A program made the position numbers and the translations under genes. Below the pieces are notes generated by a model. That model saw only the letters and a list, made by a program, of their open reading frames with translations, was not told where the DNA came from and made no database searches. 64,000 nt of DNA. It comes from Acuticoccus mangrovi. GTDB lineage: Bacteria > Pseudomonadota > Alphaproteobacteria > Rhizobiales > Amorphaceae. The DNA lies in contig NZ_JAEKJA010000007.1 of the NCBI RefSeq assembly GCF_016411865.1, positions 248,001 through 312,000 of the forward strand. Reading direction: 5' to 3'. The stretch's first letter is position 1; each line of letters begins with the position of its first letter. Shown in pieces: positions 1 through 64,000 of this stretch.

Positions 1-1
1 G

Positions 2-397
2 CTGATTGACGGCACCTTCCCCGACTACGACCGCGTGATCCCGAAGAACAACGACAAGATCATGCAGGTGGACCGGCTCGACTTCGCCTCGGCGGTGGAC
101 CGGGTGTCGACGGTGTCGTCGGAGCGCGGCCGGGCGGTGAAGCTGTCGCTCGCCGACGGGGCGCTGACGCTGTCGGTGATCAACCCGGATTCGGGCACCG
201 CCACGGACGAGCTGGTGGTCGACTTCGACGACGACCCGCTCGATATCGGCTTCAACTCCAAATATCTGCTCGACATCACCAGCCAGCTCTCGACCGAGAA
301 CGCGACCTTCGCGCTGGCGGACCCGGGCTCGCCGACGCTGATCCACGACGGCGACGCCTCGAAGACGCTCTACGTGCTGATGCCGATGCGCGTCTGA
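2..397 (+). CDS. dnaN: DNA polymerase III beta subunit (sliding clamp), C-terminal part
   Basis: This is the last 131 codons of the ring-shaped clamp that tethers DNA polymerase III to DNA; the 5' part lies outside the window. The fragment opens with a GTFPDYDRVIP segment, typical of the start of the third clamp domain, and ends with the hallmark C-terminal MPMRV, equivalent to the MPMRL end of other beta clamps. recF starts four bases after the stop, so the two are probably co-transcribed, a common arrangement. The family match is firm. The only uncertainty is the missing N-terminal two thirds. Confidence 0.97.
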   Translation: MIDGTFPDYDRVIPKNNDKIMQVDRLDFASAVDRVSTVSSERGRAVKLSLADGALTLSVINPDSGTATDELVVDFDDDPLDIGFNSKYLLDITSQLSTENATFALADPGSPTLIHDGDASKTLYVLMPMRV

Positions 398-401
398 TCC
401 G

Positions 402-1523
402 TTGCGGATAACGGAGGCGCCGCGCGCCGTCCGCTTGACGCGGCTGGCGCTCACCAACTTCCGCAACTATACCGCCGCCCGCTTCGAGGCGAGCGCCGCC
501 CACGTGGTGTTCACCGGCCCCAACGGGGCGGGCAAGACCAACATCCTGGAGGCGATCTCGCTGCTCTCGCCGGGGCGGGGGCTGCGCCGCGCGACCTATG
601 CGGAGATGGCGCGGCAGGAGACGATCGAGGGGTTCGCCGTCCACGCCCGCATTTTGAGGGAGGGCGACGACGAGCCGACCGGCGTCGGGATCGGGCTCGC
701 CCACGGTGCCTCGAGCCGCCAGGTGCGCATCGGCGGCGAGGACGCCCGGCCCGACGATCTCTCCCGCCTGGTGCGCGTCCTCTGGCTGACGCCGGCGATG
801 GACGGGCTCTTCACCGGCGGCACCGCCGACCGCCGGCGCTTCCTCGACCGTCTGTCGCTCGCCCTCTTCAGCCATCACGGCCGCCACGCCAACGCCTACG
901 AGCGGGCGATGCGCCAGCGCAACCGCATGTTCGAGGACGGCGCGCGCGACCCGGCCTGGTTCGATGCGGTGGAGAAGGAGATGGCCGACCACGGCGCCGC
1001 CCTCGCCATGGCGCGGCTGGAGCTGGTGTTGAAGCTCAACGCCGCGCAGGCGGTACGGGCGGCCGAAGGAGGCGACTTCCCGCAGGCCCTCCTCTCGATC
1101 GTCGGCGACGAGGGGGATGCGGAGGCGGCGGCGTTCGCTCGCCGGCTGCGGGAGAATCGCGAGCGCGACCGGGCCGCCGGACGGGCGCTGTCCGGCCCCC
1201 ATCGCGCCGACCTCAAGGTGATGCACGTGGAGAAGGCGATGCCGGCCGGCCTCGCCTCGACCGGCGAGCAGAAGGCGCTGTTGATCGGCATCGTGCTCGG
1301 CCACGCGGCGCTGGTGGGGCGGGTGACGGGCGAGGCGCCGCTTCTGCTCCTCGACGAGGTGGCGGCGCACCTCGATCCGGGCCGCCGGGCGGCGCTCTAC
1401 GACACGCTCGACGCCCTCGGCACCCAGACCTTCATGACCGGCACGGACGACAGCCTGTTCACCGCCCTCGGCGACCGCGCCGATCGCTTCCACGTGGCCG
1501 AGGGAACGATCGTGCCGGCCTGA
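402..1523 (+). CDS. recF: DNA replication and repair protein RecF
   Basis: RecF is an SMC-like ATPase that helps load RecA at single-strand gaps during recombinational repair. The 373-residue product has the usual length. It carries a Walker A motif GPNGAGKT near residue 40, beside the typical LTNFRNY segment, and a Walker B LLLLDEVAAHLD near residue 320. The start chosen is TTG four bases after the dnaN stop; no ATG or GTG lies between it and the conserved N-terminus. gyrB, which often follows recF, is absent: the next gene is convergent and starts its 3' end five bases away. Confidence 0.96.
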   Translation: MRITEAPRAVRLTRLALTNFRNYTAARFEASAAHVVFTGPNGAGKTNILEAISLLSPGRGLRRATYAEMARQETIEGFAVHARILREGDDEPTGVGIGLAHGASSRQVRIGGEDARPDDLSRLVRVLWLTPAMDGLFTGGTADRRRFLDRLSLALFSHHGRHANAYERAMRQRNRMFEDGARDPAWFDAVEKEMADHGAALAMARLELVLKLNAAQAVRAAEGGDFPQALLSIVGDEGDAEAAAFARRLRENRERDRAAGRALSGPHRADLKVMHVEKAMPAGLASTGEQKALLIGIVLGHAALVGRVTGEAPLLLLDEVAAHLDPGRRAALYDTLDALGTQTFMTGTDDSLFTALGDRADRFHVAEGTIVPA

Positions 1524-1528
1524 GGCCG

Positions 1529-2002
1529 TCAGTGGCTCGGCGTGCTCTCCACGACAATGTCGACCTCGATCTCGCCGGCCTCGCCGAAGTCGAGCTCCAC
1601 CGGGAAGGTGGTGCCGAGTTCGGGCGCGGGCGTCATGCCGGTGATCCAGAGGTGCGGGCCCCACGGCGCGAGGCTCACCGGCTTGCCGGGCGGCAGGGTG
1701 ATGTCGTCGAGGAAGCTCACCTCGCCGTCCTTGCTCACGCGACGGAAGCGGACCGTGGTGCCGTCGCCCGCGGTGACCGCGACGAGGTGGGCCGGCTCGC
1801 TGCCGCGATTGAAGAGGGCGCCGTAGATCGGCAACCCGCCGTCGGTCATCCCGGGGGAATAGACGTGGCCGACGGCGATGGTCTTCAGCGTGTAGCTGTG
1901 GGCGTGCGCGGTGCTCGCGGCGAGCGGGGCGGCGAGAACGCCGCTCGCGAGAGCCGCGGCGAGGAGACGGCGGCCGAGCCGGCGGCGGGAGGCGGAGGGC
2001 AT
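1529..2002 (-). CDS. PCu(A)C-type periplasmic copper chaperone
   Basis: A secreted protein of about 157 residues of the PCu(A)C (DUF461) family, which carries Cu(I) in the periplasm to cytochrome oxidase. A twin-arginine-rich, hydrophobic signal peptide ends near AHA, followed by a beta-rich domain with the family pattern HVYSPGM and, about 65 residues on, PHLWITGM. The usual second His-x-Met is replaced by His-Leu-Trp, so metal binding may differ. The ATG at 2002 is preferred because AAGGAG sits six bases upstream; the ATG at 2008 overlaps that site. The gene follows ctaG with near-zero spacing, which supports a role in oxidase copper insertion. Confidence 0.85.
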   Translation of the reverse strand: MPSASRRRLGRRLLAAALASGVLAAPLAASTAHAHSYTLKTIAVGHVYSPGMTDGGLPIYGALFNRGSEPAHLVAVTAGDGTTVRFRRVSKDGEVSFLDDITLPPGKPVSLAPWGPHLWITGMTPAPELGTTFPVELDFGEAGEIEVDIVVESTPSH

Positions 2003-2004
2003 GA

Positions 2005-2661
2005 TCATCTCCTTGGAGCGTCGTTGTCGAACACGGCTTGCTGTGTCTCCTCGAGCCTTTCGCCGAGCGCCTTCGAGCCGGCGGCGAGGTCGCGGGCGGC
2101 GGCGATCTCCGCCTCGGACAGGCCGTCCTGCCTGTAGAAGGTGTAGGAGAGCGTCACCGTCCGGTTCGGGGCGGCGGCCTCGTCCTTCAGATATTGCTCA
2201 TCGATGTAGAAGACGACGGGCATGCGGGCGCTCTCGCCCGGGCCGAGCCGCTCTTCGGTGAAGCAGAAGCACTCGATCTTGAAGAAGTAGGGTGCGGCCA
2301 CGTAGGGCAGCACGTTGAAGGCGGCGCGCGCGACGATCGTCTCGTCGGTGTTGTTCTTGGCGTAGTAGGCGGCTTCGACGGGCTCGCCGAAGCCGACCTC
2401 CACCTCCCGCGTCTCGGGGCGGAACTCCCAGTCGAGGCCGGGCGCGACGTTGGCGTCGAAGGTGACGGTGATGCGCTCGTTGCTCTCGGCGTGCGGGGTG
2501 ACGGCCTTCGGATCGAGCGTGCGCGGCGTGCCGCCGTAGCCGGTGACGCTGCAGAACACCCGATAGAGGGTGGGTGCGTAGGAGACGAGCACCGCCATCG
2601 CGACCAGCACCAGCACGAGGGCGGCGACGATGCGTCCGTTCTTGGCGGCGGGACTAGCCAT
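2005..2661 (-). CDS. ctaG: Cytochrome c oxidase assembly protein Cox11/CtaG
   Basis: Cox11 inserts copper into the CuB site of cytochrome c oxidase subunit I from the periplasmic side of the inner membrane. The 218-residue product has one N-terminal membrane segment (about residues 10-30), then the conserved VFCSVTGYGGT stretch, the copper ligand motif CFCF near residue 135, and the C-terminal LSYTFY signature. The start at 2661 gives the short cytoplasmic tail usual for the family; an in-frame start at 2718 would add a proline/arginine-rich stretch. No ctaC, ctaD or ctaE lies nearby, so the gene is detached from the usual oxidase operon. Confidence 0.95.
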   Translation of the reverse strand: MASPAAKNGRIVAALVLVLVAMAVLVSYAPTLYRVFCSVTGYGGTPRTLDPKAVTPHAESNERITVTFDANVAPGLDWEFRPETREVEVGFGEPVEAAYYAKNNTDETIVARAAFNVLPYVAAPYFFKIECFCFTEERLGPGESARMPVVFYIDEQYLKDEAAAPNRTVTLSYTFYRQDGLSEAEIAAARDLAAGSKALGERLEETQQAVFDNDAPRR

Positions 2662-3001
2662 CGGGTGGCGCGTCCTCGGCGCGGACGGGGCTCGCGGCCG
2701 CGGACGGGTGCGCGGCACGTGGCGAGGAGGGCGGGCGACGGCGGTGCGGCGTCTCCTCGCCGCCCGCCGTGCCCCGGCGCGGTCGAGCCGCGGTGCCGGG
2801 GGCGAGCGTCTTCGATCTCTGGAGCGGTCGCGTCATGGCTCACCGATAAACGCCTCGGCGGCCCGCCATTCAAGGCGCGGGATGGCGGCTCGGGCAATGG
2901 CGAGGGGCGGGTTTCTTCCCGAGCGGCCGCGGGCGCCGCGTCGTGCCTGGCGAGGCGGCACGAGATGCCGGATGCTGCGATGAATGCGCGCGGGTGGCGT
3001 C
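2662..3001. other. Intergenic stretch without a supported gene
   Basis: These 340 bases upstream of ctaG are very GC-rich. A 60-codon frame (2654-2836, minus) overlaps the ctaG start but is proline/arginine-rich, has no hydrophobic segment and no ribosome-binding site, and does not resemble the small membrane protein often found before ctaG. The ctaG promoter should lie here, but no clear -35/-10 pair was recognised. Confidence 0.5.
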
Positions 3002-4066
3002 TCAGCGGGGTGGGCCGGCGCGCGGCGGGGCGACGGACGCCCGCGGCAGCAGGCTCGTCGGGTAGAGCGTGCGGTTCGGCGGTGGCAGGACGCTTCCCTC
3101 GGCGCGGGCGGCGTCGATGCGGGCGATGAGGCGCGCCACCGCATCCTCGCCGACGGTCGCGAAGTCCCAGTCGATCGCCGTGATCGGGGGCGTGCCGGCC
3201 CGCGTCAGCTCGTTGTCGCCGATGCTGACGATGGAGAGGTCGGCCGGAATGCTGAGCCCTTCCGATTCGATGTAGTGCAGCACGCCGGACAGAAGCTGCG
3301 AGCCGAGTGTGATGATGGCGGTGGGCGGCTCGGGCCGGCGCATCAGGATGAAGGTGGCGTTGAAGGCGCTGTCGACCGGGCCGTCCACCTCGCGCACGAG
3401 GTCGGGGGCGTCGGCGATCCCCGTCTCGGCGCAGAACTCCAGGAAGGCGTCGATGCGGGCGGCGGAGGGGCGGGCCCCACGACTCGGCGTGACCAGCCCG
3501 ATGCGGCGGTGGCCGAAGGCAGCGAGGTGCTGCGCGGCCTGCCGGGCGGCGGTGGCGTGGTCGACGCAGAAGCAATCGTTGGTCGGGCGCTCCCGCTCGA
3601 TCTGCACCGTCGGGATCGCGAGATCCTCGATCGCCTTGTTGACCTCCGCCCGATCCTGCCAGCCGGTGAGGTAGACGATGCCGTCGAAGCGGTGGCGGCG
3701 GGCGGTGGCGAGGGCGTCGAGCTCACGGCTCGCGACGTTGCCAGTGCTGAGGACCACCATGGAGTAGCCGGCGTCGTAGAGCGCACGCTGGAGCGAGCCG
3801 ACGAGGCGGGCGTAGAGCGGGTTGGCGATGTCGGTGACGATGCAGGCGACCATGCGCGTCGCCGCCCGGCGCATGTTCTGCGCCGCGATGTTGGGCACGT
3901 AGTTGAGCTCGGCGACGGCGGCGCGGACGCGGGCGGCCTTGTCCGGGTGAACGCGGCTGGTGTTGTTGAGAACGCGCGAGACGGTACCGATCGAGACGCC
4001 GGCACGGTCGGCGACGTCGCGGATGGTGGCGAACGGGGCGGGCTGGCGCGTGCGCTTGTCAGTCAT
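3002..4066 (-). CDS. LacI-family transcriptional regulator
   Basis: A 354-residue repressor of the LacI/GalR family. The N-terminal helix-turn-helix is clear (TIRDVADRAGVSIGTVSRVLNN, around residues 14-35), followed by the hinge and a periplasmic-binding-protein-like effector domain with the typical IVTDIANPLYA and FGHRRIGLVTP motifs. The start at 4066 places the HTH at the usual distance from the N-terminus. The gene lies downstream of the branched-chain-type ABC operon on the same strand, beyond a tandem repeat, so it may regulate that operon. A second LacI regulator sits at the other end of the transporter. The ligand is unknown, most likely the imported compound. Confidence 0.93.
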   Translation of the reverse strand: MTDKRTRQPAPFATIRDVADRAGVSIGTVSRVLNNTSRVHPDKAARVRAAVAELNYVPNIAAQNMRRAATRMVACIVTDIANPLYARLVGSLQRALYDAGYSMVVLSTGNVASRELDALATARRHRFDGIVYLTGWQDRAEVNKAIEDLAIPTVQIERERPTNDCFCVDHATAARQAAQHLAAFGHRRIGLVTPSRGARPSAARIDAFLEFCAETGIADAPDLVREVDGPVDSAFNATFILMRRPEPPTAIITLGSQLLSGVLHYIESEGLSIPADLSIVSIGDNELTRAGTPPITAIDWDFATVGEDAVARLIARIDAARAEGSVLPPPNRTLYPTSLLPRASVAPPRAGPPR

Positions 4067-4165
4067 CGTGGAGTCCGTCCGAGGCTCGCCGTGGAGCCTA
4101 GCTTTTCGCGGTGGCGCAGGGTAGCGCCGCCGCATCTTTGGCCACGGCGGAGAGCGGAGCGCCCC

Positions 4166-4262
4166 CGTGCCGCCTTGGCGGCGCAGAGAAGCGCCGTGCC
4201 GCCTTGGCGGCGCAGAGGAGCGCCGTGCCGTCTTGGCGGCGCAGAGGAGCGCCGCCGTGCCG
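4166..4262. repeat. Tandem 29-bp repeat with an internal palindrome, three copies plus a fragment
   Basis: Three head-to-tail 29-base units at 4166-4194, 4195-4223 and 4224-4252 differ by single bases, and a partial fourth unit runs to about 4262. Each unit contains GCCGCCTTGGCGGC, a hairpin-forming inverted repeat (one arm base is changed in the third copy). The array lies between the 3' end of the ABC binding-protein gene and the start of the lacI gene, both on the minus strand. It could act as a weak transcription or RNA-stability element, or simply be slippage-generated. There are no spacers, so it is not a CRISPR array. Confidence 0.85.
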
Positions 4263-4268
4263 TGAGGC

Positions 4269-5432
4269 TCAGTCGGCCCAGTGCTTCAGCACCTTCACCT
4301 CGCCCTTTTCCCCGTCGATCACTTCGGCGTAGCCGAAGACGGTGGGGCCGGCGTGCTTCTCCGGCGCGTAGGTCACCGGCGGGATGATGCCGCTGTCATA
4401 GGTGCCGAGGGCTTCGAGCGCGTCCATCAGCTTCTCGCGGGTGGGCTCGCCCTCGACGTTCCTCAGCGCCGTGACGAAGAGCTTGGCGCCGGACATCCCC
4501 ATGAAGGGCCAGTAGCCGGGGGCGGTGTCGGGCGCGAACTCGGCCATCGCCTCCTTCGCCTCGGCGACGGCTTCCGTGTCCATCGTCTCGTGCGCGGAAT
4601 AGAGGTTGATGATCAGGCCGTTGAGCGCGGAGCCGCCGAGGTCGAGGCTCACCTTGTCCGACATCAGCTGGGGCGCCAGGAACTTCGCATCCCACCCGAG
4701 CTTCTGCGCTTCGAGCATGAAGAGGGCGCCGTGCTTGGGGATGACGGCCATCACCACCGCGTCGGGGTTGGTGTCGCGCAGCGACAGGGCCTGGGCGCTG
4801 ACGTCGACGTCGGAGGGGACGTAGCTCGCCTCGCCGACGACCTCGAGGCCGTTCTCCTCGGCATACTCCTCGACGCCCTGGAGGATCTCCTTGCCGTACT
4901 GGTCGTCCTGGTAGAACACGGCGAGGGTCTTCGCGCCGAGCTCCTCGGCGGCGTATTTCGCCAGCGAGATGCCGTGCGAGGTGCCGAGCGGCGAGATCGG
5001 GAAGACGATGCGCTCGGTCGGGGTGTTGATCGAGGGGTGGCTGCCGAGCGGGCCGATGAGAGGCACGCCGCGGTTCGCGAGGTGGGGGATCATCGCCACG
5101 GTGTTGGTGGTGCCGAGGGTGCCGACGATGGCGAACACGCCGTCGCGGTCGACGAGCTTCTTCGCGGCGGCGACAGCCTGCTGCGGGTTGTAGCTGTCGT
5201 TCTCGAAGTGGACGATGATCTTGCGGCCGTTGACGCCGCCGTTCTTGTTCACCCACTTCAGGTAGGCGTCGATGCCGTCGCGATATTGCGAGGCGCCGGC
5301 CGACAGGCCGCTCTGGAGGGGCAGGATCGAGCCCACCTCGATGGTGTCGTCGGTGACGCCGGGGTCGCCCGCAAAGGCGGGCGCGGCGATGACGAGGGCT
5401 CCTATTAGAGTGCTGAGGCGGATGGTCTTCAC
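4269..5432 (-). CDS. Branched-chain amino acid-type ABC transporter substrate-binding protein
   Basis: A periplasmic binding protein of 387 residues of the Leu/Ile/Val-binding (LivK-like, Peripla_BP_6) family that delivers substrate to the LivHM permease encoded upstream in the same operon. It has a signal peptide ending at PAFA, then the family opening DDTIEVGSILPLQSG, and later GSHPSINTP and FYQDDQYGKE segments. The start is GTG at 5432 with AGGAGG five bases upstream. Such proteins bind amino acids, amides, urea or aromatic acids, so the substrate cannot be read from sequence. The neighbouring SDR, hydrolase and LacI genes point to a catabolic compound rather than a simple amino acid. Confidence 0.93.
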   Translation of the reverse strand: MKTIRLSTLIGALVIAAPAFAGDPGVTDDTIEVGSILPLQSGLSAGASQYRDGIDAYLKWVNKNGGVNGRKIIVHFENDSYNPQQAVAAAKKLVDRDGVFAIVGTLGTTNTVAMIPHLANRGVPLIGPLGSHPSINTPTERIVFPISPLGTSHGISLAKYAAEELGAKTLAVFYQDDQYGKEILQGVEEYAEENGLEVVGEASYVPSDVDVSAQALSLRDTNPDAVVMAVIPKHGALFMLEAQKLGWDAKFLAPQLMSDKVSLDLGGSALNGLIINLYSAHETMDTEAVAEAKEAMAEFAPDTAPGYWPFMGMSGAKLFVTALRNVEGEPTREKLMDALEALGTYDSGIIPPVTYAPEKHAGPTVFGYAEVIDGEKGEVKVLKHWAD

Positions 5433-5466
5433 GGTTTCCTCCTGTTTGCCGCTCTTGTCGGCGCTG

Positions 5467-6180
5467 TCATGACGTGCCGAGATAGGCCGACACGATCTCT
5501 TCGTTCTTCGCGAGCTCCTCGGCGGAGCCGGACATGACGATCCGGCCCTTTTCGAGGACGTGCGCGTGATCGGCGCGCGCCAGCGCTTTCTTGGCGTTCT
5601 GCTCCACCAGGATGACGGTGATGCCGCGCGCGCGAATTTCGCCGACGAGACCCATGATCTCGTCGATGATGAGGGGGGCGAGGCCGAGGGTGGGCTCGTC
5701 GAGGAGCATGAGGCGGGGGGCCGACATCATCGCCCGCCCGACCGCCACCATCTGCTGCTCGCCGCCCGACAGGGTGCCGGCGATCTGGCCGATGCGCTCG
5801 GCGAGACGGGGGAAGAGCGTGAGCACCGCCTCGCGGTCCCGCTTCACCGCCGCCGCGTCGCGGCGCAGGAAGGCCCCCATCTGGAGGTTCTCCTCCACCG
5901 TGAGCCCCGAGAAGAGCTGCCGTCCCTCCGGCGACATCGCGAGGCCCGCGCGCACGATGCGGTCGGGCCGGGCGCCGGCGATCGAGGCGCCGTCGAAGCG
6001 GATCGCGCCGGAGACGCGGCCGGGGCAGACGCCCATGATCGCGGTCAGCAGCGAGGACTTGCCGGCGCCGTTGGCGCCGAGGATCGCCACCACCTCGCCC
6101 GCCGCGACGGAGAGGGTGACGTTCTCGACGGCGCGGATGCCGCCATAGTGGATGGAGAGGTTGTCGATCTCGAGGAGCAT
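5467..6180 (-). CDS. livF: Branched-chain-type ABC transporter ATP-binding protein LivF
   Basis: One of the two cytoplasmic ATPases that energise the LivHM permease. The 237-residue product has Walker A GANGAGKSS near residue 36, the Q-loop region, the signature LSGGEQQMVAVGRAM and Walker B LMLLDEPTLGLAP, which is the LivF-specific version. The start ATG at 6180 overlaps the livG stop by one base (TGATG), giving translational coupling. The binding-protein gene follows after about 35 bases. The length and motifs fit the family exactly. Confidence 0.95.
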   Translation of the reverse strand: MLLEIDNLSIHYGGIRAVENVTLSVAAGEVVAILGANGAGKSSLLTAIMGVCPGRVSGAIRFDGASIAGARPDRIVRAGLAMSPEGRQLFSGLTVEENLQMGAFLRRDAAAVKRDREAVLTLFPRLAERIGQIAGTLSGGEQQMVAVGRAMMSAPRLMLLDEPTLGLAPLIIDEIMGLVGEIRARGITVILVEQNAKKALARADHAHVLEKGRIVMSGSAEELAKNEEIVSAYLGTS

Positions 6181-6950
6181 CAGGCCTCTCCCTCGCCGAG
6201 ATAGGCCTCGATGACCTTGTGGTTGGCGCGGATCTCCTGCGGCGTGCCCTCCGCGATCAGGCGGCCTTGCACCACCACGATGATGCGGTCGCAGGCCGAC
6301 ATCACGAGGCCCATGTCGTGCTCCACGAGGAGGATGGTGATGCCGTGCTCGGCGCCGAGACGGCGGATGACGCGGCCGAGCTCGGTCGACTCGGTGTGGT
6401 TCATGCCCGCCGCCGGCTCGTCCATCATGAGAAGGCGGGGCTCGGCGACGAGGGCGCGGGCGAGCTCCACCTGTTTCTGGGTGCCGAAGGGGAGGTCGGC
6501 GACGCGGCGGTCGCGGATCTCGGAGAGGCCGAGCTCGGCGAGGGCGGCGTCGGCGGTGGCATAGGCGGCGCGGGTGGCGCGGCGCGAGGCGGGCAGCCCC
6601 AGAAGCTCGGCGGTCCAGCCAGCCCGCAGCCGTGCGGCGCATCCCATCGCCACGTTGTCGACGGCCGAGAGGTCGGTGAACAGCTCCAGGTTCTGGAAGG
6701 TGCGCATCACCCCGCGCTCCGGCAGGCGGTGGATCGGCTCGGCGAGAAGATCGAAGCCGAGCGCCTCGACGTGTCCGGCGTCCGGCGTGGTGATGCGGGT
6801 GAGGCAGTTGAGGATGGTCGACTTGCCGGCCCCGTTGGGCCCGATGAGGCCGCACACGCTGCCCTGCGCCACGCGGAAGGAGAGGTCGTCCACCGCCTTG
6901 AGGCCGGAGAACGACATGGAGAGGCCTTGAACGGCGAGCGCATCAGGCAT
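6180..6950 (-). CDS. livG: Branched-chain-type ABC transporter ATP-binding protein LivG
   Basis: The partner ATPase of LivF, 256 residues. It has Walker A GPNGAGKST, the RTFQNLELF stretch typical of LivG, an altered signature LPFGTQKQVELARAL and Walker B LLMMDEPAAGMN, all normal for this subfamily, and the C-terminal VIEAYLGEG tail. It overlaps the 3' end of livM by eight bases and the start of livF by one, so the importer genes form a tight translationally coupled operon on the minus strand. Confidence 0.95.
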   Translation of the reverse strand: MPDALAVQGLSMSFSGLKAVDDLSFRVAQGSVCGLIGPNGAGKSTILNCLTRITTPDAGHVEALGFDLLAEPIHRLPERGVMRTFQNLELFTDLSAVDNVAMGCAARLRAGWTAELLGLPASRRATRAAYATADAALAELGLSEIRDRRVADLPFGTQKQVELARALVAEPRLLMMDEPAAGMNHTESTELGRVIRRLGAEHGITILLVEHDMGLVMSACDRIIVVVQGRLIAEGTPQEIRANHKVIEAYLGEGEA

Positions 6951-7875
6951 CGCGGCGCCTCACGAGACGGAGCGCGCGGCGGGGCAGCGAGGCGAGCCCG
7001 TCGGGCAGCAGATGCATGAAGCCCACGAGGAGGGCGCCGTAGATGAACATCTGCCACTCCTCGAAAGCGCGCAGGAACTCCGGCGAATAGGCGAGGAAGA
7101 GGCCGCCGAGGAGGGCACCCACCACCGAGTGCAGCCCGCCGACGATCACCATGGTGAGGAAGCCGAGGGAGACCACGAGGGTGAAGCTGTCGGTGGAGAG
7201 CTGGCCGAGCACGGCGCCGTAGAACGCGCCGGAGACGCCGGTGATCGCGGCGGAGAGGGCGAAGACGAACATGGTGGTGGTGGCCCGGTTCACGCCGCAG
7301 ACCTGGGCGGCGATGTCGGAGAGGCGCATGGCGTTGAGGCTGAGGCCCCCGAGTGAGCGCCGCAGATTGACGACGAGGAGCAGCGTCACCGCGAGGATCG
7401 CGAGGAGCAGGAAGTAAGCCGAGAAGTCCGACATCAGCTCGTAGCCGAAGATCGACGGGCGCGGCACGAACATGCCCTGCCGACCGCCCGTCAGCCCGTC
7501 CCACTCGTAGAGGACGTGGACGATGACGAGGGAGAAGCCGAGCGTGGCGATGGCGAGATAGTGGCCCTGCACGCGCAACGCCGGCAGCGCCACGAGGAGG
7601 CCCGCCACGCCGGCGAAGAGGCCGGAGACGAGGAGGGTGAGGATGAAGGGCACGCCCACCTTGGTGACGAGGATCGCCGAGGTGTAGGCGCCGATCGCCC
7701 AGAATCCGGCATGGCCGATGGAGATCTGTCCGGCGACGCCGAGGAGGAGGCCGAGGCTGAGGGCGACCATCGCGTAGATGACGGCCATGCAGAGGAGATA
7801 GTGGCCGTAGGGTCCAACGAAGAACGGCAGCGCGATGGCGACGCCCCCCGCGGCGAGGCAAGCGATCGTGCGCAT
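6943..7875 (-). CDS. livM: Branched-chain-type ABC transporter permease LivM
   Basis: An inner-membrane permease of 310 residues with about eight to ten hydrophobic segments. The family motifs are present: GQISIGHAGFWAIGAYTSA near residues 50-68, HYLAIATLGF, and the late GGLHSVVGALLGG. It pairs with LivH to form the transmembrane channel. A single base separates it from the livH stop, and it overlaps livG by eight bases. The C-terminus is arginine-rich and cytoplasmic. Confidence 0.94.
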   Translation of the reverse strand: MRTIACLAAGGVAIALPFFVGPYGHYLLCMAVIYAMVALSLGLLLGVAGQISIGHAGFWAIGAYTSAILVTKVGVPFILTLLVSGLFAGVAGLLVALPALRVQGHYLAIATLGFSLVIVHVLYEWDGLTGGRQGMFVPRPSIFGYELMSDFSAYFLLLAILAVTLLLVVNLRRSLGGLSLNAMRLSDIAAQVCGVNRATTTMFVFALSAAITGVSGAFYGAVLGQLSTDSFTLVVSLGFLTMVIVGGLHSVVGALLGGLFLAYSPEFLRAFEEWQMFIYGALLVGFMHLLPDGLASLPRRALRLVRRRDA

Positions 7876-7876
7876 C

Positions 7877-8749
7877 TTACACCTTCCGTTTCAGGGCTTT
7901 GGTGAACAGCCCCTGCGGCCGCACCATCAACACGACGATGATGAGGACGAAGGCGAAGCTGTCCTTGATTGTGTTGTCGACGTAGGCGCCGACGAAGGCC
8001 TCCATCACGCCGAGGAGCAGGCAGCCGATCGCCGCGCCCGGCAGGCTCGCGAAGCCGCCGAGGATGGCGCCGGCGAAGCCCTTCAGGATGATCGCGAGCA
8101 TCATCTGCTGGTCGACGAAGGTGAGGGGGGCGATGAGAATGCCGCTCATCACCGACAGGCCGGCGGCGAGGCCCCAGGACACGGTGGCGACGACGCCGAC
8201 GCGGATGCCCATGAGGCGGGCGGCGAAGGGGTTCATGCTCGCGGCCCGCATCGCCGTGCCGTAGCGCGTATGCTCGAAGAAGACGTAGAGCGCAGCCATC
8301 ACGAGCAGCGTGATGACGATGATGCCGAGGCTCGTGGGCGACACCGCCGCCCCGCCCACCGCGATGGGGGCGGTGGGGAAGAGGGCGGGGAAGCGGTAGG
8401 GGTCGAAGCCCCAGATGATGCCGGCGAGGCTGTTGAACATGAAGAACAGGCCGAGCGTCACGATGAGCACGTTGAGCGGCGGGCCGGAGGCGACGGGCTT
8501 GATGAAGACGATCTCGAGGAGGGCGCCGATCAGAAAGCCGATGGGGAAGGACAGGACGAGGACGACGAACACCGGCAGCCCCGTCGCCGACAGGACGGAC
8601 AGGGCGATGAAGGTGCCGAACATGCCGATCTCGCCTTGGGCGAAGTTCACGACATGGGTCGCCTTGTTGATGATGACGAGCGACAGGCCGATCAGCGCGT
8701 AGATGCTGCCGACGGCGAGGCCGGAGAGGAGGAGGGGGAGCCAGTTCAT
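7877..8749 (-). CDS. livH: Branched-chain-type ABC transporter permease LivH
   Basis: The first permease of the importer, 290 residues, with eight or so membrane segments. Diagnostic stretches are GSIYALIGLSLVII at the N-terminus, NFAQGEIGMFG near residue 35, and GFAGAILGGFASLPGAAIGG-like sequence in the last third. The start overlaps the end of the upstream lacI-type gene by four bases, so the regulator, the two permeases, the two ATPases and the binding protein probably lie on one transcript beginning at the SDR gene. Confidence 0.94.
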   Translation of the reverse strand: MNWLPLLLSGLAVGSIYALIGLSLVIINKATHVVNFAQGEIGMFGTFIALSVLSATGLPVFVVLVLSFPIGFLIGALLEIVFIKPVASGPPLNVLIVTLGLFFMFNSLAGIIWGFDPYRFPALFPTAPIAVGGAAVSPTSLGIIVITLLVMAALYVFFEHTRYGTAMRAASMNPFAARLMGIRVGVVATVSWGLAAGLSVMSGILIAPLTFVDQQMMLAIILKGFAGAILGGFASLPGAAIGCLLLGVMEAFVGAYVDNTIKDSFAFVLIIVVLMVRPQGLFTKALKRKV

Positions 8750-9786
8750 GCGGCGGCTTCCAGTCGGGGCGCGGCCACGGAGGCGCGGTGGATGAGCTCC
8801 GTCGGGACTTCGAAGCTGCGGTAGGGGGCGACGAGGCCGCTGTCTTCGGCCTCGGCGACGCGGGCGAGGAGGAGGGTGGCGGCGTTGCGGCCGATCTGCC
8901 GCATGTCCCAGGCGACGGTGGTGATGGCCGGCCGCGCGAAGCGGGCGAGATCGCTGTCGCCTATGGTGATGACGGAGAGATCGGCGGGGATCGCGATGTC
9001 CCGTTCGCGGGCGAAGGTGAGCACCCGCTCCAGCATGAAGGTGGAGAGGGCGATGACGGCGGTGGGGGGCTCCGGCGCGCCGAGCATCGCCTCCATGGTC
9101 ACGCCGACGTCGACGGCGGTGTCGATGAGGCCGATGAGCGTCTCGTCGACCGGCAGGTCGAGGCGGGCGAGCTCGCGGCGATAGCCTTCGGTGCGGCGCC
9201 GCGCCGCCACGAGATCGGCGCGCGGCGTCAGGAGGCCGATGCGGCGATGGCCGAGGCCGACGAGGTGGCGCACCGCCTGCCCCGCGCCGCCGGCGTGATC
9301 GACGCGGATCACGTCGCCCGCCTCGAGGTCGCGGTCGACGGCGACGACGGGCACGCCGATCCGGTCCATCGCCTCGCGGTAGCGGGTGTGGGACATCGGC
9401 CCGGCGATCGACAGGAGACCGTCGATGCGGCGGCCGCGATCGGACTGGAGGGCGGCGAGCTCGCGCTCCTCGTCGTAGCGCGTGCCGTGCACGATCATGA
9501 TGTAGCCGGCCTCGACGAGGCGCTCCTCGGCGGCACGGAAGATCTGCGCGACGAGGGGATTTTCCAGCGTCGAGACGTGGCAGGAGATGATGTTGGTGGC
9601 GCCGCCGCGCATCGTCTGGGCGGCGCGGTTGAGCTCGTAGCCGAGCTCGCGGGCGGCGGCCTCGACGCGGGCGCGCAGCGCGGGGCTGGCGCCTTCCAGA
9701 TTGTTGAGGACGCGGCTGACGCTGCCCGGCGACACGCCGGCCTGGCGCGCCACGTCGCGGATGGTGAGCTTGTCGCGACGGGTCAT
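8746..9786 (-). CDS. LacI-family transcriptional regulator (second)
   Basis: A 346-residue LacI/GalR-type regulator with the HTH TIRDVARQAGVSPGSVSRVLNN at residues 8-29 and a sugar-binding-like effector domain (IISCHVSTLENPLVAQIF, LGHRRIGLLTP, DSDLARFARPAIT). It is embedded in the operon: its start overlaps the SDR stop (TGATG) and its stop overlaps the livH start by four bases. Such placement suggests autoregulation of the whole cassette by the imported substrate or a catabolic intermediate. It is related to the regulator at 3002-4066 but clearly divergent from it. Confidence 0.93.
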   Translation of the reverse strand: MTRRDKLTIRDVARQAGVSPGSVSRVLNNLEGASPALRARVEAAARELGYELNRAAQTMRGGATNIISCHVSTLENPLVAQIFRAAEERLVEAGYIMIVHGTRYDEERELAALQSDRGRRIDGLLSIAGPMSHTRYREAMDRIGVPVVAVDRDLEAGDVIRVDHAGGAGQAVRHLVGLGHRRIGLLTPRADLVAARRRTEGYRRELARLDLPVDETLIGLIDTAVDVGVTMEAMLGAPEPPTAVIALSTFMLERVLTFARERDIAIPADLSVITIGDSDLARFARPAITTVAWDMRQIGRNAATLLLARVAEAEDSGLVAPYRSFEVPTELIHRASVAAPRLEAAA

Positions 9787-10586
9787 CAGATGGAGAGCCC
9801 GCCGTCGACGAGGAGCTGGGCCCCGGTCACGTAGGCCGCGTCGTCGGAGGCGAAGAAGAGGGCGGCGTTGGCGACGTCCCAGCAGGTGCCCTGGCGGCCC
9901 ATCGGGCACTTCGCGTCGCGCTCCATGAGCTTGTCGGCGAGCTCGTCCGGCGAGAGGTGCTTGTAGAGGGTGCGGATGTGGGGGGTGTCGATCATCCCGG
10001 GGATGACGACGTTCACGCGCACCTTCGCGCCGGCGTGCTCGCGGGCGATGATGCGGGACATGTGGTTCAGCGCCGCCTTCGACGAGTTGTAGGCGAGGAA
10101 GGACACCCCACCCCAGCGCAGGCTCGCCGTCGACGAGATGTTGATGATCGAGCCGCCGCCCTGCGCCGCCATCACCGGGACGGCGTGCTTGGCGGCGAGG
10201 AAGACACTCTTGATGTTCACCTCGTGGACGCGGTCCCACGCCTCCTCGGGGGTGTCGATCGCGCTGCCGAGCTGCTCGATGCCGACATTGTTGTGAAGGA
10301 CGTCGAGCCGGCCGTGCGTGTCGACGATGGTGTCGACGACGGCCTTGACCTCGTCGCTCTTCGTCACGTCGCAGGCGGTGGCGGTCGCCTCGCCGCCGCG
10401 CCGGGCGATCTCGGCGACGGTCGCGGCTGCGGCCTCCTCGCGCAGATCGGCGACGACCACCCGGGCACCCTCGCGAGCGTAGGTGATGGCGCAGGCCTGA
10501 CCGTTGCTGAAGCCGCCTTCGGGGTGTGACGAGCCGCCGCCCATCACGAGGCAGACCTTGCCAGCCAGCCGTCCAGACCCTGCCAT
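9786..10586 (-). CDS. Short-chain dehydrogenase/reductase
   Basis: A classical-type SDR of 266 residues, an NAD(P)-dependent alcohol or hydroxyacid oxidoreductase. The cofactor loop is an extended variant, GGGSS-x5-GFSNGQA, rather than TGxxxGIG. It is followed by VVVADL, NNVG (in place of NNAG), a serine in ISST and the catalytic YNSSK. The C-terminal AYVTGAQLLVDGGLSI is typical. The start at 10586 is supported by AGGAG six bases upstream; an earlier in-frame start at 10637 would lack this. It is the first gene of the LacI/Liv operon and probably oxidises the imported compound. Confidence 0.92.
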   Translation of the reverse strand: MAGSGRLAGKVCLVMGGGSSHPEGGFSNGQACAITYAREGARVVVADLREEAAAATVAEIARRGGEATATACDVTKSDEVKAVVDTIVDTHGRLDVLHNNVGIEQLGSAIDTPEEAWDRVHEVNIKSVFLAAKHAVPVMAAQGGGSIINISSTASLRWGGVSFLAYNSSKAALNHMSRIIAREHAGAKVRVNVVIPGMIDTPHIRTLYKHLSPDELADKLMERDAKCPMGRQGTCWDVANAALFFASDDAAYVTGAQLLVDGGLSI

Positions 10587-10718
10587 CCTTGTCTCCTGTC
10601 CCATATTTTCGTGTATCGTTTTCACAGCAAGAACCACAATTTTGTTCTTGAATCAAGTGGAGATATTGGCGAATGTCCGTCGAAAGATCGTAACGTTTTC
10701 AAACGGAGGAGACCGAGG
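10587..10718. promoter_or_regulatory. Divergent promoter region with candidate operators
   Basis: This AT-richer gap separates the minus-strand SDR/LacI/Liv operon from the plus-strand hydrolase. It contains an inverted repeat CAAGAAC-N9-GTTCTTG at 10628-10650 and the octamer CGTTTTCA twice (10617-10624 and 10694-10701). CG-centred AACGTT-like elements are common in LacI-family operators, so these are reasonable binding sites for one of the two LacI regulators, but this is inference from pattern only. Confidence 0.4.
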
Positions 10719-11618
10719 GTGAAGACCATTGATCTGGGGCGGATCCTGGTGGACAGGATCGTTGAGATCGACCCGTTGCTGGTGGATCCCTTCTGGTTCT
10801 ATCCCATGATCACGCAGGAGACGCTGGACCGTCAGGCGGCGTGGATGGGCCCGCGCTTCTTCAGCGCGGCCGAGAACCGGTTCGCCATCAGCTTTCACAG
10901 CTTCCTCATCCGCAGCGGTGGGCTGAACATTCTCATCGACACGTGCAACGGCAACCACAAGACGCGCGCGACGCCGGCGATGTACTGGCAGAACCAGCTG
11001 AAGCTCGACAGCTACATGAAGAATCTCGCGGCGCTCGGCCTGACGACGGACGACATCCACATCGTCATGTGCACCCATCTCCACACCGATCATGTCGGCT
11101 GGAACACGCGCCTCGAGAACGGCGAGTGGGTACCGACCTTCAAGAACGCCCGCTACATCTTCGGCCGCGAGGAATATGATTTCCACGTCGCCAAGCAGGC
11201 GAGCCAGCCGGGTGTGCCGATCGGTCACGGCTCGTTCGCCGACAGCGTGGTGCCGGTGGTGGAGGCGGGGATGGTGGAGTTCGTCGACAGCGACTTCCGC
11301 CTGCTGGAGCTCGACACGAAGGTGGCGCTGGAGCCGGCGCCCGGTCACACGCCGGGTCACTGCTGTGTCGCGCTCGAAGGCGATGCCGGCCAGGCGCTGA
11401 TCACCGCGGACACCATCCACCACCCGATCCAGATGCGCGAGCCTTGGCTCGACAATGTGGGCGATCTCGACCCAGCGGTGGCACGGGCGACGCGCCAGGC
11501 CGTGCTCGGCCGCTGCGCCGACGAGCATCTGTTGATGCTGACGAGCCACTTCGTGGAGCCGACGGCCGGCTACGTGCGGCGGGACGGCGAGCTGTTCGAG
11601 TTCGACTTCAGCGAGTGA
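10719..11618 (+). CDS. Metallo-beta-lactamase-fold hydrolase
   Basis: A 299-residue zinc hydrolase of the MBL superfamily with the complete metal motif HLHTDH at about residues 120-125, a later GHTPGH (around residue 212) and an Asp in the TADT strand. This pattern occurs in lactonases (including AHL lactonases), esterases and glyoxalase-like enzymes, so the substrate is open. The start is GTG at 10719 with GGAGG upstream. It is divergent from the SDR/ABC operon and shares its control region; lactone hydrolysis after SDR oxidation would be a logical step, but that is inference. Confidence 0.9.
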   Translation: MKTIDLGRILVDRIVEIDPLLVDPFWFYPMITQETLDRQAAWMGPRFFSAAENRFAISFHSFLIRSGGLNILIDTCNGNHKTRATPAMYWQNQLKLDSYMKNLAALGLTTDDIHIVMCTHLHTDHVGWNTRLENGEWVPTFKNARYIFGREEYDFHVAKQASQPGVPIGHGSFADSVVPVVEAGMVEFVDSDFRLLELDTKVALEPAPGHTPGHCCVALEGDAGQALITADTIHHPIQMREPWLDNVGDLDPAVARATRQAVLGRCADEHLLMLTSHFVEPTAGYVRRDGELFEFDFSE

Positions 11619-11621
11619 GCC

Positions 11622-12521
11622 TCACACGTCGTTGAGCGCCTCGAGCCGCCGCAGCTCGCGGCGGAGCGTATCGCGCGTCACCGCCACGGACGGGTGCAGA
11701 TAGCGCTCGCGCCGCGAGGCGAGGACGCGCGGCAGCTTCAGCGGGGCGAGGCGGCAGACCCGCAGCCGCGGATCGACGCGCGCCGGCAGCGCCCCCGACT
11801 TCGGCGTCACCGCGTAGCCGAGGCCGCGGGTGACGAGATCGGTGGCGACGTGCGGACCTTCGACGCGATAGCGCACGTCGAAGGTGAGGTGGGAGTGGCG
11901 CGTCGCGTCCTCGAACCAGGAGCCGCCGGTGGGCGCCCGCGTGGTGACGACGAGGGGCAGGCCGACGAGCGCCTCCACGCTCTCCACCACCTCCGGAAGC
12001 GCCGCCTCGGCCGGGGCGATCAGCATCACGTCCTCGTGGGTCACGAGCTCGGTGATGATGCTGTCGGACCCCTCCATGTTGCCGATCACCGCGATGTCGA
12101 GGCGCTCCGACAGGAGCTCCGACCAGAGCTGGTGGCCGATTCCCTCGCAGAGCTCCAGCCTGAGGCGGGGGTAGAGGCGGGCGATCTCGTTCGCGAGGCC
12201 GCCGAAGAGATATTGGGCGAGGCTCGGCGGCGCACCGACGGCGATGGTGCCGCCCGGCTCCTCAGCGGTTTCATTGACCTCGGCGACGGCGGCGCGCCAG
12301 GCGGCGAGGATCTCGCCGGTGTGCCGATAGAGGCTGCGCCCCGCCTCGGTGGGCGCGACGCCGCGCGAGTGGCGCACCAGGAGCTGCACGCCGAGCGCGG
12401 CCTCGAGCGACTGGATGGACTTCGAGAGTGCCGGCTGCGCCACCCGCATCGCCTCGGCCGCCCGGTGCAGGCTGCCCGCCTCCACGACCGCCTGAAAATA
12501 GCTGAGCTTTCTGAAGTCCAC
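11622..12521 (-). CDS. LysR-family transcriptional regulator
   Basis: A 299-residue LTTR. The HTH is at the N-terminus (DFRKLSYFQAVVEAGSLHRAA ... QPALSKSIQSLEAALG) and is followed by a linker and a periplasmic-binding-like effector domain (IAVGAPPSLAQYLFGGL). The start is taken as GTG at 12521, which puts the first helix at residue 2 as usual for the family. It is transcribed away from the cupin gene and very likely controls the cupin/hydrolase/HglS operon and itself, in the standard LTTR arrangement. The effector is unknown. Confidence 0.93.
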   Translation of the reverse strand: MDFRKLSYFQAVVEAGSLHRAAEAMRVAQPALSKSIQSLEAALGVQLLVRHSRGVAPTEAGRSLYRHTGEILAAWRAAVAEVNETAEEPGGTIAVGAPPSLAQYLFGGLANEIARLYPRLRLELCEGIGHQLWSELLSERLDIAVIGNMEGSDSIITELVTHEDVMLIAPAEAALPEVVESVEALVGLPLVVTTRAPTGGSWFEDATRHSHLTFDVRYRVEGPHVATDLVTRGLGYAVTPKSGALPARVDPRLRVCRLAPLKLPRVLASRRERYLHPSVAVTRDTLRRELRRLEALNDV

Positions 12522-12527
12522 GATGTT

Positions 12528-12576
12528 CCATTCCGGAATGGCAGGTGGCGCATCACCCGTTGTCCGGCTCCGGACA
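12528..12576. promoter_or_regulatory. Two inverted repeats, candidate LysR binding sites
   Basis: Two palindromes lie just upstream of the lysR start: a perfect 14-bp CCATTCCGGAATGG at 12528-12541 and TGTCCGG-CT-CCGGACA at 12561-12576. Both share a CCGGA core. LTTRs bind dyads in the divergent gap, so these are plausible recognition and activation sites. No -35/-10 was identified with confidence for either gene. Confidence 0.45.
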
Positions 12577-12701
12577 GCGGTAATTCGCGGTTCCGATGGG
12601 CTTTGCGATAACGAAATGGAATTGCATCGCAGCCGCGAATGTATTGGAAGGCGGCTCTGCCCGCTGTCAAGGTCGCGCCGGTTCGAGAAAGGGCAGAACA
12701 C

Positions 12702-13277
12702 ATGAAGACGATCACCCCTTCCGTGGAGGAGATGACCGCACGCCTCGCCCGGTTTCAGGATATGAAGCCCTACGGCAAGGATTTCGCGGAATCGATCGGC
12801 GTTCCGGAGGACGCGTTCAAGGCTCTCACCGCCGACAAGGTCTACACCATCATGGTGCCGTCGGATTATGAGGGGCGCAGCAAGAACGCGCCCATCAAGA
12901 GCGTCCGCGGCGCGGTGGTGAACATCGCCGAGTGCCCGCCGCACAACGGGCCGGGCCTCCACGTGCACGAGCAGACGGTGGAGAACTTCTTCTGCATCTC
13001 CGGCACGTTCGACATCATCTGGGGCGACGACGAGGAGAACTCGCTGACCCTCAATCCGCTGGACTTCATCTCGGTGCCGCCGGGCGTCGCCCGTCGCTTC
13101 TACAACAAGAGCGAGGAGATCGGCCGCCTCCTCGTCATCATCCAGCCGGTGGGTGAGGAGCAGAAGGACCGCGTCGCCTACGCTCCGGCGGTGGCCGAGC
13201 AGATGCGCGGGGCCTTCGGCGGTGAGATCGTCGACAAGCTGCTGGGTGTCGGCTTCCACTTCGACGCCGGCCAGTGA
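12702..13277 (+). CDS. Cupin-domain protein
   Basis: A 191-residue soluble protein with one cupin beta-barrel. The first cupin motif is visible as GPGLHVHEQTVENFFCISG (about residues 82-100) with two His and a Glu as probable metal ligands; the second appears as PPGVARRFYN. Cupins include dioxygenases, isomerases and sensors. Its stop overlaps the start of the hydrolase by four bases (GTGA), so the two are coupled, and HglS follows. The start ATG at 12702 was chosen as the first Met followed by a coherent helix; an in-frame upstream start at 12639 would add 21 poorly supported residues. Confidence 0.85.
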   Translation: MKTITPSVEEMTARLARFQDMKPYGKDFAESIGVPEDAFKALTADKVYTIMVPSDYEGRSKNAPIKSVRGAVVNIAECPPHNGPGLHVHEQTVENFFCISGTFDIIWGDDEENSLTLNPLDFISVPPGVARRFYNKSEEIGRLLVIIQPVGEEQKDRVAYAPAVAEQMRGAFGGEIVDKLLGVGFHFDAGQ

Positions 13278-14164
13278 AGCCGTCGATGGAGGCGCACGAC
13301 GTCGCCACTCCGGCGGGGACGCTGCACCTCCGTCGCGTCAACGGGGGCGGCCACGTGCCGACCCTCTTCCTGCACGGGTCGACGCTTCCCGCAAGCGTCG
13401 CCCTCGCCACCCCACTCGACGGCGCGAGCTATCTCGACCTCCATGCCGCCGCCGGGCGCGACGCGTGGTGCCTCGACTTCCGCGGCTTCGGCCGGTCCTT
13501 CCGTCCGGCCGGCACGGGGCCGGTGACCTTCACGCCCGACGCGGTCGACGACCTCTCCGCCGCGGTCGACCACGTGCTCGCCGCGACGGGGGCGGCGGCG
13601 ATCGACCTCGTGGGCTGGTCGTGGGGGTCCACCGTGGCGGCGACCTTCGCGACGCGGGGCGACGCGCGGCTGCGCCGTCTCGCGCTGCTCGCGCCGCAAT
13701 GGCTGCGCGACACCCCCTCGCCACTCCTCAAGAATCCCGCCGTGATGGCGCACGCCTACCGTACCGTCGGCGCCGACACGGTGGCCGAGCGCTGGGTCGG
13801 CTCGCTGCCCTCGGCCGTCGCGCAGGTGGTCGCGGTCAAGGGGTGGGACGCGGCACTGAAGGCCGCGCTCGCCGATCCGGCCGCGGGGGCGGGCGAGGCA
13901 CCGAACGGACCGCTCGTCGAGATCGCCGAGCGCTGGTCCGCCGGCCGGCCGGTCTACGACCCCAAGGCGATCGGCGTGCCGGTGCGCATCATCGTCGGCG
14001 CCGACGATCCGGAGACGCCGCCGCGCACTGTGCGCAAGCTCTTCGCCGAGCTCGCCGACCACCCGGACGCGCAATATCTGGAGATCGCCGGCGCCACCCA
14101 TTTCGTGCCGCTGGAGCCGAAGCGGACGGCGGTCGTCGATTTCGTCGCGGCCTATCTCGGCTGA
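13274..14164 (+). CDS. Alpha/beta-fold hydrolase
   Basis: A 296-residue hydrolase of the alpha/beta superfamily. It has the oxyanion LHGST segment near residue 33, the nucleophile elbow GWSWGS (Ser near residue 116), an acid in VGADDPETPP and the catalytic His in GATHFVPLE. The start is GTG overlapping the cupin stop; an ATG 12 bases later is also possible. Its position between a cupin and HglS suggests it cleaves an ester, lactone or C-C bond to yield an oxo-acid. The substrate cannot be deduced from the sequence. Confidence 0.88.
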   Translation: MKPSMEAHDVATPAGTLHLRRVNGGGHVPTLFLHGSTLPASVALATPLDGASYLDLHAAAGRDAWCLDFRGFGRSFRPAGTGPVTFTPDAVDDLSAAVDHVLAATGAAAIDLVGWSWGSTVAATFATRGDARLRRLALLAPQWLRDTPSPLLKNPAVMAHAYRTVGADTVAERWVGSLPSAVAQVVAVKGWDAALKAALADPAAGAGEAPNGPLVEIAERWSAGRPVYDPKAIGVPVRIIVGADDPETPPRTVRKLFAELADHPDAQYLEIAGATHFVPLEPKRTAVVDFVAAYLG

Positions 14165-14187
14165 GGCCGGCCCGGAAGGATCCTCCC

Positions 14188-15576
14188 ATGACCCTCGTTC
14201 CCACCAGCGAATTGCGGGCGCGTTTCGCCGCGGCGATGTCGGAGATGTACCGCGCCGAGGTGCCGCTCTACGGCGAGCTCCTCGACCTCGTGGACGAGAC
14301 CAACCGGGCCGTGCTCGCGAGCGATCCGGGGCTCTACGCCCACCTCGTGCGGGCCGACGATCTCTCCCGCATCTCGCAGGAGCGGCACGGGGCGATCCGA
14401 TTGGGCACGCCCGAAGAACTCTACACCATGCGGCGCCTGTTCGCCCTCTTCGGCATGTCGCCGGTCGGCTACTACGACCTTTCGGTCGCCGGCATTCCGG
14501 TGCACGCCACGGCCTTTCGTCCGGTGGAGGCGGCGGCGCTGCGGCGCAATCCGTTCCGCGTGTTCACCTCGCTCCTGCGGCTCGAATTGATCGAGGATGC
14601 GCAACTGCGCGCCGAGGCGGAGGCGATCCTGAAGGGACGCGACATCTTCGGCCGCCGCCTCTGGGCGATGATGGAGGCGGCGGAGGCCGCCGGCGGGATC
14701 GCCGAGCCCGCGGCGGAGGAGTTCATCGAGCAGGCGGTGGCGGTGTTCGCCTGGCGCTCCGACGCGCGCGTCTCCGCCTCCACCTATCTGCGCCTCCATG
14801 ACGCCCATCGCCTCGTCGCCGACGTGGTGAGCTTCGAAGGACCGCACATCAACCATCTCACCCCGCGTACCCTCGATATCGACATGGTGCAGGCGGGCAT
14901 GCCGGCGCGCGGCATCAGCCCCAAGGCGGTGATCGAGGGGCCGCCGCGGCGGTCCTGCCCCATTCTGCTGCGCCAGACGAGCTTCAAGGCGCTGGAGGAG
15001 CGCATCACCTTCCTCTCCGAAGGGGGCGAGGGGGTGCCGGGCAGCCACACCGCCCGCTTCGGCGAGATCGAGCAGCGCGGGGTGGCGCTGACGCCGAAGG
15101 GGCGGGCGCTCTACGACCGCTGCCTCGCCGCCGCCCGGGCCGAGGTGCGTCCGGCCGCCGACGGCTCCAACGCGGCCGCCTACATGAGCGCGCTCGAAGC
15201 GGCGTTCCGGCCGTTTCCCGACGATCACCACACGCTGTGGCGCGAGGGGCTCGCCTACTATCACCACCTGCCGGCGAACGGGCGGGTGGTGGGCGACCTG
15301 GAGGTCGAGGTGGAGGCGGGCAACGTCGCCATCGAGCCCATCGTCTACGAGGATTTCCTGCCGGTCTCGGCGGCGGGCATCTTTCAGTCGAATCTCGGCG
15401 ACAAGGCCGGAGTGGAGCGCCTCGCGAGCGCCAATCGCGAGCGCTTCGTCGCCGCGCTCGGGGTCGAGCCGCTCGACCCCTTCTCCCTCTACCGGGCCAC
15501 CGAGGACCTGTCGCGCGCCGCCTGCCGGGGCGATCGTCCGGCGATGGCGGGTCGCCGGTCGCGCGGCGCGGCGTAG
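14188..15576 (+). CDS. hglS: 2-oxoadipate dioxygenase/decarboxylase (HglS/YdcJ, DUF1338 family)
   Basis: A 462-residue iron enzyme of the DUF1338/YdcJ family. Its characterised member HglS from Pseudomonas putida converts 2-oxoadipate and O2 to D-2-hydroxyglutarate and CO2 in D-lysine breakdown. The length is right and the expected ligands are visible: His67 in ERHGAIR, His223 in INHLTPR and Glu293 in FGEIEQRG, with Arg71 as the likely carboxylate-binding residue. As recalled from the published structure these match H70, H226, E294 and R74. No lysine-pathway genes lie nearby. The partners here are a cupin and a hydrolase, so the natural substrate may be another 2-oxo acid. Confidence 0.88.
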   Translation: MTLVPTSELRARFAAAMSEMYRAEVPLYGELLDLVDETNRAVLASDPGLYAHLVRADDLSRISQERHGAIRLGTPEELYTMRRLFALFGMSPVGYYDLSVAGIPVHATAFRPVEAAALRRNPFRVFTSLLRLELIEDAQLRAEAEAILKGRDIFGRRLWAMMEAAEAAGGIAEPAAEEFIEQAVAVFAWRSDARVSASTYLRLHDAHRLVADVVSFEGPHINHLTPRTLDIDMVQAGMPARGISPKAVIEGPPRRSCPILLRQTSFKALEERITFLSEGGEGVPGSHTARFGEIEQRGVALTPKGRALYDRCLAAARAEVRPAADGSNAAAYMSALEAAFRPFPDDHHTLWREGLAYYHHLPANGRVVGDLEVEVEAGNVAIEPIVYEDFLPVSAAGIFQSNLGDKAGVERLASANRERFVAALGVEPLDPFSLYRATEDLSRAACRGDRPAMAGRRSRGAA

Positions 15577-15623
15577 GCCGGGCCACCGCCGCGACGGCGT
15601 CTGCGCCGGAGAAGGGAACGGCC

Positions 15624-17777
15624 TCAGAGGAAGGACTGGGGGTCGATGTCCACGGCACGGCGCACCGTCCCTTCCACCGGCACCGCAGCCAGCCAGTCGG
15701 CGAGGATCGGCTGCAGCATGATGCGGCGGGGGGCCCGCACCAGCAAGCGATAGCGATAGCGGCCGCGCAGCACGGCGAGCGGGGCTTCGGCGGGGCCGAG
15801 CACCTCCACCTCGCCCGTCGGCGCGGTGCGGGCGAGGGCGGCGGCGTGGGCGTGAGCCTCGGCCTTCTCCGCCGCCGAGACGATGACGGCGGCGAGCCGA
15901 TGGAACGGCGGCAGCCCGCCGTCGCGGCGCATCAGCGTCTCCTCGGCGTAGAAGGCCTCGCCGTCGCCGCGAACCATGGCGCGGATCACCGGATGATCGG
16001 GCGCATGGGTCTGCAACAGGGCGCGGCCGCCGGCGGTGACGCGGCCGGCGCGGCCCGTCACCTGCGTCAGCATCTGGAAGGTGCGCTCGGCGGCACGGGG
16101 GTCGCCGTTCTCAAGGCCGAGGTCGGCGTCGACCACCGCCACGAGCTGGAGGCGGGGAAAGGTGTAGCCCTTGGCGACGAGCTGGGTGCCGATGACGATG
16201 TCGACCTCGCCGCGGGCGACGCGGCCGAGCGCGTCCACCAGCGCCTGCGGTCCGCCGGCGAGGTCGGAGGAGAGCACCGTGGCGCGCGCCTCCGGCCAGA
16301 GGGCGCGCACCTCCTCCTCCACCCGCTCCACGCCGGGACCGCAGGGGGCGAGCGTATCCTCTCCGCCGCAGGACGGGCAGACGCGTGGGCGCGGCTCCTC
16401 GTGGCCGCAATGGTGGCAGACGAGCCGGCCGCGCAGCCGATGTTCCACCAGCGACGCGCTGCAGTTGGGGCAGTGGAAGCGGTGGCCGCAGCGGCGGCAC
16501 ACGGTGAGCGGCGCGTAGCCCCGCCGATTGAGGAACAGGAGGGCTTGCTCGCCCGCCTTCAGCGTGTCGGCGACGGCCTGCCGCACGGGCGGGGAGAGCC
16601 ATTCGCCCCGCGGTGGCGGCGTCGCGCGCAGGTCCACGGCGCGGATGTCGGGAAGGGCGAGGCCGCCATGGCGGGTGCCCAGCATGAGGTGGCGATAGCG
16701 CCCGCTCTCGGCGTTGAGACGTGTCTCGACCGACGGCGTCGCCGAGGCGAGCACCACCGGCACGTCGGCCTCCTTGGCGCGGACGATCGCCATGTCGCGG
16801 GCGTGATAGATCACCCCGTCCTCCTGCTTGAAGCTCGGATCGTGCTCCTCGTCGACGACGATCAGTCCGAGCCGGTCGAAGGGCAGGAAGAGGGCGGAGC
16901 GCGCGCCCACCACGATATCGGCGCGGCCGGTGGCGACGTCGCGCCAGAGGGCGGTGCGTGCGGCGGGTGTGCGGCCGGAATGCCATTCCCCCGGCACCAC
17001 GCCGAAGCGCTCCGAGAGCCGCGCCGTCACCATGGGGGTGAGGGCGATCTCCGGCATCAGCACCAGCGCCTGGCGGCCCGCGGCGAGGGCGGCGGCGATC
17101 GCCTCCAGATAGACCTCGGTCTTGCCCGATCCCGTGACGCCCTCGAGGAGGACGGTCGAAAAGCCCGCCCCCACCATAGCCTTCAGCGCGTCGGCGGCAT
17201 CCTCTTGGGCGGGCGACAGGTGGGGCGGGCGATGCTGCGGGTCGGGGCGCGGCGGCGGCACCTCGGCGAGCCGCGTCTCCTCGAGGACGCCGGCCTTGAG
17301 GAGCCCCGTCACCACCGCCGTCGAGGCGCCCGAGGCCTCGAGCAGCGCCTTGCGGGTGAGGGGGCCGTCGGCGAGGGCGGCGAGCACCTTCTCGCGCGGG
17401 CCGGTGGAGCGCTCCGGTGCCGTCCCGCTCAAGGCGAGCGCCTTGAGCGGCTTGGGCGGCACGAGGGCGTCCGGCGCGCGCAGCACCATGCGCAGGATCG
17501 CGCCCGGCGGGGTCATCGTGTAGTGCGCCACGAAGTCCACGAAGCGGCGCAGATCGGCGCCGATGGCGATGTCGCCCACGCGGCCGGCGACGGGCCTCAG
17601 TCGCGCGTCGGCGATGGTCTCGTCCGGCGGCTCGTCCCATACGACGCCCACCACGGTGCGTCCGCCGAGCGGCACGGCCACCACGTCGCCCGGCCGCACC
17701 CCCTCCGCCGCGCGGTAGGTGAGGAGGCCGAGGCGATGGGGCAGGAGCACCGATAGTCGTTCGGGCTCTGGTGTCAT
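15624..17777 (-). CDS. priA: Primosomal protein N' (replication restart helicase PriA)
   Basis: PriA is a 3'-5' DNA helicase that recognises stalled forks and reloads the replisome. The 717-residue product has an N-terminal DNA-binding domain, Walker A GVTGSGKT near residue 225, the DEEH box ([12 protein letters not shown]) and a zinc-binding region with paired cysteines ([30 protein letters not shown]), then the C-terminal helicase motifs [10 protein letters not shown] and QVTGRAGR. The start at 17777 gives the canonical N-terminus [11 protein letters not shown]. It is divergent from the transaldolase gene across about 50 bases. Confidence 0.96.
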
Positions 17778-17831
17778 TGGACGCACATTCCTGTAGGAGT
17801 GGCGGCACGATTGCTTATGGGAGAGCTGAGA

Positions 17832-18488
17832 ATGCAGTTCTTTGTCGATACCGCCGACGTGTCGGAGATCAAGTCGCTCGCCGAGACCGGTATGCTCGAC
17901 GGGGTCACCACCAACCCGTCGCTGATCATGAAGGCGGGTCGGCCGATGGCCGAGGTCATCGCCGAGATCGCCGACATTGTCGACGGGCCGGTCAGCGCCG
18001 AGGTCACGGCCACCGAGAAGGACCAGATGATCGCCGAGGGCAAGAAGCTCGCCGCGATCGCACCCAACATCGCCGTGAAGCTGCCGCTCACGTGGGATGG
18101 GCTCAAGGCGTGCCGCGCGCTGACGGGTGACGGCCACATGGTCAACGTCACGCTCTGCTTCAGCGCGGCGCAGGCGCTGCTCGCGGCAAAGGCGGGGGCG
18201 ACGTTCATCTCCCCCTTCATCGGCCGGCTCGACGACATCGGCCTCGACGGCATGAAGCTGATCGAAGACATCCGTGCCATCTACGACAATTATGAGGACT
18301 TGCGGACCGCCATTCTCGCCGCATCCATCCGCACCGTGAATCACGTCCAGCAGGCGGCCATCGCCGGTTCGGACGTGGCGACGGTGCCGCCGGGCGTCCT
18401 GTCGAAGCTGATCGAGCACCCGCTCACCGACAAGGGCCTCGACCAGTTCCTGTCGGATTGGGCGAAGACCGGTCAGTCGATCCTCTGA
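17832..18488 (+). CDS. tal: Transaldolase (small TalC/fructose-6-phosphate aldolase-like type)
   Basis: A 218-residue class I aldolase of the small transaldolase family that exchanges three-carbon units in the non-oxidative pentose phosphate pathway. It starts MQFFVDTAD and has VTTNPSLI near residue 25, the Schiff-base lysine in NIAVKLPLT (about residue 84) and the LNVTLCFS-like segment [20 protein letters not shown]. The ATG at 17832 gives the standard N-terminus; in-frame upstream starts (17799, 17817) are not conserved. The gene order divergent from priA is seen in other alphaproteobacteria. Fructose-6-phosphate aldolase activity cannot be excluded. Confidence 0.93.
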
Positions 18489-18504
18489 TCGGCCCCCGGC
18501 GGGC

Positions 18505-18906
18505 TCAGCCTTTCGGCTCGGGGAAGGCGACGGGCCCGCCCTTCGCCGCCCAGTCGGTGAAGCCGTCCTTGAGGTGCGCGGCCTCGAAGCCCATGTCGTT
18601 GAGCATGGCGGCGGAGAGCGCCGAGCGCCAGCCCGACGCGCAGTGGAGAATGAACGTCTTCTCCGCCCCGAAGGCCTCTTTGTAGTAGGGGCTCTCGGGG
18701 TCGACCCAGAATTCCAGCATGCCGCGGGGGCAGTGGAAGCTGCCCGGAATGAAGCCGCTGCGCTGGCGCTCGCGCGGATCGCGCAGGTCGACGAACACCA
18801 CGTCCGGATCGCCGTGGCGGGCGATGGCCCCCTCGGTGTCGACCTCCGTGACGCGGGCGCGTGCCGCGGCGACCATCTCGGCCGCCGATATTTTGAGCTT
18901 TTTCAT
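18505..18906 (-). CDS. Rhodanese-like domain protein
   Basis: A 133-residue single-domain rhodanese (sulfurtransferase fold). Visible features are FVDLRDPRERQRSGFIPGSFHCPRG and the active-site loop CASGWRS with catalytic Cys near residue 99, which would carry persulfide. It has no signal peptide and is probably cytoplasmic. It ends 16 bases from the convergent transaldolase stop and is divergent from xerC. The physiological sulfur donor and acceptor are unknown. Confidence 0.9.
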   Translation of the reverse strand: MKKLKISAAEMVAAARARVTEVDTEGAIARHGDPDVVFVDLRDPRERQRSGFIPGSFHCPRGMLEFWVDPESPYYKEAFGAEKTFILHCASGWRSALSAAMLNDMGFEAAHLKDGFTDWAAKGGPVAFPEPKG

Positions 18907-19072
18907 GGACTTCGTCCTCCCGCTGTGGCGCTGGACCCTACCCCTCTACGCCATGCCGCCACAAGGGATGCGCGGGTCGGACAGGTCTGCGCATTTGCGT
19001 GGGAGATCCTTACCGCGCCTTAGCCCTTCCCGGTGGCGGCGCGTGAAGGAGACCCGTAAGATCCTTCTTTCT

Positions 19073-20008
19073 ATGACCGATCATTCCGCCTCCTTGCTGC
19101 CCGCCGACACCGCCGTCCTGGACGCGCGGACGGCATGGCTCGCGGGCCTCGCCGCGCGCGGCCTGTCGGCGAACACCGTCGCCGCCTACGAGCGGGACAC
19201 CCGGCAGTTCCTCGCCTTCCTCGCGGTCCATCAGGGCGGGCCGGCGCGGCTCGCCGATCTCGACGCCATGAAGCCCATGGACGTGCGCGCCTTTCTCGCC
19301 GAGCGGCGGCGGGAGGGGGTGGAGGGGCGCTCCCTCGCCCGCATCCTGTCCGGGCTGCGAGGCTTCCTCAACTATCTGGAGCGCCATCACGGGATCAACG
19401 CCGCGGCGGCGCGGGCGGTGGCGGCGCCCACCAAGCCGCGCAGCCTGCCGCGGCCGGTGGCGCCGGAGGCCGCCCGCACCATGGTGAGCGCGGCCGAGGG
19501 GGGCGACTGGATCGCCGCCCGCGACGCGGCGGTGCTCGGCCTCCTCTACGGCTGCGGCCTGCGCGTGGGCGAGGCGACGGGGCTCGACGCGGCCGAGATG
19601 CGGCCGCCCGTCGCGCTGCTGCGGATCCGCGGCAAGGGCGGCAAGGAGCGTGTGGTGCCGGTGCTCCCTGCGGTTGCGGCGCTGATCGAAGCCTATCGCG
19701 CGGCCGCGCCCTTCGCGCTCGAAGAGGGCGCCTTCTTCCGCGGCGAGAAGGGCGGACGCCTGTCGCCGCGCATCGTGCAGCGGGCGATGGCGGCCTGGCG
19801 CGGGGCGCTCGGCCTCCCCGACAGCGCCACGCCGCATGCGCTGCGCCACGCCTTCGCCTCGCACGTCCTCGCCGGCGGCGGCGACCTCAGGGCGATCCAG
19901 GAGCTTCTCGGCCATGCGCGCCTGTCGACCACGCAGGTCTACACCGCCGTCGACGACAGCCGCCTCGTCGCCGCCTGGCGCGACGCCCATCCGAGAGCGG
20001 GGGCCTAG
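19073..20008 (+). CDS. xerC: Tyrosine recombinase XerC
   Basis: Site-specific recombinase that, with XerD, resolves chromosome dimers at dif. The 311-residue protein has an N-terminal SAM-like core-binding domain and a C-terminal catalytic domain with the complete set of residues: Arg164 in GLRVGE, Lys188 in RGKGGKER, His255 and Arg258 in PHALRH, His281 in LGHAR, and the nucleophile Tyr290 in TTQVYT. The start ATG at 19073 gives the usual length. The next gene starts directly after the stop codon. Context shows no integrase-type mobile element, which supports the housekeeping assignment. Confidence 0.93.
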   Translation: MTDHSASLLPADTAVLDARTAWLAGLAARGLSANTVAAYERDTRQFLAFLAVHQGGPARLADLDAMKPMDVRAFLAERRREGVEGRSLARILSGLRGFLNYLERHHGINAAAARAVAAPTKPRSLPRPVAPEAARTMVSAAEGGDWIAARDAAVLGLLYGCGLRVGEATGLDAAEMRPPVALLRIRGKGGKERVVPVLPAVAALIEAYRAAAPFALEEGAFFRGEKGGRLSPRIVQRAMAAWRGALGLPDSATPHALRHAFASHVLAGGGDLRAIQELLGHARLSTTQVYTAVDDSRLVAAWRDAHPRAGA

Positions 20009-20758
20009 GTGCGGCCGCCACCGCCCTGGCTGCGCCGCACGCCGCTGCTGCGCGAGCCGATGCGCCGCCTCTACAAGCGCTACGCCCCGACGGGGCCGGT
20101 GCTTTCGACGGTCGAAGGTCTCGCCTGGAGCCTCGCCCCGCGCGACAACAAGGTCGACTTCGACATCTGGTACAAGGGCCGCCTGGAGGAGGCCGCGGAG
20201 CGCGCGTTCCTCGCGAGCATGCTCCGGGCGGGCGACGTCTTCGTCGACATCGGCGCCAATATCGGCCTCTACACCATCGGTCTCCTCGCCGCGGTGCCGG
20301 GCCTCTCGGTCGTCGCCTTGGAGCCGCTGGAGCGGGTGCGCACGCGGCTGAAGCACAATCTGGCGCTCAACCATCTTGCCGACCGCGCCAGCGTGCGCAG
20401 CGAGGCCGTCGGCCCGGAAGGACAGCGCCAGCTCTACGAGAGCCGCAACGCCGGGCGCTCCTCGCTGGTGCCCTTCGCCGGCTCGCGCCCTGGCGAGGTG
20501 ATCGCGGTGCGCCCGCTCGCCGACCTCCTCGACCTGCCGCCGGCGGCGCTCAAGATCGACGTGGAGGGGTTCGAGGACGTGGCTTTGATGCCCTACTTCG
20601 ACGCCGTGGGCGAGGAGCGCTGGCCACGCGCGATCGTGATTGAGACGCTGCATCGCAAGCTTTGGGCACGCGACTGTCTTCAAGAACTCTTCCAAAGAGG
20701 TTATGAGCGTGTGGGCGAGACGGGAGAGAACGCTCTCCTCGCCCGCCACACGAGATAA
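20009..20758 (+). CDS. FkbM-family methyltransferase
   Basis: A 249-residue SAM-dependent methyltransferase of the FkbM family, which usually O-methylates sugars or lipids. The SAM motif I is VFVDIGANIGLYTI (around residues 77-90), followed by ALEP, and the family stretch LKIDVEGFEDVAL in the second half. The GTG start immediately follows the xerC stop, so it is probably co-transcribed with xerC. It sits in front of sdhB where sdhA might be expected. The acceptor substrate is unknown. Confidence 0.88.
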   Translation: MRPPPPWLRRTPLLREPMRRLYKRYAPTGPVLSTVEGLAWSLAPRDNKVDFDIWYKGRLEEAAERAFLASMLRAGDVFVDIGANIGLYTIGLLAAVPGLSVVALEPLERVRTRLKHNLALNHLADRASVRSEAVGPEGQRQLYESRNAGRSSLVPFAGSRPGEVIAVRPLADLLDLPPAALKIDVEGFEDVALMPYFDAVGEERWPRAIVIETLHRKLWARDCLQELFQRGYERVGETGENALLARHTR

Positions 20759-20812
20759 ACCGACGCCGCTCGACGCCATCCACGCCGGCCGACGCAACCG
20801 ACAGAGTGAGAC

Positions 20813-21592
20813 ATGGTCCAGCTGACGCTTCCCAAGAATTCGCGCATCGAAGAGGGTAAGACCTGGCCGAAACCGGAAGGCGCCACCAATCTGCGTGAGT
20901 TCCGCGTCTACCGCTGGCAGGAAGAGGGAACCGACAATCCGAAGGTCGACACCTACTATATCGACCTCGACGATTGCGGCCCGATGATTCTCGACGGTCT
21001 GCTCTACATCAAGAACAAGATCGACCCGACGCTGGCCTTCCGCCGGTCGTGCCGCGAGGGCATCTGCGGCTCCTGCGCCATGAACATGAACGGCCTCAAC
21101 GGGCTCGCCTGCACCACCGGCATGGACGAAGTCGAAGGCGCGGTGACGATCTACCCGCTGCCGCACATGCCGGTGATTCGCGACCTCATCCCGGATCTCA
21201 CCAACTTCTACGCCCAGCTGCGCGAGATCGAGCCCTGGCTCAAGACCGACACGCCGCAGCCGCAGAAGGAGTGGCGCCAGTCGCACTATGACCGCGAGAA
21301 GCTCGACGGTCTCTACGAGTGTATCTTGTGCGCCTGCTGCTCCACTTCCTGCCCCTCCTACTGGTGGAACGGCGATCGCTACCTCGGCCCGGCCGCGCTC
21401 CTCCAGGCGCACCGCTGGATCGTCGACAGCCGCGACGAGAAGACGGGCGAGCGGCTCGACGCGCTGGAAGATCCCTTCCGCCTCTATCGCTGCCACACCA
21501 TCATGAACTGCGCCAACGCCTGCCCGAAGGGGCTCAACCCGGCGAAGGCGATCGCCGAGATCAAGGCACTGATGGTCGAGCGCCGCGTCTGA
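20813..21592 (+). CDS. sdhB: Succinate dehydrogenase iron-sulfur subunit
   Basis: SdhB carries electrons from the flavoprotein SdhA to quinone in complex II. The 259-residue product has all three cluster motifs: CREGICGSC with a later Cys for the 2Fe-2S cluster, [12 protein letters not shown] for 4Fe-4S, and [17 protein letters not shown] for 3Fe-4S. It is full length. sdhC, sdhD and sdhA are not in the window; the preceding gene is an FkbM methyltransferase. A strong hairpin terminator lies just downstream, so sdhB ends the transcript. Confidence 0.97.
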
Positions 21593-21614
21593 GGCGACCC
21601 GCCATCGCGCACGA

Positions 21615-21654
21615 AAAAGCGCCGCCGGGGTTTCCCGGCGGCGCTTTTGTTTTT
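21615..21654 (+). terminator. Rho-independent terminator after sdhB
   Basis: A near-perfect stem AAAAGCGCCGCCGGG / CCCGGCGGCGCTTTT with a four-base loop at 21615-21648 is followed by GTTTTT. The leading A-run means it could also terminate transcription arriving from the minus-strand TRAP operon, whose last stop is about 45 bases away. Confidence 0.92.
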
Positions 21655-21697
21655 GGAGAGGGCCGGCGATGAGCCCACCCTCTCGGGGAAGCACCCC

Positions 21698-23476
21698 TCA
21701 GAGGAACACCTGGGTGAGCTGGGGGAAAATCAGCACCAGCATCAGCACGAAGAGCTGCAGCCCGATGAACGGCAGGAAGCCCTTGAAGATGTCGGGCAGC
21801 GTGATGTGCGGCGGGGCGACCGATTTCAGGTAGAAGGCCGCCGGCCCGAACGGGGGCGACAGGAACGACACCTGCATGTTGACGCAGAACAGGATGCCGA
21901 ACCAGATGCGCGCCTCGGTGGCCGTCATGCCGAGGTCGAGCTTCAGGATGATGGGCAGGAACACCGGCATAACCAGGAGCACGATGCCGACCCAGTCCAT
22001 CAGCGCGCCGAGCACCAGGAAGATGCCCATCATGATGAGGATCACGATGAACGGCGCGAGATCGGCCCCGGTGATGAGGTTCGCCACGTAGGCCGGGCCG
22101 CCGGCGATCGAATAGGCGCCGGCCAGCGCGGTGGCGCCGATGGTCACCATCAAGATGGTGCCGGTGGATTTGAAGGTGCGCTGGAGCGACTGGTAGAATA
22201 GGCGCCAGGTGAACTCGCCGCGCAGGACGATGAAGACGAGCACCGCCACGACGCCCATTCCCGCCGCCTCGGTGATGCCGGTGACGCCGCCGTAGATCGA
22301 CCCCAGCACCACGAACACCACGATGAGCGGGGCGACGAGGCCCTTGCCCATCTCCCACGCCTCGCGCACCCGGCCCGGACCGATGACGGCGAAGACGAGC
22401 GCCATCAGGATCGCCGCGGCGCCGACGAGGGCGATGGCGTCGGTCCGCGGATCGGGCAGGAAGAGGCCGGTGCTGCGCGCCCCGAAGGTCGACTGGAGGA
22501 AGACGAGCACCGCCGCGACGGCCGCGGCGCCGGCGACGAGGATGACGAGAAAAGCGAGGAAGCGGACCGGCTTGGCCCATCCCACGAGGTCGCCCTCCTG
22601 CTCCGGCGGCAACGGGGCGAGCGAAGGATTGAGCTGTGTCCGCACCACGATGTAGATCAGATAGCACGCCGCGAGGATGAAGCCCGGCACGAAGGCCGCG
22701 GTGAACAGCGCCTGGATCGAGGTCTCGGTGACGAGGCCGTAGATGATGAGGACGATCGACGGCGGGATCATCGTGCCGAGCGAGCCGGACGCGCAGATGG
22801 TGCCGATGGCGAGGTTCTGGTTGTAGCCGAGCCGCAGCATCTGGGGCAGGGCGATGAGGCCGAGAAGCACGACCTCGCCGCCGATGATGCCGGACATCGC
22901 CGCCATGATGATGGCCATGATCGCCGTCACCAGCGCGATGCCGCCACGGGTGCGCGACAACCATACGTTGAGCGCGTTGTACATGTCGCGGGCAAGGCCC
23001 GAGCGCTCCAAGAGCGAGGCCATGAAGATGAAGAGCGGCACCGAGATGATGACGTAGTCGGTCATCAAGCCGTAGATCCGCTGCGACAGCACCGAGAAGG
23101 GGCCGGTGCCGAAGGAGCGGAAGAGCACGTCGGGTCCGAACCGCAGATAGAGCACGAGGACGGCGAGAAAGCCCGACGCGAAGCCGAGCGGCATGCCGAT
23201 CGCGAGGAGCAGGAAGATGCCGATCAAGAGGATGATCGACAGCGTCGCCACGTCCATCCCCGACACCTTGGGCAGGGTCGAGAAGGCCTGCCAGAAGGCG
23301 TCGCGGATGCCTTCGGTGTTGGGCCCGTCGGCAAGCTCGGGCGGGAAGACGAAGATGAGGATGGTGAAGGCGAGCGCCAGGAAGATCGCCGCGAGGAGGT
23401 CGGCCCGGCGCACCGAGAGGTAGGCGAACCAGGCGATCGAGACGAGGAGGAAGACGAACCAGGGATTGAACGGCAT
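21698..23476 (-). CDS. dctM: TRAP transporter large permease subunit DctM
   Basis: The ion-coupled membrane subunit of a tripartite (TRAP) importer, with roughly a dozen hydrophobic segments. At 592 residues it belongs to the longer subgroup of DctM proteins; an extra region of about 100 residues in the middle (near residues 285-390) contains two or three additional membrane segments. Typical stretches are IGMPLGFASGFLA, SVPLFIFMASLLERSG and FGVLFCVNMQ-like sequence near the C-terminus. It follows dctQ after about 70 bases and completes the TRAP operon. The start has no obvious ribosome-binding site, so coupling to dctQ is possible. Confidence 0.94.
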   Translation of the reverse strand: MPFNPWFVFLLVSIAWFAYLSVRRADLLAAIFLALAFTILIFVFPPELADGPNTEGIRDAFWQAFSTLPKVSGMDVATLSIILLIGIFLLLAIGMPLGFASGFLAVLVLYLRFGPDVLFRSFGTGPFSVLSQRIYGLMTDYVIISVPLFIFMASLLERSGLARDMYNALNVWLSRTRGGIALVTAIMAIIMAAMSGIIGGEVVLLGLIALPQMLRLGYNQNLAIGTICASGSLGTMIPPSIVLIIYGLVTETSIQALFTAAFVPGFILAACYLIYIVVRTQLNPSLAPLPPEQEGDLVGWAKPVRFLAFLVILVAGAAAVAAVLVFLQSTFGARSTGLFLPDPRTDAIALVGAAAILMALVFAVIGPGRVREAWEMGKGLVAPLIVVFVVLGSIYGGVTGITEAAGMGVVAVLVFIVLRGEFTWRLFYQSLQRTFKSTGTILMVTIGATALAGAYSIAGGPAYVANLITGADLAPFIVILIMMGIFLVLGALMDWVGIVLLVMPVFLPIILKLDLGMTATEARIWFGILFCVNMQVSFLSPPFGPAAFYLKSVAPPHITLPDIFKGFLPFIGLQLFVLMLVLIFPQLTQVFL

Positions 23477-23547
23477 GACGGACTATCGGGTTCGGGCCGG
23501 CGAGCGGCGCACGGCGAGGGGGGCGGGGCGAGCGGGGGAGGCGGCCA

Positions 23548-24117
23548 TCAGTCGTGCCTGTCCGAGACGGTTTCCTCGTAGGCGCCGCGATATTCGCTCG
23601 CGACATCGTCGTCGCTCTCGCCGTAGGGGCCGCGGTTCCAGTCCGCGATGAGGTTCGCGATGGACTGGGCGATCATCAGCCCGGCGACGATCAGGATCGC
23701 CGGCTTCATGGTCGCCGGGATCGGCGGATCCCAGGCCGTGCCGAAGGTCTCCCAGCGGCCATACTTCGCCACCGCCTCGTTGAAGCCGCCATGGATGATC
23801 ATGACGCCGAAGATGACGATGCAGACGGTCGAGATGATGTCGAAGATGCGCTGCACCCAGCGTGGCACGATATCGTAGAGCATCGTGATGCGGATGTGGC
23901 CGCGCTGCTGGAGCACGTAGAGAGCGGCGAGAAGATAGATGAAGCCGCCGATCCATAGGCTCATTTCGTTGACCCACAGGGTGGGTTTTTCGAAGAAGTA
24001 GCGCATGATCACTTCGTAAAACATGATCGCGACGATCACCGCGACAAGGAACATGCCCACACGGCTGATGCCGAGGCTGATGTAGTCGATGGGGCTGCGC
24101 GGTTCGAATTCGACCAT
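23548..24117 (-). CDS. dctQ: TRAP transporter small permease subunit DctQ
   Basis: The four-helix small membrane subunit that links the binding protein to DctM. The 189-residue product has hydrophobic segments near residues 20-40, 55-75, 95-115 and 140-160 and the family pattern MFYEVIMRYFF followed by WVNEMSLW. It ends in an acidic cytoplasmic tail longer than usual. ATG at 24117 is preceded by AGGAG at seven bases. It lies between the first dctP and dctM. Confidence 0.92.
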   Translation of the reverse strand: MVEFEPRSPIDYISLGISRVGMFLVAVIVAIMFYEVIMRYFFEKPTLWVNEMSLWIGGFIYLLAALYVLQQRGHIRITMLYDIVPRWVQRIFDIISTVCIVIFGVMIIHGGFNEAVAKYGRWETFGTAWDPPIPATMKPAILIVAGLMIAQSIANLIADWNRGPYGESDDDVASEYRGAYEETVSDRHD

Positions 24118-24240
24118 GGCACCTCTCCTTCGATGGCGGGCGGACCGTCGGAACGGTCGAGACACGGGAACCTAGAGACGGCGACGGGCCGGTGACCCGG
24201 CCCGTCGATGACGCCGCGAGGCGGCTGGAGGGGATGCTCG

Positions 24241-25263
24241 TCAGTCGAGCAGCCCGATGCGGCCGAGAAATTCCTTGTGGCGCGTGACGAACTTCTTCGC
24301 CATTTCCGACGTCGCGTACTCGTCCCACGCGGTGACGGCGGCCTCGCGGAAGGCGGCGCGGTCCTCGGCGGGCCAGTCGTGCAGCGTCGCGCCGGCCTCG
24401 CGCAGGGCGTTGGCCGTCTTGTCGATCTCGATCGCGTGCGACAGCGAGTTCTGGAAGGCGTGCTTCTGCCAGGCGACGTCGACGATGCGCTTCAGATCGT
24501 CGGGCAGCGCGTCCCACGTCTCGAGGCGGATGGCGAAGTGGTCGGCGGGCATCGAGTGGAAGCCCGGATAGGTGGCGTGGTCGACGACGTCGTAGATGCC
24601 GAGCGACTTGTTGACCGCGAGGTTCGAGGCGTCGGCCCCGTCGATCACGCCCGATTCCATCGCGGTGAAGATCTCGGTGAAGTCCATCACCACCGGCGAG
24701 GCGCCCATGTTGGCGAAGATGGTCGTCTCCATCCCCGGCGGGGAGCGGAACTTCCAGCCTTCAAGGGAGGCGACGCCGTCGAGCGGCCTCGAGGAGGAGA
24801 GCGCCTCCTGGCCGTGGATCCACCAGCCGACGAGGCGCATGTCGTACTCGGCGTAGAGCTCGCGGGCGAGCTCCAGGCCGCCGCCGTTGTAGAAGAAGGC
24901 GTAGAGCTGCCACGGAGTGTCGTAGCCGCCCATCAGATCGCCGACGAACTGGAAGGCCGGGTCCTTGCCGGTCTGGTAGGACGGCTGGGTCATGTCGCCG
25001 TCGAGGATGCCGTTGACGACGGCATCGAACGTCTCGACCGACTTCACCACGGCGGATGAATAGAACGGCTCCACCTTGATGCGGCCGGCGGACATCACCT
25101 CCAGATCGTCGAAGAACTGGGCCGCATTCTGTCCCGGCAGCGATTCGGCGCTGAAGAGGTTCTGGATGCGGAGGGTGATCTCGGGCTCCGCGGCGTCGGC
25201 GGGTGCGGCGAGCGCTGCAAGGCTCGCCACGGTCGCCGCCGCGCCTAGGGATAAGATGCGCAT
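24241..25263 (-). CDS. dctP: TRAP transporter substrate-binding protein DctP (copy 1, dctQ-proximal)
   Basis: A periplasmic solute-binding protein of 340 residues, DctP family, with a signal peptide ending around ADAA. It shows the family segment WKFRSPPGMET, whose Arg normally salt-bridges the substrate carboxylate, followed by GASPVVMDFTEIFTAMESGVIDGAD. AGGAA lies upstream of the ATG. It is one of three tandem paralogues sharing blocks such as SSAVVKSVETFDA, YQTGKDPAFQFV and YPGFHSMPADHFA. It is closest to dctQM and the likely principal partner; the ligand is probably an organic acid. Confidence 0.93.
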   Translation of the reverse strand: MRILSLGAAATVASLAALAAPADAAEPEITLRIQNLFSAESLPGQNAAQFFDDLEVMSAGRIKVEPFYSSAVVKSVETFDAVVNGILDGDMTQPSYQTGKDPAFQFVGDLMGGYDTPWQLYAFFYNGGGLELARELYAEYDMRLVGWWIHGQEALSSSRPLDGVASLEGWKFRSPPGMETTIFANMGASPVVMDFTEIFTAMESGVIDGADASNLAVNKSLGIYDVVDHATYPGFHSMPADHFAIRLETWDALPDDLKRIVDVAWQKHAFQNSLSHAIEIDKTANALREAGATLHDWPAEDRAAFREAAVTAWDEYATSEMAKKFVTRHKEFLGRIGLLD

Positions 25264-25383
25264 GGGTTTGTTCCTGTGGCGGTCGGCCCCCGTCCGGCGC
25301 GCCTCACGCGGCGGACGATGCGGGCGGACCGGCGGTGCAAGGGAGGCGGGCAGCATGACGGCCGCCCGCCGGTCTCGCGCGGC

Positions 25384-26394
25384 CTAGTCGAGCAGGCCGA
25401 TCGTGTGCAGGAACTCCTTGTGCTTCTGCACCAGCGCTTTGGCGTTGTCGGAGGTGGCGAACTCGTCCCACGCGGCGAGCGAGGCCTCGCGGAACTTGGC
25501 CCGGTCCGCGGCCGACCAGTTGTAGAGGGTGACGCCGCTCTCCTCGAGCTCGTTGGCGGCGCGCTGGATGTCCACCTGGTAGTCGAGCGTGGTGCGGAAG
25601 GCGCACTTCTGGAAGGCCACCTCGATGATGCGCTGCAGGTCTTCGGGCAGACCGTTCCAGACGTCGAGGTTGAGGGCGAAGTGGTCGGCGGGCATCGAGT
25701 GGAAGCCCGGATAGGTCGCGTGCTTGGCGAGATCGTAGATGCCGACGGACTGGCTGGTCGAAAGGTTCGAGTGGTCCGTCCCCTCGATGATGCCCGATTC
25801 CAGCGCGGTGAAGACCTCGGTGAAGTCCATCACGATGGGCGAGGCGCCCATGTTGGCGAAGATCTTCGTCTCCATGCCCGGCGGCGAGCGGAACTTCCAG
25901 TCGACGAGGGCCTCGGGGCCCGGCAGCGGCTCGGTGGAGGCGAGCGACTCCTGGCCGGGGATCCACCAGCCGACGAGGTGCATGCCGAACTGGTTATAGA
26001 GCGCCTGCGCCGCCTCCATGCCGCCACCGTTGTAGAGGAAGGCGTACATCTGCCAGGGGGTGTCGTAGCCGCCCATCGGGTCGCCGACGAACTGGAAGGC
26101 GGGGTCCTTGCCGGTCTGGTAGGCGCCGCCGGTCATGTCGCCGTCGAGGATGCCGTTGACGGCCGCGTCGAAGGTTTCCACCGACTTCACGACGGCGGAG
26201 GAGAAGAAGGGCTCGACGGTGAGGCGGCCGCCCGACATCACCTGGATGTCGTCGAAGAACTGGGACGCGTTCTTACCGGAGACCGATTCGGGCGAGAGGT
26301 GGGTCTGGATCCGCAGGGTGAAGTTGTCCTGCGCCAGCGCTCCGGAGAGGGAGAACGCGGTCAAGGCCGTTGCGGCCATCAGGGTGCGAAGCAT
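25384..26394 (-). CDS. dctP: TRAP transporter substrate-binding protein DctP (copy 2)
   Basis: The middle of three tandem DctP paralogues, 336 residues, with a signal peptide ending at ALAQ. It shares the same conserved blocks as its neighbours, including the carboxylate-binding WKFRSPPGMET and MDFTEVFTALESGIIEG. Differences cluster in GWWIPGQESLAS and in DHSNLSTSQS, where copy 1 has DASNLAVNKS; such sites could change ligand preference. GGAGG is six bases upstream of ATG 26394. The gaps to its neighbours (83 and 120 bases) contain no separate promoter that I can recognise. Confidence 0.93.
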   Translation of the reverse strand: MLRTLMAATALTAFSLSGALAQDNFTLRIQTHLSPESVSGKNASQFFDDIQVMSGGRLTVEPFFSSAVVKSVETFDAAVNGILDGDMTGGAYQTGKDPAFQFVGDPMGGYDTPWQMYAFLYNGGGMEAAQALYNQFGMHLVGWWIPGQESLASTEPLPGPEALVDWKFRSPPGMETKIFANMGASPIVMDFTEVFTALESGIIEGTDHSNLSTSQSVGIYDLAKHATYPGFHSMPADHFALNLDVWNGLPEDLQRIIEVAFQKCAFRTTLDYQVDIQRAANELEESGVTLYNWSAADRAKFREASLAAWDEFATSDNAKALVQKHKEFLHTIGLLD

Positions 26395-26477
26395 GAATGT
26401 CCTCCAGGTGCCGGTCTTCTGCCGGCTACGGTGATGCTGAGGCGCGGGCGCGAACGCCCGCGGAAGACACGTCCCGA

Positions 26478-27503
26478 TTATTCGGCGCCGGAGGTGACGA
26501 GGCCGATTTGCTTCATGAAGGCGAGGTGTGACTGGACGAGCTCCTCCGCCGCGTCGGAGCCCTCGGCGAAGGAGGCCCACGCCTTGCGCGCACCCTCGCG
26601 GAAGGTGGCCCGGTCCTCGGGCGACCAGTCGTAGAAGGTCACGTCACCGGCGAGCTCGTTGACGGTCTTCTGGATGTCGACCGAGTAGTCGAGCGTGGTG
26701 CGGAAGGAGGCCTTCTGCGCCGCCACCTCCATGATGCGCTGGATGTCCTCGGGCAGCGACTTCCACACCTCGAGGTTCAGCGCGAAGTGGTCGGCGGGCA
26801 TCGAGTGGAAACCCGGATAGGTGGAGTGCTTGGCGAGGTCGTAGATGCCGAGCGAGCGGTTGGTGGAGGCGTTCGAGGCGTCCGCACCGTCGATGATGCC
26901 GGTCTCCAGCGAGGTGAACACCTCGGTGAAGTCGATCACCACCGGCGAGGCGCCGAGGTTCTGGAAGATCTGCGTCTCGAGGCCCGGCGGTGAGCGGAAC
27001 TTCCAGTCCTTGAGGTCCTCGGGGCCGCGCAGCGGTTTGGCGGCGTTGAGCGATTCCATGCCGGGCACCTGCCAGGCGAGCAGGTACATCCCGTACGAGT
27101 TGTAGAGCTTCTGGACGAGCTCCAGGCCGCCGCCGTTGTAGAGCCAGGCGTACATCTGCCACGGCGTCTCGTAGCCGCCCATGATGTCGGACACGAACTG
27201 GAAGGCCGGGTCCTTGCCGGTCTGATAGGAGCCGTTGGTGAAGTCGCCGTCGACGATGCCGTTGATCGCCGCATCGAACGTCTCGACCGACTTCACGATG
27301 GCCGACGAGTAGAACATCTCGATCTTGACGCGACCGCCGGACATGGTCTCCACGTCGTCCTGCCACTGCGCGATATTCTTGCCCGACAGGGACTCCGGAC
27401 TCTGGTGATTCTGAATCCGGAGCGTAATTTCTTGTGCAGAGGCGGAGCCGAGGCCAGCAACGATCGTCGCGGTCGCGACGATCATCGTCCTTTGTGCGAA
27501 CAT
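26478..27503 (-). CDS. dctP: TRAP transporter substrate-binding protein DctP (copy 3, operon-proximal)
   Basis: First gene of the TRAP operon, 341 residues, with a signal peptide ending at SASAQ. It has WKFRSPPGLET, IDFTEVFTSLETGIIDGAD and the same paralogue blocks. The ATG at 27503 is preceded by GGGAGG at four bases; an in-frame TTG at 27515 would overlap that site and is rejected. An imperfect inverted repeat with CAAGG/CCTTG arms near 27527-27543 lies just upstream and may be part of the promoter or operator. Confidence 0.93.
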   Translation of the reverse strand: MFAQRTMIVATATIVAGLGSASAQEITLRIQNHQSPESLSGKNIAQWQDDVETMSGGRVKIEMFYSSAIVKSVETFDAAINGIVDGDFTNGSYQTGKDPAFQFVSDIMGGYETPWQMYAWLYNGGGLELVQKLYNSYGMYLLAWQVPGMESLNAAKPLRGPEDLKDWKFRSPPGLETQIFQNLGASPVVIDFTEVFTSLETGIIDGADASNASTNRSLGIYDLAKHSTYPGFHSMPADHFALNLEVWKSLPEDIQRIMEVAAQKASFRTTLDYSVDIQKTVNELAGDVTFYDWSPEDRATFREGARKAWASFAEGSDAAEELVQSHLAFMKQIGLVTSGAE

Positions 27504-27590
27504 GTTCCCTCCCAAGTGTTATTTTTCAAGGCTTTTGCCCTTGCCAACACGGTAGCGGCAAGAATTCAGCGAGACAACACCTTAGGAAGG

Positions 27591-27612
27591 ACGGCCGGGC
27601 TCCACCGGCCGT
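27591..27612 (-). terminator. Hairpin downstream of the DUF1127-like gene, possible terminator
   Basis: A perfect eight-base stem ACGGCCGG / CCGGCCGT with a six-base loop lies five bases beyond the stop of the minus-strand gene at 27617. The sequence after it is pyrimidine-rich (CCTTCCT) but lacks a T-run, so termination may be weak or the hairpin may only stabilise the mRNA end. Confidence 0.4.
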
Positions 27613-27616
27613 TCGG

Positions 27617-27922
27617 TCAGTGGCTGCGGGCCGTTCGGCCCCGGATGAGGGCGGCGAGGGCGGCCGCGATCTCGTCCCGCCGGCTCGCATAGCCGTGGGC
27701 GAGGGTGCCGCGGGGATCGGCCGCGTCGCGGGCGGCGACGATGTCCTGTCGCGCGAGCCCGATGTCGGCGAGCTGGTCGTCGTCGAGCGGCTCGTAGGCG
27801 TACAGCGGATCATCGATCCCCACGAAACGGCGGATCACGTGGGCGAGAGGGGCAAAGGTCCGACGCAGCGCCCAGAACTGGTCGGTTGTCTCGTCGAGGG
27901 ACGTGCTCGTTATCCAACGCAT
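27617..27922 (-). CDS. Small protein with a DUF1127-like segment
   Basis: A 101-residue predicted soluble protein. Residues 48-60 (LDDDQLADIGLARQDI) match the pattern of DUF1127/YjiS proteins, where an LDDRxLxDIGLxRxDI motif is conserved and some members bind RNA or affect phosphate, nitrogen or stress responses. It has no signal peptide or membrane segment. It is divergent from a LysR gene about 100 bases away, so that regulator may control it. The function is unknown. Confidence 0.7.
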   Translation of the reverse strand: MRWITSTSLDETTDQFWALRRTFAPLAHVIRRFVGIDDPLYAYEPLDDDQLADIGLARQDIVAARDAADPRGTLAHGYASRRDEIAAALAALIRGRTARSH

Positions 27923-28025
27923 TGCAATCTCCGATCAATTGCACCCGTTTCATCGCTGTTTGAGATGGCATGGCTTGACCGATCCGTCTAATGAATGTTT
28001 ATGATGGAATGCATCGTGATCTGCG

Positions 28026-28922
28026 ATGGATGAGAGCATGCAAAGTTTGGACATCGACAGCCTCCGCACCTTCCTCGCCTGCGCCGCCGCGCCGAGCTTC
28101 ACCGAGGCCGGCGTGCGGGTGAACAAGTCCCAGTCGACCGTGAGCATGCAGATGCGGCGGTTGGAGGAGGTGGTCGGCCAACCCCTCTTCGCCAAGCAGG
28201 GCCGGCGCAACCGGATGACGAGCGCGGGACAGGAGCTGCTCGACTATGCCGAGCGCATCGTCCGCCTCAACGACGAGGCCATCGGCCGCCTCGACACCCG
28301 CGCCTTCTCCGGCCGCATCCGCGTGGGCACGCCGGACGACTACGCCGAAGCCTTCCTGCCGGAGGCGTTCGGCCGCTTCGCCCGCATCCATCCGCAGGTG
28401 GAGGTGGAGATCGAGTGCCGGCAGAGCCGCGAGCTCGCCGAGATGATCGTCGCCGGCGAGCTCGACGTCGCCATCGTCACGGTGGACGAGACGATGCCGG
28501 GTGTGGAGGTGGTGCACCGCGAGGCCCTGCGCTGGTCGGCGCCGCCCGACCATGGGGTGGAGCACGTGCGGCCGCTGCCGCTCGCGGTGTGGCAGCCGGG
28601 CTGCGTCTGGCGCACGCGGGCGCTCGAGGAGCTCGCCGCGGCCGGCGTGCCCTATCGGATCGCCTATACCGGGCTCAATGCCGCGGCGCTCACCGCGACG
28701 GTGCGGGCGGGGCTCGCCGTCGCGCCGCTGCCTACCTCCTTCCTCGGCAAGGGGCTCCGGGAGGTGGGGGCCGACGCGGGGCTGCCGGAGCCGGGCTTCA
28801 TCGAGGTGGCGCTGTTGCGGGCGCGCTCGGAGCCGAAGGAGCTCGTCGACGCCTTCGCCGGCGAGCTCGCCGCAGCCTTCCGCAGCCTCAAGGTGCGGCC
28901 CGACCTCGGCGTCGCCGCCTGA
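28026..28922 (+). CDS. LysR-family transcriptional regulator (second)
   Basis: A 298-residue LTTR with an N-terminal HTH (DIDSLRTFLACAAAPSFTEAG ... KSQSTVSMQMRRLEEVVG) and the effector domain (IRVGTPDDYAEAFLPEAFGRFA). An alternative start 12 bases later (MQSLDID) would also fit. The gap to the divergent small gene is AT-richer than its surroundings, which suits a shared promoter. Candidate targets are the DUF1127-like gene and possibly the TRAP operon beyond it. Confidence 0.92.
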   Translation: MDESMQSLDIDSLRTFLACAAAPSFTEAGVRVNKSQSTVSMQMRRLEEVVGQPLFAKQGRRNRMTSAGQELLDYAERIVRLNDEAIGRLDTRAFSGRIRVGTPDDYAEAFLPEAFGRFARIHPQVEVEIECRQSRELAEMIVAGELDVAIVTVDETMPGVEVVHREALRWSAPPDHGVEHVRPLPLAVWQPGCVWRTRALEELAAAGVPYRIAYTGLNAAALTATVRAGLAVAPLPTSFLGKGLREVGADAGLPEPGFIEVALLRARSEPKELVDAFAGELAAAFRSLKVRPDLGVAA

Positions 28923-28940
28923 AGCGAGCCTCGGCGCGGC

Positions 28941-30149
28941 TCAGGCTCGACCGTTCGGCCGCGGCGCCTTCTCGTCGATCGCCGCGGCGATCCGCTCGAC
29001 GAGGCGGGCGGCGACGGCGTCCTTCGTCTCCGGCGGCCAGTCCTCCACCCCCTCGGCGGTCACGAGATGCACCCGCGTGTCGGTGGCGCCGAAGACACCG
29101 GCCGACACGTCGTTGGCGAGGATCCAGTCGCATCCCTTGCGGGCGAGCTTGTCGCGGGCGTAGGCGATGACGTTCTCCGTCTCGGCCGCGAAGCCGACGA
29201 CGAGCGGCGGACGCGCGGCCGAGCGGCTGACGGTGGCGAGGATGTCGGGGTTCTCCGACAAGGTGAGCGTCGGCGGGCCGCCGCCGGTCTTCTTCATCTT
29301 CTGCGGCGCCGCCTCGACGCGCCAATCGGCGACGGCGGCGGCCATCACGGCGATGTCGGCCGGAAGCGCCGCCTCGACGGCGGCAAGCATGTCCCGCGCG
29401 CTCTCCACCGCGACGATGTCGACCCCCTCGGGCGTCGGGATCGTGACCGGGCCGCTCACCAGCGTGACGCGGGCCCCGGCGCGGGCGGCGGCCGCCGCGA
29501 TCGCGTGGCCCTGCCGGCCGGACGAGCGGTTCGCGATGTAGCGCACCGGGTCGATCGGCTCGTGGGTCGGCCCGCTCGTCACCACCACGTGGCGGCCGGC
29601 GAGCGGGCGGTCCGGCGAGAGGATCGCCTCGATGGCGGCGAGGATCGCGCCGGGTTCGGCGAGCCGGCCGATCCCGGCTTCGCCCCGCTCCGCCATCTCC
29701 CCTGCGTCCGGGCCGACGAGGCGCACGCCGTCGGCGACGAGCCGGGCGACGTTGCGGCGCGTCGCGGGATGGGCCCACATGTGGGGGTTCATCGCCGGGG
29801 CGGCGAGCACCGGGGCACCGGTTGCAAGCAGCGCCGCGGTGGCGAGGTCGTCGGCCCGGCCGGCCGTCATCCTGGCGAGGATGTCGGCCGTCGCGGGGGC
29901 GACGAGCACCAGATCGGCGGCGCGGGCGAGGCGGATGTGGCCGATCTCCCGCTCCCGGTCGAGGTCGAAGAGGTCGGTGAGGACGGGCGCGTTGGAGAGG
30001 GCGCCCACCGAAAGCGGCGTGACGAAGCGGGCGCCCGCCTCGGTGAGGATCGCCGGCGTCTCGTGCCCCCGCTCGCGCAGCCGGCGAATGAGATCGAGCA
30101 CCTTGTAGGCGGCGATCCCTCCCGAGACGACGATGAGGATGCGCGCCAT
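28941..30149 (-). CDS. coaBC: Bifunctional phosphopantothenoylcysteine decarboxylase / phosphopantothenate-cysteine ligase
   Basis: Catalyses two consecutive steps of coenzyme A synthesis: CTP-dependent coupling of cysteine to 4'-phosphopantothenate (CoaB) and FMN-dependent decarboxylation (CoaC). The 402-residue product has the CoaC half (SGGIAAYKVLDLIRRL, the PAMNPHMW motif) and the CoaB half (VTSGPTHEPIDPVRYIANRSSGRQG, AAVADWR, KMKK, ANDVS). It lies ten bases downstream of the lipoprotein gene on the same strand. Length and motifs are standard. Confidence 0.96.
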   Translation of the reverse strand: MARILIVVSGGIAAYKVLDLIRRLRERGHETPAILTEAGARFVTPLSVGALSNAPVLTDLFDLDREREIGHIRLARAADLVLVAPATADILARMTAGRADDLATAALLATGAPVLAAPAMNPHMWAHPATRRNVARLVADGVRLVGPDAGEMAERGEAGIGRLAEPGAILAAIEAILSPDRPLAGRHVVVTSGPTHEPIDPVRYIANRSSGRQGHAIAAAAARAGARVTLVSGPVTIPTPEGVDIVAVESARDMLAAVEAALPADIAVMAAAVADWRVEAAPQKMKKTGGGPPTLTLSENPDILATVSRSAARPPLVVGFAAETENVIAYARDKLARKGCDWILANDVSAGVFGATDTRVHLVTAEGVEDWPPETKDAVAARLVERIAAAIDEKAPRPNGRA

Positions 30150-30158
30150 CCCCCGGCC

Positions 30159-31325
30159 TCAGAAGCTCGTGGGGGCGGCGGAGATGACGCTCGCCTCGCC
30201 CCCGGCGCCGACCTCGAAGACGGCGAGGCCGCGCTCGGAGAGGCCGTTGGCGGTCAGGCGGAAGACGCCGTCGACGCCGATGAAGCCGTCCGGCGCCTGC
30301 AGCGACTGCGGCCGGAAGGCGGCCGCGCCGCGTGTGCCGGCGAGACCGTTGGCGAGGAGCACGGCATCGTAGACCAGCGAGGCCGTGCGCGGCGGCGGGG
30401 CACCGAACTTCGTCTTGAAGCGCTCGGCGAAGGCGCGGTAGCCGTCGCCCGTCGGGCCGGGATACCAGGCCCCGACGAGGGCGGGGGCGGCGAGCACCTC
30501 GCGATTGTCCCACTGGCCGGAGCCCAACAGGCGCGCGGTGACGCCGGCGCTGTTGAAGGCGCTCGCAGCGGCGGCGGGGTCGTCGCCGCCGTTGGGCACG
30601 AACACGGCCTCGAAGGCGCCGCGGCCGGCGAGCGCGCTCGCCTTGATGCCGATCTCCTGCGGGCCGTAGCGCTCCACCGCCACCACGCGCCCGCCGGCGG
30701 AGGCGACCGCCTCGCGGAAGGCGGCCTCCATCACGAGGCCGTAGCCGTTGTCGGGCACCAGCGCGGAGAACGCCTTCACCCCCTTCTGCGAGGCGAAGGA
30801 GACGATGCGCGTCGCGTCCTGCCGCGGCAGGAAGGAGAGGAGATAGACGCCGTTGCCGGCGACGCCGGCATCGGTGGAAAAGGCGATGACCGGGACGCCG
30901 GCCGCCCGCGCGGGCTCGCCCACCCCCGACACCGCCGGCGCGAACACCGGCCCGAGGATGAGCTGGGCGCCCCCCGTCACCGCCTGCTCGGCGGAGGCGC
31001 GGGCCTGCTCGGCGGTCCCCCCGGTGTCGCGCACCACGATGCGGATGTTGTCGGCGGGCACCTCGTCCATCGCGAGCTGGGCGGCGTTCTGGAACGACAG
31101 GGCGAGGCCGGAGGCGCTGCCGCCGGCGGTGATGGGCAGAAGCATCGCCACCGTCATGCCGCCGTCGCCGATGACGATCTCCTGCGCCGGCAGCGGCTCT
31201 TGGGTCACCACCACGTCGGGTGAGGGGGTGCCGTCGCCGCCGATGCCAAAGCACCCGCCGAGGGCGAGAAGCGGCGCAACAAAAAGCGCGCCGAAGCCGC
31301 GCGTCAGGAAGGATGCCTTGCTCAT
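30159..31325 (-). CDS. LppC/LpoA-type lipoprotein, penicillin-binding protein activator family
   Basis: A 388-residue outer-membrane lipoprotein candidate: the signal peptide ends in the lipobox LALGGC (Cys near residue 28). The mature part is a periplasmic-binding-protein-like fold (VAMLLPITAGGS, LILGPVFAPAVSGVGEPARAAGVPVIAFSTD). In enterobacteria the homologue LpoA activates penicillin-binding protein 1A, but in alphaproteobacteria the partner is not established. It is divergent from rsmI, a neighbourhood widely conserved in proteobacteria. The start ATG at 31325 gives the proper signal peptide. Confidence 0.88.
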   Translation of the reverse strand: MSKASFLTRGFGALFVAPLLALGGCFGIGGDGTPSPDVVVTQEPLPAQEIVIGDGGMTVAMLLPITAGGSASGLALSFQNAAQLAMDEVPADNIRIVVRDTGGTAEQARASAEQAVTGGAQLILGPVFAPAVSGVGEPARAAGVPVIAFSTDAGVAGNGVYLLSFLPRQDATRIVSFASQKGVKAFSALVPDNGYGLVMEAAFREAVASAGGRVVAVERYGPQEIGIKASALAGRGAFEAVFVPNGGDDPAAAASAFNSAGVTARLLGSGQWDNREVLAAPALVGAWYPGPTGDGYRAFAERFKTKFGAPPPRTASLVYDAVLLANGLAGTRGAAAFRPQSLQAPDGFIGVDGVFRLTANGLSERGLAVFEVGAGGEASVISAAPTSF

Positions 31326-31374
31326 GGGGCGATCCTCTACCATTGAACACCCTCGATTCAAGCCAGGAGGAAGC

Positions 31375-32265
31375 GTGGCGCAGCGCAGTTTTTCCGTGGA
31401 GGGCACGCGCTTTCCGGTCGAGCCGGCGGCGCCGGGGCTCCACGTGGTGGCGACGCCCATCGGCAACCTCGGGGACATCACGCTGCGGGCGCTGCGCACT
31501 CTCGCCGGCGCCGACTGCGTGGCGGCGGAGGATACCCGCCACACCGGCCGCCTGCTCAGCCATTTCGACATCGCGACCACCCTCGTGCGCTACGACGAGC
31601 ACGGCGCGGAGAGGCAGCGTCCGAAGCTCCTCGCCCGCCTCGCGGCCGGGGAGGCGGTGGCGCTCGTCTCCGACGCCGGCACGCCGCTGATCTCCGACCC
31701 GGGCTACAAGCTCGTCGCCGAGGCGCGGGCGGAGGGCCATCCGGTGCACGCCGTGCCGGGGCCGTCGGCACCCGTGGCGGCGCTCTCGGTGGCGGGGCTG
31801 CCGTCGGACGCCTTCTGCTTCGCCGGCTTCCTGCCGCCCAAGGAGGCCGCGCGCCGTAGCCGCATCGCCGAACTCGCCCAGGTTCCGGCGACCCTCCTGC
31901 TCTTCGAGGCGCCGCACCGGATCGGCGAGGCGCTCGCCGACCTCGCCGCCGGCCTCGGCGATCGCCCCGCCGCCGTCGCCCGCGAGCTGACCAAGCGCTT
32001 CGAGACGGTGGACCGCGGCACGCTCGCCGAGCTCGCCGATCGCTACGGCGCCGGCGAAACGAAGGGGGAGATCGTCATCGTCATCGGTCCGCCCGCCCAC
32101 GGCGGCAGCTACGACGAGGCGGAGGTGGAGGCGATGTTGCGGGCGGCCCTCGAACATCTGCCCGTGAGCGCGGCGGCGGCCGACGTCGCCCGCGCCACCG
32201 GACGCAACCGGCGCGACCTCTACCGCCGAGCCCTTGCGCTGAAGGATGGCGGCCCCGCCGAATAG
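31375..32265 (+). CDS. rsmI: 16S rRNA (cytidine(1402)-2'-O)-methyltransferase RsmI
   Basis: RsmI methylates the 2'-OH of C1402 in the ribosomal P site with SAM. The 296-residue product shows the tetrapyrrole-methylase-like fold: VVATPIGNLGDITLRALRTL near residue 25, VSDAGTPLISDPG, GPSAPVAALSVAGLP, and FEAPHRI. The start is GTG at 31375 with AGGAGG four bases upstream. In many proteobacteria yraN (UPF0102) lies between rsmI and gshB; here gshB follows after 57 bases with no yraN. Confidence 0.95.
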   Translation: MAQRSFSVEGTRFPVEPAAPGLHVVATPIGNLGDITLRALRTLAGADCVAAEDTRHTGRLLSHFDIATTLVRYDEHGAERQRPKLLARLAAGEAVALVSDAGTPLISDPGYKLVAEARAEGHPVHAVPGPSAPVAALSVAGLPSDAFCFAGFLPPKEAARRSRIAELAQVPATLLLFEAPHRIGEALADLAAGLGDRPAAVARELTKRFETVDRGTLAELADRYGAGETKGEIVIVIGPPAHGGSYDEAEVEAMLRAALEHLPVSAAAADVARATGRNRRDLYRRALALKDGGPAE

Positions 32266-32322
32266 CGCCTTGCGTTGCAGGGCTCGGGGCCGCATGTCAG
32301 GGCGGCAAGCGGAGATACGTCT

Positions 32323-33252
32323 ATGGTCAAGGTCGCGGTCCAGATGGACCCTATCGCCGGCATCAACGTCGCCGGCGATTCCACCTTCGCCCTGCTCCTG
32401 GAGGCCCAGCGCCGAGGCCACGAGCTGTTCCACACCACGCCGGAGCGGCTCGCCCTTCTGAAAGGGGCGGTCTATTCCGGGCTCGAGCCGCTGACGGTGC
32501 GGGACGAGGCGGGCAGCCACTTCACCCTCGGCGCGCCGGTGCGCACCGACCTTGCCGAGATGGACGTGGTGCTGTTGCGCCAGGATCCGCCCTTCGACAT
32601 GGCCTACGTCGCCTCCACCCATCTCCTGGAGATGGCCGACACGCTGGTGGTGAACGACCCGGCCGGCGTGCGCAACGCTCCGGAGAAGCTCTTCGTCATC
32701 GAGTTCACCGACCTGATGCCGGACACGCTGATCACCCGCGACCGGGCTGAGATCGCCGCCTTCCGCAAGGAATATGGCGACATCGTCGTGAAGCCGCTGT
32801 TCGGCAACGGCGGCGCGGCGGTGTTCAAGATCGGCGACGGGGACCCGAACCTTAACTCACTGCTCGACCTCTTCGACAGCGTGTTCCGGGAGCCCTACGT
32901 GATCCAGCGCTTCCTGCCGCGGGTGACCGAGGGCGACAAGCGCATCATCCTGATCGACGGCGTGTTCGCCGGCGCGGTGAACCGGGTGCCGCCGCAGGGC
33001 GAGATCCGCTCCAACATGGTGCGCGGCGGCGCGGCCAACGCCACCGAGCTCACCGAGCGCGAGCGCGAGATCATCGCCCGCGTCGGCCCCCGGCTCAAGG
33101 AGATGGGGCTCCTCTTCTCCGGCCTCGACGTGATCGACGGCATGCTGACGGAGATCAACGTGACCTCGCCCACCGGCATTCGCGCGGTGGCCAAGCTCGG
33201 CGGACCGGACGTCGCGGCGATGTTCTGGGATGCCGTCGAAGCCAAGCTCTGA
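32323..33252 (+). CDS. gshB: Glutathione synthetase
   Basis: ATP-grasp enzyme that joins glycine to gamma-glutamylcysteine in the last step of glutathione synthesis. The 309-residue product starts [13 protein letters not shown], as is typical for bacterial GshB, and has [12 protein letters not shown], the ATP-grasp segments [16 protein letters not shown] and [19 protein letters not shown], and the C-terminal [11 protein letters not shown] metal-binding motif. ATG at 32323 is used because the conserved N-terminus starts there. It probably forms an operon with rsmI. Confidence 0.96.
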
Positions 33253-33333
33253 GGTTGTCAAACGGGGCGGCAGCGCGTACATAGCCGCCTCTACCCAGAA
33301 GGTCGCCCGGCCATATCCCGGTATTCGCCGGGA

Positions 33334-33349
33334 CCGGCAGTTTTGCCGG
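33334..33349 (+). promoter_or_regulatory. Small hairpin in the rpmI-rplT leader
   Basis: CCGGCA-GTTT-TGCCGG forms a six-base stem between gshB and rpmI, about 45 bases before the rpmI start. No T-run follows, so it is not a typical terminator. It may be part of the 5' leader of the ribosomal-protein operon, which in other bacteria is autoregulated by L20, but the known L20-binding structure was not recognised. Confidence 0.3.
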
Positions 33350-33392
33350 ACGAGCGGGCATGCCGCGGCGACCGCCAATGATGGAGTTGAAA

Positions 33393-33590
33393 ATGCCCAA
33401 GCTGAAGACGAAGTCGGGCGCCAAGAAGCGCTTCAAGATCACCGCCAAGGGCAAGGTCAAGGTGGCCCAGGCGGGCAAGCGACACGGGATGATCAAGCGG
33501 TCGACGAAGTTCATCCGCCAGGCCCGTGGCACGACCGTGATGTCCCCGCAGGACACCAAGGTCGTCAAGTCGTTCATGCCCTACGCCTGA
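33393..33590 (+). CDS. rpmI: 50S ribosomal protein L35
   Basis: A 65-residue, very basic large-subunit protein. The sequence [14 protein letters not shown] at the N-terminus and [18 protein letters not shown] in the middle are diagnostic. The start at 33393 is the conserved Met; an in-frame ATG 33 bases upstream adds unrelated residues. rplT follows 12 bases after the stop with an AGGAGG between them, giving the usual rpmI-rplT pair. infC, which often precedes this pair, is instead at 55926-56471 on the other strand. Confidence 0.97.
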
Positions 33591-33602
33591 GGAGGTTGAT
33601 CC

Positions 33603-33986
33603 ATGGCTCGAGTGAAGCGCGGCGTCACCGCCCACGCCAAGCACAAGAAGGTTCTGAAGCAGGCCAAGGGGTATTACGGCCGGCGTAAGAATACGATCCG
33701 CGTCGCCAAGCAGGCCGTCGAGAAGGCGAACCAGTACGCCTATCGCGACCGCAAGGTGCGCAAGCGCCAGTTCCGGGCGCTCTGGATTCAGCGCATCAAC
33801 GCCGCGGTCCGTCCGCTCGGCCTCACCTATGCGCGTCTCGTCGACGGCCTCAACAAGGCCGGCATCGAGGTCGACCGCAAGGTGCTGTCCGATCTGGCGA
33901 TCCACGAGCCTGCGGCGTTCGCGGCGATCGTGGAGCAGGCCCGCGCCGCCCTCCCGGCGGAGCTGCAGGGCAACCCCGCCGCCTGA
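33603..33986 (+). CDS. rplT: 50S ribosomal protein L20
   Basis: L20 binds 23S rRNA early in large-subunit assembly and, in several bacteria, represses its own operon. The 127-residue product begins [20 protein letters not shown] and has [20 protein letters not shown] and the [16 protein letters not shown] block. The C-terminus is slightly longer than the 118-residue E. coli protein, as is common in alphaproteobacteria. It ends the operon, with a strong stem-loop 50 bases downstream. Confidence 0.97.
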
Positions 33987-34036
33987 GGCGTCCCCCGCCG
34001 GCACGTCCGGCGATCCGATCCGATGGCGAATGTGTG

Positions 34037-34062
34037 TTCGGCGGGCCCCACGGCCCGCCGAA
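34037..34062 (+). terminator. Stem-loop after rplT, probable terminator
   Basis: A perfect 11-base stem TTCGGCGGGCC / GGCCCGCCGAA with a CCAC loop lies about 50 bases past the rplT stop. The downstream sequence (TGCGTTTC) has only a short T-run, so efficiency is uncertain. The symmetry could also serve the convergent gene at 34164. Confidence 0.6.
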
Positions 34063-34163
34063 TGCGTTTCAAGGCCGCCCGTGCCGCCCGCGGAGAACCT
34101 GCAATCGGCGGCGGAGGCGCGGCGCGCGGCCTTATCGCGGATGGCGCGAGAGACCTGCGGCGA

Positions 34164-34796
34164 TCAGGTCGTGGGGCGCTGCGGCTTCCAGGTGGTGCGG
34201 AACACGGAATCCCAGATCGTCGTCGTCACGCCGTAGTTCACCGTCTCGTCGCGGTGATGGTGGATCGCGTGGTGGCGCTTGAGGGTGCGGGCCCAGGCGT
34301 TGCGCATCGGCAGATGGTGGCAGGCGACGTGGACGTATTCGTAGGCCTGGTAACCGAGAAGGACCCCGGCGTTGAGCGCCAGCGACACCGCGAGCGGCAC
34401 CCCGACCAGCCACATGAAGACGGTGTAGACGAGCGACAGATAGACGGTGATCTTGAGCTGGAGCTTGACGTTGATGCGCTCCTTGATCGGGTCGTTGTGG
34501 TGCGGCCGGTGGCTCGGGAAGCACTTGCGCACGATCTTCAAGCGCTTGTCCTCCGGCTCCCAGTGCAGCACCCAGCGGTGCAGGAGGTATTCCAGGAACG
34601 TCCAGTAGAAGAGGCCGGCGGCGACGACGCCGAGCACCATCAGCGGCGCGCCGCTCCAGGCGATGGCGAGGAGGGTGTAGAGCACCGCCATTCCCGTCGA
34701 TACCAGCAGGATCGGCTTGAGGCCCGACATTCCCATGATGGTGAAGGGGGTGTGGCGGAACGGTCCCGTGTCCGCCGCCTCGTGCGACAGTGCCAT
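34164..34796 (-). CDS. Membrane fatty acid hydroxylase / sterol desaturase-family protein
   Basis: A 210-residue integral membrane di-iron protein. The four histidine clusters of the family are visible: HRWVLH (near residue 73), HRPHH (near 96), HVACHH (near 155) and HHAIHHH (near 174), between three or four hydrophobic segments. Members hydroxylate or desaturate fatty acyl chains, sterols or carotenoids. The short length and HRPHH pattern resemble bacterial 2-hydroxylases of sphingolipid or lipid A acyl chains, but the substrate is not determined. It stands alone on the minus strand between rplT and pheS. Confidence 0.87.
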   Translation of the reverse strand: MALSHEAADTGPFRHTPFTIMGMSGLKPILLVSTGMAVLYTLLAIAWSGAPLMVLGVVAAGLFYWTFLEYLLHRWVLHWEPEDKRLKIVRKCFPSHRPHHNDPIKERINVKLQLKITVYLSLVYTVFMWLVGVPLAVSLALNAGVLLGYQAYEYVHVACHHLPMRNAWARTLKRHHAIHHHRDETVNYGVTTTIWDSVFRTTWKPQRPTT

Positions 34797-35068
34797 AGCC
34801 TCTCCGTCAGCGGTCCGCCGATGCTCTCGTGCTCGGCGATCTCCGAAGGACGGCGCAGCACTAGCGTTGCATTCGAACAGTTAAACAGAACGACACCAGT
34901 CGTCGCATGTAGATGCCACACTTCGGAATGGATTGCGAGCCCTCCGCGCGTGGTGCAGAAGGGCAACGACGGACGGTCAACCGCCACATCCGGTGCGGCC
35001 CGCCGCCGCCGCGTCTTCTTTCGCAAGCGCGGTCTGTTAGAGTTCGGCAAACGACAGGATTGACACCT

Positions 35069-36175
35069 ATGGACGTGGCGCCCACCCCGCTCCCGGACGA
35101 CTTGGCTGCCCTCGAGGCAGACATCAACGCCGCCGTGGACGCTGCGGGCGACGAGGCGGCGCTGGAGGCGGTGCGGGTCGCCGCGCTCGGCAAGAAGGGC
35201 TCCGTCTCGGAGAAGATGAAGACGCTCGGCCGGATGAGCCCGGACGAGCGCAAGACGATGGGTCCGGCCCTCAACGGCCTCAAGGCCCGCATCGGCGACG
35301 CCATCGCCGCGCGGCGCGAGACCTTGGCCGCGGAAGCGCTCACCCGCCGCCTCGCCGCCGAGACGGTGGACGTCACGCTGGAGCCTCAGCTCGGCGGCAC
35401 CGTCGACGGGCGCATCCACCCCATCAGCCAGGTGATGGACGAGCTCGTCGCGATCTTCGCCGACCTCGGCTTCACCATCGCCGAGGGGCCGGACATCGAG
35501 ACCGACGACCTCAACTTCACCAAGCTGAACTTCCCCGAGGGTCATCCCGCGCGGGACATGCACGACACCTTCTTCCTGCCCGAGCGGGCGGACGGGACGC
35601 GGCGGCTGTTGCGCACCCACACCTCGCCGGTGCAGATCCGCACCATGCTGCGGCAGAAGCCGCCGATCCGCATCATCGCGCCCGGCCGCACCTATCGCTG
35701 CGATTCCGATCAGACTCACACCCCGATGTTCCATCAGGTTGAGGGACTCGTCATCGACGAGCAGGCCCACGTCGGCCACCTCAAGTGGGTGCTGACGGAG
35801 TTCTGCAAGGCCTTCTTCGAGGTCGAGGATGCGGCGATGCGCTTCCGCCCGTCCTTCTTCCCGTTCACCGAGCCGTCCTACGAGGTCGACATCCGCTGCC
35901 GCCGCTCCGCCGACGGCATCGAGCTCGGCACCGGGGACGACTGGCTCGAGATCCTCGGCTCCGGCATGGTGCACCCGAACGTGCTGCGCAATTGCGGCCT
36001 CGATCCCGACGTCTACCAGGGCTTCGCCTGGGGGATGGGGATCGACCGCATCGCCATGCTCAAATACGGCATGCCGGACCTCCGCGCCTTCTTCGAAGCC
36101 GACGTGCGCTGGCTCGGCCACTACGGCTTCGGTCCGCTCGATCGCCCCTCGCTCGCGGGAGGCCTGTCGAGGTGA
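35069..36175 (+). CDS. pheS: Phenylalanine-tRNA ligase alpha subunit
   Basis: Catalytic subunit of the heterotetrameric PheRS that charges tRNA-Phe. The 368-residue product has an N-terminal coiled coil, the class II motif 2 region ([33 protein letters not shown]) and the [14 protein letters not shown] and [10 protein letters not shown] motif 3 segments. ATG at 35069 is chosen; an in-frame ATG at 34913 would add 52 poorly structured residues. The stop overlaps the next gene's GTG by four bases, so pheT is separated from pheS by one inserted gene. Confidence 0.96.
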
Positions 36176-36759
36176 TTCGCCGGCTCGCCGCGGCGATCCT
36201 CCTTCTCAGTCTCGCGAGCTGCATCTCCGCACCGCCGACCGACGTCAGCGTCCGCACCTACAAGGTGTCGGGCTCGTCGCTGTCGGCGCTGGAGCGCTCG
36301 TTGTCGACCCACGGCCCAGAGGTTCCGGGGCTGAGCGGGAGGGCCTTCGCCGCGGTCGAGACCACGTTCCTGCACTCCTTCGAGCCGGTGCAGCAGGGCA
36401 GTGTCTGCCGCTACTCGCGTAGCGGTCGCGTCGGCATCCGCTCCGAGGTGATCCTGCCCGAGTGGCGCCAGCGCGAGACGGCGGCGCCGGATCTCAAGGA
36501 GAAGTGGGACGTCATCTCGAGCTACGCCGTGATCCACGAGTCGGGTCACATCAAGATCAGTCAGAAATATGCCCGCCAACTCGAGTCGGCCTATCGGCAG
36601 GCTTCCGCACCGACGTGCGCGGAGCTAGAGGCGAAAATGGAACGGATCATCGGCCCGATCGCCGATGCCCACGTCCGCGCGCAGCAGCACTTCGATGCGA
36701 CGGACATGCCCCGTTTCCGCAGCTATCTGCGCCAGCACGGCTATTCGATCGGCGGCTAA
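36172..36759 (+). CDS. DUF922-type lipoprotein, putative zinc-dependent protease
   Basis: A 195-residue exported protein starting with GTG that overlaps the pheS stop (GTGA). It has a short signal peptide with lipobox LASC (Cys near residue 17). The mature part matches the pattern of DUF922: [23 protein letters not shown], a central VILPEW, and the HESGH motif near residue 120, which fits HExxH-type zinc binding. A peptidase function is therefore suggested but unproven for the family. It lies between pheS and pheT, with 19 bases to pheT, so it must be transcribed with them. It has no obvious link to aminoacylation. Confidence 0.8.
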
Positions 36760-36778
36760 CTCCAACCGAAGACCAGTC

Positions 36779-39193
36779 ATGAAGTTCACCCTGTCCTGGT
36801 TGAAGGACCATCTCGATACCGACGCCTCGTTGGAGGCGATCCTCGACGGCCTCACCGTCATCGGCCTCGAAGTGGAGGGCGTGGAGGATCGCGCCGCCCC
36901 GCTCGCGCCCTTCCGCATCGCCCGCGTGGTGACGGCGGAGCAGCACCCCGACGCCGACCGCCTGCGTGTCCTCACCGTGGATGCGGGGGCGGGCGCCGTC
37001 GTGCAGGTGGTCTGCGGCGCGCCCAATGCGCGGGCGGGCCTCGTGGGCGTGTTCGCCGCGCCGGGCACGCACATCCCGGGCACCGGGGTCGACCTCGCCA
37101 TCGGCACCATCCGCGGCGTCGAGAGCCGGGGCATGATGCTGTCCGAGCGTGAAATGGGTCTGTCGGACGCGCACGAGGGCATCGTCGACCTGCCGGACGA
37201 CGCGCCGGTGGGCACGCCCTACGTCGAGTGGGCGAAGCTCGACGATCCGGTGATCGAGATCGGCGTGACCCCCAACCGCGCCGACTGCCTCGGCGTGCGC
37301 GGCGTCGCCCGCGACCTCGCCGCCGCCGGCCTCGGCGCACTGAAGCCGCTCTATGACGACAAGGTGCCCGCCGCCCACGACGGCAACCTGCCGCCCGCCG
37401 TGGACCTTGAGACCGCCGATCCCGCCTACTGTCCGGCCTTCGCCCTGCGTCTCATCGAGGGCGTCAAGAACGGCCCATCGCCGGAGTGGATGAAGCGCCG
37501 GCTCACCGCCATCGGCCTGCGTCCCATCAACCGCCTGGTCGACGTCACCAACTACCTCACCTACGACCTCAACCGGCCGCTGCACGTGTTCGACGCCGAC
37601 AAGGTGTCGGGCGCCCTCACGGTGCGGCAGGCGGCGGAGGGGGAGACCTTCGAGGCGCTCGACGGGCGCACCTATACGCTCGATCCCTCGATGGTGGTGA
37701 TCGCCGACGCCAACGGCGTGGAGTCGCTCGCCGGCGTGATGGGCGGCGAGGCGTCCGGCTCCTCGGAGGCGACGACGCGGGTCCTGGTGGAATCGGCGCT
37801 GTGGGACCCGATCAACATCGCCCGCACCGGCCGCACCCTCGGCATCAACTCCGATGCGCGCCATCGCTTCGAGCGCGGCGTCGATCCCGCCTTCGCCGAG
37901 CCGGGGCTCGAGATCGCCACCCGGCTGATCCTGGAGCTCTGCGGCGGCACGCCGGGGCCCACCGTAACGGTGGGCCAGGTGCCGGATGCGACGCGCGTGA
38001 TCGCCTTCCCACCGACGGAGATCAAGCGTCTCTCCGGCCTCGACGTCACCGAGGATGCCGCGGCCGAGACGCTCGCGGCGCTCGGCTTCACCGTCGACCG
38101 CAGCGCGACGCCGTGGCAGGTGACGACCCCGTCCTGGCGCGCCGACGTGGAGGGTAAGGCCGATCTGGTGGAAGAGGTGGTGCGCATCGTCGGCATCGAC
38201 GACGTGGCGCCGACGCCGCTTCCGCGCCTCGCCCCCGTGGCGCCCAAGGTGCTGACGACGCTTCAGTCGCGCGTTGCGACCGCGCGCCGGGCGCTCGCCG
38301 CGCGCGGCATGGTCGAGGCGGTGACGTGGTCGTTCGTGAGCAAGCCGGATGCCGAGGCCTTCGGTGGTGGCGGCGCGGCGCTGGCGCTCGCGAACCCCAT
38401 CGCCGAGGCGCTGAGCGACATGCGGCCGAGCCTATTGCCGGGCCTCGTGCGGGCGGTGACGCGCAACGTCAATCGCGGCCACGCCGACCTCGCCCTCTTC
38501 GAGGTGGGGCAGGTGTTCGCGGGCGACGAGCCGGAGGACCAGACGACGTCGGCAGCGGGCGTGCGGCAGGGCCGCAATCGGCCTGCGGGCGTCGGCCGGC
38601 ACTGGTCGCATGCGGGCGCCGCGGCCGACGTGTTCGACGCCAAGGCCGACATCCTCGCCGCGCTCGCCGCGATCGGCGGTCCGGCCGACCGGGTCGAGGT
38701 GACGCGCGATGCGCCGTCCCACTACCACCCCGGCCGCTCCGGCACGCTGCGCCTCGGGCCGAAGGTGCTCGGCCACTTCGGCGAGCTCCACCCGGCGCTG
38801 TTGGCCGAGATGGACGCCCCCGAGCGCCTCGTCGGCTTCGAGCTGACCCTCGAGGCGGTGCCCGAGCCGCGTCGCAAGGCCACCAAGAAGCCGGCCCTGT
38901 CGGCCTCCGACCTGATGCCGGTGCGCCGCGACTTCGCCTTCATCGTGACCGAGGCGACCGACGCGCGCGCGCTGGTGAAGGCGGCGAAGGGCAGCCGGAA
39001 GGACCTCATCACCGACGTCACGGTGTTCGACGTCTATCGCGGCCAGGGTGTGCCCGAGGGTCACAAGTCGGTGGCGATCGAGGTGACCCTGCAGCCGGTC
39101 GACCGCACGCTGACCGACGAGGACATCGAGACGGTGTCGCAGGCGCTGGTGGACGCGGTGGCGAAGGCGACCGGAGCGACGCTGCGCGGCTGA
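36779..39193 (+). CDS. pheT: Phenylalanine-tRNA ligase beta subunit
   Basis: The large, non-catalytic subunit of PheRS with editing and tRNA-anticodon-binding functions. The 804-residue product starts [14 protein letters not shown] and has the N-terminal tRNA-binding (OB-fold) domain with HPDADRLRV, the B3/B4 editing domain ([32 protein letters not shown]), B5, and the C-terminal ferredoxin-fold anticodon-binding domain ([14 protein letters not shown]). Length is normal. It is separated from pheS only by the DUF922-type gene. Confidence 0.96.
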
Positions 39194-39340
39194 CGCTCTC
39201 CGCACAAGCATCGTGGTCGAACCTCGGTGCTTGTGCGAAGACGGTCCGACACCGCGACGAATGGAACCCCGTCGCACGCCATCGCTTGCGGGGAGGGCGG
39301 GGCGTCGCTAGGTACGGGACGAACAGGTCAAAGGCGCTCC

Positions 39341-39628
39341 ATGGGCTCGATCCTCCAACTGATCCTCACCATCATCCAGCTCTATACCTGGGTGGTGATC
39401 GCATCAGCGGTCTTTTCTTGGCTTTACGCCTTCAACGTGGTGAACCCGCGCAACCAGTTCGTGGCGACGATCGGCACCACGCTCTATAAGCTCACCGAGC
39501 CGGCGCTCCGCCCGATCCGCAACGTGCTGCCGGACATGGGGGGGCTCGACCTGTCGCCTCTCGTCCTGCTGCTCGGCCTCTATTTCCTGCAGGTTCTGAT
39601 CGTCAACAACGCGCCGCTGCTCGTCTGA
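39341..39628 (+). CDS. YggT-family membrane protein
   Basis: A 95-residue integral membrane protein with two hydrophobic segments (about residues 5-28 and 68-92) joined by a conserved loop with NVVNPRNQFV and LTEPALRPIRNVLPDMGGLDLSPLVLLL, which is the YggT (DUF751-like/CcmB-like) signature. YggT proteins are linked to cell division and osmotic stress, but the mechanism is unclear. In many bacteria the DUF167 gene lies next to yggT; here that gene is 20 kb away in the ilv operon. Confidence 0.9.
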   Translation: MGSILQLILTIIQLYTWVVIASAVFSWLYAFNVVNPRNQFVATIGTTLYKLTEPALRPIRNVLPDMGGLDLSPLVLLLGLYFLQVLIVNNAPLLV

Positions 39629-39862
39629 CCTCGGCGCGCGCCGCACCCGTTCCGCCGGGCCGCCGGGCGATCGCCGTCCCGCATGCGGCTGTGCATCGTT
39701 GGGGTCGGCATCTTGCCAAGCCCCGTTCTATTCCGGACAGTTGCTGCGACTTGCCGGATTTACGGACATGGTGATCGGTCTGCTCCCCGTCTCGACGCAG
39801 GTTGAGGCGCACGAACGATTTGTCTCGACGAGGGGCGCAGTGCTTGCGCGCGCGGCGTCGGC

Positions 39863-40111
39863 ATGATGCAGCTCGACCTCTTTCCGATGGAGCTTCACCT
39901 GCGCTGCATCGAGCCCGGAAAGAACAAGTACCGCTTCTACGCGCTCTCGGTGCAGCCGACGCTGTTCGGCGAGTGGGTTCTCGTGCGCGAGTGGGGCCGC
40001 ATCGGCCGGGCGGGGCGGCGGCGGCACGACCACTACCGCGCCGCCGGGCCCGCCTGCGACGCTCTCCACGCGCTGGCGCAGCAGAAGAAGCGCCGCGGAT
40101 ACCGCGGATAG
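39863..40111 (+). CDS. WGR-domain protein
   Basis: A small protein of 82 residues made almost entirely of one WGR domain (YRFYALSVQPTLFGEWVLVREWGRIGRAGRRR). WGR domains occur in PARPs and in MolR-like proteins, where they bind nucleic acid; stand-alone versions are common in rhizobia and uncharacterised. It is basic, with no signal peptide. It is preceded by about 230 bases without a gene and is convergent with the GntP permease, which ends 33 bases away. Confidence 0.85.
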   Translation: MMQLDLFPMELHLRCIEPGKNKYRFYALSVQPTLFGEWVLVREWGRIGRAGRRRHDHYRAAGPACDALHALAQQKKRRGYRG

Positions 40112-40144
40112 GCGCCGCCTCCCGCCGCCAGAGCCGCCACCGCC

Positions 40145-41590
40145 TCAAAAGGAGCCGAAGGCGCTCGCGAGGAGGATGACCGCGACGAGGGCGAGGAGTG
40201 CGCTCACCACCGCCGCCATCACCACGTCGAAGTAGCTCTCCTTGTGGCTGGAGCCGCAGACGGCGAGCATCGTCACGACGGCGCCGTTGTGGGGGAGGCT
40301 GTCGAGGGTGCCGGAGGAGATGACGGTGACCCGGTGCAGCACCTCCGGGTCGAGGCCCGTTGTCGCGGCGATCTCCATGAAGGTGGAGCCGAGCGCGTCG
40401 AGGGCGATCGTCATGCCGCCCGACGCCGAGCCGGTGAGGGCGGCGAGGATGTTGGTGGCGACAGCGAGGGATACCAGCGGGCCACCCTCGATCCCGAGCA
40501 CCCATTCCTTCACCGCTTCGAAGGCGGGGAGCGCGGCCACCACCGCACCGAAGCCGACGAGGCTCGCGACGCTGAGGATCGGCAGCACCGAGGCGTTGGC
40601 ACCGGCATCGACGGAGGCGCGCAGCTGCGGCAGGCGGCGGAAGGAGGTGGCGAGGAGCGCGAGAATGCCCGATAGGAGCGCCACCGCCACCGCCCATACC
40701 CCGCCGACGGCGCCGAGGCTCGTCTCGCTCCAGCCCGGCTCGGCGAGGAAGCCGAAGTCGAGGCTCGGCAGGATGAGCTGGGCCATCAGAAGGTTGACGA
40801 CGACGACGACCGCGAGCGGCAGGATCGCGAGGGTCGCGCTGGGTCGCTGGAGGCTGCGGGTGCCCGCGCCGATCTCGTTCGGATCGAATTCTCGCGCCGT
40901 GGTGGCGAGCTCGCGCACGGTGAGGTCGTCCGCCAGCGCCGTTGCCGCGGTCTCGCCGTAGCCTTCGCCCGCCGCGGCGGCGCGCCGCCGGCGCAGGTTG
41001 AGCCACCAGAGGCCGAACCCCAGCATCACCGCCGAGGCGATGATGCCGAGCCCCGGCGCGGCGAAGGCCGTGGTGCCGAAGAAGGGCATCGGGATCGCAT
41101 TCTGGATCGCCGGCGTGCCGGGCAGGGCCGACATGGTGAAGGTCGAGGTGCCGAGGGCGAGCGCGGCAGGCAGCAGTCGTTTGGGCACTGCGCCGGCACG
41201 GAAGAGGGCCTGACCCATCGGCGCGATCACGAAGAAGGCGACGAAGAGGCTCACGCCGCCGTAGGTGACGAGGGCGCCGGCGAGGACCACCGCGAGGATC
41301 GCCCGCTTCGGACCGAGCGTGCGGGTCATGACGTCGGCGATGGCGTCCACGGACCGCGAATCTTCCATCAGCTTGCCGAACAGGGCGCCGAGCAAGAAGA
41401 GGGGGAAGAACTGGGCGATGAAACCCGCCGCCGCCCCCATGAAGGTCTGCGTCCAGTGGGCGAGCAGTGGCGCGCCGGAAAAGGCCGCCGCCACGAGCGC
41501 CGCGAAGGGGGCGAGGAGAAGGATGGTCCAGCCGCGAAAGGCGAGGCTCATCAGGATTGCGAGGCCGATCAGAATGCCGAGGAGGCCCAT
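40145..41590 (-). CDS. GntP-family permease
   Basis: A 481-residue inner-membrane symporter of the gluconate permease (GntP) family with about 12 hydrophobic segments. Typical stretches are YGGVSLFVAFFVIAPMGQALFRAG, STFTMSALPGTPAIQNAIP, and near the end TGSASGGMTIALDALG with SSGTLDSLPHNGAVVTML. The last motif set is common in GntP members annotated as D-beta-hydroxybutyrate permeases. It lies four bases downstream of a patatin gene on the same strand, so the pair is one operon. Gluconate or another hydroxy acid remains possible. Confidence 0.88.
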   Translation of the reverse strand: MGLLGILIGLAILMSLAFRGWTILLLAPFAALVAAAFSGAPLLAHWTQTFMGAAAGFIAQFFPLFLLGALFGKLMEDSRSVDAIADVMTRTLGPKRAILAVVLAGALVTYGGVSLFVAFFVIAPMGQALFRAGAVPKRLLPAALALGTSTFTMSALPGTPAIQNAIPMPFFGTTAFAAPGLGIIASAVMLGFGLWWLNLRRRRAAAAGEGYGETAATALADDLTVRELATTAREFDPNEIGAGTRSLQRPSATLAILPLAVVVVVNLLMAQLILPSLDFGFLAEPGWSETSLGAVGGVWAVAVALLSGILALLATSFRRLPQLRASVDAGANASVLPILSVASLVGFGAVVAALPAFEAVKEWVLGIEGGPLVSLAVATNILAALTGSASGGMTIALDALGSTFMEIAATTGLDPEVLHRVTVISSGTLDSLPHNGAVVTMLAVCGSSHKESYFDVVMAAVVSALLALVAVILLASAFGSF

Positions 41591-41594
41591 CGCG

Positions 41595-42644
41595 TCACAT
41601 TCCTTCGAGGAGGTCTTCGAACTGGAATGACGAGCGCACGCCGACGTCCGCGCCGCTGGTCGTGGCGAAGTCCATCGCTGCGCGGCGGCCCTCGTCGCGC
41701 AGCATCTTCAGGAACGGCCATTCCGCGTTGAGCTTGGAGGAGGCGCTAAGCTCCACCATCTTCTCGCTCGTGATGCGGTGGAGGCGCATTTCGGCCCACT
41801 GGCGGCCCTCGACGCTGCCGGGGTCGACGACCTGTCGCATCAGCGCGATCATCTTCAATTCCTTGAGGAGGGTCGCGTTGAACGACACTTCGTTCACCCG
41901 GTTGAGGATGTCGCGGGCATGCCGCGGCACGTCGGGGCGCGTCACCGGGTTGATCTGAACGAGGAAGGTGTCGCGCGAGGTGCACTCGCGCACCAGCGGA
42001 GTGATCGTGGGATTGCCGGCGTAGCCGCCGTCCCAGTAAGCCTCGCCGTCGATCCAGACGGGCTCGTACATCGTCGGCAGGCAGGCTGATGCGAGGAGCA
42101 CGTCGGCGGTGATCTCGTGACGGCGGAACACCCGTCCGCGCCCCGTGCGCACGTTGGTGGCGGTGATGAACAGCTTGATCGGCCCCTCGGCGAGCGCCTT
42201 GAAATCGATCACGTCGTCGAGGATGTCGCGCAGCGGGTTCCAGGTGTAGAGACCGCTCAGCGCATAGGGCGAGACGAAGCGCGCCATCATGTCGGCGAAG
42301 ATGTACATGGGCGAGTTGTCGAGCGTCCAGTTGCCCATCATCCGGTCGACCGGGGTGCGCTGGAACGGGCTCGCCATCGCCGCCCGCGATACGGCACGCC
42401 AGAAGCGATGGAGGTGGGTGCGCGCGCCCTCGCGGCCGCCGACCTGCATGCCGTAAGCGAAGACGGCGGCGTTCATGGCTCCCGCCGAGGTGCCGGAGAT
42501 CGCCTCGACCTCAAGCCAGGGATAGTCGAGCAGCCGGTCGAGGGCGCCCCAGGCGAAGGCCCCATGCGAGCCTCCGCCCTGTAGGGCGAGGTCGATCAGG
42601 AGCGGGGCCCGCTCGACCGCGGTCGTCGCACCGTCCTGCGGCAT
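41595..42644 (-). CDS. Patatin-like phospholipase/esterase
   Basis: A 349-residue patatin-fold acyl hydrolase with a Ser-Asp dyad. The glycine-rich oxyanion loop is GGGSHGAFAWG, the nucleophile is in GTSAG (Ser near residue 56), and the aspartate is in YWDGGYAGNP. ATG at 42644 with GGAGG eight bases upstream is preferred over the GTG at 42659. In alphaproteobacteria patatin proteins are often encoded beside 3-hydroxybutyrate genes, and the adjacent GntP permease supports a role in polyhydroxybutyrate or lipid turnover. It has no signal peptide and is probably cytoplasmic. Confidence 0.88.
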   Translation of the reverse strand: MPQDGATTAVERAPLLIDLALQGGGSHGAFAWGALDRLLDYPWLEVEAISGTSAGAMNAAVFAYGMQVGGREGARTHLHRFWRAVSRAAMASPFQRTPVDRMMGNWTLDNSPMYIFADMMARFVSPYALSGLYTWNPLRDILDDVIDFKALAEGPIKLFITATNVRTGRGRVFRRHEITADVLLASACLPTMYEPVWIDGEAYWDGGYAGNPTITPLVRECTSRDTFLVQINPVTRPDVPRHARDILNRVNEVSFNATLLKELKMIALMRQVVDPGSVEGRQWAEMRLHRITSEKMVELSASSKLNAEWPFLKMLRDEGRRAAMDFATTSGADVGVRSSFQFEDLLEGM

Positions 42645-42798
42645 CCTGCGCACCTCCACGTCGGCCCGTCGCCGAACAGAAGCGATGTGCCCCGATCGGG
42701 TCCGGCGCCTCGCGTGGCGACGTATCGCTGCCGTGGTGGCACTTGCAACACCGGTGCCGGCTCGGCGCCGGAGGGTACCGTGCCGCCGGGAGGCGCCG

Positions 42799-45207
42799 TC
42801 AGCGCGTTCTGTGGCCGGCGTTCAGCACGGTGAGGTTGGGGGGCGTCACCTCGCCTTCCGGCTGCGCCGTCTCGTCGTCGGTGAGAAGGCCCCGGGTCGC
42901 GAGATGGCGTTCGGGCCGCCCGTAATAATATCCCTGGATCAGGACGCAGCCTTCCGCGCAGAGGTAGTTCAACTGCTCGATGGTCTCGACGCCTTCGGCG
43001 ATGACGGGAACGTCGAGCGCGGTTCCCAGCGACAAGATCGCCCGGACGATGCCCTTCGATTTCTCGGACGAATTGAGGTCTTCGATGAGGGAGCGATCGA
43101 GCTTGATCTTGTCGAACGGGAACGAGTTCAGCATGGCGAGCGAAGAATAGCCGGCGCCGAAATCGTCCATGGAGATCGACACGCCGAGCTGCTTGACGGC
43201 GTGGAGCACCGCGCCCGCCTTGGCGCCGTCGGCGATGAAGCAGCTCTCCGTCACCTCGAGCTCCAGCCGCTTCGGATCCATCCCGGTGATCTCCAGAATG
43301 CTCTTCAGCTTGGCGACGAAGTTCGGGGCGACGAGCTGGAGCGGCGAGAGGTTGACGGAGACCGGCAGCTGACTCGGCCACGCCGCCGCCTCCGCGCAGG
43401 CGGTTCGCAGCACCCACTCGCCGAGCTTCACGATCAGCCCCGACTGCTCGGCGAGGGGGATGAAGTCGTTCGGCGGCACCAGACCGCGCTCCGGATGCCG
43501 CCAGCGCACCAGCGCCTCGTAGCTGACCGCCTCCTCCGCGGGCAGGCGGATCTGCACCTGATAGTGCAGCTCCAGCTCGTTGCGGGCGATCGCCTGGCGC
43601 ATGTCGTCGACGAGGCGGCGCTGCATTCGCGCGGTGTCGTCCATGGCCTTGTCGTAGAGGCAGATGTGGTCGCCGCCGGAGGCCTTGGCGCGATACATCG
43701 CGAGGTCGGCGTTGTTGATCAGCACGGTCACCTCGTCCCCGTCGTTGGGATAAAGCGCCATGCCGATGCTCGCGTGGCATTGGAGCAGCGCGCCTTCGAA
43801 CTCCACCGGCTTGGAGAAGGTGGCGTCGATCCGCTCGGCGAGGGCGATGGCCTCCTCCTTCGAGTGGACCTTGGCGAACACGGCGAACTCGTCGCCGCCG
43901 AGCCGGGCGGCCATCTGATTGCGGTCGAGCGCATCCTTCAGCCGCATTCCGGCGGTGCGCAGGACGCGATCGCCCGCGGCGTGGCCGTAGGTGTCGTTGA
44001 CCTCCTTGAAGCGGTTGAGATCGATGGCGAGCACCGCGAAGTGGGCGGGCGACGCGTTCCAGTGCAGCACCGCCGTGCACTGCTCCAGGAAGGAGGCGCG
44101 GTTCCGCAGGCCGGTGAGGCTGTCATACTCGGCGAGGAAGACGATCCGCTTCTCCTGGGCGAGGCGTTGGCTCATGTCGCGCAGCGAGAAGACGGTGAGC
44201 GGCCGGCCGTCGGTGGTGCCGGCCTCGGTGTGCACGGCGAACTCGACCGGAATGCTTTCGCCCGCAGCCCGCGTCAGGCTCGATGAGAGGAGGGTCGCCT
44301 GGGGCAGGGCGCTCGGAAGGAGCAGGAACTCGCCCATCGAGCGGCCCAGCAGCTCCGCCCGGGACATGCCGGTCATCCGCTCCAGCGCGGCGTTCGCCTC
44401 CACGATCCTCTCGTCCTGCACCACCGCCATCCCGTCGACGGCGCTCTGGGTCAGGTGGCGGAGCTGGGAGGACGACTTCTCCTGCGCCTGGGCGTCGAGG
44501 AAGTAGCTGATGGCGCCGGTGAAGAGGAGGAGGAGGCCGATGCCGGTCACCGCAAAGGCGATGAGCCCGCGGGCGACGTCGTCGACGATGTCGCCTGCGG
44601 CCGGCGCGTTCGGATAGATCGAGAGCGCCGCCATGCCCGTGAAGTGGAGCGCGACGATGGTCAGCGACAGGAGGCCCGCGCCGACCAGCACGGCCCTGCG
44701 CGGCGTCGATCGAGCGATCTGGCTGAAGGCCGCGACGCCGAAGAGGACCGACAGGACGATCGAGACGACGACGAGGACGGGGCTCCACTCCACCGTGCCG
44801 TTCACCGCCAGCGCCATCATGCCGCAATAGTGCATGGCGGCGATGGCGACGCCGAAGGCTGCGCCGCCGAGGGGGGCGGCATAGCGCAGCTTCTCGCTCG
44901 CCATGCCGAACGCGGCGAAGCAACCGACGATCGCGAGAAGCAGCGAGACCAGCGTGATGGTGGGATCGTAGGTGACGACGACGCCCGGCACGTAGCCGAG
45001 CATGGCGATGAAGTGCGTGCACCAGATGGTGCAACCGGCGGCGATGGCACCGAGCGCGATCCAGGCGAGGCGCGCGTGCCCGTAACTTGCGATGACTCGA
45101 CGCAGGAGGCGGGCCGTGATGGCGCTGCCGACGAGGCAGAGCACGACCGCGAGGCCGACGAGAGCGAGATTATGCCCAAAGGCAACGCAGGAAGCGAGGC
45201 GCAGCAT
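42799..45207 (-). CDS. MHYT-PAS-GGDEF-EAL signalling protein (cyclic di-GMP turnover)
   Basis: An 802-residue inner-membrane protein with seven hydrophobic segments in residues 1-240, carrying the three MHYT sensor motifs (THFIAM at 64-69, MHYCGM at 125-130, LHFTGM at 187-192). A PAS domain follows at about 245-350, then a GGDEF domain with an intact RLGGDEF (437-441) and an EAL domain with an intact YEAL (563-566) and DDFGAGYSS. Both catalytic motifs look active, so it may make or break c-di-GMP. MHYT domains are proposed to sense O2, CO or NO through copper. ATG at 45207 has GGAG six bases upstream. Confidence 0.93.
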   Translation of the reverse strand: MLRLASCVAFGHNLALVGLAVVLCLVGSAITARLLRRVIASYGHARLAWIALGAIAAGCTIWCTHFIAMLGYVPGVVVTYDPTITLVSLLLAIVGCFAAFGMASEKLRYAAPLGGAAFGVAIAAMHYCGMMALAVNGTVEWSPVLVVVSIVLSVLFGVAAFSQIARSTPRRAVLVGAGLLSLTIVALHFTGMAALSIYPNAPAAGDIVDDVARGLIAFAVTGIGLLLLFTGAISYFLDAQAQEKSSSQLRHLTQSAVDGMAVVQDERIVEANAALERMTGMSRAELLGRSMGEFLLLPSALPQATLLSSSLTRAAGESIPVEFAVHTEAGTTDGRPLTVFSLRDMSQRLAQEKRIVFLAEYDSLTGLRNRASFLEQCTAVLHWNASPAHFAVLAIDLNRFKEVNDTYGHAAGDRVLRTAGMRLKDALDRNQMAARLGGDEFAVFAKVHSKEEAIALAERIDATFSKPVEFEGALLQCHASIGMALYPNDGDEVTVLINNADLAMYRAKASGGDHICLYDKAMDDTARMQRRLVDDMRQAIARNELELHYQVQIRLPAEEAVSYEALVRWRHPERGLVPPNDFIPLAEQSGLIVKLGEWVLRTACAEAAAWPSQLPVSVNLSPLQLVAPNFVAKLKSILEITGMDPKRLELEVTESCFIADGAKAGAVLHAVKQLGVSISMDDFGAGYSSLAMLNSFPFDKIKLDRSLIEDLNSSEKSKGIVRAILSLGTALDVPVIAEGVETIEQLNYLCAEGCVLIQGYYYGRPERHLATRGLLTDDETAQPEGEVTPPNLTVLNAGHRTR

Positions 45208-45661
45208 GTGCCACTCCAAACCAGGCAGTCAGTCTGATCTAATAGGCCTTGATCCCGCGGTGCAACACTTTGCAGAAAGACAAGTGATCGGTCGTCGTCC
45301 TGAATGATGCATCGAACAGGGTTCCGACTGCTCCATATGACCTGATCCCGCCGAATGACCAGACATGTGACGCGCAATCAGGCGGTGCACAATGGCGTGA
45401 TGAGCCCGCCGTCCGACGCGTTTGCCGGTGAGGGCTCGGCGCCGCAGCGCCGCAGCGCCGCAGCGCCGCAGCGCCGCAGCGCCGATGCGGCGGCGTTGTG
45501 TCCGTGCATCTGGGGTGGGGAAGCGGAGTGTCGACGGCGGCTCGGGATGCCGCATCGGCCCGCCCGCCGCCGTCGTCGGGCGGGATGTGCGCGGGCGCGG
45601 CGAGCCGAGGGGGCCGCCCGGCGAGGTCGTGCGGCCTCGCCATTCGCCGGGAGGCCGACGG
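45208..45661. other. Gene-free gap holding an 8-bp tandem repeat
   Basis: About 450 bases lie between the GGDEF-EAL gene start and the end of the sugar-binding-protein gene. No coding region is supported. The centre holds an 8-bp repeat array (see separate entry), and near 45558-45585 there is a CCCGCC...GGCGGG stem that might end the binding-protein transcript but has no T-run. The first 150 bases are more AT-rich and probably carry the promoter of the GGDEF-EAL gene. Confidence 0.6.
45439..45484. repeat. 8-bp tandem repeat (GCGCCGCA), five copies plus a partial
   Basis: Five exact head-to-tail copies of GCGCCGCA run from 45439 to 45478, followed by GCGCCG. This is a simple-sequence repeat in an intergenic gap. 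It may vary in copy number by slippage. No spacers or associated genes suggest a CRISPR or mobile element. Confidence 0.9.
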
Positions 45662-46939
45662 CTACCAGGCGCCGGCCTTCAGCTCCTCCAGCGCGCCCTC
45701 GATGGTCTGCGCGGCCGTCGCGGCGTCGGTACGGCCGGACAAGAGAGCGTGGACTTCGGCGCTGAACACCTGCGAGACGGCGTTGTAGGCCGTGCCGGTC
45801 GTCGTCGACGGGCGATAGACGAAGTCGAGGTCGGCGACGTCGGGGAGAAAGTCCACCGCCGCCTGCAGTTCGGGATCGCGGTAGAGATCGGGCCGGCTCG
45901 GACCGTAGGAGGCTTCGATGGCGCGCTCCTTCTGCAGCTTTCGGGAGGTGAGGAAGCCGATGAGATCGGCCGCTTCCTTCGGGTTGGCGGAGGCTTTCGA
46001 CACGCCGAGCTGCCAGCCGCCGAGCGTGCCGGCCGCATGGCCCTCGCTCCCGCCCGGGAGAGGGGCGATGCCGACGTCGCCGGACACGGCGCTGAGCGGC
46101 GAATTGAGCAGCGTCCACACGTAGGGCCAGTTGCGCATGAAGACGGCGTTGCCGGCCTGGAAGGCGTAGCGGGTCTCCTCCTCGTCGTAGTCGAGAACGT
46201 CCGGAGAGACGATGTCGCCCATCCAGCCAGCGACCTTGTCGAGCGCCGCGACGGCTCGCGGATTGTTGATCGTCACCGTGCCGTCGGGCTCGACGATCCG
46301 GCCGCCGCCGTGGCTGTAGATCCACTCGAGCGCGTTGCAGGTGAGGCCCTCGTAGTCGCGCCCCTGGAAGACGAGACCCCAGAGCTCGGTGTTGCCCTCG
46401 CCGCGCTCGCCCTCCTGGATCAGCCGCGCGGTGTCGGCGAGCTCGTCCCAGGTCTTCGGAACCTCCCGCCCGTACTTGTCGAGGAGGTCACGCCGGTAGA
46501 GGAGATAGCCCGCGTCCATGAACATCGGGATCGCCTTGAGCTCGCCGTCCACGGTGTTGTTTTCGATGATTTCCTGGACGTGATCCTTGGCCGCCTCGCC
46601 GAGATAGGGGCGCAGGTCGATCAGGTCGTCGCCGACGACGGCGGGCCACACCACGTCGATCAGGAACACGTCGATCTTGCCGGTACCCTCCGCCATGACG
46701 GCGCGATAGAGGTCGAGGCGCTTTGCCGAGTTATTGGGCATCGGAAAGGTGAGGACCGTGTTGCCGGTCTGGGCGCCCCACTCCTCGGCGGCGGCGCGGC
46801 AGTCCTCATACTCGATGCCGACGGCGCCGCAGGCGAGCGTCACCGTCGCGGCGCGGGCGTCGCCGCCCCATCCTGAGGCGAGAAGACCGCCGGCGATCGA
46901 CAGGCCGAGCATGCGGAAGAGTCGTGTCGTGTTGGGCAT
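45662..46939 (-). CDS. ABC transporter substrate-binding protein, sugar type (family 1)
   Basis: A 425-residue periplasmic binding protein of the maltose/trehalose-type family 1. A signal peptide ends at ARAA and is followed by VTLACGAVGIEYEDCRAAAEEWGAQTGNTV. The core shows IDVFLIDVVWP, FMDAGYLLYRRDLLDKYG, FMRNWPYVWTLLN and LGGWQLGVSKAS, which resembles ThuE-like trehalose/maltose binders. No permease or ATPase genes accompany it in the window, so it is an orphan. It begins 13 bases after the GH8-family gene on the same strand, so the two are probably co-transcribed and the ligand may be an oligosaccharide released by that enzyme. Confidence 0.9.
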   Translation of the reverse strand: MPNTTRLFRMLGLSIAGGLLASGWGGDARAATVTLACGAVGIEYEDCRAAAEEWGAQTGNTVLTFPMPNNSAKRLDLYRAVMAEGTGKIDVFLIDVVWPAVVGDDLIDLRPYLGEAAKDHVQEIIENNTVDGELKAIPMFMDAGYLLYRRDLLDKYGREVPKTWDELADTARLIQEGERGEGNTELWGLVFQGRDYEGLTCNALEWIYSHGGGRIVEPDGTVTINNPRAVAALDKVAGWMGDIVSPDVLDYDEEETRYAFQAGNAVFMRNWPYVWTLLNSPLSAVSGDVGIAPLPGGSEGHAAGTLGGWQLGVSKASANPKEAADLIGFLTSRKLQKERAIEASYGPSRPDLYRDPELQAAVDFLPDVADLDFVYRPSTTTGTAYNAVSQVFSAEVHALLSGRTDAATAAQTIEGALEELKAGAW

Positions 46940-46952
46940 GACAGATGCCTTC

Positions 46953-48077
46953 TCAGCAGTGGGTGCAGGCGGGTTGGGGGAAGCAGCGCGGGTAGTTCGC
47001 GTAGAGAGCCGCAATCATCATGAGATGAAGACTTGTGTCAAAATAGTTTTTCATCTTCATCTCGAGGGATTTGAATGAGGCTGTCTTATTCGAACTCATG
47101 CAACCGAGGATGTCGTGCATTAATTCATAGGAATTTCCCCAGAACCGATCGGTCTTTCCCATGGTCATCACGTTGAAGCTGAACGTCGGCCCATTGATCG
47201 GATTGCCCCAGATCTCGTTCAGGACCTGAGCCGTCTTCTTGTGCATGAGGCCCGCCTGGAGCAGATACATCGGAATGCGCACCGCGTCGTAGCTGAACTT
47301 CCGCGGGAAACCGCGCGCCGGCTCGGGTTCGCCGTATTCGTTGATGGCGGTCCAGTCCGACGGGGGATGGATCATGTCGTCGAGAATGCGGAAGCTGTCC
47401 CGATAGACCTCGTCCCACGGATAGTCGGGCGCCAGTCCTTCGTAGATCTGCAGCGCGAGCGGGATGAAGTAGCTCATGTTGACGATGGCGTAGGGACTGT
47501 TGCGACTGGGGCGCGCCCACTCGCCCGGAAGCAAGAGCGTGTATCCGCCATAGTTGAGGATGAGCTTCTTACCCACAGCGTTGGCGATTCGCCGGGCCTC
47601 CAAGAGATAGGACTGGTTTCCCCATTTCACCGTTGCAAGTGCCAAAGCCATGCCGATGAAGAGTTCTCCGTCCGTTGCATTGTTCCGGTCGGTGATGCCC
47701 CGCCCGGGCACGAACTTCCATGAAATGAGCCCATCCGCGCGCTGCATTTCGGATTTAGTAAAATTCCAAATCAGATCGAACGCTGCCTGATCGTTTCCAA
47801 GCAGGGCGAGCATCATTCCATAACCTTGGCTTTCCGAATGGGTAATGCCGCCATTCTGCGGATCGAAGACTCGACCGCTCGGTTTGATGAAGGTCTTTTT
47901 GTAAATCGTGAACGCGCTGGAGAACCAGTACTGCGTTTGCGGGTCCAATTCTCCAAGATAAGGCTTGAAAGAGTCCGCACTATCTTCGGCTAAGGCCGAC
48001 ACATTCATGACGACAATCATGAATGTCGCGCAAATTAAGGAAATGCTTGAGCGATTTATTCCTTTGTTTTGCAGCAT
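46953..48077 (-). CDS. Glycoside hydrolase family 8 (endoglucanase-like), secreted
   Basis: A 374-residue secreted enzyme with an N-terminal signal peptide ending near SALA. GH8 members are endo-acting hydrolases of cellulose, xylan, chitosan or bacterial cellulose (BcsZ). The proton-donor region is ESQGYGM (Glu82) and the second catalytic motif is NATDGELFIGMALALA (Asp136), where the family more often has ATDAD. The gene is markedly less GC-rich than its neighbours: the 60 bases from 48001 are 37% G+C by hand count. Only the last 60 or so bases return to high GC. This suggests transfer. No cellulose synthase genes are nearby; the partner is the sugar-binding protein downstream. Confidence 0.88.
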   Translation of the reverse strand: MLQNKGINRSSISLICATFMIVVMNVSALAEDSADSFKPYLGELDPQTQYWFSSAFTIYKKTFIKPSGRVFDPQNGGITHSESQGYGMMLALLGNDQAAFDLIWNFTKSEMQRADGLISWKFVPGRGITDRNNATDGELFIGMALALATVKWGNQSYLLEARRIANAVGKKLILNYGGYTLLLPGEWARPSRNSPYAIVNMSYFIPLALQIYEGLAPDYPWDEVYRDSFRILDDMIHPPSDWTAINEYGEPEPARGFPRKFSYDAVRIPMYLLQAGLMHKKTAQVLNEIWGNPINGPTFSFNVMTMGKTDRFWGNSYELMHDILGCMSSNKTASFKSLEMKMKNYFDTSLHLMMIAALYANYPRCFPQPACTHC

Positions 48078-48356
48078 AAGCCCTCACCGTAAGGTTTGAC
48101 AACCAAAGGTCACAGTTTGGGGAATAATGTATTCAAATCTAGGTTAAAGCAATCTGTCGTGAGTCCGACATTCGTCGAAAGGCGGTACTAATTCGTCGTG
48201 CGAGGGTCCGAAACCTGTCATATGTTCGGACATGTAAATCGACTGGCCGAGGCGGCCGGCGCGGTGGGGGAGGGGTGTTGCTAAGGAGCGCGATTTGGTG
48301 AAGGGCTATCGCGCACGCCGACACCATCGGTATCGATCGAGAGGCTGGCCGCGCCC
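48078..48356. promoter_or_regulatory. AT-rich divergent control region between the GH8 gene and the exporter operon
   Basis: This 279-base gap is unusually AT-rich at its left end and separates the GH8/binding-protein operon (minus) from the HlyD-RbbA exporter operon (plus). An inverted repeat GTCCGAA-N12-TTCGGAC lies at 48206-48231, a plausible operator. A GTTTGACA-like segment near 48095 could serve as a -35 for one direction, but no firm promoter pair is claimed. Confidence 0.35.
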
Positions 48357-49424
48357 ATGACGTCGCTCCGCAAGTTCATCCTGCCGCTCGGCGTCGTCGC
48401 CCTCGTCGGCGTCGCGGCCTACGCGATGTGGCTGGAAGTTCGTCCCAGCGCGCTTCCCGAAGGGTTTGCGGCCTCGAACGGGCGGATCGAGGCCGTCGAG
48501 ATCGACATCGCGGCCAAGTCCAGCGGGCGTGTGAAGGAGATCCTCGTCGACGAGGGGGACTTCGTGGAGGCCGGCGCCGTGCTGGTGCGGATGGACACCG
48601 CCGTCCTCGAAGCCCAGCTGCGGGAGGCGCAGGCGAACCTCGAGCAGGCCAAGATCGGGGTGAAGACGGCCGGCGACGAGGTGACGCAGGCGGAGGCCGA
48701 GAAGCGCGCCGCCGAAGCCGTCGTCAAGCAGCGCCAGGCCGAGCTCGAGATCGCCCAGAAGACGTTCGAGCGCGCCGATCATCTCGTGACGCGCAACGCG
48801 ATCGCCGTCTCCGAGCTCGACGAGGCGCGTGCGGCGCATCAGGGGGCCGAGGCCGCCGTCGCCGCCGCCGAGGCTTCGCTCGCCGCGGCGGACGCCGCGA
48901 TCGGGCTGGCGAAGTCCGGCGTCGTCCTCGCGAAGGCGAAGATCAACGCCGTCGAGGCGACCATCGAGAGCATCCAGGCCGACCTCGACGATGCCGTCCT
49001 GAAGTCGCCCCGCCCCGGCCGCATCCAATATCTCGTCGCCCGGCCCGGCGAGGTGGTCTCGGGTGGCGCGACGATCCTCAACCTCGTCGACGTCGGCGAC
49101 GTCTACATGACCTTCTTCCTGCCCACCGCCGATGCCGGGCGGATCGCGGTCGGCACCGAGGCCCGCATCGTCCTCGACGCCGCGCCGCAGTACGTCATTC
49201 CGGCGAGCGTGTCGTTCGTCGCGAGCGTCGCCCAGTTCACGCCCAAGACGGTCGAGACGCGGGAGGAGCGCGAGAAGCTGATGTTCCGCGTCAAGGCGCG
49301 CATCGATCCGGCGGTGCTGAAGGAATATGTGCGCTACGTGAAGACCGGCCTGCCGGGGACGGCGACGGTCCGCGTCGATCCACGGGTCGCCTGGCCGGAA
49401 GAGCTGCAGCCGAGGCTTCCCTGA
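48357..49424 (+). CDS. HlyD-family membrane fusion protein (YbhG/YhiI-like)
   Basis: A 355-residue periplasmic adaptor for an ABC exporter. It has one N-terminal membrane segment (residues 8-26), a biotinyl-lipoyl-like barrel (NGRIEAVEIDIAAKSSGRVKEILVDEGDFVEAG), a long alanine-rich coiled-coil hairpin (about residues 80-210), and a second barrel (SPRPGRIQYLVARPGEVVSGGATILNLVDV). The stop codon is followed directly by the start of the RbbA-type gene. The set adaptor, fused ABC protein, permease matches YhiI-RbbA-YhhJ-like export systems whose substrates are unknown. Confidence 0.9.
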   Translation: MTSLRKFILPLGVVALVGVAAYAMWLEVRPSALPEGFAASNGRIEAVEIDIAAKSSGRVKEILVDEGDFVEAGAVLVRMDTAVLEAQLREAQANLEQAKIGVKTAGDEVTQAEAEKRAAEAVVKQRQAELEIAQKTFERADHLVTRNAIAVSELDEARAAHQGAEAAVAAAEASLAAADAAIGLAKSGVVLAKAKINAVEATIESIQADLDDAVLKSPRPGRIQYLVARPGEVVSGGATILNLVDVGDVYMTFFLPTADAGRIAVGTEARIVLDAAPQYVIPASVSFVASVAQFTPKTVETREEREKLMFRVKARIDPAVLKEYVRYVKTGLPGTATVRVDPRVAWPEELQPRLP

Positions 49425-52199
49425 ATGAGCGAAGCGGCGGCGCAGGAGGCGGGCGTTCCGGTGGTCGCGCGCCTGCGCAATGTCGGCCTGCACTATCGGC
49501 GCGCCGAGGCGCTCGCCGACGTGACGCTCGACATCGAGGCGCGGCGCATGGTGGGCTTCATCGGCCCCGACGGGGTCGGCAAGTCGAGCCTCTTCTCGCT
49601 CGTCGCCGGGGCGCGCAAGGTGCAGACCGGCAGCGTGGAGGTGCTCGGCGGGGACATGCGCGACGCCGCCCACCGCCAGACGGCCTGCCCGCGCATCGCC
49701 TACATGCCGCAGGGGCTCGGCAAGAACCTCTACGCCACCCTGTCGGTCGCCGAGAATATCGACTTCTTCGCCCGCCTCTTCGGCCACGACCGGGCCGAAC
49801 GCCGGCGCCGCATCGCCGACCTCACCACGAGCACCGGGCTCGCGCCGTTCGTCGACCGGCCGGCCGGCAAACTTTCGGGCGGGATGAAGCAGAAGCTCGG
49901 CCTCTGCTGCGCCCTCGTGCACGATCCCGACCTTCTTATTCTCGACGAGCCGACGACCGGCGTCGATCCCCTGTCGCGACGGCAGTTCTGGGAGCTGATC
50001 GACCGTATCCGAGCGAGCCGGCCGGCAATGAGCGTGATCGTCGCGACCGCCTACATGGAGGAGGCCGCCCGCTTCGACCATCTCGTCGCGATGGACGCGG
50101 GCAGGATCCTCGCCGAGGGCACGCCCGCCGCGCTGCTGGAGCGCACCGGCACCACCTCGCTCGAAGCCGCGTTCGTGGAGCTCCTGCCGCAGGAGCAGCG
50201 GCTCGGCTACGAGGGCGTGACGATCCCGCCGCAGCCCGACGGGGCCGACGGCGACATCGCCATCGAGGCGGAGGGGCTGACGAAGCGCTTCGGCGACTTC
50301 ACCGCCGTCGACCACGTCTCCTTCCGTATCCGGCGCGGCGAGATCTTCGGCTTTCTGGGCTCGAACGGCTGCGGCAAGACGACGACGATGAAGATGCTCA
50401 CCGGCCTGTTGTCGGTGAGCGAGGGTCGGGCGCTGCTCTTCGGTCAGGAGATCGACCCCGACGATCTTCGCACCCGCCGGCGCGTCGGCTACATGAGCCA
50501 GGCCTTCTCGCTCTACGGCGAGCTGACGGTTCGGCAGAACCTCGAACTCCACGCGCGCCTCTTCCACCTGCCCCTTGAGGAGCGGGAGGGGCGGATCGCG
50601 GAGATGATCGAGCGCTTCGATCTCGCCGACGTGACGGGCAGCCTGCCGGAGGCGCTGCCGCTCGGCCACCGCCAGCGTCTGTCGCTCGCCGTCGCGATGA
50701 TCCACGCGCCGGAGCTCCTCATTCTCGACGAGCCGACGTCGGGGGTCGATCCCGTCGCACGCGACGCGTTCTGGCGCATCCTCGCCGAGCTGTCGCGGCG
50801 CGACCGGGTGACCATCTTCATCTCCACCCACTTCATGAACGAGGCGGAGCGGTGCGATCGCATCTCGTTGATGCACAACGGCAAGGTGCTTGTGACCGGA
50901 GAGCCGGCGGCGCTCGTCACAGAGCGCGGCGTCGAGCGGCTGGAGGATGCGTTCATCGCCTGGCTCGACGAGGCGTCCACCGCGCCACAGGCGCCCGCCG
51001 TCGCGACTCCGACGCCGGCAGCCGTCGAGACGTCCGCCACCGAGGGCGTGGCGCAGACGCAGCTTCGCCGCTACTTCGACCCGCGCCGCATGCTCAGCTA
51101 TTCCAACCGCGAGGCGCTGGAGCTGCGGCGCGACCCGATCCGCCTGACGCTCGCCCTGCTCGGCAGCGTGATCCTGATGCTCGTGATGGGCTACGGCATC
51201 AGCCTCGACGTGGAGGGCCTCACCTTCGCCGTGCTCGACCGCGACCAGACGACCACGAGCCGGGACTATTCCTACGCCATCTCCGGCTCGCGCTACTTTC
51301 TGGAGAAGCCGCCGCTGACGAGCTACGCCGAACTCGACCAGCGGATGCGCGATGGCGACATCAGCCTCGCCATCGAGATCCCGCCGGGCTTCGCCCGCGA
51401 CGTCGCCCGCGGCAGTGACATCTCCGTCGCCGCCTGGATCGACGGTGCGATGCCGACGCGCGCCGAGACGATCTCCGGCTACGTCCAGGGCATGCACGCT
51501 CACTGGCTGGAGGCCAAGGCGCGTGAGGCGGGCAACGCCGACGCGCTGTCGGGCCTCGTCACCATCGAGACGCGCTATCTCTACAACCCCGACGTCAAGA
51601 GCATCATCGCCATCGTGCCCGCCGTCATCCCGGTGCTTCTGATGCTCATTCCCTCGATGCTCGCCGCGCTCAGCGTGGTGCGCGAGAAGGAGCTCGGCTC
51701 GATCGTCAACTTCTACGTGACGCCGACGACGCGGCTGGAGTTCCTCGTCGGCAAGCAGATCCCCTACGTCGTCCTGTCGACGCTGAGCTTCCTGACGCTG
51801 CTCGTCCTCGCCGTCTTCGTGCTGGGCGTGCCGTTCAGCGGCAGCGTCCTCACGATCACCCTCGCGGCGATCATCTACGTCACCTCCTCGACGGCCATCG
51901 GGCTCCTGATCTCCACCTTCATGAAGAGCCAGATCGCGGCCCTCTTCGGCACCTCGATCCTCTCGATGCTGCCGGCCGTCAGCTTTTCCGGCATGATCGA
52001 TCCGGTGTCCTCGCTGGAGGGCATCGGCCGCGTCATCGGCGAGATCTACCCGACGAGCTACTTTCTGACGATCTCGCGCGGCGCCTTCTCGAAAGGGCTC
52101 GGTCTCGCCGATCTCTGGCCCTCGTTCCTGCCGCTCCTCGTGGCGATCCCGGTCATCCTCGGCGCCGCGGTGCTGGCGCTCGCCAAGCAGGATCGCTGA
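49425..52199 (+). CDS. RbbA-type fused ABC protein (two ATPase domains plus permease)
   Basis: A 924-residue fusion. NBD1 has Walker [10 protein letters not shown] (47-55), [12 protein letters not shown] and [16 protein letters not shown]2 has Walker [10 protein letters not shown] near residue 312 and [13 protein letters not shown], but its signature reads [10 protein letters not shown] instead of LSGGQ. The C-terminal third, from about residue 575, is an ABC-2-type permease with a large periplasmic loop and five or six membrane segments. The architecture equals E. coli RbbA/YhiH, also described as a ribosome-associated ATPase. Its stop overlaps the next start. With the flanking genes it most likely forms an exporter. 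Confidence 0.92.
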
Positions 52200-53323
52200 T
52201 GCGCACCCTCGCCAACATCGGTCATCTCGGCGTCAAGGAGCTGCGCAGCCTGTCGCGCGATCCGACGATGCTGATCCTCGTGGTCTACGCCTTCACCCTC
52301 GCGATCTACTCCGGGGCGACGGCGATGCCGGAGACGCTCAACCGGGCGCCGATCGCCATCATCGACTACGATCGCTCCCAGCTCTCGGCCCGCATCACCG
52401 ACGCTTTCTACCTGCCCTATTTCACCGAGCCGTCGCTCATCGGCGAAGCCGAGATGGATCGCCGGATGGACGAGGGGATCGACACCTTCGCCCTGTCGAT
52501 CCCGCCCGATTTCGAGCGCGACGTGCTCGCCGGCAACGCTCCCGCGGTGCAGCTCAACGTCGACGCCACGCGCATCTCGCAGGGCTTCACCGGCGCGGGC
52601 TACGTCCAGTCGATCGTCTCCGGCATCGTCACCGACTTCGTCGAGGGTCATCGCTCGGTGGACGACCTCTCGGTGGACCTCACCTTGCGATCGCGTTTCA
52701 ACCCGACGCTCGACAAGTCCTGGTTCGGCGGGATCATGGAGATCATCGACAACGTCACGATGCTGTCGATCATCCTCACCGGCGCGGCGCTGATCCGCGA
52801 GCGCGAGCACGGCACCGTCGAGCATCTGCTGGTGATGCCGCTGACGCCCTTCGAGATCATGATCTCGAAGGTCTGGTCGATGGGGCTCGTCGTGCTCGTC
52901 GCCACCGCCTTCGCGCTGCTCGTGATGGTGCAGGGGCTCCTGGCGGTGCCGATCGAAGGGTCGATCCCGCTCTTCCTCGCCGGCGCGGCCCTCCACCTCT
53001 TCGCGACCACCTCGATGGGGATCTTCCTCGCCACCGTCGCCCGCTCGATGCCGCGGTTCGGCCTGCTCCTCATCCTCACGCTGCTGCCGCTGCAGATGCT
53101 CTCGGGCGGCAACACGCCGCGCGAGAGCATGCCGGAGTTCATCCAGACCATCATGCTCGCGGCGCCGACGACCCACTTCGTGTCGCTCGCCCAGGCGATC
53201 CTCTATCGCGGCGCGGGCCTCTCGGTGGTGTGGCCGCAGTTCCTCGCCCTCATCGCCATCGGCGGGGTGCTCTTCGCCCTCGCCCTCGTGCGGTTCCGCT
53301 CCACGATCAGCGCGATGGCCTGA
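52199..53323 (+). CDS. ABC-2 type permease (YhhJ-like)
   Basis: A 374-residue inner-membrane permease of the ABC-2 family. It has an N-terminal helix, a periplasmic domain (residues 40-180, including IAIIDYDRSQLSARITDAF) and a C-terminal bundle of five membrane segments with IREREHGTVEHLLVMPLTPFEIMISKVWSM, the family's conserved loop. Its start overlaps the RbbA-type stop by one base, so it is translationally coupled. It would pair with the permease domain of the preceding fusion protein to form the export channel. Confidence 0.9.
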   Translation: MRTLANIGHLGVKELRSLSRDPTMLILVVYAFTLAIYSGATAMPETLNRAPIAIIDYDRSQLSARITDAFYLPYFTEPSLIGEAEMDRRMDEGIDTFALSIPPDFERDVLAGNAPAVQLNVDATRISQGFTGAGYVQSIVSGIVTDFVEGHRSVDDLSVDLTLRSRFNPTLDKSWFGGIMEIIDNVTMLSIILTGAALIREREHGTVEHLLVMPLTPFEIMISKVWSMGLVVLVATAFALLVMVQGLLAVPIEGSIPLFLAGAALHLFATTSMGIFLATVARSMPRFGLLLILTLLPLQMLSGGNTPRESMPEFIQTIMLAAPTTHFVSLAQAILYRGAGLSVVWPQFLALIAIGGVLFALALVRFRSTISAMA

Positions 53324-53357
53324 GCCGCGGCGCAGGTCGACAGCGCCGGCGCCGCGG

Positions 53358-55310
<1,953 letters not shown>

Positions 55311-55404
55311 GGGGTCCTCCTCAACGGTCACGATCGTTTTGCCATGGGGGATGGCCATGGATCACGGGTTTTCTGTTCCTATATCTCGCTTAACGGAGGA
55401 AGGA

Positions 55405-55692
55405 ATGAGCGAATTCAATCATCGGGGCAGCGTGGTCGAGCGTGTCCTAGGCGGATCGCCGCTCGGCGTGCTGCTCCGGCTGATCGTCCTGTCGTTCGTC
55501 GTGGGGGTGGTGCTCACGGTGCTCGACATCAACCCGGCGGACATCGTGCGCTGGGTGGAGGACCGTTTGCGCTACTTCTCGAGCCTCGGCTTCGACACCG
55601 TGGAGGAGGCGGTGCGCATCCTCATTCTCGGCGCCGTGGTGGTCGTGCCGGTGTGGCTGGTGCTGCGCGTGCTGCGGCTGATGTCGCGCTGA
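55405..55692 (+). CDS. Small two-helix membrane protein (DUF6460-like)
   Basis: A 95-residue protein with two hydrophobic segments (about residues 18-38 and 72-90) and the sequence GSVVERVLGGSPLGVLLRLIVLSFVVGVVLTVLDINP, which I recognise as the rhizobial DUF6460 type. GGAGG lies about seven bases before ATG 55405. It is divergent from the acetoacetyl-CoA synthetase gene and followed by a clear terminator. No function is known. Confidence 0.75.
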   Translation: MSEFNHRGSVVERVLGGSPLGVLLRLIVLSFVVGVVLTVLDINPADIVRWVEDRLRYFSSLGFDTVEEAVRILILGAVVVVPVWLVLRVLRLMSR

Positions 55693-55717
55693 GCCGCGGC
55701 CTTCCTCGCCGAACCAA

Positions 55718-55745
55718 AAAAAGCGGCCCTCACGGACCGCTTTTT
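55718..55745. terminator. Bidirectional rho-independent terminator
   Basis: The sequence AAAAAGCGG, a ten-base loop and CCGCTTTTT forms a nine-base stem flanked by an A-run on one side and a T-run on the other. It lies 25 bases after the small membrane protein gene (plus strand) and would also stop transcription from infC, which ends at 55926 on the minus strand. Confidence 0.9.
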
Positions 55746-55925
55746 CATTGGGACTGCCGCTTCGTTGGGACTGCCGCCCGATCGGCGCTGCGCCGGAAGG
55801 GCTCGGTGTTGCCCGCGCTCTCCCGAGGCGCCGTCCGTTCCGGCCGGTCGCGTCATCCCCCGCCGGGCGCGCCATCGTGGTCCGGTGAGCGCGAGGGCGA
55901 CGGCGGGGTGAGCGGCCGGTGGGCC

Positions 55926-56471
55926 TCAGCGGGCGGTGGGAGCGAGCACCATCACCATCTGGCGGCCTTCGAGCTTCGGCTCGGCCTCCACCTTGGCGAT
56001 CTCCTGGGTGTCGGTGCGCACCTTGTTCAGCAGCTCCATGCCGAGATTCTGGTGCGCCATCTCGCGCCCGCGGAAGCGTAGCGTGACTTTGACCTTGTCG
56101 CCGCCTTCGAAGAATTTGCGAATGGCCTTCATCTTCACGTCATAATCGTGCGTGTCGATGTTGGGACGCATCTTGATCTCTTTGACCTCGAAGGTCTTTT
56201 GCTTTTTGCGCGCCTCGGCGGCTTTCTTCTGCGTCTGGAATTTGAAGCGGCCGTAGTCCAGGATCTTGCACACCGGCGGGTCGGCGTTGGGGGCGACCTC
56301 AACGAGGTCGAGCCCGGCGTCCTCCGCGAGCTGCATCGCTTCGTCGATCGACACGATGCCACGGTTGGAACCGTCGGCGTCGACAAGCTGCACGCGCGGA
56401 ACGCGAATATCCCGGTTCGTCCGGGGGCCTTGCTTCAGAACGGGAGCAGGGGCGCGATGGGGTCGGCGAAT
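55926..56471 (-). CDS. infC: Translation initiation factor IF-3, ATT start
   Basis: IF-3 keeps the 30S subunit free and checks start-codon selection. The C-terminal part is unmistakable ([45 protein letters not shown]). No ATG or GTG gives the conserved N-terminus, but reading from ATT at 56471 yields [10 protein letters not shown]...[17 protein letters not shown], which matches alphaproteobacterial IF-3, with GGAG eight bases upstream. Rare AUU/AUC starts are known for infC and allow IF-3 to repress its own translation. The product is 181 residues. rpmI-rplT are far away (33.4 kb). Confidence 0.93.
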
Positions 56472-56571
56472 GGCAAGTTCTCCACAAATCGTTGGGCGAT
56501 ACGACGCGTCTCACCGCGCCCGAACAACGCAACAACGCGTCGTCCGGTTCGGCGATAGTGTCGCTCATCCC

Positions 56572-57753
56572 CTAATATAGCGCGGAAACGCCGTCTTCCA
56601 AAAGGGAATGGTAGACGCCGAGTGTTTTTCGCTTCATGGCGTCCAGCGAAAAATTGGCGAGGGCGTGGGCGCGGCCGCGCCGGCCGATGGCGTCGCGCGT
56701 GTCGTGGCTCGCCATCAGCGCCTCGAAGAGGGCGTCGGCGAGGGCGTGCGCGTCGCGCGGGGGCACCCTCCAGCCGGTACGCTTGTCGCGGCCCACCTCG
56801 GGCGGGGCGAGCACCGTCTCGCGCACCGCGCCGAGGTCGGTGACGACGACGGGAAGTCGCGCGGCCTGCGCTTCCACGGCGGCGCGGCCGAAGGCTTCGG
56901 GCTCGATCGAGGGTTGCACGGCGATGGTCGCCGCCGCCATCGCCCCCGGCACGTCGTCGACGTGGCCGACGAGGCGCACCCGCTTCTCGATGTCGAGCGC
57001 CCGCGCCTTGTTGATCAGCTTGTCGCGGTAGTCGGTGCGGCCCTGCTCGTCGCCGGCGAGGACGCAGACCCACGGGCCGGTGTGCTTGTGGGCGAGGAGG
57101 GCGACCGCGTCGAGAAGCACTTCCTGCCCCTTCCACGGCGTCAGCCGGGCGACGTTGATGAGCACGGGAACGCGCGGGTCGACATGCCAGCGCCGGCGCA
57201 GCTCCATGCCGCGCGCGCCGGCGTCGGCCTCGAAGGCGGTGAGGTCGATGCCGCGATGGATGGTGACGAGGCGCGAGGCCGCGAAGGGGTGCCGCTTGGC
57301 CACCAGCTTGGCGGTGAAGCCGGAGTTGGCGATCACGATGTCGCCCCGCGCCATCACCGAGTTGTAGCGATTCTTCAGGATCGTGCGCTCGTTGTAGGCG
57401 CCGTGATAGGTGGTGACGAAGGGGCGGTAGGTCCACGACGCCGCCCACAGCGAGGACCAGGCGGGAGCGCGCGAGCGGGCGTGGATGATGTCGACGCCCT
57501 CCTGCTCCATGAGGTCGGCGAGGCGGGAGGCGTTGGCGCGCATCGGCAGGAGGCTCTTGGTGGCGACCGGCATCATGATGTGCTCGGCGCCGGTGGCGAG
57601 GAGCTCGTCGAGCATGCGGCCGCCCTCCGACACCACGAGCGCGCGGTCGCCCTGCGCCACCAGCGCGGCGGCGATGTCGATGGTGGTCCGTTCCGCCCCG
57701 CCGGTGCCGAGCTCCGGCACCACTTGCAGGATGGTCATCGGCCGCGCACTCAT
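56572..57753 (-). CDS. GT4-family glycosyltransferase
   Basis: A 393-residue cytoplasmic glycosyltransferase with GT-B fold. The N-terminal domain opens with ILQVVPELGTGGAERTTIDIA; the C-terminal nucleotide-sugar-binding domain has LINVARLTPWKGQEVLLDAVALL and the EPEAFGRAAVEAQAARLPVVVTDLG motif with the conserved E-x7-E. Family members transfer sugars to lipopolysaccharide core, capsule or glycolipids. It stands alone; infC lies about 100 bases downstream on the same strand. ATG at 57753 is favoured; the in-frame ATG at 57738 has no ribosome-binding site. Confidence 0.9.
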   Translation of the reverse strand: MSARPMTILQVVPELGTGGAERTTIDIAAALVAQGDRALVVSEGGRMLDELLATGAEHIMMPVATKSLLPMRANASRLADLMEQEGVDIIHARSRAPAWSSLWAASWTYRPFVTTYHGAYNERTILKNRYNSVMARGDIVIANSGFTAKLVAKRHPFAASRLVTIHRGIDLTAFEADAGARGMELRRRWHVDPRVPVLINVARLTPWKGQEVLLDAVALLAHKHTGPWVCVLAGDEQGRTDYRDKLINKARALDIEKRVRLVGHVDDVPGAMAAATIAVQPSIEPEAFGRAAVEAQAARLPVVVTDLGAVRETVLAPPEVGRDKRTGWRVPPRDAHALADALFEALMASHDTRDAIGRRGRAHALANFSLDAMKRKTLGVYHSLLEDGVSALY

Positions 57754-57835
57754 GCCGTTTTCGTCCCCTCGTCGCAGGGCGAGGCGCCCCGATGGTCTCG
57801 TATCCTGCGAATCAGTAGCAGAGGAAAAACGCCCA

Positions 57836-58597
57836 ATGGTTGACGAACCGCTGTTCATCCCCTCCGACACCGCCGACGTGGCCGTGCGCATCACCGAAGG
57901 GGAGGGGCCGACGGTGCTGTGGTGCGGCGGCTTTCGCTCCGACATGATGGGCGGCAAGGCGGTGGCGCTCGCCGACTGGGGCGCGCGGACCGGGCGGCGC
58001 GTGGTGCGCTTCGACTACCGCGGCCACGGCGAATCGGGCGGCCGGTTCGAAGATCTCGCGATGTCGGACTGGCTCGCCGACGCCGAGCGTGTGATGGACC
58101 GCTTCTGCCCGGGGCCGACGGTGGTGGTCGGCTCCTCGATGGGCGGGTGGATCGGCCTTCTCCTCGCCAGGGCGCGGCTCCGCGCCGGCACGCCGCTCGC
58201 CGGACTGGTGCTGATCGCCCCCGCGGCCGACTTCACCGAGCGGCTGATGTGGCCGCAGCTGCCGGACGACCGCAAGGCCGAGATCGAGCGCGAGGGACTG
58301 ACGCTGCTGCCGTCGGCCTACGGCGATCCCTACCCGATCACCCGTCGCCTGATCGAGGACGGGCGCAACCACCTCCTCTACGGCGACGCGCCCATCGAGA
58401 CCGGCTGCCCCGTCCACATCCTGCAAGGGGTGATGGACGAGGACGTGCCCTACCGTCATGCGCTGGAGCTGGTGGAGCGCCTCGCCCACGACGACGTGGT
58501 GCTGACCCTCGTCAAGGACGGCGATCACCGCCTGTCGCGCGAGGAGGACATCGCCCGCCTCATCGCCGCGGTGGAGGGGATCGTCGACGACGCCTGA
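57836..58597 (+). CDS. Alpha/beta hydrolase
   Basis: A 253-residue serine hydrolase of the alpha/beta fold. The nucleophile elbow is VVGSSMGGW (Ser near residue 102), the preceding DYRGHGESGG is the family's conserved turn, and an aspartate (VMDEDVPY) and histidine (DGDHRLSR) complete the triad. It resembles BAAT/ABHD17-like carboxylesterases, often annotated as palmitoyl-protein thioesterases or carboxyl esterases, but the substrate is unknown. It is divergent from the glycosyltransferase gene and convergent with ilvH. Confidence 0.87.
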   Translation: MVDEPLFIPSDTADVAVRITEGEGPTVLWCGGFRSDMMGGKAVALADWGARTGRRVVRFDYRGHGESGGRFEDLAMSDWLADAERVMDRFCPGPTVVVGSSMGGWIGLLLARARLRAGTPLAGLVLIAPAADFTERLMWPQLPDDRKAEIEREGLTLLPSAYGDPYPITRRLIEDGRNHLLYGDAPIETGCPVHILQGVMDEDVPYRHALELVERLAHDDVVLTLVKDGDHRLSREEDIARLIAAVEGIVDDA

Positions 58598-58607
58598 CGG
58601 GCTCGCC

Positions 58608-59156
58608 TCAGGTGGCGTCCTTGCCGCGGCTGATGGCGGCGATGCCGGTGCGGGAGACCTCCACCAGTCCGACCGTCGCCATCAGCGCCACGAAGCGCTC
58701 GATGTCGGTGGTGGCGCCGGTGATCTCGAACACGAAGCTCTCGAGGGTCGCGTCCACCGTGCGGGCGTCGAAGGCCTGGGCGAGGCGGAGCGCCTCGACG
58801 CGGCTCTCGCCGCGGCCCTCCACCTTGACGAGCGCCAGCTCGCGCTCGATCGCGTCGCGCTTGTCGGCGGTGAGGTCGGCGACGCGGTGGACGGGCACCA
58901 GGCGGGCGAGCTGGTTCTTGATCTGATCGATGACCATCGGCGTGCCGGTGGTCACGATGGTGATGCGCGAGAGGCCGCGCGCGTGCTCGGTCTCCGACAC
59001 GGTGAGCGAGTCGATGTTGTAGCCGCGGCCCGAGAACAGGCCGATGACGCGGGCGAGCACGCCCGGCTCGTTGTCGACGAGCACGGAGAGAGTGTGGCGC
59101 TCCTGCGCCGGCTCGGGCGAAAGGGCCGGCGAGACGCCGATCGGTTGTGTGTTCAT
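58608..59156 (-). CDS. ilvH: Acetolactate synthase small (regulatory) subunit
   Basis: The 182-residue regulatory subunit that stimulates IlvB and confers valine feedback inhibition. An N-terminal ACT domain is clear (HTLSVLVDNEPGVLARVIGLFSGRGYNIDSLTVSETE), followed by the second ACT-like domain (IERELALVKVEG...). Its ATG overlaps the stop of the DUF167 gene by four bases (ATGA), so it is translationally coupled to that gene and not directly to ilvB. Confidence 0.95.
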   Translation of the reverse strand: MNTQPIGVSPALSPEPAQERHTLSVLVDNEPGVLARVIGLFSGRGYNIDSLTVSETEHARGLSRITIVTTGTPMVIDQIKNQLARLVPVHRVADLTADKRDAIERELALVKVEGRGESRVEALRLAQAFDARTVDATLESFVFEITGATTDIERFVALMATVGLVEVSRTGIAAISRGKDAT

Positions 59157-59476
59157 GGCTCCACCAATGTTCTGGCACGGCTGGCGAGCGCGCCCGGCTC
59201 GCCGTCGATCCGCACCGTCTTGAGGCGCGAGGTGGAACCGGAGGTGACGGCCACATCGCTTTTCCTGACGCCGAACGCCTTGGCGATCAGCGCTTCGACC
59301 GCCTTGTTGGCGGCTCCCTTGTCGGGCACCGCGCGCACCTTGAGGGCGAGGCGGACGCTGCCGTCGTCGAGGCTGAGCGGCCCTTCGATGCGGTCGGCCG
59401 ACGCCTTGGGCGTCACGCGGACGGCGAGGAGAAGGCCGTCGTCCACGTGCCGCCAGAAGGCGTTGGCGTCCGCCAT
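59153..59476 (-). CDS. DUF167/UPF0235 family protein
   Basis: A 107-residue small protein of the YggU/DUF167 family with the conserved VRVTPKASADRIEG near residue 20 and VPDKGAANKAVEALIAKAFGV in the middle. No function is established; homologues are often encoded beside yggT. Here it lies inside the ilvB-ilvH operon: five bases after ilvB and overlapping ilvH by four. It is in frame and intact, so it is expected to be expressed with acetolactate synthase. Confidence 0.9.
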   Translation of the reverse strand: MADANAFWRHVDDGLLLAVRVTPKASADRIEGPLSLDDGSVRLALKVRAVPDKGAANKAVEALIAKAFGVRKSDVAVTSGSTSRLKTVRIDGEPGALASRARTLVEP

Positions 59477-59481
59477 CGGGC

Positions 59482-61263
59482 TTAGACGAGCGCCTGGCCC
59501 TCGGCCTCGATGGCGTTCTCCACCATCTCCGCCTCGAGGTCGTCACCCGACGCGAGCAGGATCTCGTTGTGCGGCTTGCCCGACGGGATCATCGGGAAGC
59601 AGTTGGTGAGATCGGCGACGCGGCAGTCCATGAGGACGGGGCCGGGGGTTGCGAGCATCTCCTCGATCGCGGCGTCGAGGCGCGAGGGATCGGTGACGCG
59701 CACGCCCTTCGCCCCGTAGGCCTCGGCGAGCTTCACGAAGTCGGGCATCGCCTCGGTGTAGGAGTGCGACAGGCGGTTGCCGTGGTTGAGCTGCTGCCAC
59801 TGGCGCACCATGCCCATGTGCTGGTTGTTCATGATGAACACCTTCACCGGCAGGTCGTACTGCACCGCGGTCGACATCTCCTGGATGTTCATCTGGATCG
59901 ACGCGTCGCCGGCGATGCAGAGGACCAGCGAGCCCGGGTGGGCGATCTGCGCGCCGATGGCGGCGGGCAGGCCGTAGCCCATGGTGCCGAGACCGCCGGA
60001 GGTCATCCAGCGGTTCGGCTTGTCGAAGCCGTAGAACTGGGCCGCCCACATCTGGTGCTGGCCGACGTCGGTGGTGACGTAGACGTCGCGATCCTTGGTG
60101 AGGGCGAACAGGCGCTCGATGGATTCCTGCGGCATGATGGTGGACGGCCGCGTCGTGTAGGCGAGCGACTTCTTGGCCCGCCAGCCGTCGATCTCCTTCC
60201 ACCACGGGGCGAGGCGCTTCTTGTCGTGCGGCCCGCTCTCCGACCACACGCGCACGATGTCCTCGAGCGCGTGGGCGGCGTCGCCGATGATCGGCAGGTC
60301 CACCTTCACGTTCTTGTTGATCGAGGAGGGATCGATGTCGATGTGGATCTTGCGCGAGCCGGGCGAGAAGGCGTCGATACGGCCGGTGATGCGGTCGTCG
60401 AAGCGCGCCCCGATGCAGATCATCAGGTCGCAGCCGTGCATGGCGAGGTTCGACTCGTAGGTGCCGTGCATGCCGAGCATGCCGAGCCACTGCGGGTGGC
60501 TCGCCGGCATCGCGCCGAGGCCCATCAGCGTCGACGTCACCGGGAAGCCGGTGAGATCGGCGAGCTCGCGCATGAGGTGGCTCGCCGCCGGCCCGGAGTT
60601 GATGAGGCCGCCGCCGGTATAGAAGATCGGCCGCGAGGCCGCCTTCATCAGCGCCACGGCCTGACGGATGCCCTCCATCTCGGGCCGCAGGCGGGGCTGA
60701 TAGGTCTTGTGGCGCGCGTTGCGCGGCGGGGCGTAGCGGCCGAGCCCGACCTGCACGTCCTTCGGAATGTCGATGACGACGGGGCCGGGACGGCCGGAGG
60801 TCGCCACGTAGAACGCCTCGAACAGGATGCGGGGCAGCTCGTCGACACTCTTCACCAGCCAGTTGTGCTTGGTGCACGGGCGGGTGATGCCGACCGTGTC
60901 GCACTCCTGGAAGGCGTCGGAGCCGATGAGATGGGTCGGCACCTGGCCGGAAATGCAAATGAGCGGGATCGAATCCATCATCGCATCGGTGAGGGCCGTC
61001 ACCGCGTTGGTGGCGCCGGGGCCGGAGGTGACCAGCATGACGCCGGGGCGGCCGGTGGAGCGGGCATAGCCTTCGGCCATGTGGCCGGCGCCCTGCTCGT
61101 GGCGCGCGAGGACGTGGGTGACGTCGGTCTGCTGGAAGATCTCGTCATAGATCGGGAGCACGGCCCCGCCGGGGTAGCCGAAGATGGTGTCGACGCCGTG
61201 GTCTTTCAGCGCCTCGATGACCATTTGCGCACCGCTCATGCGGCCTGAGTTGCGCTCGTCCAT
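59482..61263 (-). CDS. ilvB: Acetolactate synthase large (catalytic) subunit
   Basis: Catalyses the first common step of valine, leucine and isoleucine synthesis (2-acetolactate and 2-aceto-2-hydroxybutyrate formation) with ThDP, Mg2+ and FAD. The 593-residue product has the cofactor-activating Glu in [15 protein letters not shown] (near residue 55), the FAD-binding middle domain, and the ThDP motif starting GDASIQMN and ending in MNN. The start is ATG at 61263. Upstream lies a leader peptide and attenuator, which predict control by branched-chain amino acid supply. DUF167 and ilvH follow in the operon. Confidence 0.96.
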
Positions 61264-61334
61264 TGTCGTTCTCCGGATCCGCCGTGAGGCGGTCTATTGT
61301 CACCGACCCGCTCGGGGTCTGGCGAGCGGGCAAC

Positions 61335-61408
61335 AAAAAAGGCCCCAAGGGGCCCATGTTCCGCGCATCACCGTTCCCGGGCCTGGTCAACAGGCCCCGG
61401 TGATGCGC
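61335..61408 (-). promoter_or_regulatory. Transcription attenuator of the ilvB operon
   Basis: Two structures follow the leader peptide in the minus-strand RNA. The first is a large hairpin at 61363-61408: an 11-bp stem GCGCATCACCG/CGGTGATGCGC plus a 7-bp GGGCCTG/CAGGCCC stem, with the peptide's UGA at the loop. The second, at 61335-61355, is an intrinsic terminator with GGCCCC-TT-GGGGCC followed by six Ts. The GGGGCC and GGCCC segments of the first hairpin can pair alternatively with the terminator's left arm. This is the layout of translation-coupled attenuation, as at ilvB, ilvGMEDA and leu operons of other bacteria. Confidence 0.88.
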
Positions 61409-61437
61409 TCCGCTACGATAATAAGCCGACGTGCCAT
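61387..61437 (-). CDS. ilvB operon leader peptide
   Basis: A 16-codon reading frame, MARRLIIVAERITGAC, that lies 124 bases upstream of the ilvB start. Codons 5-8 are Leu-Ile-Ile-Val, with a further Ile at codon 12: all three branched-chain amino acids made by the operon are sensed in a row. The stop codon falls in the loop of the first attenuator hairpin. A weak GGAAG lies about 11 bases before the ATG. Ribosome stalling at LIIV under amino-acid shortage would alter folding of the downstream RNA. Confidence 0.85.
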   Translation of the reverse strand: MARRLIIVAERITGAC

Positions 61438-61648
61438 TTCGATGTCGCTTCCGAGTGATCTTCTTCGCGTCTGAGGAAGCCCGGCTATCACGTCTCGCCC
61501 TCGCGTGCAACGACGATCGTCGCCGCAGCGCCGTCGCCGATCTTCGCGGCTGCGACATCGCGGCCGTCGGATTCGCCGACGCACGACTGCAATTGGCGGA
61601 CGGCGTGCGCCATTCTGGTGATGGTGCAACGCAGCGAAGGAACCGCCC

Positions 61649-62221
61649 ATGATTTCTCTCCTCGACAGCCCGTCCGGCTACGGACTCGTGAGCCGCGGCC
61701 TCCATTGGGGGATGGCGCTCGTCATCGCCTGGCAGTTCACGAGTGCGGTTCTGCGCGTCGTCGCATCCGACACGCCGGTGGAGGAGTTCTTCTGGTCGAC
61801 CCACTATTCGGTTGGCTTCACCATCCTGCTGCTCGTGCTGGTGCGGGGACTGTGGGGGCTCGCGAACCTCGCGCGGCGGCCGCGGACGGAGGGGCCGGCG
61901 CTCCAGCGGCGGCTCGCGGGCATCGCCCACCTCGTCCTCTACGGGCTGATGGCGGTGGTGCCGGTGCTCGCGATCGCCCGCGCGGCGGGCAGTGGGCGGG
62001 GCCTTCGCGTCTTCGGCGTGGAGCTCATCGCCGGCGGCGGCGAGCGGGTGCCGCAGCTGATGGCGCCGGCGAACCTCCTGCACGGCAATCTCGGCTGGCT
62101 GCTCTTGGCGCTGATCGCGGGCCACACGCTGATGGCGCTCTATCACGGCCTGTTGCGCGCCGATCCGACGCTCGACCGCATGACCAAGGGCTGGAGCGAC
62201 AAGGGGAGCGCTACCGCCTGA
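61649..62221 (+). CDS. Cytochrome b561-family protein
   Basis: A 190-residue four-helix membrane di-haem cytochrome (bacterial b561/CybB family). Candidate haem-ligand histidines occur in RGLHWGM (helix 1), STHYSVG (helix 2), LHGNLGW and GHTLMALYHG (helices 3-4). Members oxidise quinol, reduce superoxide or accept electrons in the inner membrane. ATG at 61649 overlaps a region rich in purines. The C-terminal residues and stop lie in the first unit of a tandem repeat. It is convergent with miaA. Confidence 0.88.
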   Translation: MISLLDSPSGYGLVSRGLHWGMALVIAWQFTSAVLRVVASDTPVEEFFWSTHYSVGFTILLLVLVRGLWGLANLARRPRTEGPALQRRLAGIAHLVLYGLMAVVPVLAIARAAGSGRGLRVFGVELIAGGGERVPQLMAPANLLHGNLGWLLLALIAGHTLMALYHGLLRADPTLDRMTKGWSDKGSATA

Positions 62222-62322
62222 CCGGCGACAAGGAGGGCACCGTCGCCTGACCGGCGACGAGGAGGGCAACCGTCGCCTGACCGGCGACAAGGAGGGCACT
62301 GCCACCTGACCGGCGGCGAGGG
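62215..62322. repeat. Tandem 29/30-bp repeat, three copies plus a partial
   Basis: Three similar units begin at 62215 (29 bases), 62244 (30 bases) and 62274 (30 bases), and a shorter, diverged fourth ends at 62322. Each unit carries CGCCTGACCGGCGAC; at the junctions GTCGCC-TGACC-GGCGAC forms a hairpin with TGA in the loop. The first unit contains the stop codon of cytochrome b561, and the last abuts the miaA stop. The array could work as a bidirectional 3'-end structure for the two convergent genes. Confidence 0.88.
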
Positions 62323-62323
62323 C

Positions 62324-63202
62324 TCACGGGAAGTCCGGCGCGCGGCGCGGCCAGTCGGGGAAGCGGTTGCGGAACCACGTCTCCTGGCGCTTCGCATATT
62401 GGCGGCTTTCGGCGACGGCGCGGGTGATCGCGGCGTCGCGGTCGAGGCGGCCGGCGGCGTGGGCGGCGAGGGGCGCGACGCCGATCGCCTTCATCACCGG
62501 CCGCGACGGGTCGAGGCCGCGGTCGGCGAGGGCGGCGGCCTCTGCGAGCGCGCCGGCCTCCATCATGGTCTCGAAGCGGGTGGCGATCCGGCGACGCAGG
62601 GCGGCCCGGTCCGGCGCGAGAACGATGCGCTCCACCTCCGGCCCGAGCGGCAGGACGGGGCGCGAGCGCTCGGCGTGGAAGGTGGCGAGGGAGCGCCCGG
62701 TCGCTTCCACCACTTCCAGCGCGCGTACGATGCGTTGGGGGTCGCTGGGGCGAAGCCGGGCGGCCATCACGGGGTCGCGGCGGGCGAGCTCGGCGTGGAG
62801 CGCCTCGGGCGCCTCGCGCGCCTGGCGGGCCCGCCAGTGGGAACGCACCGCCTCGGGCACGGCCGGCACCGGGGCGAGCCCCTCGGTGAGGGCGGCGAAA
62901 TAGAGGCCGGTGCCGCCGACGAGGATCGGCAGGCGTCCCGCCCCCTGGACCTCGGCGATGGTGGCCGCGACATCGGCGAGCCACTGGGCGACCGAATAGG
63001 CGGCCGCCCCGTCGACATGGCCATAGAGCGCGTGCGGCACGCTCGCCTCCTCGTCCGCGTCGGGGCGGGCGGTGAGGATGCGCAGATCGCGATAGACCTG
63101 CATCGCATCGGCGTTGATGACGGTCCCGCCGCGCTCTTTCGCGAGGGCGAGGGCCAATCCCGACTTGCCCGAAGCCGTCGGACCGGCGATGAGGACGGCC
63201 AT
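62324..63202 (-). CDS. miaA: tRNA dimethylallyltransferase MiaA
   Basis: Adds an isopentenyl group to A37 of tRNAs that read UNN codons. The 292-residue product has the P-loop GPTASGKS at residues 7-14, the family segment [42 protein letters not shown] and a C-terminal [13 protein letters not shown]. The start ATG at 63202 overlaps, on the opposite strand, the start of serB; an in-frame GTG 15 bases upstream (63217) is an alternative that would lie inside serB. Confidence 0.94.
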
Positions 63203-64000
63203 GGATCTCGTCGTCACACTCGTCGCCCCCGTCTCGCTCGACCCGTCCCGCGTGGTCCCCTTCGTCCGCGAACTCGGCGCCTTGCGCGCCGAGCGGCTCG
63301 GCACGCGCGCCGCGGACGTCTTCCTCTGCGCGGACCTCGCCGCAACGCGCGCCGCCGTCAAGGCGCTCGCCGGGGACGATGCGCTCGACGCCCTCGTCCA
63401 GCCGCTCGCGCACCGGACGAAGCGCCTCGTGGTGAGCGACATGGACTCCACCATGATCGAGCAGGAATGCATCGACGAGCTCGCCGGGGTCCATGGGCTG
63501 AAGCCGCGGGTCGCGGCGATCACCGAGCGGGCGATGCGGGGCGAGCTCGATTTCGCCGCGGCGCTGACGGAGCGGGTGGGGCTCTTGAAGGGCATCCCCG
63601 AGGCCTCGATCGATGAGCTGTTGGCGCGCGTCATCACCCCGTCGCCGGGGGCGGCGACACTCGCGGCGACCTGCCGCGCGCACGGCGTGCGCACGGTGCT
63701 GGTGTCGGGCGGGTTCACGGCGTTCGCCGAGCCGGTGGCCGCGCGCCTCGGCATCGACGTCGCCTTCGCCAACCGCCTCATCGCGGCCGACGGCGTGCTC
63801 ACCGGCGAGGTCGCGCATCCGATCCTCGGCGCCGACGCCAAGCGCGAACGCCTGCTCGCCGAGGCGGACGCGCTCGGCGTGTCGCTCGACGACACCATGG
63901 CGATCGGCGACGGCGCCAACGACCTCGCGATGATCGAAAAGGCTGGGCTCGGCCTCGCCTACAAGGCGAAGCCGAAGGTTGCTGCTGCCGCCGACGGGGC
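63201..64000 (+). CDS. serB: Phosphoserine phosphatase, 3' end cut by the window
   Basis: Catalyses the last step of serine synthesis, hydrolysis of O-phosphoserine. The visible 266 residues include an N-terminal ACT-like region, the HAD nucleophile motif [13 protein letters not shown] (Asp80, Asp82), the motif [11 protein letters not shown] and the motif [12 protein letters not shown]. The frame is open to the last base; the usual length is about 295 residues, so some 30 residues are missing. GAGG lies six bases upstream of the ATG, inside the miaA coding sequence. Divergence from miaA is a conserved neighbourhood in rhizobia. Confidence 0.94.

Follow-up and report, generated by a model that had tools for sequence, protein, structure and literature searches.

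The 64,000-nt stretch of Acuticoccus mangrovi DNA analysed here (the window) raises the question of whether the short region in front of ilvB controls this gene by transcription attenuation and, if so, by what arrangement of ribosome, hairpins, and terminator. The best answer, to which we assign a probability of roughly 0.78, is that the region is a leader-peptide transcription attenuator, through which ilvB expression would follow how much Leu-, Ile-, and Val-tRNA is charged. The features needed for the argument are the following.

61387..61437, minus strand: leader peptide open reading frame, MARRLIIVAERITGAC, 16 codons, with ATG at 61437 and the stop codon TGA at 61389-61387
61414..61425, minus strand: regulatory codons CTT ATT ATC GTA (Leu Ile Ile Val)
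61363..61408, minus strand: hairpin S1, 18 pairs, apical loop containing the stop codon (fold prediction and covariation)
61335..61355, minus strand: intrinsic terminator, a hairpin at 61355-61340 with six T at 61340-61335 (sequence and covariation)
61324..61441, minus strand: match to Rfam RF02502 (Atu_C8), 44.8 bits (gathering score 50), E 5.1e-8
59482..61263, minus strand: ilvB, acetolactate synthase large subunit (NF006581, 1085.6 bits, cut-off 974)
58608..59171, minus strand: coding stretch of the acetolactate synthase small subunit, 3' of ilvB, start approximate

Three elements described in the first-pass annotation, namely a leader peptide with Leu-Ile-Ile-Val codons upstream of ilvB, an 18-bp bulged hairpin whose loop contains the stop codon, and a GC-rich terminator with six Ts on the ilvB strand, were all recovered from the sequence, the hairpin at 61408-61363. 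On the minus strand, the leader reads ATG GCA CGT CGG CTT ATT ATC GTA GCG GAG CGC ATC ACC GGG GCC TGT TGA. S1 is built of an 11-bp lower stem, a five-nucleotide bulge on the 3' side (GGGAA, 61378-61374), and a 7-bp upper stem. The terminator hairpin has six pairs and a loop of four, and its T run ends 72 nt before the ilvB ATG (61263). As judged from sequence, an intrinsic terminator thus lies between the leader and the first gene, as an attenuator requires. The segment from 61437 to 61334 folds at −49.9 kcal/mol (z −2.86, with 3 of 200 shuffles equally good), and two terminator-like sites, including this one, are present in 501 nt, compared with 0.3 in shuffled sequence. The score of the ilvB product above the NF006581 cut-off identifies it as the biosynthetic large subunit; since the operon encodes both subunits of acetolactate synthase, it makes the amino acids that the leader would sense.

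The leader frame stays open further upstream, as part of an 87-aa open reading frame from 61650. The start of the 16-aa peptide is favoured because of ATG spacing in congeners: in five of seven, an ATG lies exactly four codons ahead of the Ile/Leu/Val (ILV) run, the same as in the window, while one of the remaining two has it five codons ahead and the other (L027) has no ATG nearer than eight codons. A motif search found no 4-nt Shine-Dalgarno match before the leader of the window, and such a match was absent in 46 of the 84 leaders of the non-redundant set defined below.

Some neighbouring features were also recorded. A DUF167/YggU gene (PF02594, E 6e-23; 59153-59476, minus strand) lies between ilvB and the small-subunit gene. 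On the other side, a divergent cytochrome b561 gene (PF01292; 61649-62221, plus strand) separates ilvB from the IPP transferase gene miaA (IPPT match within 62324-63250), and a 29-bp tandem repeat of 3.4 copies occupies 62215-62315, between the cytochrome b561 gene and miaA. Several relatives that have no attenuator carry an apparent MiaA C-terminus, recognized by eye, immediately 5' of ilvB. Between the terminator and the ilvB start (61328-61265, minus strand), two more hairpins can be seen by eye; one of them, CCGCC/GGCGG, is listed on the opposite strand by the terminator-site search.

Conservation of the element was studied in 178 ilvB upstream regions, 173 of them distinct, consisting of 98 regions from the order to which the window belongs, read as Hyphomicrobiales (Rhizobiales), which came from 97 of 101 genomes, one of them contributing two copies, and of the 80 best named matches. 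To be counted, a region had to contain a GC hairpin followed by a T run and, with its stop codon 11-48 nt 5' of this hairpin, an open reading frame of 8-35 codons with at least four Ile, Leu, or Val among five codons. The ILV run proved to be conserved: such a leader and terminator were found in 125 of the 173 ilvB regions, but in only 2 of 865 dinucleotide-shuffled sequences and in none of the 173 reverse complements. The other 48 regions included 37 below even three ILV codons in five. From 136 regions with at least three such codons in five, three (L069, L157, and L174) were dropped as MiaA C-termini by eye, leaving 133, of which 131 are distinct. An alignment of 91 leaders (A1) was prepared after removal of near-duplicates and of five leaders that were short or odd, and a non-redundant set comprised 84 of the 131 leaders; the window's own row (L022) is outside this set, and its values are given separately. 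One genome (G031) has two ilvB copies (L001 and L097), and both are preceded by an ILV leader and a terminator of their own.

Outside the order, 60 ilvB regions were sampled from 138 ilvB places (one of these regions, L250, is only 130 bases long), and four of them had a leader by a looser criterion, in which the stop codon may lie 0-110 nt before the hairpin. One of the four, L228, appears by eye to be a MiaA C-terminus and was rejected as an artefact. Similar ILV leaders were seen in the alphaproteobacterial regions L252 (MTGVVVILGNTRMGR), L271 (MHRLVVIVGKWRMGR), and L231 (MNRTLVLIPWSLSEWS). A search of 289 genomes of the class with a further model (R1) found at least four, the window's own included; the search scored at most 14 candidates per genome and is no census.

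A hairpin S1 enclosing the stop codon was predicted in 131 of 131 leaders, a count made without a shuffle control, and at least three more unpaired bases were present on its 3' side in 72 of 84. In the 91 aligned leaders, the S1 lower stem and the terminator core taken together had 92.5% of cells paired, compared with 79.8% after shuffling, and 162 double-change cells, compared with 59.3. Their covariation score was 0.447, against 0.219 in shuffled alignments, none of 500 of which reached it, and 0.025-0.112 in slid versions. The comparison of relatives that the first-pass annotation had proposed as a check thus came out in its favour, with regard both to the ILV codons and to covariation of S1 and the terminator. 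When the pairing of segments from the same leader was compared with that of swapped segments, only three strong helices emerged, the S1 lower stem (t −21.8), the S1 upper stem (t −11.3), and the terminator (t −9.7). The next-best pair, the 5' arm of upper S1 with the region before ilvB, reached t −2.5 among up to 66 pairs and was taken as chance.

The codons of the run point to sensing of all three amino acids. Ile, Leu, and Val are all present within the run in 77 of 84 leaders, and the run ends in Val in 66 of 84. The choice of codons was compared with that in the first 500 codons of ilvB from 26 named loci. GTA accounts for 96 of 138 Val codons in the leaders but for only 23 of 1003 in the ilvB genes; ATT for 65 of 108 Ile codons and 120 of 844, respectively; and CTG, used for 554 of 988 Leu codons in ilvB genes, for 9 of 112 in the leaders. 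Two of the four regulatory codons of the window, CTT and GTA, are absent from its own ilvB (0 of 45 Leu and 0 of 38 Val codons). We read this bias toward rare codons as evidence for codon-based sensing; together with the recurrence of the run in relatives, it fits the short open reading frame, with codons for the product amino acids, that is expected of an attenuator.

The window copy matches the Atu_C8 model over its full length (1-122) and misses the curated gathering score. Atu_C8 was found in 55 of 101 genomes (own included), in 15 of them above the gathering score, and in 0 of 14 control genomes; all ten genomes of the window's family, its own included, have a match, and the congeners G002, G003, and G007 are above the gathering score. 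For each of the 56 matches, the aligned start of an ilvB homologue follows downstream on the strand of the match, at a distance of 29-164 nt (median 71); one genome has two matches and two ilvB homologues. The Rfam family is therefore, in these genomes, an ilvB leader. Rfam matches to Mcr7, isrG, P18, mir-598, Cupriavidus-1, S6-S18-Chlorobi, and sR53 were far below thresholds and were taken as chance.

The first-pass annotation had also counted an alternative GGGGCC/GGCCCC pairing among the features that fit attenuation. Taken as an antiterminator, this helix is not conserved: over 91 sequences it was 52.2% paired, compared with 52.9% in shuffled alignments, and 371 of 500 shuffles reached its covariation score. 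Since a negative result of this kind needs a yardstick, seven E. coli leaders (trp, thr, leu, his, ilv, ivb, and phe) and eight trpE leaders from the same order were used as controls. The latter came from 21 trpE loci (L186-L206), of which 14 have a leader with at least two adjacent Trp codons, four of these being without a terminator. Of the ten leaders tested (mean z −1.47), L187 and L206 were set aside as misplaced; their terminators have −3.6 and −0.9 kcal/mol, and their z values are +1.3 and +1.4. In the window's genome and in six congeners (L199-L205), the 450 nt preceding trpE contained no leader with two adjacent Trp codons; such a leader is present in two sister-genus genomes and in several other families.

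The duplex between the terminator arm and the upstream leader had z values of −1.1 to −4.6 in the seven E. coli leaders and −1.4 to −2.9 in the eight trpE leaders kept, while the average in 131 ilvB leaders was +0.77. We also computed the free energy of sequestering the terminator 5' arm when the ribosome is stalled and the other arm does not yet exist; these energies come from thermodynamic models, with pseudoknots and kinetics outside them. The mean in 84 ilvB leaders was −3.2 kcal/mol, compared with −3.45 when arms were swapped between species, and the window gave −3.5. The controls averaged −10.6 (E. coli, −6.7 to −13.8, n = 7) and −14.3 (trpE, −10.6 to −19.0, n = 8). The outcome did not change when the ribosome edge was placed 3 nt further upstream or downstream than assumed. 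When the ribosome was moved along the leader, sequestration in the controls was strongest with the edge 6 to 12 nt beyond the last codon, the position expected of a stalled ribosome, while the ilvB class stayed flat (−1.0 to −3.3); 5 of 84 ilvB leaders reached the weakest E. coli control at any ribosome position. The longest contiguous helix with the terminator arm was the same for own and swapped sequences (4.54 and 4.53). Two other measures separated the classes poorly. Ensemble pairing probabilities were 0.44-0.82 in E. coli and 0.44 on average in the ilvB class (32% of 131 leaders above 0.5), and the ratio of best sequestration to terminator energy had an ilvB median of 0.35 (0.10-0.97, n = 83), overlapping with control values of 0.71 (trpE) and 0.67 (E. 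coli, 0.25-0.83). Tests able to detect a helix that competes for the terminator arm in both sets of controls thus did not reveal one shared across the ilvB class. As far as computed energies go, the ilvB leaders as a class show no antiterminator helix of the classical trp type, exclusive with the terminator.

The position of the ribosome relative to S1 was evaluated next to these energies. For this purpose, the ribosome was assumed to cover 9 nt beyond the A-site codon. A ribosome stalled at the last regulatory codon masks a median of 24% of S1 pairs, and 0% at the first; for the largest hairpin before the terminator, the figures are 100% and 71% in trpE leaders and 74% and 32% in E. coli. The masking of hairpin 1 by the stalled ribosome that the classical scheme calls for is therefore not seen in ilvB leaders. 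In the 84 leaders, the ribosome edge at the ILV codons falls on average close to the start of S1 (mean −0.2 nt, sd 4.7). Stalling at these codons would thus leave S1 mostly folded and completion of the leader would open it, opposite to the order of events in the trp scheme. The gap between S1 and the terminator is 0-9 nt, and the stop codon is on average 29.6 nt (22-44) from the terminator. In the available part of PMC4824070, an E. coli ribosome that ends closer than about 27 nt to a terminator is reported to repress it; the distance found here fits termination on a completed leader.

We propose the following mechanism. RNA polymerase would transcribe the leader, and the first ribosome would translate it. 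When branched-chain amino acids are plentiful, this ribosome would reach the stop codon in the S1 loop and unwind S1, allowing the terminator, 31 nt past the stop codon, to fold and give a short RNA of the Rfam Atu_C8 type. When they are scarce, the ribosome would stall on CTT, ATT, ATC, or GTA and its front would come to rest at the base of S1, which would stay mostly folded, and the terminator would fail. Termination and the response to branched-chain amino acids in vivo are what we infer from these features. No class-wide antiterminator helix came out of the tests; our guess is that the terminator might be disabled in the stalled state by the ribosome that abuts folded S1, through steric effects or through coupling. 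That the attenuator of this order works without an antiterminator, with a ribosome parked at folded S1 blocking the terminator, a ribosome at the stop codon melting S1 and letting the terminator act, and Atu_C8 as the terminated product, is accordingly put forward as a tentative possibility.

A classical trp-type attenuator, in which a ribosome stalled over the 5' arm of hairpin 1 would leave another segment free to pair with the terminator 5' arm (GGGGCC/GGCCCC or GGCCC/GGGCC), could draw on the window itself, where GGGGCCUG:GGGCCCC, taken in isolation, is a strong duplex (−16.2 kcal/mol, z −1.3). A sequestration energy of −8.4 is also reached in the window, but only when the ribosome edge lies 30 nt beyond the ILV run, near the stop codon. 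In the stalled state, 6 of 84 leaders come near the weakest E. coli value in a rounded list, the strongest being L173 (−12.1, with doubtful hairpin limits) and L058 (−9.5), and L271, one of the three leaders from outside the order, is strongly sequestered (−8.0 at the stalled position, −15.8 at best), so other orders may use a classical antiterminator. Against this stand the class mean, which is that of swapped arms and far from E. coli and trpE, the flat profile over ribosome positions where the controls peak, the lack of conservation of GGGGCC/GGCCCC, and the small fraction of S1 masked. Moreover, the 3' arm of S1 pairs with the terminator 5' arm more weakly than swapped arms do (t +4.5; some other segment pairs are also t-positive). 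We consider classical control of the class unlikely. The fit to ribosome-mediated attenuation seen in the first-pass annotation therefore stands as far as leader, codons, hairpins, position, and conservation are concerned, and is not supported with regard to the antiterminator pairing.

If no alternative helix operates, ribosome–RNA polymerase coupling alone might control the terminator, as for pyrBI, which PMC4824070, in the part available, discusses as strict coupling; only the distance between ribosome and polymerase would then count, and the 29.6 nt found here is near the E. coli reach. An uncharged tRNA would, however, make the ribosome lag and increase termination, which is the wrong sign of feedback unless S1 brings the ribosome close. 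A path-length measure of ribosome proximity does not show this: the values were 9.1 (stalled) and 10.6 (at the stop codon) in ilvB leaders, so that the stalled state is not set apart, compared with 10.2 in both states for trpE and 16.5 and 9.0 for E. coli. S1 covariation would also need another reason, and we regard coupling alone as quite unlikely. It is less probable still that the leader serves mainly to yield a trans-acting small RNA, with ilvB attenuation secondary. Rfam does type Atu_C8 as "Gene; sRNA", and the trp leader rnTrpL of S. meliloti is described in the accessible part of PMC10117765 as a dual-function sRNA, but every Atu_C8 match lies upstream of ilvB, and neither a conserved ILV run nor rare codons are needed by an RNA acting in trans. 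There is room for a second role of the Atu_C8-type RNA besides attenuation.

The leader-peptide attenuator favoured here links an Rfam sRNA family to control of the first common enzyme of branched-chain amino acid synthesis across an order. Should the lack of an antiterminator be true, these leaders would provide a natural and widespread case of an intrinsic terminator controlled by a stalled ribosome without a competing helix, and effects of ribosome, hairpin, and polymerase on termination would become directly testable.

Judged by its sequence, the element is a conserved branched-chain amino acid attenuator, and descriptions or predictions of this kind exist for Alphaproteobacteria. One is the ilv leader of C. 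crescentus (PMC4117421, in part, citing Tarleton 1994), which is presented as an attenuator and resembles the present one in belonging to an alphaproteobacterial acetolactate synthase operon and in having tandem Ile/Val codons and a rho-independent terminator; unlike the ilvB class studied here, it has a proposed antiterminator. A predicted cis-regulatory element before ilvIH of S. meliloti, a member of the Rhizobiales, is reported in the portion of PMC2573895 available, which cites Vitreschak 2004 on ilvIH attenuators of Proteobacteria. Atu_C8 itself ("Rhizobiales sRNA") shares the position before ilvB and both S1 and the terminator; it differs in being typed as an sRNA gene rather than a leader, with the window under its gathering score. 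Among the papers listed in literature searches, titles and opening lines of abstracts contained no discussion of Atu_C8 and, Tarleton 1994 and Vitreschak 2004 aside, no alphaproteobacterial ilv attenuator described without an antiterminator.

More distant systems show related features in the parts of the papers available. A review notes putative leader peptides and terminators before branched-chain amino acid genes across Gram-negative species (PMC6123439). In Actinobacteria, ilvB leaders with terminators have been noted, with the mode of regulation unclear, and changes of leader codons had no effect in S. coelicolor (PMC1262725). A hairpin formed during a ribosome pause at control codons, as S1 would be, is the proposed antiterminator of C. 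glutamicum ilvBNC (CUU and GUA; PMC11857589) and of M. tuberculosis ilvB1 (LVVI with GUA; PMC13236596). There, the antiterminator shares bases with the terminator or excludes it, whereas S1 ends before the terminator begins. The E. coli leaders, finally, have in common with the ilvB class the leader peptide, regulatory codons, and terminator, and differ from it in that their terminator arm is sequestered at the stalled-ribosome position, which in the ilvB class is on the whole not the case. By computation calibrated on these controls, the attenuator before ilvB thus appears to depart from the classical scheme.
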